DNA of 38,650 nucleotides. Origin: Methanomassiliicoccales archaeon. GTDB lineage: Archaea > Thermoplasmatota > Thermoplasmata > SG8-5. The notes under the pieces were generated by a model. That model was not told the DNA's origin. It did no database searches and was given only the letters and a program-made list of their open reading frames with translations. Made by a program: the position numbers and the translations under genes. Shown piece after piece: positions 1 to 38,650 of this stretch. The stretch covers positions 1-38,650 of the forward strand of contig JAUWNU010000007.1 in assembly GCA_030612505.1 (NCBI GenBank), written 5' to 3'. Each line of letters opens with the position of its first letter. Positions within the stretch are counted from its first letter, which is position 1.

Positions 1-121
1 TCCGAGCAGCGTGCTATAAAAGGCTATCGAAGTGAAGATTGACAAAGAATAGATTCATAGCTATCTCTCTATTTCATTGTCGCAGACTGAGTGCCAGTAT
101 ATTATTTTCTTGATGTTCTTA
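1..121. other. Noncoding left edge, downstream flank of IS110 gene
   Basis: No reading frame with recognisable protein character and no clear hairpin is seen here. The stretch lies just past the stop codon of the IS110 transposase, so it should contain the short noncoding end of that element and part of the insertion target. I could not place the boundary, because IS110-family elements usually have no terminal inverted repeats and make no target duplication. Confidence 0.4.
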
Positions 122-1336
122 TCATGATTCCGACTTCGCTAATTGTTCCAGAATATGTGCAGGAACATAGAAATCCCTGTGATTTATTTCAACTGAATAC
201 GCAATATGAAGCAGTTTTCTGGCCACTGCAACCATACAGACCTTGTGATGCTTGCCTTTCGCCCTGAGTCTCTGATATAATTGTTGACAGACTGGATTGA
301 CCCTGCTGGCAGACAGTGCCGCATGATACAGTGCCTGTCTGAGCATGGGCGAACCACGCTTTGAAATCCGTCCAGTCTTGCTGGAACGCCCTGATTCCTT
401 AATAGACGGGTCGAGACCAGCAAAGGCAGTCAGTTGGTTATGACTACTGAATCGACTGAGATTTCCCAATTCTCCAAGCACGATGCCTGCTGTCAATATT
501 CCAATGCCAGGCACACTCATAATATGTGTGTTCAACTCTTTAACGCCGCTCTCTATTCGCTTCTCGATACGGCCAACCTGTTGTTTGAGCAATTCGTATT
601 GCTGGATCAACATATGAAGTTCGATTATGCAGATTTCCTTCATTTGTTTTGGGACGACCGCATGTTGGAATAAGTCCAGGATTTGTTTTGCTTTCTTTTC
701 AGCGGCAGGGCGCGGCATGTATTTGACAAGTATGTTTTCCAAGGTGATGATGTCTGTTTTGAACAATCTTGTAGACCGTATTGTGGCTTTCATAATTCCT
801 ATGGAAGACGGCAGGAAGACATCGGAAAAAATATTTGTGTAGCCTCTACAAAGCATGTCCATATTACGGATGGCCTGATTCTTGCACTGGGCAATCTTCC
901 TGGTCATCCGGGTCCTTACACGGCACAGCTCCCTTAGATGGATTAACTCTGGCTCAGAGGCTGGATCATAGCTGGAATCTCTTACCAAAAGTAATGCCTC
1001 GGCTATTGCTTGCGCATCCAGATCATCGGTCTTGGTCTTTCTGATACTGCTCTTGAATCGTTTCAGTTCGAGGCCATTGAACAATTTCACATGTGCACCA
1101 GCAGCCAGCAGGTGCTGGTACACTGACAGATGATAGATACCAGTAGATTCCATGCCGAAGATTGCAGAACTGCCGAGTTGTTTCTTTATACCTTCTATAT
1201 CCTTGTCAAACGCTTCCAAGCTGAGCCTATCATGGCCATATGTCTTAACTGGCTTGATCAACTTGTTCTTTTCATCCTTGACCGCTACCTTGAAATCATC
1301 TTTGCTCACATCCAGTCCCACAAATATTGTTTTCAT
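122..1336 (-). CDS. IS110-family transposase (DEDD)
   Basis: Recombinase of an IS110-type insertion sequence, 404 residues, a normal full length. The N-terminal RuvC-like DEDD domain starts with GLDVSK (D9), has E63 in the MESTG motif, and D104 and D107 in KTDDLDAQA. The C-terminal transposase_20 part carries the helix-hairpin-helix stretch SVPGIGILTAGIVLGELG (about 275-292), then the Ser/Gly-rich segment ESGRSSKTGRISKRGSP thought to hold the catalytic serine of this family. The start is fixed by GAGGTGA eight bases upstream of the ATG. The frame is intact with no internal stop, so the element may still be active. The noncoding block upstream of the start (1405-1552) is where IS110-group elements encode their bridge RNA. 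Confidence 0.95.
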   Translation of the reverse strand: MKTIFVGLDVSKDDFKVAVKDEKNKLIKPVKTYGHDRLSLEAFDKDIEGIKKQLGSSAIFGMESTGIYHLSVYQHLLAAGAHVKLFNGLELKRFKSSIRKTKTDDLDAQAIAEALLLVRDSSYDPASEPELIHLRELCRVRTRMTRKIAQCKNQAIRNMDMLCRGYTNIFSDVFLPSSIGIMKATIRSTRLFKTDIITLENILVKYMPRPAAEKKAKQILDLFQHAVVPKQMKEICIIELHMLIQQYELLKQQVGRIEKRIESGVKELNTHIMSVPGIGILTAGIVLGELGNLSRFSSHNQLTAFAGLDPSIKESGRSSKTGRISKRGSPMLRQALYHAALSASRVNPVCQQLYQRLRAKGKHHKVCMVAVARKLLHIAYSVEINHRDFYVPAHILEQLAKSES

Positions 1337-1404
1337 AATTTTTTCACCTCATATTTTTAATAGGCTGAGGTCTATATTTCCCCTGCAACTATGTGAACTG
1401 TAAC

Positions 1405-1552
1405 CTTGCATGTGATTCGTGGAGTCCACGTGTCGTATGGCTTGACCATACTGTGGCCCATTACGTGCTAATCTCAGAAATCACATAGGAGGGGAGGCTT
1501 GCTGCTCGACGAGGACTTGTGCCTCAAGGGAAGCGCACGCCTACCCCTCAGC
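1405..1552 (-). ncRNA. Candidate IS110 bridge RNA (structured upstream region)
   Basis: Seen directly: two adjacent stem structures upstream of the transposase start. The first pairs 1489-1498 with 1539-1549 (10 bp with one bulged base) and encloses a loop of about 40 bases. The second pairs 1410-1417 with 1479-1486 (8 bp, perfect) and encloses two small hairpins, CGTGG/CCACG at 1418-1430 and GTATGG/CCATAC at 1435-1451. Established: IS110-group elements transcribe a bridge RNA from the noncoding end upstream of the recombinase gene, built of stem-loops with target-binding and donor-binding internal loops. That this block is such an RNA is inference. Strand is assumed to be that of the transposase. 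Confidence 0.45.
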
Positions 1553-1560
1553 CATTTCTT

Positions 1561-1790
1561 AGAATGCTTTACAGGGATATAGACCTCGTGGGGTGTATAT
1601 ACAAGGGGGTTGGCTAAACGCCAAGGGGCCATTTTCAGGCTCTGCTTGAAAATTCAGGGGAATGAACGAAGCGAATTCCTCAGAAGCACAGGAGCGGAAG
1701 GGTGGGAAACAATATGCCATCCCCAGAAAAAACACACTTCGCAGAGAAACTCCCAACGCCCTGCAGGGCGGAGGGGTGTTCACCCAGATT
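1561..1790 (+). mobile_element. Probable right-end remnant of an IS200/IS605-type element
   Basis: A hairpin-rich noncoding block: TTGGC/GCCAA (1610-1624), ATTTTCA/TGAAAAT (1631-1653), the palindrome CGCCCTGCAGGGCG (1757-1770), then GGGTG/CACCC (1774-1785). A GC-rich palindrome followed by a G-rich run and GTTCAC resembles the right ends that follow tnpB in IS605/IS1341-type elements, and such ends also encode the guide (omega) RNA. No tnpB frame is left. The two hairpins at 1757-1785 could also end transcription of the gene finishing at 1792. Remnant status rests on remembered similarity only. The short frames crossing this block look non-protein. Confidence 0.35.
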
Positions 1791-1791
1791 A

Positions 1792-2097
1792 CTAATCCTT
1801 CCACTTACCGTCACGAACATGCCCCATGGTTATTCCAGGATGCCGTAAGAACATCCTGGTGCCAGCATAGCGCATAATTTCTCTAATTTTAGTTCGTTGG
1901 GGTTCTTTGTAGCAGTGGGTCTTGCAGCTCTTGCATGAGCCTTTTTTGTTTCCATAAGGGCAGCTGTCAAGCCGTTCATTGGAGTATGCTAGTAATTCAG
2001 AACAATCGCTGCAAAGCACCGCATGACCTTTACCCTTGCAGTAGATGTGGATCATGCGCTTGAGGGTTTTTTGCTCTCTTTCAATTCTGCTTGCCAT
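1792..2097 (-). CDS. YgbA family protein (nitrous oxide-stimulated promoter family)
   Basis: Small cysteine-rich protein of 101 residues matching the YgbA family (PF11756). Visible landmarks are IEREQKTLKRMI near the N terminus, a first cysteine cluster C-SDCSELLAY, CPYGNKKGSCKSCKTHCYK, and the conserved tail IREIMRYAGTRMFLRHP. In E. coli ygbA belongs to the NorR nitric-oxide regulon and helps recovery from NO; the biochemical role is not settled. The start codon overlaps the stop of the crotonase gene (TAATG), so the two are likely translationally coupled. The cysteine pattern could bind metal, but that is inference. A NO-related role in an archaeon is also inference. Confidence 0.85.
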   Translation of the reverse strand: MASRIEREQKTLKRMIHIYCKGKGHAVLCSDCSELLAYSNERLDSCPYGNKKGSCKSCKTHCYKEPQRTKIREIMRYAGTRMFLRHPGITMGHVRDGKWKD

Positions 2098-2888
2098 TAC
2101 TTGCCCTCGAACTTCGGCTCCCGCTTCTGGGTAAAGGCATCCACGCCCTCGCGAAAGTCCTTGGTATTGCCAGATATTGAAATCATATGCCTTTCTGCTG
2201 CAAGGTGTTCTTCCAGCTGGCTTCGCTCACTGAGCCGTAAAAGAGTTTTGGCCCGGCCTATGGCCAGTGTTGGACCTTTCTCGATTATATCAGCTGCTTT
2301 CATGACCTCCGACATCAGGTCGTCTGGTTCAACAGCATGGTTGATTAGCCCGAGCTCTTTGGCAGTATCTGCGTCAATGGTCTCGCTTAGGTAGATTAGC
2401 TCGCCAGCCTTTGCCTTTCCAACCAGTTTTGGCAGGAAATAAGTACCGCAGCCAGGCGCAAGTCCAATCTTCATAAATCCCATATTAAATTTCGCTTTTT
2501 TCGAGGCATAGCGCAAATCGCAGGACATGGCAAGTCCGCATCCGGCTCCAATGGCATGGCCGTTTATTGCTGCAATTACTACCTTCTCCATATTGCAGAT
2601 ACGATGAACTGGCTTGTGAATGCTAGCAGATAAATCATTCAAAAATGTTTCCGGATCCTCGGCTTCGGCCATTGCCTTGACATTTCCGCCGGCGCAGAAT
2701 GCCTTTCCCTTTCCGGTGATGATTATTACCTTTATGGAATCATCCTCTTCACATCTGAGAAGGGCGTGGTCAAGTTCTTCAGACATTTTTTCATCCAGGG
2801 CATTTAAATTATCAGGTGTGGCCAGGTAGATTATTGCCTTCTTGTCTTTTCGCTGAAATTCGATTGATTCATAGTTCATATATATCAT
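2097..2888 (-). CDS. Enoyl-CoA hydratase/isomerase (crotonase) family protein
   Basis: 263-residue crotonase-fold protein, expected to act on a cytoplasmic acyl-CoA. The oxyanion-hole segments are present: FCAGGNVK (about 65-72) and GHAIGAGCGLAMSCDLR. By eye alignment with enoyl-CoA hydratase, the two catalytic glutamates are replaced (the E of GGGCE is Gly, the E of QPE is Phe). The Asp used by PaaG-type isomerases (VPDxGG) is also absent, the local sequence being LAPGCGTYFLP. The reaction is therefore uncertain; it may be a CoA isomerase, thioesterase or decarboxylase variant. ATGs at 2888 and 2879 are both possible starts. It is coupled to ygbA and divergent from the PEP-synthase-like gene. 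Confidence 0.85.
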   Translation of the reverse strand: MIYMNYESIEFQRKDKKAIIYLATPDNLNALDEKMSEELDHALLRCEEDDSIKVIIITGKGKAFCAGGNVKAMAEAEDPETFLNDLSASIHKPVHRICNMEKVVIAAINGHAIGAGCGLAMSCDLRYASKKAKFNMGFMKIGLAPGCGTYFLPKLVGKAKAGELIYLSETIDADTAKELGLINHAVEPDDLMSEVMKAADIIEKGPTLAIGRAKTLLRLSERSQLEEHLAAERHMISISGNTKDFREGVDAFTQKREPKFEGK

Positions 2889-2911
2889 GCCTTTGAAGGG
2901 AAGGCTTCTAC

Positions 2912-2924
2912 AAAACCTTTTTTA
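2912..2924 (+). promoter_or_regulatory. Archaeal promoter (BRE/TATA-like) of the mfnA-dph2 operon
   Basis: AAAACCTTTTTTAC lies 24-36 bases before the ATG at 2948, the spacing expected for a leaderless archaeal transcript. No ribosome site precedes that ATG. The intergenic gap is only 59 bases and also holds the divergent promoter of the crotonase gene. Confidence 0.5.
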
Positions 2925-2947
2925 CTTGACTTACCATCTATGTCACA

Positions 2948-4594
2948 ATGGCGACAATACTGAGATTTAATGATTTAGAGTGCCTTAATGAGTCTGCATC
3001 CGGCTCGCTGGGAGCAGGACTGGCAGTCTTTGCCAGGGCTGATTTTCCAATAGTTAGAGGATTCGTTGTAACACCTATTGTGTTCTCGGATTTTTTGAAA
3101 AAAGAAGAAATCGCTGCGGCATTAAATCTTTACAACTCAGGGGCCGAGGACCCCAAGGAAAGCTGGCGTAATGTTAAAGCGGTCTTCCGAAGGGCCAGAA
3201 TAATGTGGAACCATGAGATGGACATTCTTACCGCTTTTAGAGAGTTAGATGCCACGGCTTCCATTGTCACAACCTCAAAGTTCGGGGTAAGTGCCTCGCC
3301 AATCTATGCTTCCGCAGGCCAGGACCTTTTGGATGGCATCAAGCATTGCTGGCTAAAATGGCTTAAAGGAAATCTTGATAAATTAGAACAGCAAGACATG
3401 CCAGCAGTTTTGGTTCGCGAAATTTTTGATTCCGAGACCTCATTGGAACTCCGAAAGAAAAATCAGGCAATAATAGCCAGGGCGGTTTTCGGACTGCCTG
3501 AGGGGCTGAATGATTCATCTATTTCCGGCGATATCTACGAATTCAAGCCTGATGGCGAGCTGGAGCGCATAGAACAGCGCCAGCAATCATTTCAGTATAT
3601 TATGAAGGCCCAGGGGCCAGTGAAAGTAGAGTTGGATGAGGAATTTCAGAATGAAGAAAAGGCCAGTGGTGATATGCTGACTTCCCTTCTGCCTTTACGA
3701 ATTTTCATGAATGATAATCCTGGTATCGAGAGATGCGGCATTTGCTTTGTTTCATCAAGGCCAGTTGTCTGTTCGGCAGTATTGGTTTCTCAGCACGAAG
3801 ATATTATGGAACTTCCCCAGAGAGAGTTCAGCCTCAGCCTCATGGAGCAGAAGAAGATTGCCCAGGTATCGCCGGCAATCCTACATGGGCCAGTTGTTGC
3901 CACCAAACTATTTCTGAACATCGAGGAACCAGATGACATCAATCTCCTGGCTGACGAATATGTTGAAGGGCTTATGATTTCTAAAAATATTGAGTTGGGC
4001 GAAATAAGCCAGATAGTTGCCGAGGCAAAGCGCAGATTCAAAACAAGCCAGGCCGTAATAGAACTAAAAAGTGAGAAGTCAGAGGATATTGCTGACATAA
4101 TGCGGGAGATAATGGGGCAAGAGGTTCAAGCGGGCATTTTGATTCCCGGAATAAGAAGCTCCGATGAACTGGCTAAGGTTATTAATCATCTAAATCTGAC
4201 ACTGGAAGGACTATCGCCCAAGCCAAAAATCTGGGTTCGGGTAATGTACCCCAGCAATCTATTCTTCATGGATACCTTGGCCAGCAAGGCAGATGTTTTA
4301 GCTCTCGACCTTGACATGCTTGGCCGGCTCATGCTGGGAGGCGGTGAAGATGGACATTGGCTAATCTTTTCCTTCCAGGCACTTGAGAAGGCCCTTGGAG
4401 AGGCATTGGCTAGCTGTTCTGGAAAAGGCATTGCTGTTCTTTCCGAAGACCTGGTTGCAATGCCCAGCCTGCTTGAATTTCTTATTCGGAACGGAACCCA
4501 GATACTTTGCGTGCAGCCCCGGGACATTCAGACTATCCGGCACATAGTGGCTTCGGTGGAGAAGCGCATGCTATTAGAGGCAGGGAGAAACTAG
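2948..4594 (+). CDS. Degenerate PEP synthase/PPDK-like protein
   Basis: 548 residues with scattered but collinear similarity to phosphoenolpyruvate synthase. The N-terminal part (about 15-45, ending in VRGFVVTPIVFSDFL) mimics the GGKxASLGE...PPGFVVT start of the ATP-binding domain. Residues around 177-202 (VFGLPEGLNDSSISGD) mimic its GLGE region. Residues from about 310 follow the PEP/pyruvate TIM barrel (ATKLFLNIEEP, YPSN, LALDLDMLGRLMLGG). The phosphohistidine swivel domain (GGxTSHAA) is missing, the SNDLTQ motif has become LDLDMLGR, and the catalytic cysteine motif GICGQ reads AVLSED. It should not synthesise PEP and is probably a pseudoenzyme. It sits 10 bases before mfnA, so a role tied to that gene is possible. 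Function unknown. Confidence 0.65.
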   Translation: MATILRFNDLECLNESASGSLGAGLAVFARADFPIVRGFVVTPIVFSDFLKKEEIAAALNLYNSGAEDPKESWRNVKAVFRRARIMWNHEMDILTAFRELDATASIVTTSKFGVSASPIYASAGQDLLDGIKHCWLKWLKGNLDKLEQQDMPAVLVREIFDSETSLELRKKNQAIIARAVFGLPEGLNDSSISGDIYEFKPDGELERIEQRQQSFQYIMKAQGPVKVELDEEFQNEEKASGDMLTSLLPLRIFMNDNPGIERCGICFVSSRPVVCSAVLVSQHEDIMELPQREFSLSLMEQKKIAQVSPAILHGPVVATKLFLNIEEPDDINLLADEYVEGLMISKNIELGEISQIVAEAKRRFKTSQAVIELKSEKSEDIADIMREIMGQEVQAGILIPGIRSSDELAKVINHLNLTLEGLSPKPKIWVRVMYPSNLFFMDTLASKADVLALDLDMLGRLMLGGGEDGHWLIFSFQALEKALGEALASCSGKGIAVLSEDLVAMPSLLEFLIRNGTQILCVQPRDIQTIRHIVASVEKRMLLEAGRN

Positions 4595-4604
4595 GTGGTA
4601 TGGC

Positions 4605-5726
4605 ATGTGGGAGAAAGGGACTGCCAATAGCATCATTATGAAGGAACTGGAAGATGCTAGTTCTCAAGATTATCATTTCTGCGACGGCCAGGTAATCAGC
4701 TCAATGTGCACAGAACCCCTGGAGATTGCCAGAGTTGCCCATAACAAATTTATTGAAGCGAATCTGGGAAATGCTGGCCTGTACCCTGGAACCCTTGACC
4801 TGGAACGGCAGGTGATAAAAGGAATTGGCCAGTTATTGGGAAATGAAAATACTGCTGGCGGCATTTTATCCGGCGGAACCGAGGCAAATATTACAGCACT
4901 CTGGATTGCCAGGAATATCACTGGCAAGAAGAAGGTAATATTCCCGAAAAGCGCGCATTTCTCATTTCACAAGGCCTGCGATATTCTGGCCATGGAACCA
5001 GTCATGGTTGATTTGAATGATGAGTTCACAATCGATTTAGACCAGGTAGCTGCGAAAATTGATGATAATTTATGCGCAATCGTGGGAATAGCTGGTACAA
5101 CCGAATTAGGGGCTGTTGATGACATTCCCGCACTGGCAGATTTGCTTCCGGAAAAAGCATTCCTGCATATTGATGCTGCATTTGGTGGTTTTGTGCTTCC
5201 GTTCCTTGATGATTCTCCAGAATTTGACTTCTCGATTCCCCAGGTCTCCAGCATTACCTCTGACCCCCACAAAATGGGCATGGCAACCATTCCTTCCGGC
5301 GCTCTACTGGTTCGGGAACGGGAATGGATAAGAAAAATTCACAAAGATGCTCCATACCTGGACATGATCGGCCAGCTTTCTGCATTGTCTGGCACAAGGT
5401 CCAGTGCAGCAGTTGCAGCAACCTATGCGGCCATGCGTTCCCTTGGGAGAGAAGGCTATTCTGAACTTGTAAAACAATGTATGGAAGTAACTGACTATGC
5501 CTCGCAGAAGGCCAGAAAGCTCGGTCTAAAACCGGTTATGGAACCGCTGATGAACATTCTCTGCCTGTATGTGCCCAAACCCCGGGATATCCAGAAGGAA
5601 CTGAACAAGAAAGGATGGAAAGTTTCCGTAGCTCAGAATCCTGAAAGCCTGAGATTGGTAATAATGCCACATGTGACTAAAGAATCCATTGATGGGCTAT
5701 TTGCGGACCTGGAGAGCTTACTATGA
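4605..5726 (+). CDS. MfnA-type L-tyrosine/L-aspartate decarboxylase
   Basis: PLP-dependent group II decarboxylase of 373 residues, full family length. The PLP lysine is K223 in SDPHKMG, preceded by the cofactor-binding HIDAAFGGF; the substrate loop GGTEANITAL lies near residue 90. MfnA proteins decarboxylate tyrosine for methanofuran in methanogens. In non-methanogenic archaea the homologue is an aspartate 1-decarboxylase giving beta-alanine for coenzyme A. The window shows no methanogenesis gene, so the aspartate role is somewhat favoured here (inference). It starts 10 bases after the PEP-synthase-like gene, and its stop overlaps the dph2 start, so all three are probably one transcript. Confidence 0.9.
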   Translation: MWEKGTANSIIMKELEDASSQDYHFCDGQVISSMCTEPLEIARVAHNKFIEANLGNAGLYPGTLDLERQVIKGIGQLLGNENTAGGILSGGTEANITALWIARNITGKKKVIFPKSAHFSFHKACDILAMEPVMVDLNDEFTIDLDQVAAKIDDNLCAIVGIAGTTELGAVDDIPALADLLPEKAFLHIDAAFGGFVLPFLDDSPEFDFSIPQVSSITSDPHKMGMATIPSGALLVREREWIRKIHKDAPYLDMIGQLSALSGTRSSAAVAATYAAMRSLGREGYSELVKQCMEVTDYASQKARKLGLKPVMEPLMNILCLYVPKPRDIQKELNKKGWKVSVAQNPESLRLVIMPHVTKESIDGLFADLESLL

Positions 5727-6715
5727 CAGAAACATTTGACTTCGAGATTGACAGAATAGTCAGAACAATCAACGGAAGAAAATGCCACAAGGTCATTCTG
5801 CAGTTCCCAGAGGGACTGAAACGTAAAGCAGCGGAAGTTGCCACCGCGATATCTGGCCAGGTTAATTCTGAAATCATTATTCATGGCGAGCCGTGTTTTG
5901 GGGCATGTGATGTTCCCCGAGCCAATGCGGATTTAATTGTTCAATTCGGGCACTTGCCAATTCCCTGCCTGGAATCCCCTAATAGCATAATGTTCATCCA
6001 GGCAAAGAGCGATGCAGACCCCATGCCAGTCCTTGAAATGGCCCTGGACAAACTGCCTGAAAAAATAGGGCTATTAACAACTGCCCAGCATATTCATATG
6101 ATAATACCTGCCATGAGTTTTCTGGAAAGTAATGGCAAAAAAGTTCTGGTTGGGAAAGGAGACGGTAGGCTCTTTGCCGAGGGCCAGGTTTTAGGGTGCA
6201 ATGCCTCGGTTGCCAGAAATGTTGCAGACAAGGTTGATGCATTTTTGTATGTTGGAACAGGTAATTTTCATCCGCTGGCTGTGGCATTAGTCACCTCGAA
6301 ACCTGTTTTTATTGCTGACCCTCTGAACAATGAGGTTCGGGACATTTCTGAGATAAGGGACAGAATGCTAAGACAAAGGCATGCTATCATTGAGAAGGCA
6401 AGGGAAGCAAAACGTTTTGGAATTTTGCTTTCGGAAAAGCCAGGCCAGCGCCGGGAGAAAATGGCTGGCTATGTGAAGAAACTTCTTGCCGAGAAAAAGC
6501 TGGAGGCAGTCATAGTGGAGATAGACCTGGTCACGCCTCAGAAGCTGGATGCCTTTGGACTGGATGCCTGGATTTCCACAGCCTGCCCTAGACTGGCTAT
6601 TGATGATTATGGGGCTTTTTCAGTACCAATTCTAACACCCATCGAGCTGGAGATATTGCTTGGAAAAAGAGATTGGGATGATTATGTATTTGATGAAATC
6701 CTTGAGGGCCAATAG
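5723..6715 (+). CDS. Dph2, 2-(3-amino-3-carboxypropyl)histidine synthase
   Basis: First enzyme of diphthamide synthesis. It is a non-canonical radical SAM protein that transfers the 3-amino-3-carboxypropyl group of SAM to a histidine of elongation factor aEF2. 330 residues, normal for archaeal Dph2. The three cysteines expected to hold the 4Fe-4S cluster are visible in their usual places: C62 (GACDVPRANADL), C159 (VLGCNASVA) and C288 (STACPRLAIDDYG). The start ATG overlaps the mfnA stop (ATGA), so translation is coupled. Dph6, acting at the last step of the same pathway, is in the window at 22.4 kb; Dph5 is not. Confidence 0.95.
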   Translation: MTETFDFEIDRIVRTINGRKCHKVILQFPEGLKRKAAEVATAISGQVNSEIIIHGEPCFGACDVPRANADLIVQFGHLPIPCLESPNSIMFIQAKSDADPMPVLEMALDKLPEKIGLLTTAQHIHMIIPAMSFLESNGKKVLVGKGDGRLFAEGQVLGCNASVARNVADKVDAFLYVGTGNFHPLAVALVTSKPVFIADPLNNEVRDISEIRDRMLRQRHAIIEKAREAKRFGILLSEKPGQRREKMAGYVKKLLAEKKLEAVIVEIDLVTPQKLDAFGLDAWISTACPRLAIDDYGAFSVPILTPIELEILLGKRDWDDYVFDEILEGQ

Positions 6716-6728
6716 AACAAGGGGATAG

Positions 6729-7013
6729 GGTGTTTGGGTCTAGGGTCATAGGGGCTCTGCTTGCATTCAAGTATAGAGGGGCTAGGGTGTTTGGAAAATG
6801 TTTTGGGCTGGCTCCCGAAAAGCCAGCCTTTCAAGACCCTCAGTTAACGATAAACAAACATAGACCCCTTGTCAGCGTTAATTAAACGTAGACCCTCTAT
6901 CAACAATAATCAAATATAGACCCTATCTATTTTGTATACATACTCAGACCCTTACTAACGATAATTAAGCATAGACCCTATTGCTTTTTTATAATAACTT
7001 AGACCCTAGACCC
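6729..7013. repeat. GGGTCTAGGG-bordered intergenic repeat, copy 1
   Basis: Fills the gap between dph2 and ftsZ. GGGTCTAGGGTC (6736-6747) and its exact complement GACCCTAGACCC (7002-7013) border the block as inverted repeats. Inside are four imperfect direct units of about 24 bases ending in TAGACCC (6844-6867, 6872-6895, 6900-6923, 6954-6978), two of them followed by AT-rich stretches ending in AGACCC. A closely similar block follows dph6 (23118-23286). No coding sequence is seen. Confidence 0.8.
6806..6828 (+). terminator. Hairpin terminator after dph2
   Basis: GGCTGGC (6806-6812) pairs with GCCAGCC (6822-6828) around a 9-base loop, then TTTC follows. It lies about 90 bases after the dph2 stop. 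Two other hairpins with the same core, GGCCAGC/GCTGGCC, occur at 18.8 and 20.6 kb, again after genes. A terminator or mRNA 3'-end role is inferred. Confidence 0.45.
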
Positions 7014-7033
7014 TCAATAACTGATAAATCTGG

Positions 7034-7045
7034 TTTATTATAAAG
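7034..7045 (+). promoter_or_regulatory. TATA-like box of ftsZ
   Basis: TTTATTATAAAG, with a second AT-rich TATA-like stretch at 7055-7071. The first predicts a transcript start near 7066-7070, giving a leader of about 45-50 bases to the ATG at 7117. Confidence 0.4.
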
Positions 7046-7116
7046 TTAGCTAAATTTTAAATACATAAATACCCTTCATGGTTCAACTTAAAATACTTAG
7101 GGATGGGTGTAAACAA

Positions 7117-8232
7117 ATGAAATCAATAATAGATGAGGCTTTGAGCAGGCATGATGGCCAGGTAAAAGCTCTGGAAGTTTCTAAAGCAGTTGGAATCTAC
7201 AATGAGAGTCCAGATGATGAAGAATTGAAGGCGTTGGTTGAGACGCTGAAATTGAATGTTAAGATTGTTGGATGTGGCGGCGGCGGCTCTAATACGATAA
7301 ATCGCCTCACTGAGACCGGTGTTGCAGGTGCACAACTTTGCGCCATTAATACCGACGCGACTCATCTTCTTCATATTCATGCTCCGAAGAAAATGCTTAT
7401 TGGCAGGCGGGTCACAAAGGGCCTGGGTGCCGGAGCACTTCCAGAGATTGGAGAGCAGGCGACCCGTGAGAATGAAGATGAAATAAGAGCATACCTCGAG
7501 GGCGCACATATTGTATTCGTCACCGCAGGAATGGGCGGTGGAACAGGTACTGGCTCAGCCTCGGTTGTTGCAGAGATAGCAAAAGAGCAAGGCGCACTGG
7601 TCATGGGTATTGTGACCATGCCGTTTAAAGCGGAAGGAAGGGTGCGGCTCGACAATGCACTGAAAGGTGTGAACAAGCTAAGAAACCACTGTGACACAAC
7701 CATCGTTATTCATAATGATAAGCTCCTTGAGCTAGTACCCAGATTACCACTGGATGCTGCATTCAAGGTTGCTGATGAGATTCTTATGAACTCCATTAAG
7801 GGCATGACCGAGGCAATTACCAAGCCAGGTCTTGTGAACCTTGATTACAATGATATGCTGACTGTAATGCAAAATGGCGGAGTGGCTATGGTGGGCATTG
7901 GCTCATCCAGTGACGACCGCGAAAGGGTCGAAATGGCTGTTCAGGAAGCATTATCCTCACCTCTGCTAGGCGATATTGAACTATCCGAGGCAAAGGGCGC
8001 ACTAATCAGAGTTATTGGCGGAGAAGATTTGACAATCTCAGAGGCCCAGCAAGCAGCAGAACTCATAACTGCCAGGATAAGCCCGGGAGCAAGAATAATC
8101 TGGGGCTGCACAGTGGACCCGACAATGTCCAAGGAAGTGCAACTCATGATTGTCATTACCGGAGTCAAGTCACCGCAACTCATGGGCGCGGATGCACCAG
8201 CAGGCGGCACCGGAATGGACATGGTTCAGTAG
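7117..8232 (+). CDS. Cell division protein FtsZ
   Basis: Tubulin-like GTPase that forms the division ring at midcell. The nucleotide-binding start VGCGGGGSNTINRL, the tubulin signature GGGTGTGSA, and the T7-loop segment VNLDYNDM are all present. After a helical N-terminal extension of about 45 residues the core is complete, and the C terminus is short. I chose the ATG at 7117 (MKSIIDEALSRH, 371 residues) over the in-frame ATG at 7078: archaeal FtsZ often begins with a similar MKSI/MRSI stretch, and GGGATGGGTG precedes it at suitable distance. The RNase P gene follows after 10 bases and is probably co-transcribed. Confidence 0.95.
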   Translation: MKSIIDEALSRHDGQVKALEVSKAVGIYNESPDDEELKALVETLKLNVKIVGCGGGGSNTINRLTETGVAGAQLCAINTDATHLLHIHAPKKMLIGRRVTKGLGAGALPEIGEQATRENEDEIRAYLEGAHIVFVTAGMGGGTGTGSASVVAEIAKEQGALVMGIVTMPFKAEGRVRLDNALKGVNKLRNHCDTTIVIHNDKLLELVPRLPLDAAFKVADEILMNSIKGMTEAITKPGLVNLDYNDMLTVMQNGGVAMVGIGSSSDDRERVEMAVQEALSSPLLGDIELSEAKGALIRVIGGEDLTISEAQQAAELITARISPGARIIWGCTVDPTMSKEVQLMIVITGVKSPQLMGADAPAGGTGMDMVQ

Positions 8233-8242
8233 AAGTGATCCA

Positions 8243-8560
8243 ATGGGTGTCAGAGAATTCAGGCGCAGATACATTGTCTTTACAATAGATGCTTCCAAGA
8301 ATGTCGAAAGATGGGAACTCATAAAGGAATTTCAAAGAGAGGCCAGCCGTATGGGCCTGGACCAGGAAAATGAAGGCAGACCATGGCTAACCGCGTTCCA
8401 GGACAATCGGGGCATTCTGAGATGTTCTCACACTGACAAGGATATTGCCATTGAAATGCTGCAAAATGTTACTGAAGTAGGCGAGGAACGTCTCAAGGTG
8501 AAGATTGAAACAATAGTCACGTCTGGTACAATAAAGAAGGCTAAAGAGTCTCTTCCATAA
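8243..8560 (+). CDS. Ribonuclease P protein component 2 (Pop5/Rnp2)
   Basis: Protein subunit of archaeal RNase P, which with its RNA matures tRNA 5' ends. 105 residues from the ATG at 8243, a usual length. Family landmarks are the start RRRYIVFTID, the middle RGILRCSH and the tail VTSGTIKKAK, matching the Pop5 pattern RRYI...RGIL(Q/R)C...GTI. The start is supported by AGTGATC a few bases upstream, complementary to the 16S rRNA tail; a longer in-frame start at 8150 would overlap ftsZ and adds non-family sequence. It lies directly after ftsZ. Confidence 0.8.
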   Translation: MGVREFRRRYIVFTIDASKNVERWELIKEFQREASRMGLDQENEGRPWLTAFQDNRGILRCSHTDKDIAIEMLQNVTEVGEERLKVKIETIVTSGTIKKAKESLP

Positions 8561-8599
8561 TCTCATCACTATTAGACTGATGATTGCGGAGTCTCAAAC

Positions 8600-10033
8600 T
8601 TAGTCATCTGGCTTGCGTTTTTTTATCTGGCGTATTGATACGCCTGCCACAACCAGCCCTATGATTATCAACATGGTCCAGAGCATGGTATTATCAGAAC
8701 CGCCATTTGGGCCTGTGCCATTGTCTACTGAATCCTCTGTACAATGCAACATTACCAGATCCCAATCACCATCGGTGGATGTAGTGGTATCTTTGGTCTG
8801 CCAGATAATATACAACTTATCATCAAAAACTATGGCATCCATGCCGCTCGCATAGATTCCGCCATCGTTTCCTGTATCATCGACCTGGGTGAATTCGGTT
8901 ATTTGACTCCATTTATCTCCGTTGTGGAAACTAAGTACCATGTCCCAATCATTCCCGGAACTCGTAACAGGATCATTGGTCTGCCAGATAACGAAAACAC
9001 CTCCTTGATAACTGGCCAATAATGGAAATGTATCGCTCCCGTCATCCTTATGCCCCAGTATATCGGGTGATGTGATTTCCAGGATCCCGCCCCAAGATTC
9101 ACCATCATATATCCTCATGACGATATCATCATCCTTTCCAGTAGATATCGTATCATCCACGGTTTGCCAGAGTACATACAGTTTGCCATCTATCACGTCG
9201 GTATATGGGTGGAGGTCATCATCATTGTCTGATATTGATGTTAGCTCGACTGCAGGATTCCACTGATTGCCGTCAAAGGACCGTGATAATATGTCAAAAT
9301 CAGTGCCATTGCTGACCTTGTCATCCGTGCTCCAGACCAGGTACATAAGGTCATTGAATACCTGGAGCTGTGGTGAGTAATCATCACCCTCATCGCCAAT
9401 CATTGGCTTAGCCACTGAAGACCAGGAGGCCCCTTCATCTGGAAGGGTAGTTCCATCAAAGACCTTCATGACAATGTCAGCGTCCTCACCATCCGATGTG
9501 TTATTGTCCCAGGTCTGCCATGCGACATAGAGCTTCCCCTGATATTCACAAAACTGGGGATGATAGTCATCACCGGAGTCATCCACATCGGTTATGTCTA
9601 TAACGCTGCCCCACCTAATTCCATCATGGCTCCGCATCACAATATCCCAATCAGAGCCGGTGCTGTCTGTCACATCATTGGTTGCCCAGGCAACGTATAA
9701 TTCATTGTTGAACACTATTGAGGTCGGGTTGGTATCTGCACCAGAATTGTCCTGGGATGATATCTCCTCTGTATCTCCCCAGGTTTCCCCATTATAATTA
9801 TTCACAACAATATCTTGGTCTGTTCCGCTGGTGATATCCTCAGAGGAGCTTTGCCAGACCATCCATATCTCATTCCGATACAGGCAGGTACTGGGCATCA
9901 TGTCATCCCCACCAGTATCAATTGTTATTTCGCTTATATCGCTGAGATTTATCTCGGCATATGCAATTCCAGGGATTTGGAATAAAGCAATCAAACACAA
10001 GCACATAATCAACGATATGATCTTTCTATTCAT
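8600..10033 (-). CDS. Membrane-anchored seven-repeat beta-propeller surface protein
   Basis: 477 residues from the ATG at 10033. There is a signal peptide (MNRKIISLIMCLCLIALFQI then PGIAYA), seven tandem repeats of about 54-60 residues, and a C-terminal membrane helix (TMLWTMLIIIGLVVAGV) with a basic cytoplasmic tail. Each repeat carries LY(V/L)xWQTxD, then S-x-G-x-D-x-D-I-V-M and a DGxxW end, the look of a BNR/sialidase-like seven-bladed propeller with Asp-rich turns that may bind calcium. The exposed part should face outside the cell. The start overlaps the upstream gene's stop by 8 bases and GGAGAGTGA precedes it; an ATG at 10060 is less likely. Last gene of the surface operon. Ligand unknown. 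Confidence 0.75.
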   Translation of the reverse strand: MNRKIISLIMCLCLIALFQIPGIAYAEINLSDISEITIDTGGDDMMPSTCLYRNEIWMVWQSSSEDITSGTDQDIVVNNYNGETWGDTEEISSQDNSGADTNPTSIVFNNELYVAWATNDVTDSTGSDWDIVMRSHDGIRWGSVIDITDVDDSGDDYHPQFCEYQGKLYVAWQTWDNNTSDGEDADIVMKVFDGTTLPDEGASWSSVAKPMIGDEGDDYSPQLQVFNDLMYLVWSTDDKVSNGTDFDILSRSFDGNQWNPAVELTSISDNDDDLHPYTDVIDGKLYVLWQTVDDTISTGKDDDIVMRIYDGESWGGILEITSPDILGHKDDGSDTFPLLASYQGGVFVIWQTNDPVTSSGNDWDMVLSFHNGDKWSQITEFTQVDDTGNDGGIYASGMDAIVFDDKLYIIWQTKDTTTSTDGDWDLVMLHCTEDSVDNGTGPNGGSDNTMLWTMLIIIGLVVAGVSIRQIKKRKPDD

Positions 10034-11816
10034 CAATGGACTCACTCTCCTTCTTTTCATTACTGGGACTGTTATTCGAATCTTTTTGTAATCTAATGGT
10101 CAAGACCACAACAATAGTGGCCAAGAAAATAATCAAACCAATCAGGAATGATTCCAAATCTTGAGATCCGGGCTGAGAAACAAAAACTGACCGGCTTATG
10201 GCATTATTGGCAAGTACTCGCTCTGCACCATCTGATTCTAGAACCACCCAAATCTCCTGGGTGCCTGCTGATTCTGCATACCAAATATGAGAACTGGTAT
10301 TGGAACCGCCTGCCATTATGAAAACACTTGAACGAGAGATAAGAGTTCCATTATTGGCTGGGTCTCCCAAGTATATGGATATATTAGCCTGGCAATTTGC
10401 TTTGCCTATATTGTGTGCTGTGACTGATATTTCCACAGCATCACCCACCACTGGATTTGGAGCAAATAACTCGATATCGCTGGACTTTATCTGAAGGTCT
10501 GGCGCATCTCCAAGCACTGTGAATATCGTATTAATGGTATTGTCCATGTTCGAACTAATAACCGAAATATCCAATCTATATTCGCCCCCATTTGATGGGG
10601 TGGTAATCTGAACAGAGAACGCGCCTTCATCATCTGTAATGGTTGTCCAGATATCGGTTGCGGATTCTATAGATACAAAGACATCCCCCTGAACAACCGG
10701 GGACTGGCCATCCAACATGGCCATGCCATTAACCATCATTGCTGCATCTTGTTCATATCCCTGGAAGAAAGGGTCCAAGTGAATATCAATGAAAGAATAG
10801 TTGATAATCAAAGAGTGGTGGCTGGATTTGTTGAGATTTCCATATTGATCGTGCACCGATACTTCGAATTCTATCTGGGTATTGGCTGGATATATGCCAA
10901 TATCTGTTTGATAAAAGCCAGAAGATAGGAGTGTTGCGTTGAGTGATTGTTCTGCCCCGTCATTTACTGTGTAATTGACAAGCACCGCATTTTGCTTGGC
11001 CATGCCATAATTGTCAGTTACATTCACACTGATTGTTATGTTATCAGCAGATGTTGGTTTGATTGGATTAATACTGATATTGTGTATCTGGGGCAATGTA
11101 ATGTCTGCTGCCTCAAATTGTATAGATGCCTGGTCATTGGATATGTTTGAATCATCTGGTGTACAATTTTCAATGACAGCATAGATTATGTGTGGCCCAA
11201 CTGTAGCTGTCCATATCGTAGAAACTATAATGCTTGTATCGGCTGCCAGGGAAATGTTATTTCTGTAAAGCTCAAGACCTTTCAAGGACGGGTCACCATC
11301 ATAGAAAGATATGTTAGCCATTGCCCAGACCTTGCCCTGATTGGTCACATTGCAGGAAATTTCCACCTTGTCCCCCTCATCGGGAGCCGTATCGGATATT
11401 ACAATACCATCGAGTATGGCCATGTCTGGCCGAGGAGCCAATATATCTAGAAATGTATCGTTCCAACCTGTGATTGTGGAGAAAATCGCCGTAACATTGA
11501 CTGTATAATTTCCAGATATTGATGGCGCGGTTATGGAAATACTGTAATGGCCATCTACATCGCCAGTTATGGTGTATTCGTCCAAATAGCCACCAGGATT
11601 GGTCACATTAATGAATATCTCAGGAAACTTCGCTTGTGTTCCGTCATTTATGTTTACCGTGCCTTGTATTTTAACCTGGGAGGCCGGTCCGCAAGTGGAT
11701 GGTAACACATCCAGGGAAACATCCAACTCTCCGGCCGCTCTAACACTAACTGGACATATCAAACATAGGGCAAGTAAAAAAATACTGCCAAATTTGAATA
11801 TGTTGATTCGTCTCAT
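10026..11816 (-). CDS. Membrane-anchored CARDB-type surface protein
   Basis: 596 residues: a signal peptide (IFLLALCLICPVSVRAAG), a long extracellular part of beta-sandwich domains, and a C-terminal helix (LIGLIIFLATIVVVLTI) followed by a charged tail. Two CARDB-like modules are recognisable: about 130-235, starting PDMAILDGIVISDTAPDEGD, and about 440-545, starting PDLQIKSSDIELFAPNPVVGD. Both show the V(T/A)N.GK pattern and end in a SNIS- or LANN-type strand. Between and before them are Ig/CarboxypepD_reg-like segments (GHYSISITAPS and GAFSVQITTPS). Many N-x-S/T sites suggest glycosylation. It is 17 bases after the large surface protein gene and coupled to the propeller gene. No catalytic motif seen. 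Confidence 0.7.
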   Translation of the reverse strand: MRRINIFKFGSIFLLALCLICPVSVRAAGELDVSLDVLPSTCGPASQVKIQGTVNINDGTQAKFPEIFINVTNPGGYLDEYTITGDVDGHYSISITAPSISGNYTVNVTAIFSTITGWNDTFLDILAPRPDMAILDGIVISDTAPDEGDKVEISCNVTNQGKVWAMANISFYDGDPSLKGLELYRNNISLAADTSIIVSTIWTATVGPHIIYAVIENCTPDDSNISNDQASIQFEAADITLPQIHNISINPIKPTSADNITISVNVTDNYGMAKQNAVLVNYTVNDGAEQSLNATLLSSGFYQTDIGIYPANTQIEFEVSVHDQYGNLNKSSHHSLIINYSFIDIHLDPFFQGYEQDAAMMVNGMAMLDGQSPVVQGDVFVSIESATDIWTTITDDEGAFSVQITTPSNGGEYRLDISVISSNMDNTINTIFTVLGDAPDLQIKSSDIELFAPNPVVGDAVEISVTAHNIGKANCQANISIYLGDPANNGTLISRSSVFIMAGGSNTSSHIWYAESAGTQEIWVVLESDGAERVLANNAISRSVFVSQPGSQDLESFLIGLIIFLATIVVVLTIRLQKDSNNSPSNEKKESESIDE

Positions 11817-11833
11817 CTATTAACACACCTACA

Positions 11834-14800
11834 CTAGTTTGTTATTGTCCAGACACAGTCGGAAGTCACCTTTATCCAATAACCATTACCGCAGGACATC
11901 ATATCACTGCCGCCCAGTTCAGAGATATAATAGGCAGCACCACCATCATAGGCCTCGACAGCATCATATGGAATGCCCCATAGGGCATCAGTTACTGTTT
12001 GTTCTGTGAAGCCAGGATAGCCAACAAAGTTCCATCCTGCAAAAAGATTGATATTTGTTAATGAGGGGACTTCCCCCACGGAAATAAGATAGTCACCAGG
12101 AGCATTCACGAAGACCCAGAGGGCCTGTGTATGGTCTATTGTCAGCAGGTCATTAAATGAGGCTGGGTGGGACACAGTATTGCCTTTCCAGGGATCTAGG
12201 GGGTCTGTGGTATCATAGTAACGCGCACGTTCCCAAGTAATGGTCTGAAGAACAGCAGGAAGCGATTCATCTACCATGTTCACAGGTATCGAAATCAGGT
12301 TCCAGCCATCCTGAACTTGCTTCACCACCTTTGCGACCTTCAGCTCATTTGTCTCTTCGGTTCCAACAAGATTAACTGCCCTGACAACATAGAAATAATT
12401 ATTCCAGTCATTGTCTCCGGCACCAGAATCGGTCCAGGTAATGGCTGCTGTTGTGTCCTCCGGGATGGCATAATTCATGGCCGGTGTTAAGCTCCTGTAT
12501 ATTGCATAGTGTGAGATGTCTGGCGAGGGAGATGCGTCCCAAGATAATACAATATTATTTCCACTCAATGATATCTGGAGATTTGAAGGCGGTTCTGGTG
12601 GTGAATTATCTACGTTCACGTTCACAGTTGATGAATATCCTATATTGCCATTATTATCCGTGGCATTGGCATCTATGGTGTGTGAACCATCAGTTTCCAG
12701 GGTAGTATCCCATAGGTACTCCCATCCAAATACGGTATGTGTGCATTGTAATGGGGGGCCCTTATCAATTGAAACATACACAGCCAAGATACCCCCATCA
12801 TCTGCAGAATAAACAATAATGCTGGTGTCGCCAGATATGTCAGAACCCTCGGTGGGCGTGTCGATTATTACCACAGGCGGCGTAATGTCGGTGGGTGTGG
12901 CAATTGCAGTTTTCACAATGCTTGTGTTCTCATTTGATGATTTGTCGATTGCAGTTACTCCAAAATAATATTGAATGTCATTTGTCAGGCCAGCCACAAG
13001 GCACCATGTTGCAGAAGAATCATCTATTGGAGAGCCAAGATGATAGATTGCCAATGTGGTGTCATCGAAATTCGAGGTGTCATAATACACCTTATACCCG
13101 GCAACATCCGGCTCCAGGCACGGCTCCCAGCTCACGTTCACCAATCCACCGATGCCCAGGTCCTCTGCGTACACCGCCGCAATGGCTGAAGGCGGAGAAG
13201 CATCTGCCGGTATGCCGCTGGCCTCTGAAGATTGCAAGCCCTCATTGTCTGCCACATCAAAGGCCGAAACCACATAGTAATAAGTTACACCGTCGGTCAA
13301 GCCAGTATCAACTAAGGAATTGGTCAGCGTGGTTGCCACAAGGACATAGGAAGAGCCGGAAACAAGGCTGCGATAAACATAATATCCTGCAATATCGAAT
13401 TCAGTATTGGCGGTCCATTGAACATTAAGAATATTGCCTTCCGGGGGTGCCGATACAGTTAATCCGGTAACCTGGGCAGGAGGGGTTCTGTCAAGTGTTC
13501 CGTAGATATTAACATCGTCAATCCAGTATCCGATTTCTGTGATTACTTTATCAGAATAGAAATCAAATGTGACTAGAGCCTGGTGGCGCGTGTATCCTGA
13601 AAGGTCTATCTCTGCCATGTACCAGCCATCAGAATAATCACCTGTGAATCCGCCATAATAATCCCAATTGCCGCCGCCGTCAACGGAAATTCCGATGAAA
13701 AGGAAATCATAATCTTGTTCTGCAAACCCGGTGAAAGAAAATTGCAGGGTCGCCTCCTCTGCATATGTCAGGTCAAAGCTGTGTGTAAGATATTCATCCA
13801 TTCCATTACCGTATTCGCTAGTGCCGTCACTGCCGCACCACCAGCTGTGGTCAAAGGAATAATAATCTGTTGTAACAAGATGCCAGTTTGGCTCGGTTGA
13901 ATGGGTGGATGTCCAGCCATTTGTGCCTGACTCCATGTCATCGAAGAAGAATACAGACGCAACCTGGAACTCGTCAACATAGACGCCCTCGCGTGTTGTG
14001 CTGGAGTCACTGGAGAACCATAGACGAATCTGTACATTTGGAAAGCCACATTCCGGGGTCAGGTCCAGGTGGCCAGTATCCCACCATATCCTGGCATAAA
14101 GGTCCGGGTCATAGGCATCATACTGGTATTCGTCCGAGCCGTCATTTAGGAGCATGAGCGTGCGCCACCCAGCACCCCGATTGACTGAAATGCTGAACAC
14201 ATCATAGAAATCTTCGGCATCCATCCAGAACACACAAGCAACATATGCATTGGAATATCCTGTCAGGTCCACTGTCACGTCTGCATAGCTGTCCATGTAA
14301 TTGTCATACATATTGCCAGTGCCGGTTATCTCGATATTATCAATGTACCAGCCTTCCCTGAGAGTCAGACCATCAGAGTGAAAATGAAATAATAGATAAA
14401 CAACCAGATTGTCAAAGGCACTGATGTCCAGTGCGCCGCTGGTCCACCAAATGCTGTGGTATGGGTCTGAATAATCTGATGAGTCATAATCATCGCTCAT
14501 GGAGTCTATGGTTGTCCAGCCAGCATCATTGGGGTCTGCATAGTTTGTTGTAGCCATCTTGACATAAGCATAATCAAATCCATCCTCAATGTCCAGCCAG
14601 TAATGGTACTCGAGTGCGCATCCGGTCTGGCCAGTGAGATCAATCTCTTTCTTCATGTAGGCGTCCATTGAATCATCATAATGCTGGGTTGGATTGGTGT
14701 AATAGACCTCTATCCACCATTCGTCTATGTAGCCAATATCTCCTGCGAAATAGTCCCAGGCCCATAATCCCCATTCCTGGTTGACCAACTCCCCGTTGAA

Positions 14801-15715
14801 ATCTGTGATGCCAGTTCTTGTAATGTCTATATCAGCATCATCTTCCGGATCGTCATCATCTCCATTATCTGTGACCAGGCCATTTCCATCCCAAAGTATA
14901 TTGCTGATGGTGGTAGCCTCATTGCTCAGGTCAATGTAGATATCGCTGACATATGTGTGGGGCAGAAGGAAATGAACATCAATACTCGTCACTATCGAAC
15001 CTGTCGGTGCGCTGTCTATTATTATGGACGTATGACCCCACCCAGCCCCATTATCTGGAATTGCTGCATCTGTGGTATTCTGGCCGCTCTCCATATCTGC
15101 CAGGGAAGCTACGCTTCCAATGGCAGAACAGTAATAGCTATTAGAGGGACTGGCAGGGCTGGAACGGGTTGTACTTCCAGACCAGTAATCTGCGCCATCG
15201 GCTGCGTTATAGTCCCCTACTGTCCAACCATCTCTCTGTTCAGCATACTCGGCGGTGTCGTAGTAAATGGTATGTGAGCCAGTAATGCCGCCGACACCTG
15301 CACAATACAGGCTATTGCTGTCATAGCATGGGCGGTCTGTGGTGGCTGCCCAGTAATCTGCACCATTCGTGGCATCTGCATCGGCAATGGTCCAGCCATC
15401 TGTCCCTGTCTCAAAATCATCATAGAAAATGTAAGATATGCCTGAGCCCAGGATTTGTGGGCCATTGGAGGATTGGGAAGAAATATCTACTGCTCCATGC
15501 CCATGGGAATTTGTCTGGGTGCTTTTGGAGATTATGTCAGCACCTGAAAGAACCTCATGGGGCAAATACCCGATTTCCCTTTCCAGTGAATTTACATCGA
15601 GTGAATTGGAAGATACGGGAACCGAAACGGCTGTTGCCACAACAAGCAAGCAGATGGTCAAGCTCAGCACTCTGTTCATTGCTTGTGCTGCTCTATCTGT
15701 TCGTATCCCCTTCAT
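11834..15715 (-). CDS. Large secreted multidomain protein (P-domain, MAM-like, Fn3)
   Basis: 1293 residues from the ATG at 15715; GGAGG lies 10 bases upstream, while a TTG at 15721 is too close to it. A signal segment (RVLSLTICLLVVATAVSVPV) is followed by two short GWT...GADYW repeats. Next comes a proprotein-convertase P-like domain (about 210-335), then several DDMESGTNGW-type MAM or immune-inhibitor-A-like modules up to about 760. Fn3 domains follow from about 770 (DRTPPAQVTGLTVSA and similar), with a bacterial Ig-like segment after the second. The C terminus holds two GWNLISIP/GWNFVGYP segments common in archaeal secreted proteins. No membrane helix ends it, so it may be released or held by partners. 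No protease site is visible. It follows the caspase-like gene by 27 bases. Confidence 0.75.
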   Translation of the reverse strand: MKGIRTDRAAQAMNRVLSLTICLLVVATAVSVPVSSNSLDVNSLEREIGYLPHEVLSGADIISKSTQTNSHGHGAVDISSQSSNGPQILGSGISYIFYDDFETGTDGWTIADADATNGADYWAATTDRPCYDSNSLYCAGVGGITGSHTIYYDTAEYAEQRDGWTVGDYNAADGADYWSGSTTRSSPASPSNSYYCSAIGSVASLADMESGQNTTDAAIPDNGAGWGHTSIIIDSAPTGSIVTSIDVHFLLPHTYVSDIYIDLSNEATTISNILWDGNGLVTDNGDDDDPEDDADIDITRTGITDFNGELVNQEWGLWAWDYFAGDIGYIDEWWIEVYYTNPTQHYDDSMDAYMKKEIDLTGQTGCALEYHYWLDIEDGFDYAYVKMATTNYADPNDAGWTTIDSMSDDYDSSDYSDPYHSIWWTSGALDISAFDNLVVYLLFHFHSDGLTLREGWYIDNIEITGTGNMYDNYMDSYADVTVDLTGYSNAYVACVFWMDAEDFYDVFSISVNRGAGWRTLMLLNDGSDEYQYDAYDPDLYARIWWDTGHLDLTPECGFPNVQIRLWFSSDSSTTREGVYVDEFQVASVFFFDDMESGTNGWTSTHSTEPNWHLVTTDYYSFDHSWWCGSDGTSEYGNGMDEYLTHSFDLTYAEEATLQFSFTGFAEQDYDFLFIGISVDGGGNWDYYGGFTGDYSDGWYMAEIDLSGYTRHQALVTFDFYSDKVITEIGYWIDDVNIYGTLDRTPPAQVTGLTVSAPPEGNILNVQWTANTEFDIAGYYVYRSLVSGSSYVLVATTLTNSLVDTGLTDGVTYYYVVSAFDVADNEGLQSSEASGIPADASPPSAIAAVYAEDLGIGGLVNVSWEPCLEPDVAGYKVYYDTSNFDDTTLAIYHLGSPIDDSSATWCLVAGLTNDIQYYFGVTAIDKSSNENTSIVKTAIATPTDITPPVVIIDTPTEGSDISGDTSIIVYSADDGGILAVYVSIDKGPPLQCTHTVFGWEYLWDTTLETDGSHTIDANATDNNGNIGYSSTVNVNVDNSPPEPPSNLQISLSGNNIVLSWDASPSPDISHYAIYRSLTPAMNYAIPEDTTAAITWTDSGAGDNDWNNYFYVVRAVNLVGTEETNELKVAKVVKQVQDGWNLISIPVNMVDESLPAVLQTITWERARYYDTTDPLDPWKGNTVSHPASFNDLLTIDHTQALWVFVNAPGDYLISVGEVPSLTNINLFAGWNFVGYPGFTEQTVTDALWGIPYDAVEAYDGGAAYYISELGGSDMMSCGNGYWIKVTSDCVWTITN

Positions 15716-15742
15716 TGTCAATAATCCTCCTTTGAGGAAACC

Positions 15743-18703
15743 TTACAAAGTGAATGTGCCAGGGTAATGGTCTTCCTGCTCTGGGTTGGAATCATAGTGC
15801 TCGGCATGGTACTTGGGTGCCGCAGCACTGAAGGCAGATTCGCAGGACGTATAACCTTGTGATTTCAATGCCCAGTCCAGATACCAGTATGTCCATGCAC
15901 CATTGTTGTAGGACGGCGCATCGTAGCCATACTCGTTCCAGCCGCAGGTCTCTGCAACATAGCGGCCAGATGAGGCACCAGCGGCCACCTCGTCCATTCC
16001 ACCGCTTCTGCAACAATCAAAGAATATGAATACATGGGTGCTGTCCAAGCCTGAAAGGTGAGTTGCCAGTACCGTATCAAGTATGCAGCCATGGCCTGAG
16101 CCATCAGCATTCCAGGCAAAGAACTGTGACGGGTGACCGTCCACTTGACCAGGGGTATTGCTGTAACCCCCCTCTGACTGGAATCCGCCATGGCCTGAGA
16201 AGCATATAGCAACATCATCTCCAGCCCGCTCATTGGGCAATAGCCAGTTATCTATTTCATTGTAGATTGCCGCCTCACTTGCCTGGCTGTCAATCAGGGT
16301 GTGTACCGTGTAACCCTTTCCCTGCAGATAGTTGGTCCAGTCCACTGCATCCTCGTCGCAATACGATAGATCGCTGATGTACTGATAATTTGATATTCCG
16401 ATGACCAGGGCCCACTTGTTGCTGCTTCCGGCCTCCGTACTGGATGCCTGGACACTGTAAGAACCACTGCCACTGTAAGATATGGCCATTATGTGATAGG
16501 TTCCGGCAGGAGGGTTGGTGATGGTACAGGATTCGGTGGATGAACCTGTGTATCCCCGGGAATCATAAGTGGAAGTTGTTGGGGCAGTCCCGAACCTCAC
16601 ATACAGATCAAAATCAGCAGTTGATGGGCCAGACATATCAACTTTCAGACTGGTCTTGCCGGATGGGACGCTGACTGTGAAGTATTCCTTGTCTCCTGAA
16701 GCTGTCAGGCTGCCAGTTCCTGCACTTCCGTCCAAGGTCAATACAGTGGTTCCAGAACCGTCTGAGCTTGTTGTGAACACATTGTCACTGCTGGTGGCGG
16801 TATTACCACTTGCATCGGCAGATTTAACCCTGAAATGATAGGTCTTGGAAGCCAGTAAGTTCGAAAGCGCCACTGAATGGGAGGTTACGCCGTTGGCACC
16901 GGTCAAGGAACTGCCATAACCTGTGGTTGTTCCATATTCTACTATGCTGCTGGCGGGTTCATTGGTGCTCCAGGTTATGGTGGCACTATTGGAGGATATT
17001 GAAGAAACAGAAACACTAGATATCACTGGTGGCGTTACATCCGCCCCACCGGTGATGGTTGCCCTCACATTGTAGTTACCGCTTCCGCTGTAGCAATAGG
17101 TCATGATATAATAGGTGGCCGCTGCGGGGTTGCTCACGGTGCAGGTCTCGTCTGCACTGTTCGTATAACCCCTAGCATCATAGCTTGAGGTTGTCGGCTG
17201 GCTGCCTCTCTTTACATATAAATCATAGTCAGCCCCAGAGCTTGGGCCGTCCATGAATACTACAAGTGAAGAGTATCCTGAGCCAACGGTGACTTGGAAG
17301 TACTTGCTCTGGCCAGCGCTTGAGAATGAGTAGGTGTCGCTGGTCACGCCAAGTGTCAGAATGGTTGTGGTGGTGCCCGAGGATGCTGTTGTGAATGTCC
17401 TGTCAGTGCTTGTTGCGGTATTGCCTGCGATATCTGTACTAACAACCCTGCAATGATATGTGGTTGATGCGCTGAGTCCAGAGAAGGAAACTGAATGGGA
17501 TGTCACTCCGCCGCTGCCAGTTGCCGTAGACCCATAACTGGTTGTTGTACCATAGTTGACTGTGCTGGTACTAGATTCATCGGTTGTCCAGATTATTGTG
17601 GCTCCCGTGTCCGTTATGGAAGACGCACCAATTTCTGAAATTACTGGAGGCGTTGTGTCCCCTGCTGATTGGGTTGTAAATGTATAATCTGAACTTGTTC
17701 CAACATTGCTGCTGGCATCGGTGGATTTAACTCTGAAATGATAGGTTGTAGAGCCACTGAGGCCGGACAAAGAGACCGTGTGGAAGGTTACGCCATTGCT
17801 GCCTGTGGCTGTGGACCCATAGCCTGTGGTTGTGCCATATTCTACCAAGCTGCTGCTGGCCTCATTGGTGGTCCAAGTAATAGTTATACTATCACTGGTC
17901 AAAGAGGATCCGGATACCGCAGAGATGCTTGGTGGTGTTGTATCGCCAACTATTTCAGCATTGGCCACAATATCGTAACTGCCACTGCCGCTGTATGAAT
18001 GGGCCATTATGTAATAAGTTCCAGATGATGGATTGCTTATCTGGCAAGTCTCATCTGAAGAAGAAGTATAACCTTTCACATCATAGCTTGACGTGGTTGG
18101 AGGTGTGCCATATTTAACATACAAATCAAAATCGGCACCTGTCGGGCCATTGTATGTCTGAATGGTCAAAGACGAATAACCGACACCCAGATCAAGTGTA
18201 AAATGTTCCATATCTCCTGTGCCTGTCAAAACGCCGGAAGATGGAACCGCAAGGGAAAGATCTCCAAGAGAGTCGCCGCCTGTTTTGGTGGCCTTGACCT
18301 CATATGAACCGCTGCCGCTGTAGGATATGACCATTATGTAATATGTCCCGCTTGCCGGGTCTGTCAGAGGGCAGGCCTCATTTGAGGATGATGTGTAACC
18401 CTTGACATCATAGCTAGAAGTGGTTGGCTGTGAGCCTCTTTTCACGTACAAATCAAAATCCGAACCACCCGGGCCATTCTGGGTTATAACATCCAATGCT
18501 GTGCATCCGCTGGGTATGGTTATGTAATAATAATCCTTGGCACCGGTTCCGCTAAGGGAGCCGGCAACTGGCACGCCTGATGTTAATTCGGCATTTGCGC
18601 CATCGGCCAATACGCTTATTGGGGCTGCCAGGAACCCAAGTGCTATCACCATACAAATTAAAATTGTAAAATTATTAAATTTTGAATCGCTGTTCTTCCA
18701 CAT
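15743..18703 (-). CDS. Secreted caspase-like peptidase (C14) with PPC and Fn3 domains
   Basis: 986 residues from the ATG at 18703, where GGAGG stands 7 bases upstream. A signal segment (FTILICMVIALGFLAAPISV) precedes four pre-peptidase C-terminal (PPC) domains and three Fn3 domains in the order PPC-PPC-Fn3-Fn3-PPC-Fn3-PPC. A C-terminal C14 p20 domain starts near residue 762 (KWALVIGISNYQY). The catalytic pair is visible: H838 in FSGHGG and C898 in FDCCRSGG. Metacaspase-like enzymes usually cut after Arg or Lys; specificity here is not readable. PPC domains often mark secreted proteases. There is no membrane anchor, so it should act outside the cell. First gene of the four-gene surface operon, with an operator-like region upstream. 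Confidence 0.85.
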   Translation of the reverse strand: MWKNSDSKFNNFTILICMVIALGFLAAPISVLADGANAELTSGVPVAGSLSGTGAKDYYYITIPSGCTALDVITQNGPGGSDFDLYVKRGSQPTTSSYDVKGYTSSSNEACPLTDPASGTYYIMVISYSGSGSYEVKATKTGGDSLGDLSLAVPSSGVLTGTGDMEHFTLDLGVGYSSLTIQTYNGPTGADFDLYVKYGTPPTTSSYDVKGYTSSSDETCQISNPSSGTYYIMAHSYSGSGSYDIVANAEIVGDTTPPSISAVSGSSLTSDSITITWTTNEASSSLVEYGTTTGYGSTATGSNGVTFHTVSLSGLSGSTTYHFRVKSTDASSNVGTSSDYTFTTQSAGDTTPPVISEIGASSITDTGATIIWTTDESSTSTVNYGTTTSYGSTATGSGGVTSHSVSFSGLSASTTYHCRVVSTDIAGNTATSTDRTFTTASSGTTTTILTLGVTSDTYSFSSAGQSKYFQVTVGSGYSSLVVFMDGPSSGADYDLYVKRGSQPTTSSYDARGYTNSADETCTVSNPAAATYYIMTYCYSGSGNYNVRATITGGADVTPPVISSVSVSSISSNSATITWSTNEPASSIVEYGTTTGYGSSLTGANGVTSHSVALSNLLASKTYHFRVKSADASGNTATSSDNVFTTSSDGSGTTVLTLDGSAGTGSLTASGDKEYFTVSVPSGKTSLKVDMSGPSTADFDLYVRFGTAPTTSTYDSRGYTGSSTESCTITNPPAGTYHIMAISYSGSGSYSVQASSTEAGSSNKWALVIGISNYQYISDLSYCDEDAVDWTNYLQGKGYTVHTLIDSQASEAAIYNEIDNWLLPNERAGDDVAICFSGHGGFQSEGGYSNTPGQVDGHPSQFFAWNADGSGHGCILDTVLATHLSGLDSTHVFIFFDCCRSGGMDEVAAGASSGRYVAETCGWNEYGYDAPSYNNGAWTYWYLDWALKSQGYTSCESAFSAAAPKYHAEHYDSNPEQEDHYPGTFTL

Positions 18704-18719
18704 TATACTTCCTCCTTGT

Positions 18720-18785
18720 TTGCCTATCAGGCAATACCATAGGAGATTATAGAGCAATATATTACTTAAACATATAGGAGATATA
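18720..18785 (-). promoter_or_regulatory. Promoter/operator-like region of the caspase operon
   Basis: On the minus strand the TATA-like TTTAAGTAATATATTG (18755-18770) lies about 50-65 bases before the ATG. It is flanked by near-identical direct repeats, ATAGGAGATTATA (18739-18751) and ATAGGAGATATA (18774-18785, plus-strand spelling). Between the promoter and the gene, TTGCC/GGCAA (18720-18734) forms a short inverted repeat. The arrangement looks like regulator-binding sites bracketing the TATA box; that is inference. Confidence 0.4.
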
Positions 18786-18816
18786 ACTCAATACTCAATA
18801 AAACATATAAAATGGA

Positions 18817-18837
18817 GGCCAGCGAAAATGGCTGGCC
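18817..18837 (-). terminator. GGCCAGC hairpin after the 546-residue membrane protein gene
   Basis: GGCCAGC (18817-18823) pairs with GCTGGCC (18831-18837) around seven bases. On the minus strand TCCATTTTATATG follows. It lies 31 bases after the stop codon at 18868 and separates that gene from the caspase operon. The same core and flanks recur at 20605-20626. Confidence 0.55.
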
Positions 18838-18867
18838 CTATTTTCCATTTATTTGATATGATGAGTG

Positions 18868-20508
18868 CTAATCCCATCTTACCATAATGTTCCGACCATT
18901 GATTACCTGGTATTCAACTGTTATAGAATCTCCAATTTCAATGAGGAAAGGCTGGGTTTCCGGCCCTGAGTATATCACAGTTCCATTGACTTCCAAATAC
19001 CATTCAGTCTCTCCGTCAACAACATATGAATGGATGTCTGTAACATTGCCGCTGATGGTTAGAACAGTTTCATTGATAATTTCAATGGGTGTAAAGCCCG
19101 TGAGAACCTCTTCGAGAGTATCGCCCATTGTAACCTCCCCGTCCAGCGCCCGCACTAGAGCAACTTTCTGAAGAATATTTGTTCCAGAATGAATTGGCGT
19201 AAACCATGTTTCATTACCATCAATAATCAGGAATATTGGCTGGGTAGCATACCACCCCACAAAATTGGTAACCTTTGCTGTGGCAGCCTCCATGGCCGCA
19301 TAGCCGTTCAGAAGGCCATTAACCCTGTAGAAATTTGATTCCCCGGTCCTGGTATTCATGAGAATGTATCCTACCATACTTTGATCTGAGCTGGCAGGGG
19401 ATGTGAAATCAGTAAACCAGAATGTTTGATTGTTTTCACCAACTATCATGTAAACATCGGTACCGAAACCGCCGCCGTCCTGAGAGTATGCATTGTTCTT
19501 GGCTGTGGGCTGCATCACATCCTCTTCTGTGAATACAGTGTTCCAGAACCCATTCTTGTAGCTGCCCCACCATTCACAGTAGCTTTCTGCCAGTTCCTCT
19601 GGAAAGGCATTGTCTATCCAGCCTGGTTGCTCTCCAAAGACATATGATGTCATTGATTTGTTCAGTGGAGATATCACAAGAACATTCTTTGCCACGGCAC
19701 CGGTATAGGAAACAGTGGGCTGGCTCAGGGTAACTATGACCCATGGAGAGCCGTTCTCATCAATTTCAAAGGCCCAGTGCTGGTCATAGTTTGGGTATTG
19801 ATTGTAAACTATTCTGTGCATATACTGGCTGAAATACTCTCCTTCATAGGAATAATCCACTGCATAATTATCCACCATGATAGCTTCCTTAGCAGGATCC
19901 TCGCCATCAACCAGAATGTATCCTGGCGTCACATCAAAATTCCATTGTTTAAAGAAGTCCCTGTGAATCAGCGGGCAGACCCAGGTCAATTTCCCATGAT
20001 AAAGAATAATCTCAAGCTCGCCTATCATGACCCGATTGCCCAGTTCACCAACTACTTTATCAGCTTTCCATTTGGCATACTCATAATTAACCTGGCGAAC
20101 ATGTGTGGTATCTATTTCCACTGGCTTGCCCTCTACTTCTATAATGTCAGTAAGGCCGTGAAGGTCCTTTGTCATTAGGAATGGTGAAATAGCCATTATC
20201 AGTAGAACAACAATAAGCAATATTCCTGGTAACATTTTCTTTGATTTTTCCATATTGAATGAGATATATACAAACCAGAAACCAATGGTGAATATGACCA
20301 TAAAGAGTATTATGAGATTAATGCCAATTGTTTTTACCATTAAAAAATAATTGATTATGCCCAGGGCTATACTCATTATCAATGCTATGTATATTGCTCT
20401 CTTCAGAGCATTTTTCCAATCATTTCTATCATGTTCAATAATGAACAGGTTCATGACCTGACCAGCAAGTGCGGCTATCAGAACTATAAGCGGTATTATG
20501 AGGTTCAT
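18868..20508 (-). CDS. Unknown membrane protein with large extracellular domain
   Basis: 546 residues, not assigned to a family. The N-terminal 120 residues hold four hydrophobic helices (about 2-23, 38-58, 62-85, 91-112). The remainder is soluble and rich in aromatic residues, with segments such as YILVDGEDPAKEAIMVDN, QPGWIDNAFPEELAESYCEW and YATQPIFLIIDGNETWF. The last 70 residues look like a small beta-barrel (SGNVTDIHSYVVDGETEWYL). Phrases such as GYILMNTRTGESNFYRVNG suggest a domain also found in bacterial membrane proteins, but I cannot name it. It is preceded by GGAGAGAG near the ATG and has its own hairpin terminator, so it is probably a separate transcription unit. Confidence 0.7.
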   Translation of the reverse strand: MNLIIPLIVLIAALAGQVMNLFIIEHDRNDWKNALKRAIYIALIMSIALGIINYFLMVKTIGINLIILFMVIFTIGFWFVYISFNMEKSKKMLPGILLIVVLLIMAISPFLMTKDLHGLTDIIEVEGKPVEIDTTHVRQVNYEYAKWKADKVVGELGNRVMIGELEIILYHGKLTWVCPLIHRDFFKQWNFDVTPGYILVDGEDPAKEAIMVDNYAVDYSYEGEYFSQYMHRIVYNQYPNYDQHWAFEIDENGSPWVIVTLSQPTVSYTGAVAKNVLVISPLNKSMTSYVFGEQPGWIDNAFPEELAESYCEWWGSYKNGFWNTVFTEEDVMQPTAKNNAYSQDGGGFGTDVYMIVGENNQTFWFTDFTSPASSDQSMVGYILMNTRTGESNFYRVNGLLNGYAAMEAATAKVTNFVGWYATQPIFLIIDGNETWFTPIHSGTNILQKVALVRALDGEVTMGDTLEEVLTGFTPIEIINETVLTISGNVTDIHSYVVDGETEWYLEVNGTVIYSGPETQPFLIEIGDSITVEYQVINGRNIMVRWD

Positions 20509-20604
20509 TTGGCTCTCTCCTTTTTGGTATGTATTAACATCATATCAGTTGCTCGAATATAAAAGGATTATGTGGGTATGCCCAGTTGCTTAATTGAAAA
20601 TGGA

Positions 20605-20626
20605 GGCCAGCGATGATTCGCTGGCC
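20605..20626 (-). terminator. GGCCAGCGA hairpin after the thermosome gene
   Basis: A perfect 9-bp stem, GGCCAGCGA (20605-20613) and TCGCTGGCC (20618-20626), with a 4-base loop. It lies about 40 bases after the thermosome stop on the minus strand and is followed there by TCCATTTTC, as in the copy at 18817. On the plus strand TATTTTTTG follows, so it could work in both directions. Confidence 0.55.
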
Positions 20627-20665
20627 TATTTTTTGTTTTTGATATATCAGATGTGGCCTGCGGCC

Positions 20666-22309
20666 TTACATCATTCCTTCCATTCCGCCCATACCGCCGC
20701 CAGGGGGCATTCCGCCTGGTGGTCCGCCTGTGCCCTTGCGTGCTGCAATGACATCGTCGATCCTGAGGATCATTATTGCGACCTCGCTGGCTGCCTGGAT
20801 TGCCTGGGTTTTAACGCGCATTGGCTCGATGATGTTTTCCTTCTGCATGTCTACAACTTTTCCAGTATTAACATCAATACCTGCAGATCTGCGCTTCTTT
20901 CCCTCATGCTCGCTTCTCAGCTTGATGAGCACATCTATTGCGTCGAGACCTGCATTTTCAGCCAGAGTCCATGGGATTATCTCGGTTGCCCTGGAGAAGG
21001 CCTCTATTGCCAATTGTTCTCGGCCTCCAATTTTTGAGCCATATTTGTTCAGGGCCAGTGAAAGCTCGATCTCCATTGAACCGCCGCCTGGAAGTGCTAC
21101 GCCATCCTCCATTGCCACTGCTGTGACTTTTAGGGCGTCATGGAGTGCACGGTCTGCTTCATCAACAACATGCTCTGTTCCACCGCGAATAAGCAGGCTT
21201 ACAGACTTTGCGTCCTTGCAGCCGGTTATGAAGGTCATGTCACTGTCAGATATCTTCTTCTCTTCGACCATGCCAGCCTTTCCCAGGTCAGATGCACTTA
21301 AATCTTCCAGGTTAGTTACCAGCTTTGCGCCGGTTGCCTTTCCAAGCTTTTCCATATCGGATTTTTTAACCCTGCGAACTGCGAATATTCCCTCTTTGGC
21401 CAGGAAATGCTGAACAAGGTCATCAATACCCTTCTGGCAGATGATGACATTTGCGCCGCTCTTTTTGATTATGTCCACTTTCTTCCTGAGTGTCTTCTCT
21501 TCCTCATCAAGGAATTTCTGGAGCTGGCCCGGGTCTGTTATCTGGATTTTGGCATCAACTTCGGTCTTCTTAATTTCCAGTGCTGAATCGATAAGTGCGA
21601 TCTTGGCATTCTTGACGCTGGACGGCATTCTCGGGTGCACCTTTTCCTTGTCCAGAATTATTCCCTCGATGAGGGTTGTGTCGGCCACTGTTCCGCCATG
21701 CTTTTTCTCGATTTTTATATTGTCAATGTCCACGACATAGCTGTTTCCCTTCTTTTCAGCGACTGCCTTGACTGCCCTGACTGCTATTTCTGCCAGCCCA
21801 TTCTTGTTGGGGCCAATACTCTTTCCGGTCATTGCTGTCATTGCAATGTTCTTCAGCATCTTGTCATTCTTGGGGTCAACCTTGATGCCCAGCTTCTTGA
21901 GAATTGCAATAGATTCCTCTGCTGCCAGCCTGTAACCATTGGCAATGACTGTTGGATGCACATTCTGCTCGATTAGATCCTCAGCCTTTTTCAGCAATTC
22001 GCCAGCCAGTATAACAGCAGATGTTGTTCCATCTCCGCACTCATTGTCCTGGGTCTTGGCAACTTCCACGACCATCTTGGCTGCTGGATGCTCGATATCG
22101 ATTTCCTTCAGGATTGTTGCGCCATCATTTGTGATGACCACATCGCCCATGCTGTCCACAAGCATTTTATCCATTCCCTTTGGTCCCAAAGTCGAGCGCA
22201 CAGCATCTGCGACTGCCTTTGCAGCTGCAATATTGTTGAACTGGGCTCCTTTTCCTCTGGTCCTCTCTGTTCCTTCTCTTAATACAATTATTGGTTGTTG
22301 TCCGTTCAT
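20666..22309 (-). CDS. Thermosome (group II chaperonin) subunit
   Basis: ATP-driven protein-folding chamber subunit of the archaeal cytoplasm, 547 residues. Family signatures include [30 protein letters not shown], the ATP-binding [15 protein letters not shown] and [12 protein letters not shown]. The Gly/Met-rich tail ([16 protein letters not shown]) is typical. The start is the ATG at 22309, eight bases after GGGAGG; a TTG at 22324 overlaps that ribosome site. A TATA box at 22356-22364 predicts a leader of about 23 bases. It is followed by the GGCCAGCGA hairpin. The subunit type (alpha or beta) cannot be told. Confidence 0.97.
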
Positions 22310-22355
22310 TTTAATTCCTCCCAAATAGTTGGTAGTCTCTACGATAACAGAACGT

Positions 22356-22364
22356 CTATAAAAG
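22356..22364 (-). promoter_or_regulatory. TATA box of the thermosome gene
   Basis: On the minus strand AAACTTTTATAGACG, 47-55 bases before the start codon. It predicts a transcript start near 22332 and a short leader carrying GGGAGG. The gap to dph6 is about 130 bases and holds both divergent promoters. Confidence 0.55.
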
Positions 22365-22438
22365 TTTAACTACTAATAATTATCTCCCTGGCCGCCTGTT
22401 CGCAAGTTATTTTAGTAACAGGCACATTCATGAGAGGC

Positions 22439-23110
22439 ATGAAGGTAGCGGCCCTATTTTCAGGAGGCAAGGACTCAACCTATGCAATCTACCTGGCACA
22501 GCAAAGGGGCTGGACCGTGGAACTTCTTATATCCATTGTTCCGGAACATGGAGAATCCTATATGTTCCATATACCGAATATTCATCTGGCGGAAATGCTG
22601 GCAGAAGCAATGAGGCTGAGGCATGCTGAGTTCACCACAGAAGGCAAGGAAGAAGAGGAACTGGATGACCTGAAAATCGCATTGGCAGACCGGGATGTGG
22701 CTGGTGTTTTGACCGGGGCCATTGCCTCGGATTATCAGACAACCCGCATTGACAGGCTATGCCATGAACTGGGCATGAAATCCTTTTCGCCGCTCTGGAG
22801 ATGGGACCAGCGCCATGTTCTGGAGGACATGAACGCCGCAGGCTTCAAAACCATAATAGTTGGGGTTTATGCCGAAGGTCTTGGGGAAGACTGGCTGGGC
22901 AGAGAACTTGATGAAGATGCCCTGAAGGAACTTGATGTGATTGCAGAAAAATATGGCATTAATATCAGTGGCGAAGGTGGTGAGTTCGAAACACTGGTCA
23001 TTGATGGGCCAAATTTTTACAAAAAGCTTGAGATTGTGGAATCGAAGAAGCACTGGGAAGGGACCCGGGGCGAGCTGATAATCAAGGAAGCCAGATTGAT
23101 TGAGAGATAG
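22439..23110 (+). CDS. Dph6-like diphthine--ammonia ligase
   Basis: ATP-dependent amidase of the last step of diphthamide synthesis, turning diphthine on aEF2 into diphthamide; archaeal MJ0570-type protein. 223 residues from the ATG at 22439. The PP-loop SGGKDSTYAI (about 8-17) binds ATP. Other family landmarks are GVLTGAIASDYQTTRIDR, SPLWRWDQ, the VGVYAEGLGEDWLGR loop and ISGEGGEFETLVIDGP. I prefer 22439 over the ATG at 22430 because TTATTTTAG (22407-22415) is then 24-32 bases upstream, fitting a leaderless mRNA, and family members begin MKVAAL. The stop is followed within 10 bases by a GGGTCTAGG repeat like the one after dph2. Confidence 0.9.
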   Translation: MKVAALFSGGKDSTYAIYLAQQRGWTVELLISIVPEHGESYMFHIPNIHLAEMLAEAMRLRHAEFTTEGKEEEELDDLKIALADRDVAGVLTGAIASDYQTTRIDRLCHELGMKSFSPLWRWDQRHVLEDMNAAGFKTIIVGVYAEGLGEDWLGRELDEDALKELDVIAEKYGINISGEGGEFETLVIDGPNFYKKLEIVESKKHWEGTRGELIIKEARLIER

Positions 23111-23117
23111 GATGCTT

Positions 23118-23286
23118 GGGTCTAGGGGCTAGGGTTCAGGGTCTAGGAAAATTGATTAGTTCGGAGGACTAAATCTATCTCATCTATAGTTTAGGCATCC
23201 AGCCAAATTTAAACCCTAGACCCCCTCTAACGATAACCAAACATAGACCCTATCTCTTTTGTATAAAAACTCAGACCCTAGACCCT
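23118..23286. repeat. GGGTCTAGGG-bordered intergenic repeat, copy 2
   Basis: Between the convergent dph6 and alcohol dehydrogenase genes. GGGTCTAGG (23118-23126) and AGGGTCTAGG (23138-23147) face CCCTAGACCCC (23214-23224) and AGACCCTAGACCCT (23273-23286) on the other side, an inverted arrangement. One unit, TCTAACGATAACCAAACATA then GACCC (23226-23250), and the following TATCTCTTTTGTATA stretch closely match units of the copy at 6.7-7.0 kb. The repeat supplies the TAG stop codon of the alcohol dehydrogenase. Confidence 0.8.
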
Positions 23287-24328
23287 ATTCGTGTGGCATT
23301 ATTATGACCTTTACAGAATCATCACCTTTTGCTACCAGATTGAAGCCTTCTTGAGCATCGGCCAGTCCGAACCTGTGGGTTATCATATCAGCCACCGGAA
23401 CTGCCCCTATCCGAATCAGGTCCAGGGCCGCAATGTGGTCCATGGGAGAAGCAGCATATGTTGTTGTTAGCGTGACCTCTTTCTTCCAAAATATGTCATT
23501 GATTGAAAACGGGAATGTTTCCCCCTGGCCAGTGGGTGCGAAAAATAGGACTGTTCCTCCTTTATCTACCACCTCCAGGGCTGCTTTAACAGCTGGCATT
23601 GCCCCGGTACAGGCAACAACACATTGCGCCTTTTCTCCGCCATTGGCTTCAATGAGGTCTGAAACTAAGTTCTCATCAGATATTACTGCCTCATCTGCTC
23701 CGAGTCTCAATGCCTGGTCAAGACGATATTCAGAAATATCCGCAGCAATGACTGTGCTGGCTCCTCTGGCCCTTGCAAGGCTCACATGCAGCAGGCCGGA
23801 AATTCCTGCACCAATTATTATTACGGATTTTCCCGGAGCAATATCAAGTTTATTCTGGCCCCGAATTACGCAGGCCAATGGCTCGGCGAATGTTGCCTCT
23901 TCAAAGCTTACTTCGTCGGGAATTTTGAACACACCCCGGTCAACATTGATATCTGGCAGCCGCACAAATTCTGCAAATCCGCCTGGGTGGAAGTTTGTAC
24001 CGCCCTGAAGCGATGAACACGCAGTATGATGGCCGTGATGGCAGTACTCACAGGTATTGCATGGAACATGATGGGCTGCGACTATTCTGTCGCCGACATT
24101 GTACTTCTTAATATTCTGGCCGACTTCTACTATTGTGCCAGCAACCTCATGGCCCAGTACGAGCGGCACTTTGTCCCGGCGGTACCATTCCATTACGTCT
24201 GAACCGCAGATGCCGCTGGCCTCAACCTTCATCAGCACTTCTCCTGGCCCGATCTCAGGAACTGACATTTTTTCCAATCGAACATCATCATTGGCATAGT
24301 ACATTGCAACCCGCATTTCATTGGTCAT
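23285..24328 (-). CDS. Zinc-dependent alcohol/polyol dehydrogenase (MDR family)
   Basis: 347-residue medium-chain dehydrogenase that oxidises an alcohol or polyol with NAD(P). The catalytic zinc ligands are C41 (GICGSD), H60 and E61 (GHEVAG). The structural zinc is held by C90, C93, C96 and C104 (PCNTCEYCHHGHHTAC). The Rossmann loop is IIIGAGISGLLHVS (about 168-181). The pattern is nearest to threonine, sorbitol or 2,3-butanediol dehydrogenases; the substrate is not readable. It is convergent with dph6, and its stop codon lies in a dispersed repeat. No clear ribosome site precedes the ATG; an in-frame ATG at 24316 is possible. Confidence 0.9.
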   Translation of the reverse strand: MTNEMRVAMYYANDDVRLEKMSVPEIGPGEVLMKVEASGICGSDVMEWYRRDKVPLVLGHEVAGTIVEVGQNIKKYNVGDRIVAAHHVPCNTCEYCHHGHHTACSSLQGGTNFHPGGFAEFVRLPDINVDRGVFKIPDEVSFEEATFAEPLACVIRGQNKLDIAPGKSVIIIGAGISGLLHVSLARARGASTVIAADISEYRLDQALRLGADEAVISDENLVSDLIEANGGEKAQCVVACTGAMPAVKAALEVVDKGGTVLFFAPTGQGETFPFSINDIFWKKEVTLTTTYAASPMDHIAALDLIRIGAVPVADMITHRFGLADAQEGFNLVAKGDDSVKVIIMPHE

Positions 24329-24402
24329 GATGGGGGGAAAGCAGGCATCAGATAGAAGTTTTGTTATCGGGGATTGTGGGAACCGATTTATGAGATATAG
24401 GA

Positions 24403-24750
24403 TTATTTAGCCAGTGTCTTTTCGATATCATCGAGACTTGGAATTCCGATGATTACTTGATTGCCGATAACTGTGGCTGGCGTCTCCCTTATTCCTTTGA
24501 GACATGCTCTAAATAAGTCTCTGCGTGTGTTTATAGTATGAATAGAAAGAATAATGCCATTTTCTTCTGAAAAAACCTCAAGCAGTTTTATTATGGCTTC
24601 CTCTGCTTCAGATAGGTGCTTTGTTGTTGATTTTCTTACTTCTTGAGGCCATTTATATTTGTATGTGTGGCAATAGCTTGGTGTTTCCCTTTCTGGAATT
24701 GTAATCATTTTTTTCCTTGGTCGAATGTATAAATCTATAGGCTTTTTCAT
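24403..24750 (-). CDS. Thioredoxin-fold protein without zinc ribbon (paralogue 3 of 3)
   Basis: 115 residues from the ATG at 24750, set by AGGTG eight bases upstream (a GTG at 24759 overlaps that site). It aligns with the two preceding genes: an N-terminal strand IDLYIRP, a helix rich in Glu, a strand ILSIHTINTRRD, then GIRETPATVIGNQVIIGIPS. There TPA is the cis-proline of the thioredoxin fold and GIPS the usual last-strand turn. A CxxC redox motif is absent; single cysteines stand at SYCHTY and RACLKG. It ends without the zinc ribbon of its neighbours. Third gene of the operon, 12 bases after the previous stop. A redox, copper- or protein-binding role is speculative. Confidence 0.6.
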   Translation of the reverse strand: MKKPIDLYIRPRKKMITIPERETPSYCHTYKYKWPQEVRKSTTKHLSEAEEAIIKLLEVFSEENGIILSIHTINTRRDLFRACLKGIRETPATVIGNQVIIGIPSLDDIEKTLAK

Positions 24751-24762
24751 CTCTAACACCTT

Positions 24763-25224
24763 TTAATTTCTTATAGCCCCATTCATAAATGCTTCATTGC
24801 ACTCATTACAATATCCAGAAAGATCATCGAATATCTTAATATTGGTGGACTGGCATCGAGGGCAAATATAGTTCTTAGGAATTTTTTCATGTTCATAAGA
24901 GATCTTATTATGGCCAGGAAGTAATTCTATTATTTCACTCATTTCGAAATCCTCTTCAAATTTATGATGGCCAACGATAACAGTAGGTACTGTGCGCACA
25001 CCTTTACTTCGAGCAAGTGACCTATAACGCTTTTCTCCAATATCATAAACGCTAAATTCAACATGATATTGTTTGGCTATGCGTTCAAGTTGCTTTTTCA
25101 TTTCTTCCTCTTCATATGAGAGCCCAATGAAGACATCTCTAACGAAGTGACGACCGCTCCCACAAATTCCTTGATCACTAAATATCTTGCCTTTTTCAGT
25201 GTTTACATACAACTCAATTTCCAT
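24763..25224 (-). CDS. Thioredoxin-fold protein with C-terminal zinc ribbon (paralogue 2 of 3)
   Basis: 153 residues from the ATG at 25224, chosen because AAGGTGG lies 5 bases before it; a GTG at 25233 falls within that site. Residues 1-100 show the same fold as its neighbours: ELYVNT, EFSVYDIGEKRYRSLARSKG, then VRTVPTVIVGHHKFEEDF with VPT as cis-proline. Residues 120-150 form a zinc ribbon with CPRC and CNEC pairs. No CxxC is found in the thioredoxin active-site position, where the sequence is DQGICGSGRH with a single cysteine. It starts 13 bases after paralogue 1 stops. Function unknown. Confidence 0.65.
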   Translation of the reverse strand: MEIELYVNTEKGKIFSDQGICGSGRHFVRDVFIGLSYEEEEMKKQLERIAKQYHVEFSVYDIGEKRYRSLARSKGVRTVPTVIVGHHKFEEDFEMSEIIELLPGHNKISYEHEKIPKNYICPRCQSTNIKIFDDLSGYCNECNEAFMNGAIRN

Positions 25225-25237
25225 CTCTTCCACCTTT

Positions 25238-25774
25238 TCACCCAGATGTCTTTATTTCCATGTATGCTTTCCCACATTCGGCACAAAAGCCGGATCCGTC
25301 CGAGTACACTTTTAAATTACGACTGCCACAATTATTACAAATAATATCACCTTCAATAATCACGGTTAATATGGGTTCTCGTGAAATTAGTATCATTATT
25401 TCTTTTTCTTGGACACCTAAGAGTTTCAGAAGAGATTCTTCCTCTGAAGGAACTTGAGGAATCATACGGTTGTTAAAGAAAATAAGAGGAGTATCTTTTA
25501 TTCCCTTCGATTTTGCTTTTCTCTTTTCTTCCTTATGGGCAAGGTCATGAACTTTGAACTCTATTTTAGACTGGTCTGTAAATTTTTTGAGAATTTTTAT
25601 TATGTTTTCGTCTTCATCGCATAAAATATAATCTGTAGAGGAAGTTATCCCCAATCCTTTGTCACCTTCACGAGTGGCCATAGTTGAATTAAAACACTTC
25701 AGGTCATTTGGTGATATAAAGTCCCTTTGAACCCTTGACTCAATATATAGATGTAATTCATTATTCCTGTCCAT
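25238..25774 (-). CDS. Thioredoxin-fold protein with C-terminal zinc ribbon (paralogue 1 of 3)
   Basis: 178 residues, first gene of the three-gene set. The N-terminal part runs LHLYIES, IEFKVHDLAHKEEKRKAKSK, then GIKDTPLIFFNNRMIPQVPS with TPL as cis-proline. The C-terminal zinc ribbon (about 147-172) has CNNC and CAEC pairs and the framing KVYSDGSGFC. The usual active-site CxxC is not seen; NDLKCFNS has one cysteine, at the place where paralogue 2 has GICGSG. GAGGGAAG precedes the ATG, and TTTATTTAAG about 45 bases upstream may be the TATA box. The order fold plus ribbon suggests binding to a nucleic acid or protein partner, but no function can be named. Confidence 0.65.
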   Translation of the reverse strand: MDRNNELHLYIESRVQRDFISPNDLKCFNSTMATREGDKGLGITSSTDYILCDEDENIIKILKKFTDQSKIEFKVHDLAHKEEKRKAKSKGIKDTPLIFFNNRMIPQVPSEEESLLKLLGVQEKEIMILISREPILTVIIEGDIICNNCGSRNLKVYSDGSGFCAECGKAYMEIKTSG

Positions 25775-25886
25775 CTGTATTCTTCCCTCAAAAATAATAT
25801 GATTTTTCTAATACTTAAATAAATTGGTACGGGCTTTTGTAAAGGGTGAAAATAGATTAGCCAGACCCCTTGGGGCATGGCTGCGC

Positions 25887-26729
25887 TTAATGTACCTCAT
25901 TCCTGGCAATCTCAAGAAGTTTCTCAATTCTGGCCCACATGATTTCGTCAAATTCAGCGTATAAAACCTCATTGAATTCATCTGTGTAAATCTGATCAAT
26001 TTCTTTCATTATCTTCCAGTTGAGTTTCAGACCTTTTTCAAGACCGCTGGCTGTGGGTTCGAGAGTGGTGATAATTTTCCAGTTGCTGAGTTCTTCTTGC
26101 GTAAGAATTCTCTCATATTTTCTGTGGTCCCAGATGCTTATTCCTTTCAGGCCATACTTGAATTTTGTTAGCTCGCCAAACAAATATTTCACATTCTCGA
26201 TTCCTTCGGCTCTATCTCCCTTGCAGAATTTCATCGGAGCATAGATGAAATCAGTGCGCAAGTAAAGGAGCATTTTTACAAGTTCCTCTGTTGATAGTAT
26301 CTTAGCTTTTGGCAATTTTTGAGACTTGGCTTTTATGTCAGCCAGTGTTCCGTTATCTTTCAGAATTATCAGGTCAGAAAAGTAATGTTGAGGTTTTAGA
26401 GTATCTGGGTCAAATCTGAAATAATCCACATGGACAAGTTCTTTTGTCAGGCAAAACCAGTATATGTCCTTCTTGGGCAGTTCATAATAATCGCCAATAA
26501 TAAAATCTGGAATAGACTTGGCAATATCTGGCAGTTCATTTTTAATTTCTTCTTCAAATTTCTTTTCATGTAAAAGGATAATATCAAAATCAGAATAGGG
26601 TGTGAACTCTCCTGTTGCAATGGAACCTGCAAGGGCTATGCCAGTAATTCGTTTATCATTGATTAGTGGCTTCAAAGCGCTGGCGATAAGTAAGTCATAT
26701 TTTTCGATTCCAGTATAATTACCGGTCAT
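25887..26729 (-). CDS. Nucleotidyltransferase-domain protein (pol beta superfamily)
   Basis: 280 residues. The nucleotidyltransferase core is visible near residues 33-55: GIALAGSIATGEFTPYSDFD with the G-S and D-x-D metal-binding pattern, followed by a third possible acidic residue in VHVDYFRFD. The remaining 180 residues are helical (TEELVKMLLYLRTDFIYAP and others), as in aminoglycoside-type nucleotidyltransferases or MNT antitoxin-like proteins. No HEPN partner is adjacent. The ATG at 26729 is used; a TTG just before it is possible. Substrate unknown. It is divergent from the GIY-YIG gene. Confidence 0.75.
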   Translation of the reverse strand: MTGNYTGIEKYDLLIASALKPLINDKRITGIALAGSIATGEFTPYSDFDIILLHEKKFEEEIKNELPDIAKSIPDFIIGDYYELPKKDIYWFCLTKELVHVDYFRFDPDTLKPQHYFSDLIILKDNGTLADIKAKSQKLPKAKILSTEELVKMLLYLRTDFIYAPMKFCKGDRAEGIENVKYLFGELTKFKYGLKGISIWDHRKYERILTQEELSNWKIITTLEPTASGLEKGLKLNWKIMKEIDQIYTDEFNEVLYAEFDEIMWARIEKLLEIARNEVH

Positions 26730-26773
26730 CAACAGACAATATTATGTATAACATAAATAACATTAGGGAACAA

Positions 26774-26792
26774 AACAAAAACCTTATGATGG
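26774..26792 (+). promoter_or_regulatory. Promoter-like motif shared with pheT
   Basis: AACAAAAACCTTATGATGG, identical over 19 bases to 29059-29077 upstream of pheT. Here it lies 69-87 bases before the GIY-YIG start, which has its own ribosome site GGCGGTGAGG. Similar AAAACCTTTTTTAC precedes the gene at 2948. It is probably a BRE/TATA-type element. Confidence 0.4.
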
Positions 26793-26860
26793 GGGGCTAT
26801 AGACTTCACCACAGCAAGGTATTAAATTTCTAATAATCATACTTAGGGCGGTGAGGAACA

Positions 26861-27688
26861 ATGCTGAAATTTCTTGACATAGTGCCGATTGAAGATGATG
26901 ATTTATCCAAATACAAACTCCATTTTGCCATAGGTCCCCCCGGCAGTGGCAGCGATAAAAAAGAGCCCCTCTATGAATTATTCAAAGGAAAATTCAAAGA
27001 CTGGCAAGAAATCCAAACAAAACCCAATTTCAATCGAGATTACATACTTTCATTGATTTACTTCGATAAGGATGAATGGTTATTTGGAGGAATCTACAAA
27101 AGTGGGGAGTACAAGAAAAAGGGTGACCGGTTGATTTACAGCACCAAATTGACAGACATTAAGAAAGACTTGATTGGCCGCTTAATCATCAGGTATGACA
27201 AACCCAGAATAAGTGGGAGGGCATCCTACCTGTTAATGGAACGCTGGGTAGACCAATTAGAGGTTTCCCAGATTCTTAAGAAGCCATATTCTGTAGAGCC
27301 ATTCCCCGGTTATGAGAATGTTATGGTCAATTACAGCTTATTGAAAACAATTATTCAAGAAAATGAGGAGAGTTGGTTCACGGCCCTATCTAACATGAAA
27401 GGTGTCTATCTAATAGTGGATAAGAAAAGTGGAAAGCAGTATGTCGGTTCTGCCTATGGTGAAGAGGCTTTCTGGACACGCTGGACACAATATGTAAAAA
27501 ACGGTCATGGTGGCAACAAGCTCCTGAGAAAACTCATGAAAGAGAAAGGACTGGAGTATTCCCACAACTATCAATTTTCAATCCTGGAGATCAGGTCTAT
27601 GAAGACCGAGGATAAGGAAATCATTGACAGGGAATCATACTGGAAGAATGCTTTGCTGTCTAGGGAGTTTGGGTATAATGAGAATTAA
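26861..27688 (+). CDS. GIY-YIG domain nuclease-like protein
   Basis: 275 residues. The C-terminal third (about 180-270) is a GIY-YIG fold: KGVYLIVDKKSGKQYVGSAY carries the paired GVY and YVG motifs, followed by FWTRWTQY with the catalytic-type arginine and RESYWKNAL with the acidic residue. The N-terminal 170 residues are a separate domain (LHFAIGPPGSGSDKKEPLYE, YLLMERWVDQLEV) that I do not recognise beyond its common pairing with GIY-YIG in prokaryotic proteins of unknown role. GGCGGTGAGG precedes the ATG. It may act on DNA as a repair or restriction nuclease; unproven. The UDG-like gene follows after 23 bases. Confidence 0.75.
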   Translation: MLKFLDIVPIEDDDLSKYKLHFAIGPPGSGSDKKEPLYELFKGKFKDWQEIQTKPNFNRDYILSLIYFDKDEWLFGGIYKSGEYKKKGDRLIYSTKLTDIKKDLIGRLIIRYDKPRISGRASYLLMERWVDQLEVSQILKKPYSVEPFPGYENVMVNYSLLKTIIQENEESWFTALSNMKGVYLIVDKKSGKQYVGSAYGEEAFWTRWTQYVKNGHGGNKLLRKLMKEKGLEYSHNYQFSILEIRSMKTEDKEIIDRESYWKNALLSREFGYNEN

Positions 27689-27711
27689 GAATCTATGATA
27701 GAGGTAAGTTC

Positions 27712-28425
27712 ATGGTAATGGAATTTAAAGACCAATACAAAATATTGCTAAGAGAAGTCGCAAAAGAATACAAAAAAGATGAAATTGTGACAGCCCTTTA
27801 TCCTATGAAAGGGCTTAATTATAATAGGGAGTTAATGGTGATAGGGCAGGCAGTTAATGGATGGTCTGTAAATTGGAACTCGAAACAGGTTTTGGATGAT
27901 AGAAATATTGAAATAATTCTTAATGATATTTATTTAACTACTTGTCCGATGAAATGGGTCGTTGATTGTTGGGGTAAAAAAGAACCCGAAAATTATAACA
28001 CTAAAAAATCACAGTTTTGGAGTGTAATAAATAAAACACTGAAGGGTTTAAAAATAATAGAATCAGACAGAGGATGGTCAAGTTACATAGTTTGGACAAA
28101 CCTTTACAAAATTGCTCCCCATAAAAGTGGAAATCCGTCAAAAGCACTTATGAAGGCTCAAAGAGAAATATGTAATAATCTTTTAGAACTAGAAATAAAC
28201 CATTTTGAGCCCAAGAGAATATTATTACTTACAGGAATTAACTGGTCTAAAGAGTTTACTGCCTTTCAAAATTATAAAATTAGTAAATATGATGGAAAGG
28301 CCGTTGGTGAATATAAATTAAATAATGGTAAGGTGGCAAAATATGTTATTGCTCCCCATCCACGAAGTCTAAAAGGTAGTCAGGAGAAAATGGTGAAGGA
28401 ACTTGTGGAATTGTTTAGTGAATGA
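27712..28425 (+). CDS. Uracil-DNA glycosylase-fold-like protein (tentative)
   Basis: 237 residues, strongly AT-rich compared with most neighbours, which suggests transfer. The layout resembles the UDG fold: an early strand ELMVIGQAVNGWSVNW, a middle YIVWTNLYKIAPHKSGNP, a strand KRILLLTGINW, and the late VIAPHPRSL with a His-Pro pair. The canonical UDG water-activating and leucine-loop motifs are not clear, so activity is doubtful. AGAGGTAAG precedes the ATG. It is next to the GIY-YIG gene and on the same strand, so a shared DNA-related role is possible. Confidence 0.45.
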   Translation: MVMEFKDQYKILLREVAKEYKKDEIVTALYPMKGLNYNRELMVIGQAVNGWSVNWNSKQVLDDRNIEIILNDIYLTTCPMKWVVDCWGKKEPENYNTKKSQFWSVINKTLKGLKIIESDRGWSSYIVWTNLYKIAPHKSGNPSKALMKAQREICNNLLELEINHFEPKRILLLTGINWSKEFTAFQNYKISKYDGKAVGEYKLNNGKVAKYVIAPHPRSLKGSQEKMVKELVELFSE

Positions 28426-28431
28426 ATTCTT

Positions 28432-28509
28432 TAATTTCCTATGTATCTCCACCATCGCCAGTGTATCCAATTTACAATATTCGAGTAAGCTATTCTTGAT
28501 TTTATTCTT
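28432..28509 (-). pseudogene. Possible C-terminal scrap of a DUF2779-like gene
   Basis: In one minus-strand frame the segment reads LLEYCKLDTLAMVEIHRKL, which resembles the C-terminal end of DUF2779 (exonuclease-like) proteins. The frame has a stop just upstream and no body is present. It may be a fossil or chance. The rest of 28426-28596 shows nothing convincing. Confidence 0.25.
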
Positions 28510-28596
28510 TTCCTATATTATCCTCAAATTCCGAAACCTCGATAGATGTGCAGAGAATCGGACTGGACTTATCACAAGGCCCGACTGCCGTACTGC

Positions 28597-28692
28597 CTAA
28601 TGGATCAAAATCATATTCCCATGTAGAAAAATCATGTTTCCATTCCAGCCCAATGCTGAAATCAAAATATTTGTGTCCAGTACTACTCTCAT
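28597..28692 (-). pseudogene. Truncated PIN-domain toxin
   Basis: Starts with an ATG overlapping the stop of the AbrB-type gene (ATGA) and reads MRVVLDTNILISALGWNGN. This is the standard beginning of PIN-domain ribonuclease toxins, with the first catalytic Asp in LDTN. After that the sequence loses similarity and a stop comes at 31 codons; the remaining acidic residues are absent. The toxin is therefore broken, while its partner upstream is intact. Confidence 0.6.
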
Positions 28693-28964
28693 TTAGCTTT
28701 TCTCTTTGCCTTCCTCACTTCCCTGATTGCCTTCTCCAAATCCTCTTTTGTTATGCCAAGCTCTTCAACCTCATCCTGAATACTATCCAGTAGCTCAATC
28801 AGCTCCTTCTTTCTGGTTTTCTTTTTCAATTTCCGAAGAACTATATCATCGCCTTCACTGATTACGAGAAATCTATCTGCGGGTTCTATGCCCATAAGTT
28901 CCCGTATCTCAGCAGGGATAACTATCTGACCGCTTCGGGAGATTTTTGCTATGCCTAATCCCAT
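28689..28964 (-). CDS. AbrB/MazE-type antitoxin-like regulator
   Basis: 91 residues. The N-terminal swapped-hairpin DNA-binding domain is clear (LGIAKISRSGQIVIPAEIRE, then LMGIEPADRFLVISEGDDIV). The C-terminal half is a charged helix (GITKEDLEKAIREVRKAKRK) of the kind that binds a PIN toxin. It should repress its own operon. The start has GGTGAT just upstream, and the TATA-like ATCTTTTATATCTAA is 27-41 bases before the ATG. Its toxin partner is reduced to a 31-codon stub, leaving this as an orphan that might still regulate. Confidence 0.85.
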   Translation of the reverse strand: MGLGIAKISRSGQIVIPAEIRELMGIEPADRFLVISEGDDIVLRKLKKKTRKKELIELLDSIQDEVEELGITKEDLEKAIREVRKAKRKAK

Positions 28965-29058
28965 TATATCACCATAAGATACATTATTTTTTAGATATAA
29001 AAGATTTTGTATGAGTTTACAATGACAATACGGCTCACCGAGATTTCAATGTTTCTGG

Positions 29059-29077
29059 AACAAAAACCTTATGATGG
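29059..29077 (+). promoter_or_regulatory. Promoter-like motif of pheT
   Basis: AACAAAAACCTTATGATGG, identical to 26774-26792. It lies 21-39 bases before the pheT ATG at 29098, the distance of a TATA/BRE element from the start of a leaderless transcript; no ribosome site precedes that ATG. Confidence 0.5.
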
Positions 29078-29097
29078 ACGATTGTTTCCCTTTTCTC

Positions 29098-30720
29098 ATG
29101 GCAGTCATATCAATGAGCTACCGGGACCTAGTGAACCTAATAGGCCAGGATATCTCTAAAGAAGAACTTTTAGCCATGCTGCCAATGATTGGCTCTGATA
29201 TTGACAGTGTTGACGGCGACACAATGAATGTTGAATTTTTCCCAAATAGGCCGGATTTGTATTCAGTCGAAGGAGTTGCCAGGGCCATGCGCAATTTTAT
29301 TGGCAAGGACAAGGGACTGGCTGATTATGATGTCAAGCCCGGAGAAGTTGTTTTAAAGGTCGAAGAATCAGTTAATGATGTAAGACCGTTCATAGTTGCT
29401 GGCATTGTTCGCGGCGTTAACATGACCGATGAGCTCATTGCCTCGCTGATGGAAGCCCAGGAGAAATTGCATCTCACTCTGGGCCGGAAGCGAAAGAAAG
29501 TGGCAATCGGAGTTCACGACATGCGGGACTTGAAGCCGCCATTTGTTTACAAGGCTGTTGACCCCAAGAGCATAAAATTCGCACCACTGGGCTATGTTTC
29601 TGCAATGAACCTGGAGGAGATACTCCAGCGCCATGAAAAGGGCATGGAATATGCCTGGGTTTTAGAGGGCAAAGACAAATACCCAATCATTCTGGATTCT
29701 GAAAATCAAGTTCTCAGCTTTCCGCCAATCATCAATGGCATTATTACGGCTGTTACGGAAGACACCACTGAACTATTCCTAGACCTAACTGGCACAGATA
29801 TGAATGCCCTGAATGCGGCACTGAATATCATTGCTACAATGCTGGCCGAGAGAGGCGGAAAAATTGAGACCGTTAAGGTTCAATATCCAGATAATGAAAT
29901 GATTTTACCAGACCTGAAGCCAAAGACCAGGGAAATTACACAAGAAGAAGTGAATAAACTTCTTGGTACTGAATATTCTTCCCAGCAAATAATCGAATAC
30001 CTTGGAAAGATGGGGTTCGGAGCAGAAGCCAGCGGCGAAAAAATCACAGTCAAAATTCCTGCTTATCGGAACGATATAATCCACAATGTTGATCTCATTG
30101 AGGACATCGCAATCGGAGCTGGCTATGGCCAGATAATCGGAACCATGCCAAAAAGTCTCACATTTGGAAAAGAACTGGATATTGAGAAAAAATCCAATTT
30201 GACAAGAAGATTGCTCATGGGCCACGGATACCTGGAAGTGAAGAGCATTGCACTTTCTTGCGAGAAGGAACAATTTGAATTAATGCTCAGGCCAGAATCT
30301 TCAGACCTGGTAAAAATCCAGAATCCAATTAATGAATATCTTACATGCATGCGGATGACACTGGCTCCAAGCATGTTCATGTTCTTCAAGGCAAATAAGC
30401 ATCGCGATTTACCTCAAAACATATTCGAAGTCGGCGATGTAGTAATCGGCACAGAAACAATACGCCATATTGCAGCACTGGCCATGCATTCCAAGGCCAG
30501 CTTTACAGAGATCAAGTCGCTTGTCCAAACATATCTCAGGGACATGAACATCAAGTTCGATCTGGAACCATGCGAAGACCCGGCATATATTCCTGGCCGG
30601 TCTGCTGAAATTCTCATTGACGGAAAGACTGCTGGCAGCTTCGGGGAGTATCATCCACAGGTGCTGGAGAACTTCGAGCTGGGGTATCCGGTTGCGGGGT
30701 TTGAATTGTCAATAGATTGA
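29098..30720 (+). CDS. Phenylalanine--tRNA ligase beta subunit
   Basis: Beta chain of the heterotetrameric enzyme that charges tRNA-Phe. 540 residues, archaeal length. The N terminus AVISMSYRDLVNLIG, the segment IGSDID...EFFPNRPDLYSVEGVA, the B3/4-like region, the B5 domain (VNKLLGTEY, IPAYRNDI, DLIEDIAIGAGYG), and the catalytic-like C-terminal fold (NPINEYLTCMR, FEVGDVV) follow in the normal order. The start at 29098 gives the usual archaeal N terminus; an in-frame ATG at 29071 lies inside the promoter element. The alpha subunit gene is not in the window. Confidence 0.95.
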   Translation: MAVISMSYRDLVNLIGQDISKEELLAMLPMIGSDIDSVDGDTMNVEFFPNRPDLYSVEGVARAMRNFIGKDKGLADYDVKPGEVVLKVEESVNDVRPFIVAGIVRGVNMTDELIASLMEAQEKLHLTLGRKRKKVAIGVHDMRDLKPPFVYKAVDPKSIKFAPLGYVSAMNLEEILQRHEKGMEYAWVLEGKDKYPIILDSENQVLSFPPIINGIITAVTEDTTELFLDLTGTDMNALNAALNIIATMLAERGGKIETVKVQYPDNEMILPDLKPKTREITQEEVNKLLGTEYSSQQIIEYLGKMGFGAEASGEKITVKIPAYRNDIIHNVDLIEDIAIGAGYGQIIGTMPKSLTFGKELDIEKKSNLTRRLLMGHGYLEVKSIALSCEKEQFELMLRPESSDLVKIQNPINEYLTCMRMTLAPSMFMFFKANKHRDLPQNIFEVGDVVIGTETIRHIAALAMHSKASFTEIKSLVQTYLRDMNIKFDLEPCEDPAYIPGRSAEILIDGKTAGSFGEYHPQVLENFELGYPVAGFELSID

Positions 30721-30780
30721 ATGTGGTTGTAATTCAATCATCTGATATGTTAATATATCAAGTCACCTTTTAAATTTCCA

Positions 30781-31737
30781 ATGGCCGTACATACAAAATT
30801 TACAAAAGAAGATTTTAACAAAATAATCTCTAATTATGATTTGGGCACATTCAATAACTCTAAAGATTTCATTAATGGCACTGTTCAGACGAATATATTA
30901 TTTGAAACAACCAAAGGAAAATTCGTGTTGAGATATTATGAATTTAGATCTGAAGAGTATGTGTTATTTGAAGTAAATATATTGAAATATTTTAACAAAA
31001 AAAATTATCCTTGTGCCATGCCGATTGAAAATAAGCATAGAAAATTAATTGGCAATTATAAATCCAAACCCTATGCCATTTTTGAATACATCGAAGGAGA
31101 ACACATAAAAAAGCCAAATCCAGAACAATATGATGAATTGGTCAAACATCTTGCCAAATTACACAATATATCAAAAGGATATAAACCAAAATATTGGGAA
31201 TTCAGAGAAGGCCATGACAAAAAATATTGTTGGGAAGCATCACAAATTGAAGTGAAAAAGTTCAAATCGAAAACCAAAGAAAAAGAAAAATTAGAATGGT
31301 TGAAAAAAGAATTGGACAAATTAGAATTTCCAAATTCAATCCCAAAAGGAGTTTGTCATTGTGATTTTGATATTTCCAATTTAAAATTTAAAGGAAATCA
31401 ATTGATTGGTGTTTTGGATTTTGATGATGCGTGTTACACCTACTTAATTTACGATGTGGCAGCATTGATATATTATTGGGCCTGGCTAAGGGAAAAGGAA
31501 TTCGATTTCACAAAAGCGAGATATTTGTTAGAAGAATATATGAAACACAGAAGCCTAAACAACTCTGAGAAAAAACATATTTATGATGCATTAAAAACGG
31601 TTGTATTTACATATATGGCCTGGCTCTTTTATGATGGTGAAAAAAATAACTTTATTAACAAATCAAAAGATAGAATTAATTGGTTAAATGATATTGGTAG
31701 AGATGAATTCTATAGAAAATTATTTCTTCAAGGTTAG
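30781..31737 (+). CDS. Aminoglycoside/homoserine kinase-like phosphotransferase (APH fold)
   Basis: 318 residues, markedly AT- and Lys-rich compared with pheT, suggesting transfer. The APH-type kinase fold is clear: an N-lobe NGTVQTNILFETTKGKFVLR with the ATP-anchoring lysine region, a hinge AIFEYIEGEHI, the catalytic loop GVCHCDFDISNLKF (D and N of the HxDxxxxN motif), and the metal-binding VLDFDDACY. This pattern fits ThrB-type homoserine kinases or small-molecule kinases; the substrate is unknown. TTAATATAT at 30750-30758 is 23-31 bases before the ATG, fitting a leaderless mRNA. Confidence 0.75.
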   Translation: MAVHTKFTKEDFNKIISNYDLGTFNNSKDFINGTVQTNILFETTKGKFVLRYYEFRSEEYVLFEVNILKYFNKKNYPCAMPIENKHRKLIGNYKSKPYAIFEYIEGEHIKKPNPEQYDELVKHLAKLHNISKGYKPKYWEFREGHDKKYCWEASQIEVKKFKSKTKEKEKLEWLKKELDKLEFPNSIPKGVCHCDFDISNLKFKGNQLIGVLDFDDACYTYLIYDVAALIYYWAWLREKEFDFTKARYLLEEYMKHRSLNNSEKKHIYDALKTVVFTYMAWLFYDGEKNNFINKSKDRINWLNDIGRDEFYRKLFLQG

Positions 31738-31790
31738 GAAAATAGGGAAAATTATTTTACTGTTCACCGATTAGTATAATTGGTGATAAC

Positions 31791-32969
31791 ATGAGCGAAC
31801 ATATTAATGATCGAGAAACGAAAAAGCAAGGTCTCAAGAAGCTAATTATGATGCTGCATGATGGAGCCAGTGTTGAAACAGTGAAGGAAGAATTTCAGGA
31901 ATTAATTAGGGGAGTTTCACATGAAGAAGTTGCAGCCATGGAGCAGGAATTGATTGAGAGCGGATTCCCTGTCGAAGAAATAACAAAGCTCTGTGACGCT
32001 CATGCTGCGGTTTTTAAAGAGGTGCTGGAAGCAGAAGAGAAGAGAAAAACCGATTCCGGCCACCCAATCGACACCATGAAAATTGAGAATGTTGCCATAC
32101 TGGCCAGCGTGGAAAAATTGAGCCCTATGTTGGACAGGCTGACCGCCGGTGATTCTGGTGTTCTGGAGGATGCTAAGGCAGAATTAAATTATCTCATGAC
32201 CATTGAAAAGCATTATCTGCGCAAGGAAAATATTTTATTTCCGTATCTTGAAAAATATGGATTCTACGGGCCGTCGAAAGTAATGTGGGCCATACATGAC
32301 AAGATAAGAAAGAAGCTGAAGAAGCTCAAGGCCTCGTTGGAAGAGGGAACGGTTCCTTACAAAAAATACCCCAAGGTGCTGAAGGACATCAGCAGCATGG
32401 TTGAAAAGGAAGAGAATATACTATTCCCGAACCTGCTGGACCGCCTGACAGAGGAGGAATGGGTTGATGTCAGAAACCAGGGCAAGGAAATAGGCTATAT
32501 GGTGGAGCCGGAGAAGGACTGGGGAACTGCCAGCACAAGAGAGGAAATCCAGGAAACCAGTGAAACCGGAAATATCAATCTCACAGTTGGCCAGTTATCT
32601 CCAGAGCAGATAGATTTAATGCTGCAGCATCTTCCATTTGATATTACTTTTGTGGACGAAAATGGGAAAGTAGGATATTATTCGGAAGGCGATAGAATTT
32701 TCCCAAGAACGCCGGCTATCATTGGTCGTGATGTGGCTAACTGTCACCCGCCAAAAAGCGTTCATATTGTGGAGAAGATTATTGAGGCATTCAGGAACGG
32801 CGAGAGAGACGTGGCCGAGTTCTGGATACCCATGAATAATATGCTGGTTCATATTCGTTATTTCGCAGTTAGAAAGGACGGCGAGTTCAAGGGAGTTGTT
32901 GAAGTATCTCAGGACATTGCCCCCCTGAAGAAGATCGAGGGTATGAAGCGGTTATTGGATTGGGAATGA
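31791..32969 (+). CDS. DUF438/hemerythrin-like/PAS domain protein
   Basis: 392 residues in three parts. An N-terminal DUF438 (about 10-78) reads KKLIMMLHDGASVETVKEEF, then FPVEEITKLCDAHAAVF. A hemerythrin-like helical bundle (about 85-230) has HYLRKENILFPYLEKYG, WAIHDKIRK and EKEENILFPNLLD, with His/Glu residues that could hold a di-iron site. A C-terminal PAS domain (about 265-385) begins MLQHLPFDITFVDENG and ends VVEVSQDIAPLKKIEG. Proteins of this layout are thought to sense oxygen, NO or redox state, but no output domain follows. GGTGAT six bases before the ATG fixes the start. Confidence 0.85.
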   Translation: MSEHINDRETKKQGLKKLIMMLHDGASVETVKEEFQELIRGVSHEEVAAMEQELIESGFPVEEITKLCDAHAAVFKEVLEAEEKRKTDSGHPIDTMKIENVAILASVEKLSPMLDRLTAGDSGVLEDAKAELNYLMTIEKHYLRKENILFPYLEKYGFYGPSKVMWAIHDKIRKKLKKLKASLEEGTVPYKKYPKVLKDISSMVEKEENILFPNLLDRLTEEEWVDVRNQGKEIGYMVEPEKDWGTASTREEIQETSETGNINLTVGQLSPEQIDLMLQHLPFDITFVDENGKVGYYSEGDRIFPRTPAIIGRDVANCHPPKSVHIVEKIIEAFRNGERDVAEFWIPMNNMLVHIRYFAVRKDGEFKGVVEVSQDIAPLKKIEGMKRLLDWE

Positions 32970-32990
32970 AACTCATCCTAACCCCGCAGT

Positions 32991-33000
32991 AATAATATAC
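32991..33000 (+). promoter_or_regulatory. TATA box of tRNA-Ser
   Basis: AATAATATAC lies 26-35 bases before the mature 5' end at 33026, the standard archaeal distance. Confidence 0.5.
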
Positions 33001-33047
33001 TTGGAGGATATTTCGCCGCAATAGTGCTGAGGTAGCTAAGCCCGGTT

Positions 33048-33085
33048 AAGCCGCTGGCATGCATAATGTGCCAGCAGTTCCGGAA
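33048..33085 (+). other. tRNA intron in the D-loop (noncanonical position)
   Basis: CCGG at 33042-33045 can pair with CCGG at 33080-33083 as the 4-bp central helix. Three-base bulges TTA (33046-33048) and AAT (33084-33086) flank it. Inside lies a near-perfect stem, 33049-33059 with 33069-33079 (one mismatch, one wobble). Cutting after the second base of each bulge removes 38 bases. The outer helix is weak, as in relaxed bulge-helix forms. Flanking AAGCCG and AAGGCG leave the exact ends open by a few bases. Confidence 0.65.
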
Positions 33086-33103
33086 TAAGGCGCCGGCCTT
33101 GAG

Positions 33104-33134
33104 AACGCCTTGCTTAACACAAGGCGGACTGGAT
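33104..33134 (+). other. tRNA intron at the canonical 37/38 position
   Basis: Inner stem CGCCTTG (33106-33112) with CAAGGCG (33120-33126). Bulges AGA (33102-33104) and ATA (33133-33135) are separated by CTTG/CTGG (33098-33101, 33129-33132; three of four pairs). Cutting after the second base of each bulge removes exactly the 31 bases needed to give a 7-base anticodon loop. Confidence 0.78.
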
Positions 33135-33180
33135 AGCCGGTGGGCGCAAGTCCGCGGGAGTTCGAATCTCCCCCTCAGCG

Positions 33181-33230
33181 CTGTTTTCTTTCTCGAAGTA
33201 GTCAATTGCATAGATTACCCGAGAAAACAG
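33181..33230 (+). repeat. Imperfect inverted repeat after tRNA-Ser
   Basis: CTGTTTT (33181-33187) and CTCG (33192-33195) pair with CGAG and AAAACAG (33220-33230), 11 bp with a 4-base bulge. It begins right after the discriminator base and could be a 3'-end signal or part of a small RNA. Confidence 0.35.
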
Positions 33231-33247
33231 CACGAGGAGGAAGGTTT

Positions 33248-33286
33248 GACATGACTTTTGGACACGGCAAGGCACAAATATCATTG
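33248..33286 (+). pseudogene. Duplicated fragment of the DUF4268 gene
   Basis: 39 bases, 38 of them identical to 35540-35578 inside the intact DUF4268 gene. Read in frame it gives DMTFGHGKAQISL against DMTFGHSKAQISL. No flanking coding similarity remains. It suggests a second copy of that gene once stood between tRNA-Ser and the ATPase and was deleted, or a small rearrangement took place. Confidence 0.7.
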
Positions 33287-33328
33287 CCCACCACCATCTT
33301 TTTATAGTATAATCGCTATTATGCTAAT

Positions 33329-34720
33329 ATGAATTATACTAAATTTATCAATCGTGAGGATGAATTGGAATACCTCAAAAAGATACTGTCTTCACCTGAT
33401 TTCCAGATGGTTCCAGTGTGGGGCAGACGGCGGATAGGAAAGACCGCTCTGCTCCTAAAAGCATTGGAAGGGAAGGGATTGTATTTTCTGGCCACGGAAA
33501 CATCCAAACTCGACAATATAAGGCGGCTCAAGGGAGACGCATCTGGGCAACTGAAGGATCCGATTATTGACTCATTGGCAGATGACTGGGAGGCTGTGTT
33601 CAAGTACCTGGGGACCAAAGACATTCCCATTGTTCTGGATGAATTCCCATACCTTGTGGCATCTGACCCAGGTATGCCATCCATCCTCCAGAGGATCATA
33701 GACCTTCATCTGGCCAACACAGGAACCAAATTATTTCTGTGTGGGTCGTCCATAAGAATGATGGAGGACCATGTGATGAATTACAGGGCCCCGCTGTACG
33801 GGAGAAGAACGGGTCAACTGAACCTCAGACCTGTACACTTCAAACATTTGAAAGAGTTCTTGCCTTATTATTCCTTCGAGGACCTTGTGCGAGCCTATGG
33901 TGTTTGCGGTGGAGTTCCAATGTATCTTCTGGAGTTTGAAACTGAAAACGCATTCTGGAAAAATATAGAGGAAAAATTATTGGATACACATTCCATTCTG
34001 CATTCGGAGGCTAATTTTCTGGTGAAGGAGGAGTTCACCCATGTTTCCACCTATAAATCCATTCTGAGGACGATAGCCTCTGGAAGGACAAAGATGGACG
34101 AGATAAGGAACAATCTCGGTGTGGGGAAATCCGATATAAGCCCATACCTGGCCAATCTCATATCCGTGGGTTTTGTTGACAGAGATGTTCCAGTCACAGA
34201 AAATCCTGCTAGGAGCAGAAAAGGATTATATGTTATCAAAGATAGCTATTTACGTTTTTATTTCCGTTATCTGTTTCCTAACAAGACCATCATAGAAACC
34301 GGTAATGTCAAAGGTGTATTGGATCTAATTAAGAAAGATTATGATGCCTATATCGGCCATGTATTTGAAGACATAGCCAGGCAGACATTTTTAGTTTGGA
34401 GCAATAATGAGGGGCTGACCTGGGACCGGGTTGGTTCCTGGTGGCATGGTGAAGAGGAGATAGATATTGTTGCCACATCGACAGAAAGAAACGATATCCT
34501 TGTCTGTGAAGTAAAATGGTCTGATAAACCCATGACCCGGAATGTGATGTTCGCTCTCATTGAAAAGACAAAAAAAATACGATGGAGAGACTCTAAACGT
34601 AAAATTAGGTATCTTTTCATATCAAGAAGTGGCTTTCTACCAGAATGTGAGCAGTTGGCCGAAGAAAAAGGCATGATGCTGTGGTCAAAAGATGATATTA
34701 GTAAAATACTGTGGCCATAG
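33329..34720 (+). CDS. Archaeal AAA+ ATPase with C-terminal DUF234/nuclease-like domain
   Basis: 463 residues. The P-loop is WGRRRIGKTALL (31-42) and the Walker B motif is PIVLDEFPYL (near 100), both typical of the archaeal ATPase_2 family. A winged-helix region follows (SGRTKMDEIRNNLGVGKSD). The C-terminal DUF234 part carries VFEDIARQTFL and then EEIDIVATSTERNDILVCEV-K, an Asp...Glu-x-Lys arrangement of the PD-(D/E)xK nuclease fold. The family is widespread and multicopy in archaea; function is unsettled, with defence, mobile element or toxin roles suggested. A TATA-like TTTTTATAGTATAA stands at 33299-33312, so the mRNA may be leaderless. It lies between the DUF4268 fragment and the intact DUF4268 gene. 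Confidence 0.88.
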   Translation: MNYTKFINREDELEYLKKILSSPDFQMVPVWGRRRIGKTALLLKALEGKGLYFLATETSKLDNIRRLKGDASGQLKDPIIDSLADDWEAVFKYLGTKDIPIVLDEFPYLVASDPGMPSILQRIIDLHLANTGTKLFLCGSSIRMMEDHVMNYRAPLYGRRTGQLNLRPVHFKHLKEFLPYYSFEDLVRAYGVCGGVPMYLLEFETENAFWKNIEEKLLDTHSILHSEANFLVKEEFTHVSTYKSILRTIASGRTKMDEIRNNLGVGKSDISPYLANLISVGFVDRDVPVTENPARSRKGLYVIKDSYLRFYFRYLFPNKTIIETGNVKGVLDLIKKDYDAYIGHVFEDIARQTFLVWSNNEGLTWDRVGSWWHGEEEIDIVATSTERNDILVCEVKWSDKPMTRNVMFALIEKTKKIRWRDSKRKIRYLFISRSGFLPECEQLAEEKGMMLWSKDDISKILWP

Positions 34721-34760
34721 TCCGCATAGACCAGGCTATCTGACCATTCCTCTGAATGGA

Positions 34761-34793
34761 TGCGAGCTCCAGCTGAGCCGCACTTGGAGCGCA
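34761..34793 (+). terminator. Hairpin after the ATPase gene
   Basis: GCTCCA (34766-34771) pairs with TGGAGC (34785-34790), with TGC/GCA extending it (34761-34763, 34791-34793) past a two-base bulge. It lies 40 bases after the ATPase stop. No clear T-run follows at once, so terminator function is uncertain. Nothing else is seen in 34721-34918. Confidence 0.35.
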
Positions 34794-34918
34794 GGTGTCA
34801 TTATTTTTGAGAAACAACTTCTCACCAGATTACTGACGAGAGGTTGGGAGCAGGTGGCGGAGGAGAACGAAAAGGAAATATCAAGTATTGGAAGGATGTT
34901 AAAGTGCAGGGGACAAAA

Positions 34919-35848
34919 ATGACGGAAATGGAACTCGGACAGCTAAAAAAGGTAGAATTGAGAAAGGTCTGGAAGAACGAAGCAAGGGATTTCACTACAT
35001 GGCTTGCTTTGGAAGAAAATCTAAATAAACTGAGTGATGAAATTGGGATAGAAATCAGCCTGGAACAAACGGAGGCAAATGTCGGCAAATTTAATGTTGA
35101 TATTCTTGCAAGAGAAGAAGGGACCGACAGGATGATTATTATCGAGAATCAGTTGGAAGCCACAAATCATGATCATCTTGGCAAGCTCATAACTTATGCC
35201 TCGGGGCATGATGCAGAAGTCAATATCTGGGTTGTCAAACAAGCCAGAGAAGAACATAAACAAGCAGTTGATTGGCTGAATGAACACACAGATGACAAAG
35301 CCAATTTCTTCATTGTAAGAGTAGAAGTTTGGCAGATTGACAATTCCAAGTTAGCACCGAAGTTCCAAGTTGTCAGCAGCCCCAACGAATGGGCTAAAAC
35401 CATCAAGAAATCGGCACAGCAAACTCAACTCACAGATACGAAACTGATGCAACTGGAGTTTTGGACCGAGTTCAGGGATTATCTAATCAACAAGAAATCA
35501 AAACTGAGACCGAGGAAAGCTCACCCACAGCACTGGTTCGACATGACTTTTGGACACAGCAAGGCACAAATATCATTGACAATGAACACAAAAACAGATG
35601 AAATAGCTTGTGAGATTTATGTTCATGATTCGAAAGAAGTATACAATGGTTATTTTGAAAAGAAAGACAAAATCGAAAAAGAACTTGGCATGGAACTTGT
35701 TTGGATGGGGCTCCCAGGGAAGAAAGCCAGCCGCATTAAAATAATCAAAGGTTCTGACTTAGATGATAGAAAAAGTTGGAATGAAGAATTTGATTGGATG
35801 ATGAAAACTGCTGAGGCATTCCAGGCTGTGTTTACAAAATATAAGTGA
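34919..35848 (+). CDS. DUF4268 protein with PD-(D/E)xK-like N-terminal domain
   Basis: 309 residues from the ATG at 34919; a longer frame from 34844 adds a Gly-rich stretch of low likelihood. The N-terminal half has the nuclease-like core FNVDILAREE...RMIIIENQLEATNHDHLGKL, an Asp then Glu-x-Gln arrangement as in this superfamily. The C-terminal half (about 190-309) is DUF4268: FWTEFRDYLINKKSKLRP, WFDMTFGHSKAQISL, EKELGMELVWMGLPGKKASR, and a final helix. Such proteins turn up near restriction and other defence genes, but no activity is established. A 39-base piece of it is duplicated next to tRNA-Ser. Confidence 0.8.
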   Translation: MTEMELGQLKKVELRKVWKNEARDFTTWLALEENLNKLSDEIGIEISLEQTEANVGKFNVDILAREEGTDRMIIIENQLEATNHDHLGKLITYASGHDAEVNIWVVKQAREEHKQAVDWLNEHTDDKANFFIVRVEVWQIDNSKLAPKFQVVSSPNEWAKTIKKSAQQTQLTDTKLMQLEFWTEFRDYLINKKSKLRPRKAHPQHWFDMTFGHSKAQISLTMNTKTDEIACEIYVHDSKEVYNGYFEKKDKIEKELGMELVWMGLPGKKASRIKIIKGSDLDDRKSWNEEFDWMMKTAEAFQAVFTKYK

Positions 35849-35922
35849 TTAAGGCACACCTTCAAGTTGCAACTCTGCGTTGGTAACTCGGTCAGCAGAA
35901 CTGTTCTTGATGGTTTACTACG

Positions 35923-37068
35923 CTATTTCTTAGATGCTCCCACAATTAAGCATGCAAAGAGAACAGCAATGATGGCAATACCCCAGGTAAATCCCGGTAT
36001 CCCACTACTGGTTTCTGCTTCGGCCTGCGGGCCCTCTCCGACACCATTCACTGCACTTACTGTATAATAGTAACCTTGCCCAGCAACCACATTTGTATCG
36101 GCGTAGCCTTGCACGTTTCCTACCTTCTGGTAGAATGTCTCCTGCCCTTCTGCGGTTCCGCGATAAATATTGTAGTAGATGATAGTGGAGCCGCCGTTGT
36201 CCTCTGGCGTCTCCCAGCTAAGATTGTTTTGAACTTCTCCAATTGAAACCCGAAGATTCTGTGGGGGAGAGGGGATAGTGTATGCATCGCTAGCCATTGT
36301 GCTAACTTCAGCGGAAACATTACTCCACCCCGAGATGTTCACTGCATACAGGGTGTAGTAATACGTCTGTTGATTGTCCACGCCTGTGTCAATATAACTT
36401 GTGATTAGGGTATCTGAAGTATGAATTAGAGAATTGGTTCCTGCTGTTGCCCTTCGATATATCCTGATCTCTGTGACCATTGAACCGCCATCAAAGGAGG
36501 TATCCCAAGTAAGAATAATTTGACCATTTCCGCCTGCAGCCGTCACATTCTGAGGGGGGGAAGGAACGGTTAAACCAGTGGTATCTATTTCTACTATCAC
36601 GGGTGATGGATTATAAACTTCAATTGTATCTGTTCTCGGGCCTTCACCAATACTGTCCATCAGACTAACTTGATAATAATAAGTATGTTCAATTACAATG
36701 TTCCTATCTACATATACATAATCTGCTGATGGGTAATAATCACCGCCACCAGCCTGTTGAACGTTTCCAATTGGCAGACCAAGATTGGCAATTAGGGTTA
36801 AATTATCTGATGTTTCTCCGCGATATATTAGGAGGTTAATATCTTGTATTGCGGTAATTGGCAAACTTGGAATATTCATCTCACAATTTAGGTAAATATA
36901 ATTGTTAGGCCCATTGTAATAGGAAACACCTATAAGGTTATCAGGAGCTGGATACAGTTCTTGGGCCATTCCTATGTTTGCCCAACCAAGAAGTAACATT
37001 CCAACAATTGTTCCAATAATAACTATGCTCAATAATTTTCTGGCTTTGCCATGATATGCAATTTCCAC
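35923..37068 (-). CDS. Fn3 surface protein with PGF-CTERM-like tail
   Basis: 381 residues, GTG start with GGGAAGTGG upstream. A signal segment (LLSIVIIGTIVGMLLLGW) precedes an atypical N-terminal Fn3-like domain (about 40-155). Two clear Fn3 domains follow, beginning VPSPPQNVTAAGGNGQIILT and IPSPPQNLRVSIGEVQ. The tail GIPGFTWGIAIIAVLFACLI ending in KK has the PGF motif, a hydrophobic helix and basic end of archaeosortase A substrates. Such proteins are cut before the helix and lipid-anchored at the cell surface. No catalytic domain. No archaeosortase gene lies in the window. Confidence 0.8.
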   Translation of the reverse strand: MEIAYHGKARKLLSIVIIGTIVGMLLLGWANIGMAQELYPAPDNLIGVSYYNGPNNYIYLNCEMNIPSLPITAIQDINLLIYRGETSDNLTLIANLGLPIGNVQQAGGGDYYPSADYVYVDRNIVIEHTYYYQVSLMDSIGEGPRTDTIEVYNPSPVIVEIDTTGLTVPSPPQNVTAAGGNGQIILTWDTSFDGGSMVTEIRIYRRATAGTNSLIHTSDTLITSYIDTGVDNQQTYYYTLYAVNISGWSNVSAEVSTMASDAYTIPSPPQNLRVSIGEVQNNLSWETPEDNGGSTIIYYNIYRGTAEGQETFYQKVGNVQGYADTNVVAGQGYYYTVSAVNGVGEGPQAEAETSSGIPGFTWGIAIIAVLFACLIVGASKK

Positions 37069-37389
37069 GCTTCCACTTCCCTATAGAGTGTCTCAGCATC
37101 GAAGAGACGGCCACAACTACAATCACCAAGAAGACGGTGTAAACTATCTCCTCGGCGGTACTAATCACCTTAACTACTGTAGTTGCAAAGCTGTGATTAT
37201 GGTTTAGGGTTAAAATGATTTCTAAAGGAATTGCGCAAACTAATATCCAATAATTCTCCAAAATCCATTGTTGCGTTATTCGATATAAGAAAATGCTGCG
37301 AAGTTAGACGAAATTCCGACGAGCAGCCCACATAATCGAGGATTTATTGTTCTGTTTACTAAGAAAATAATAGGCGTATGGGTGAAATA
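37069..37389. other. Noncoding stretch upstream of the Fn3 gene
   Basis: A gap of 321 bases. A minus-strand frame crosses it with one hydrophobic segment (EIVYTVFLVIVVVAVSS) but has a TTG start, no ribosome site, and overlaps the Fn3 signal-peptide region in another frame, so I do not call it. No hairpin or repeat of note. Confidence 0.4.
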
Positions 37390-37656
37390 TCACCCCTTTT
37401 CATCACGCCATTTTTCTATCCTTTTTTCGATTTCGACACGTTTCATAGGTTCAAGAGATATCATAGTCACGCCGGATTCTACACTGATTATTATTAATCC
37501 ATCATAGAATAGGGCGAGTATAATATCCTCAAACTCTTCTGATTCAACTGGTGGACATTCTTTTAGTCCCGATGCTAATTCATAGACTGAATAGCATTGT
37601 CTACCATATTTACCAGACTTATGAAGTGTGCGAATGAATCGTTTTGTTATATTCAT
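37390..37656 (-). CDS. Small protein, possibly winged-helix
   Basis: 88 residues, no named family. GGAGG seven bases before the ATG strongly supports translation. The pattern VYELASGLKECPPVESEEFE, then ILALFYDGLIIISVESGVTM, reads as helices followed by a two-stranded wing, so a winged-helix DNA-binding fold is possible. It ends in a charged helix (VEIEKRIEKWRDEKG). AT-rich, like the two genes upstream of it on the same strand. Confidence 0.55.
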   Translation of the reverse strand: MNITKRFIRTLHKSGKYGRQCYSVYELASGLKECPPVESEEFEDIILALFYDGLIIISVESGVTMISLEPMKRVEIEKRIEKWRDEKG

Positions 37657-37729
37657 GTTAATTCCTCCTGATGATGACTCATCATTTTTGAATTTCTTTC
37701 GTTAGCTTTACTCAATAATTTAAAAATAG

Positions 37730-38299
37730 CTAACTTGCAGGAGGTCCAACTGGGGGGTAAACAGCATTAACATCAATGATACTAACTATTACATCTGAAA
37801 GGCAGAAATCAGCAGATTCATTTGGTTTTGATTTAATAACAGAACCAAATAATATCTTTATTCGTATTTCATAATCAAATAGTACAACGTTAAGACAGAC
37901 CTGCCCCTCAATCCTATTTGCATCAACAAGAGAAAAATCTATATTCTTTATCTCTGAGGAATAGTTTATATTATCTATTGAATCATCAAATCCTAACAAA
38001 GTGAAAGGAGAGATTTCTTTTTCTAGTGTTTTGTCATCTTTTTTAAGAAAATCAATTAGAGAATTAATATTGATTTCAACTCGGGATTTTATCGGAAAAT
38101 TATACTGTATATTATCTGTAAGTGAAGGCAAAATTCGAGCATCCACATTACCATTGGATTTGATGTTGGAAAAACCTAATTTGGCACAATTTGAAAGATA
38201 CATAGCACTGATATCTTCCGCAGTAATTAACGCTGAGAGGTTTGGCTCATTTATGCATGGCATTATATTATCATCTTGATTTAATTGCAGCAATGGCAT
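37730..38299 (-). CDS. Hypothetical protein, AT-rich
   Basis: 189 residues, not recognised. It is rich in Asn, Asp, Ile and Ser, with alternating beta-like stretches (QYNFPIKSRVEININSLIDF, EGQVCLNVVLFDYEIRIKIL) and a proline-rich end (VYPPVGPPAS). No signal peptide or membrane helix. The ATG at 38299 has GAAGGG a few bases upstream and overlaps the regulator gene by 29 bases, so the two are probably co-expressed; an ATG at 38263 would avoid the overlap. The pattern recalls SecB-like or other small chaperone folds, but this is only an impression. Confidence 0.55.
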   Translation of the reverse strand: MPLLQLNQDDNIMPCINEPNLSALITAEDISAMYLSNCAKLGFSNIKSNGNVDARILPSLTDNIQYNFPIKSRVEININSLIDFLKKDDKTLEKEISPFTLLGFDDSIDNINYSSEIKNIDFSLVDANRIEGQVCLNVVLFDYEIRIKILFGSVIKSKPNESADFCLSDVIVSIIDVNAVYPPVGPPAS

Positions 38300-38573
38300 C
38301 TTTTCCCTTCACCTCCAATGGATTTTCTTGAGTGCATTCCCTATCAGATATAACACGGATCAACTCATTATTAAATTTATCTATAAAATGTACGGCCTTT
38401 GAATCGGTATTTAATTTGTACAATGTTGTATTGGCAATTGTTCGTGATTCGATTACCAACCCATAGTCCAACAATGGACCAAGTGCTTTGTATATTGACT
38501 TTCTAGATAACCTAGTGTCGTGACAACTTAATTTAGTTACGTTTATATATTTGGTTTCCATATACCTCCACAT
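38271..38573 (-). CDS. Winged helix-turn-helix regulator
   Basis: 100 residues from the ATG at 38573, or 96 from the ATG at 38561 (GGAGG is only 3 bases before the latter). The segment LSRKSIYKALGPLLDYGLVI is a helix-turn-helix recognition pattern, and ESRTIANTTLYKLNTDSKAV forms the wing, as in ArsR/MarR-like archaeal regulators. The last 30 residues look helical and may form the dimer contact. Next to an AT-rich gene of unknown function that it probably regulates. Confidence 0.75.
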   Translation of the reverse strand: MWRYMETKYINVTKLSCHDTRLSRKSIYKALGPLLDYGLVIESRTIANTTLYKLNTDSKAVHFIDKFNNELIRVISDRECTQENPLEVKGKDAIAAIKSR

Positions 38574-38650
38574 GATAAAAATAAAACTAAAAAAAGAGGA
38601 GTGTGAATTCCTACACCAGTTTGTGAAAAAAGGGACAAAGAAAGCGAGAT
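38574..38650. other. Right edge, noncoding
   Basis: AT-rich with purine-rich stretches; presumably the promoter region of the minus-strand regulator gene. Nothing further is visible before the window ends. Confidence 0.3.

Follow-up and report, generated by a model that had tools for sequence, protein, structure and literature searches.

Prokaryotic relatives of the caspases are mostly treated as cell-death or regulatory enzymes. What, then, is the role of such an enzyme in an archaeon of the Thermoplasmatota, in which a C14 peptidase with a signal peptide is encoded in line with three further surface proteins? The question is raised by a stretch of 38,650 nucleotides (contig JAUWNU010000007.1 of the GenBank assembly GCA_030612505.1, a Methanomassiliicoccales archaeon), in the following called the window, in which the four genes, here named A to D, lie between positions 8600 and 18703.

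Secretion itself, which the first-pass annotation had set against the mostly cytoplasmic C14 peptidases, is not the novelty. Extracellular prokaryotic C14 proteins have been reported before, 30 of them being counted in one survey (PMC3501461), and in MBG-D archaea C14B peptidases are found among the expressed extracellular and intracellular peptidases, together with families C11 and C25 (PMC6461988). The new part is the dedicated pairing of a C14 peptidase with an anchored propeller, a unit of which no description was found in the literature searched.

Results

A four-gene unit on the minus strand

The run of four genes was confirmed in the window and comprises the following features:

15743..18703, minus strand: gene A, C14 (metacaspase-like) peptidase, 986 aa (ATG at 18703; Pfam)
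11834..15721, minus strand: gene B, MAM/Fn3/Ig surface protein, 1295 aa (TTG start) or 1293 aa (ATG at 15715)
11837..12316, minus strand: C-terminal GWN/GYW domain of B, about 160 aa (profile search of the genome)
10026..11816, minus strand: gene C, CARDB/Ig-like protein, 596 aa (Pfam; signal peptide; transmembrane helix 556-574)
8600..10060, minus strand: gene D, anchored propeller, 486 aa (first ATG, 10060) or 477 aa (ATG at 10033)
18816..18838, minus strand: G+C-rich hairpin with a T-rich stretch after it (consensus scan only)

The spacing claimed initially was reproduced with particular start codons: 27 bases separate B from A when B begins at the ATG at 15715, C begins 17 bases past the end of B, and C and D overlap by 8 bases when D begins at the ATG at 10033. 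All four proteins open with a signal-peptide-like helix. On sequence grounds, A-B-C-D is a real operon. Its probable upstream limit is the hairpin at 18816-18838, between A and the gene at 18868-20508; hairpin-type sites in the region are about as numerous as expected by chance, and this one has the longest G+C-rich stem.

The gene directly upstream of A (18868-20508) encodes a membrane protein of 546 aa with four N-terminal helices and a large remaining domain, for which searches of Pfam and NCBIfam gave no match. Near the start of the window, the open reading frame at 122-1336, starting with MKTIFVGLDVSKD, is a candidate IS110-type transposase.

Gene A encodes a secreted C14 peptidase

The product of gene A leads from a signal peptide over four PPC and three Fn3 domains to a Peptidase_C14 domain at the C terminus (Pfam), the match to PF00656 reaching 52.5 bits (E 7e-14) against a curated cut-off of 21.4. 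This domain covers residues from about 755 to 986 (window 15746-16441) and contains the His/Cys dyad as H838 within SGHGG and C898 within DCCRSG, so that the domains and dyad residues attributed to A in advance were all recovered. The dyad is unchanged in all 21 aligned C14 domains. A search of PDB sequences named GSU0716 (3bij) and the yeast metacaspase Yca1 (4f6o) as the nearest solved relatives; neither this search nor Pfam matched A to family C25, and A belongs to C14. In the predicted structure, the C14 domain is confident apart from the loop 841-860. Foldseek matches of full-length A are dominated by the Fn3 domains and are uninformative on C14; the PPC part matches the collagen-binding domains s3as3b of clostridial ColG (5iku), with a low global TM. 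Apart from the signal-peptide-like N-terminal helix, no membrane anchor is present in A.

The S1 pocket of the trypanosomal metacaspase TbMCA2 is formed by Cys92, Asp95, Ser156 and Asp211 (PMC4357240). C782, D785, S836 and D896 of A take these positions, an equivalence drawn from motifs and an alignment with the yeast metacaspase rather than from a superposition. D785 and D896 are invariant in the 21 aligned domains, while residue 836 is Ser in 19 and Ala in two, and residue 782 is Cys in 16 and Ala in five. As these residues match a metacaspase S1 pocket, A is predicted to cleave after Arg or Lys, like other metacaspases.

Could A be an effector of cell death or antagonism, acting in fratricide or in defence, a role put forward for some prokaryotic metacaspases? 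The “caspase” profile of PADLOC matches its C14 domain (E 3e-16), and a fratricide role has been proposed for extracellular metacaspases (PMC3501461). We nevertheless consider such a function highly improbable: the profile recognizes a generic C14 domain, the unit is devoid of a sensor, NACHT or immunity gene, and a profile of D found no relative in viral contigs. With the generic PADLOC profile as the only match, assignment to a defence system was rejected. A viral or mobile origin was rejected as well, given that no D relatives were found in the viral contigs and that only distant bacterial caspases came up when plasmids were searched with the C14 domain.

Genes B, C and D encode the accompanying surface proteins

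B contains three InhA-like MAM domains, three fn3 domains and one Big_7 domain (Pfam). From its ATG it has the 1293 residues given in the first-pass annotation, and the MAM and Fn3 domains named there were recovered; the P-domain was not, being unsupported by Pfam even at E 0.1. B of the window has no transmembrane helix, and its orthologs in the relatives G003 and G007 carry one at the C terminus. Residues from about 200 to 340 (window 14700-15125) differ from their counterparts in G003, G007 and G022, which look like another MAM-type domain; a domain swap inside B is possible. At the end of the B ortholog of G022 (L053:4896-8933), a partial Amidase_3 domain is succeeded by an Amidase_6 domain, each at E about 1e-23. 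These are domains of the peptidoglycan-hydrolase type, here on an archaeal surface protein; Amidase_6 proteins are present in 8 of 41 relatives searched.

The earlier description of C as an anchored CARDB protein agrees with its two CARDB domains (Pfam) and its C-terminal membrane helix at residues 556-574. For D, no model of Pfam or NCBIfam matches. Its AlphaFold2 model (pLDDT 80.6, pTM 0.78) consists of seven three-stranded repeats and ends in a membrane helix at residues 457-481, which bears out the earlier description as an anchored seven-repeat propeller. The best Foldseek matches are the sialidase/GH propellers NanA and BACINT_00347, with TM 0.41-0.54 on the query. Identity to these matches is 10-14%, and D differs from them in being seven-bladed, in its C-terminal membrane anchor and in the RIP motif and Asp-boxes, which were sought in D and not found. 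D as a sialidase was rejected on this account.

The unit recurs in related genomes

When whole genomes were searched for A, full-length orthologs were detected in G010 (74%), G022 (60%), G007 (56%) and G003 (56%). The set of A, B, C and D recurs in six genomes from three families, the genome of the window (G000) included, with the records UBA147, Euryarchaeota S2_100, CSMAG_1135 and CSMAG_1396 among them. Since the set is found in five genomes besides that of the window, the grouping is not due to chance. Among the A orthologs with readable flanks, none was met without the other three genes. The expectation of one common four-gene order in the relatives held for the shared set but not for a fixed order: the genes are arranged as A-B-C-D in G000, G010 and G012 and as C-D-A-B in G003 and G007, on one strand, and, truncated at a contig end, in G022.

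The MAG contigs are broken at several of the loci compared. In G010, A runs into the start of B at the end of contig C15, and B-C-D opens contig C34. In G012, contig C314 carries B-C-D in the order of the window and A is known only from its last 15 codons, the sequence just upstream of B encoding SNPEEEDHYPGAFSF and a stop, which is the C terminus of A. In G022, D-A-B extends up to the contig end, and C would fall beyond it.

The A protein of the window is nearer to that of G010, a member of another family, than to those of G003 and G007 from the same family. Unlike A, FtsZ and the thermosome follow the taxonomic order, with identities to the window of 81-82% and 85-88%, respectively, for G003/G007 and of 76% and 83% for G010. 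B, C and D split as A does, and so does the gene order. As its simplest reading, this suggests that the unit was transferred horizontally as a block or that ancient paralogs were differentially lost. Gene trees and order at the loci L035, L120, L121, L037, L038 and L036, compared with the window, conflict with taxonomy.

C14 genes pair with the propeller gene in two arrangements

In a search of 250 genomes of the class with a D profile, in which matches above 140 bits were taken as strong, 13 strong matches were obtained, representing 13 loci in eight genomes. Every one of these 13 loci adjoins a gene for an unanchored secreted C14 peptidase. Six are of the operon type described above (G000, G003, G007, G010, G012, G022) and seven of a giant type (G000, G001, G003, G005, G007, G010, G022). 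Matches under the threshold were repeat proteins, at about 105 bits or lower, and the remaining (second) halves of two D genes interrupted by contig ends: one in G005 (C7/C138), both halves of which contain ISKVLTGNQ, and one in G010 (C14/C57), with the halves at profile positions 16-362 and 364-459.

The giant type comprises secreted C14 paralogs of 1143-1902 aa, where complete, which contain Big_5 repeats and have their C14 domain at the C terminus. D lies directly downstream on the opposite strand (tail-to-tail), the gene ends overlapping slightly or lying up to about 120 bases apart; being convergent, the two genes are not part of one transcript. Because B and C are missing where this second C14 paralog stands beside its D homolog, the specific link is that between peptidase and propeller. 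Trees separate operon and giant types cleanly, with support of 99/99 and 98/92 for C14 and 100/99 for D, and as both trees split alike, the partners have been kept together.

These patterns bear on the possibility that the products, adhesins and a peptidase, act independently and share no complex, their genes being co-transcribed for ease of expression. Such an arrangement would agree with the fact that the domains of B, including the C-terminal one, are common among surface proteins of these genomes. We hold it to be quite unlikely, as the same members are retained across two gene orders, no full-strength D was found apart from a C14 gene, and D also accompanies a second C14 paralog, differently arranged.

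The distribution of membrane anchors is complementary. The C14 proteins of the operon and giant types have a signal-peptide-like helix only and D as neighbour, and each of the 11 D proteins checked combines a signal peptide with a C-terminal transmembrane helix. A third type of C14 protein consists of an N-terminal zinc ribbon, a membrane helix and then PPC, PKD and C14 domains; all ten of these proteins have an internal transmembrane helix of their own, and no D was found near their genes at the loci read. This complementarity is the main argument for D as a membrane tether, although the contrast involves few clades and perhaps two or three evolutionary events.

Short secreted C14 proteins of about 290 aa, which occur in more distant relatives (G026, G090, G171, G111), have neither an anchor nor a true D neighbour. 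They break the rule that an unanchored C14 protein always has a D, and a dock is thus not required for every secreted C14 peptidase. In G129 (L129:5740-7656), a very distant anchored repeat-propeller, scoring 29 bits with the D profile, is encoded divergently to a short secreted C14 gene; a repeat-propeller of this kind was not seen at the matching locus of G111.

As an alternative to a tether, D, and perhaps C, could act as a surface inhibitor or shield, which binds A and either protects surface proteins of the producing cell or holds the enzyme inactive until a cue arrives. Between the window and G003/G007, C and D are at 24-26% and A at 56%; a divergence so much faster than that of A would be expected of a partner under changing pressure, and the constant one-to-one pairing of D with C14, which in the giant type has D on a convergent transcript of its own, would fit a regulator. 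On the other hand, D has no recognised inhibitor fold or motif, and its fast divergence fits a loosely constrained anchor too. Overall, an inhibitor appears rather unlikely to us.

The C-terminal domain of B does not follow the pair

The C-terminal domain of B, with the pattern GWNLIS...GWNxVGYP...GYWIxV..DxVW, is shared by about 30 large secreted proteins that this genome encodes (L144-L173) and forms the exact C terminus at 25 of 30 inspected loci. In B it is matched by no Pfam model at E 0.1, and a profile search located it in 68 of the 250 genomes of the class. In Thermoplasmatota it may serve in sorting, in anchoring or in binding to the S-layer. The giant C14 proteins contain it internally; a B-C14 fusion as a Rosetta-type link was dropped, the domain being too common to count.

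In the type IX system of Bacteroidetes, surface exposure of the C25 sortase PorU needs PorZ (PMC5121618). As there, a clan CD cysteine peptidase meets a seven-fold propeller at the surface, here with seven repeats and an anchor in D. The C14-propeller pair might accordingly mature or sort surface proteins, trimming or attaching those of its own cell, and the roughly 30 secreted proteins which share one C-terminal domain, B included, would be candidate clients. The distributions do not agree with this: genomes lacking any C14 match (G004, G006, G011, G025 and others) encode 14 or more GWN/GYW domains each, and in G022 the domain was not found at E 1e-10 despite two C14-D pairs. Sorting by way of this domain was rejected, its profile across the 250 genomes failing to track the pair. 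Moreover, PorU belongs to C25 and A to C14, PorZ is made up of two seven-fold propellers plus a CTD, and A and D show no co-distribution with a C-terminal cargo domain. Altogether we regard a sorting enzyme as very unlikely. An archaeal machine for surface processing or attachment that converged on PorU-PorZ and has substrates other than the GWN/GYW proteins would be slightly less probable still.

Discussion

Returning to the tether or regulator, the likeliest role of D, judging from gene neighbourhoods and predicted anchors, is to dock or regulate an extracellular peptidase of metacaspase type at the surface, and A and D probably act as a cell-surface pair. A would be a C14B-type cysteine endopeptidase, exported without an anchor of its own and predicted to cut after Arg or Lys, and D, fixed in the membrane by its C-terminal helix, would hold and/or regulate A at the surface. 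B and C may join this complex as accessory surface proteins, with a role in adhesion or in capturing substrate; C carries a membrane anchor, as does B in some relatives. The adhesion, receptor and maturation roles suggested for the set in the first-pass annotation are inferences. Such a complex would most likely serve to degrade extracellular protein in the vicinity of the cell, possibly for nutrition; self-processing would be another putative role of the peptidase. To the reading as a whole, that is, an extracellular endopeptidase docked or regulated by D, with B and C as accessories and protein breakdown as its purpose, we assign about an even chance. Its weak step is protein degradation, because in sediment archaea active catabolism of protein was not predicted by the genes for extracellular peptidases (PMC9123169).

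A shares with the orthocaspases (MEROPS C14B) the caspase fold, the SGHGG and DxCxSGG dyad motifs and the S1-pocket residues. It differs in being archaeal and secreted, in the position of the C14 domain at the C terminus behind PPC/Fn3 arms, and in its constant propeller partner. The extracellular cysteine peptidases reported from MBG-D and from Thermoplasmata of sediments (families C11 clostripain, C25 gingipain and C14B) likewise belong to clan CD, and many have signal peptides (PMC6461988), but these reports give the peptidases singly.

In uncultured Thermoplasmatota, the pair presents a relative of the caspases that is clearly built for the cell exterior, with an anchored propeller beside it in two paralogous arrangements. 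It is a possible parallel to PorU-PorZ. The pairing offers a concrete interaction of two proteins and a clue as to how unanchored archaeal peptidases may be retained at the cell surface.
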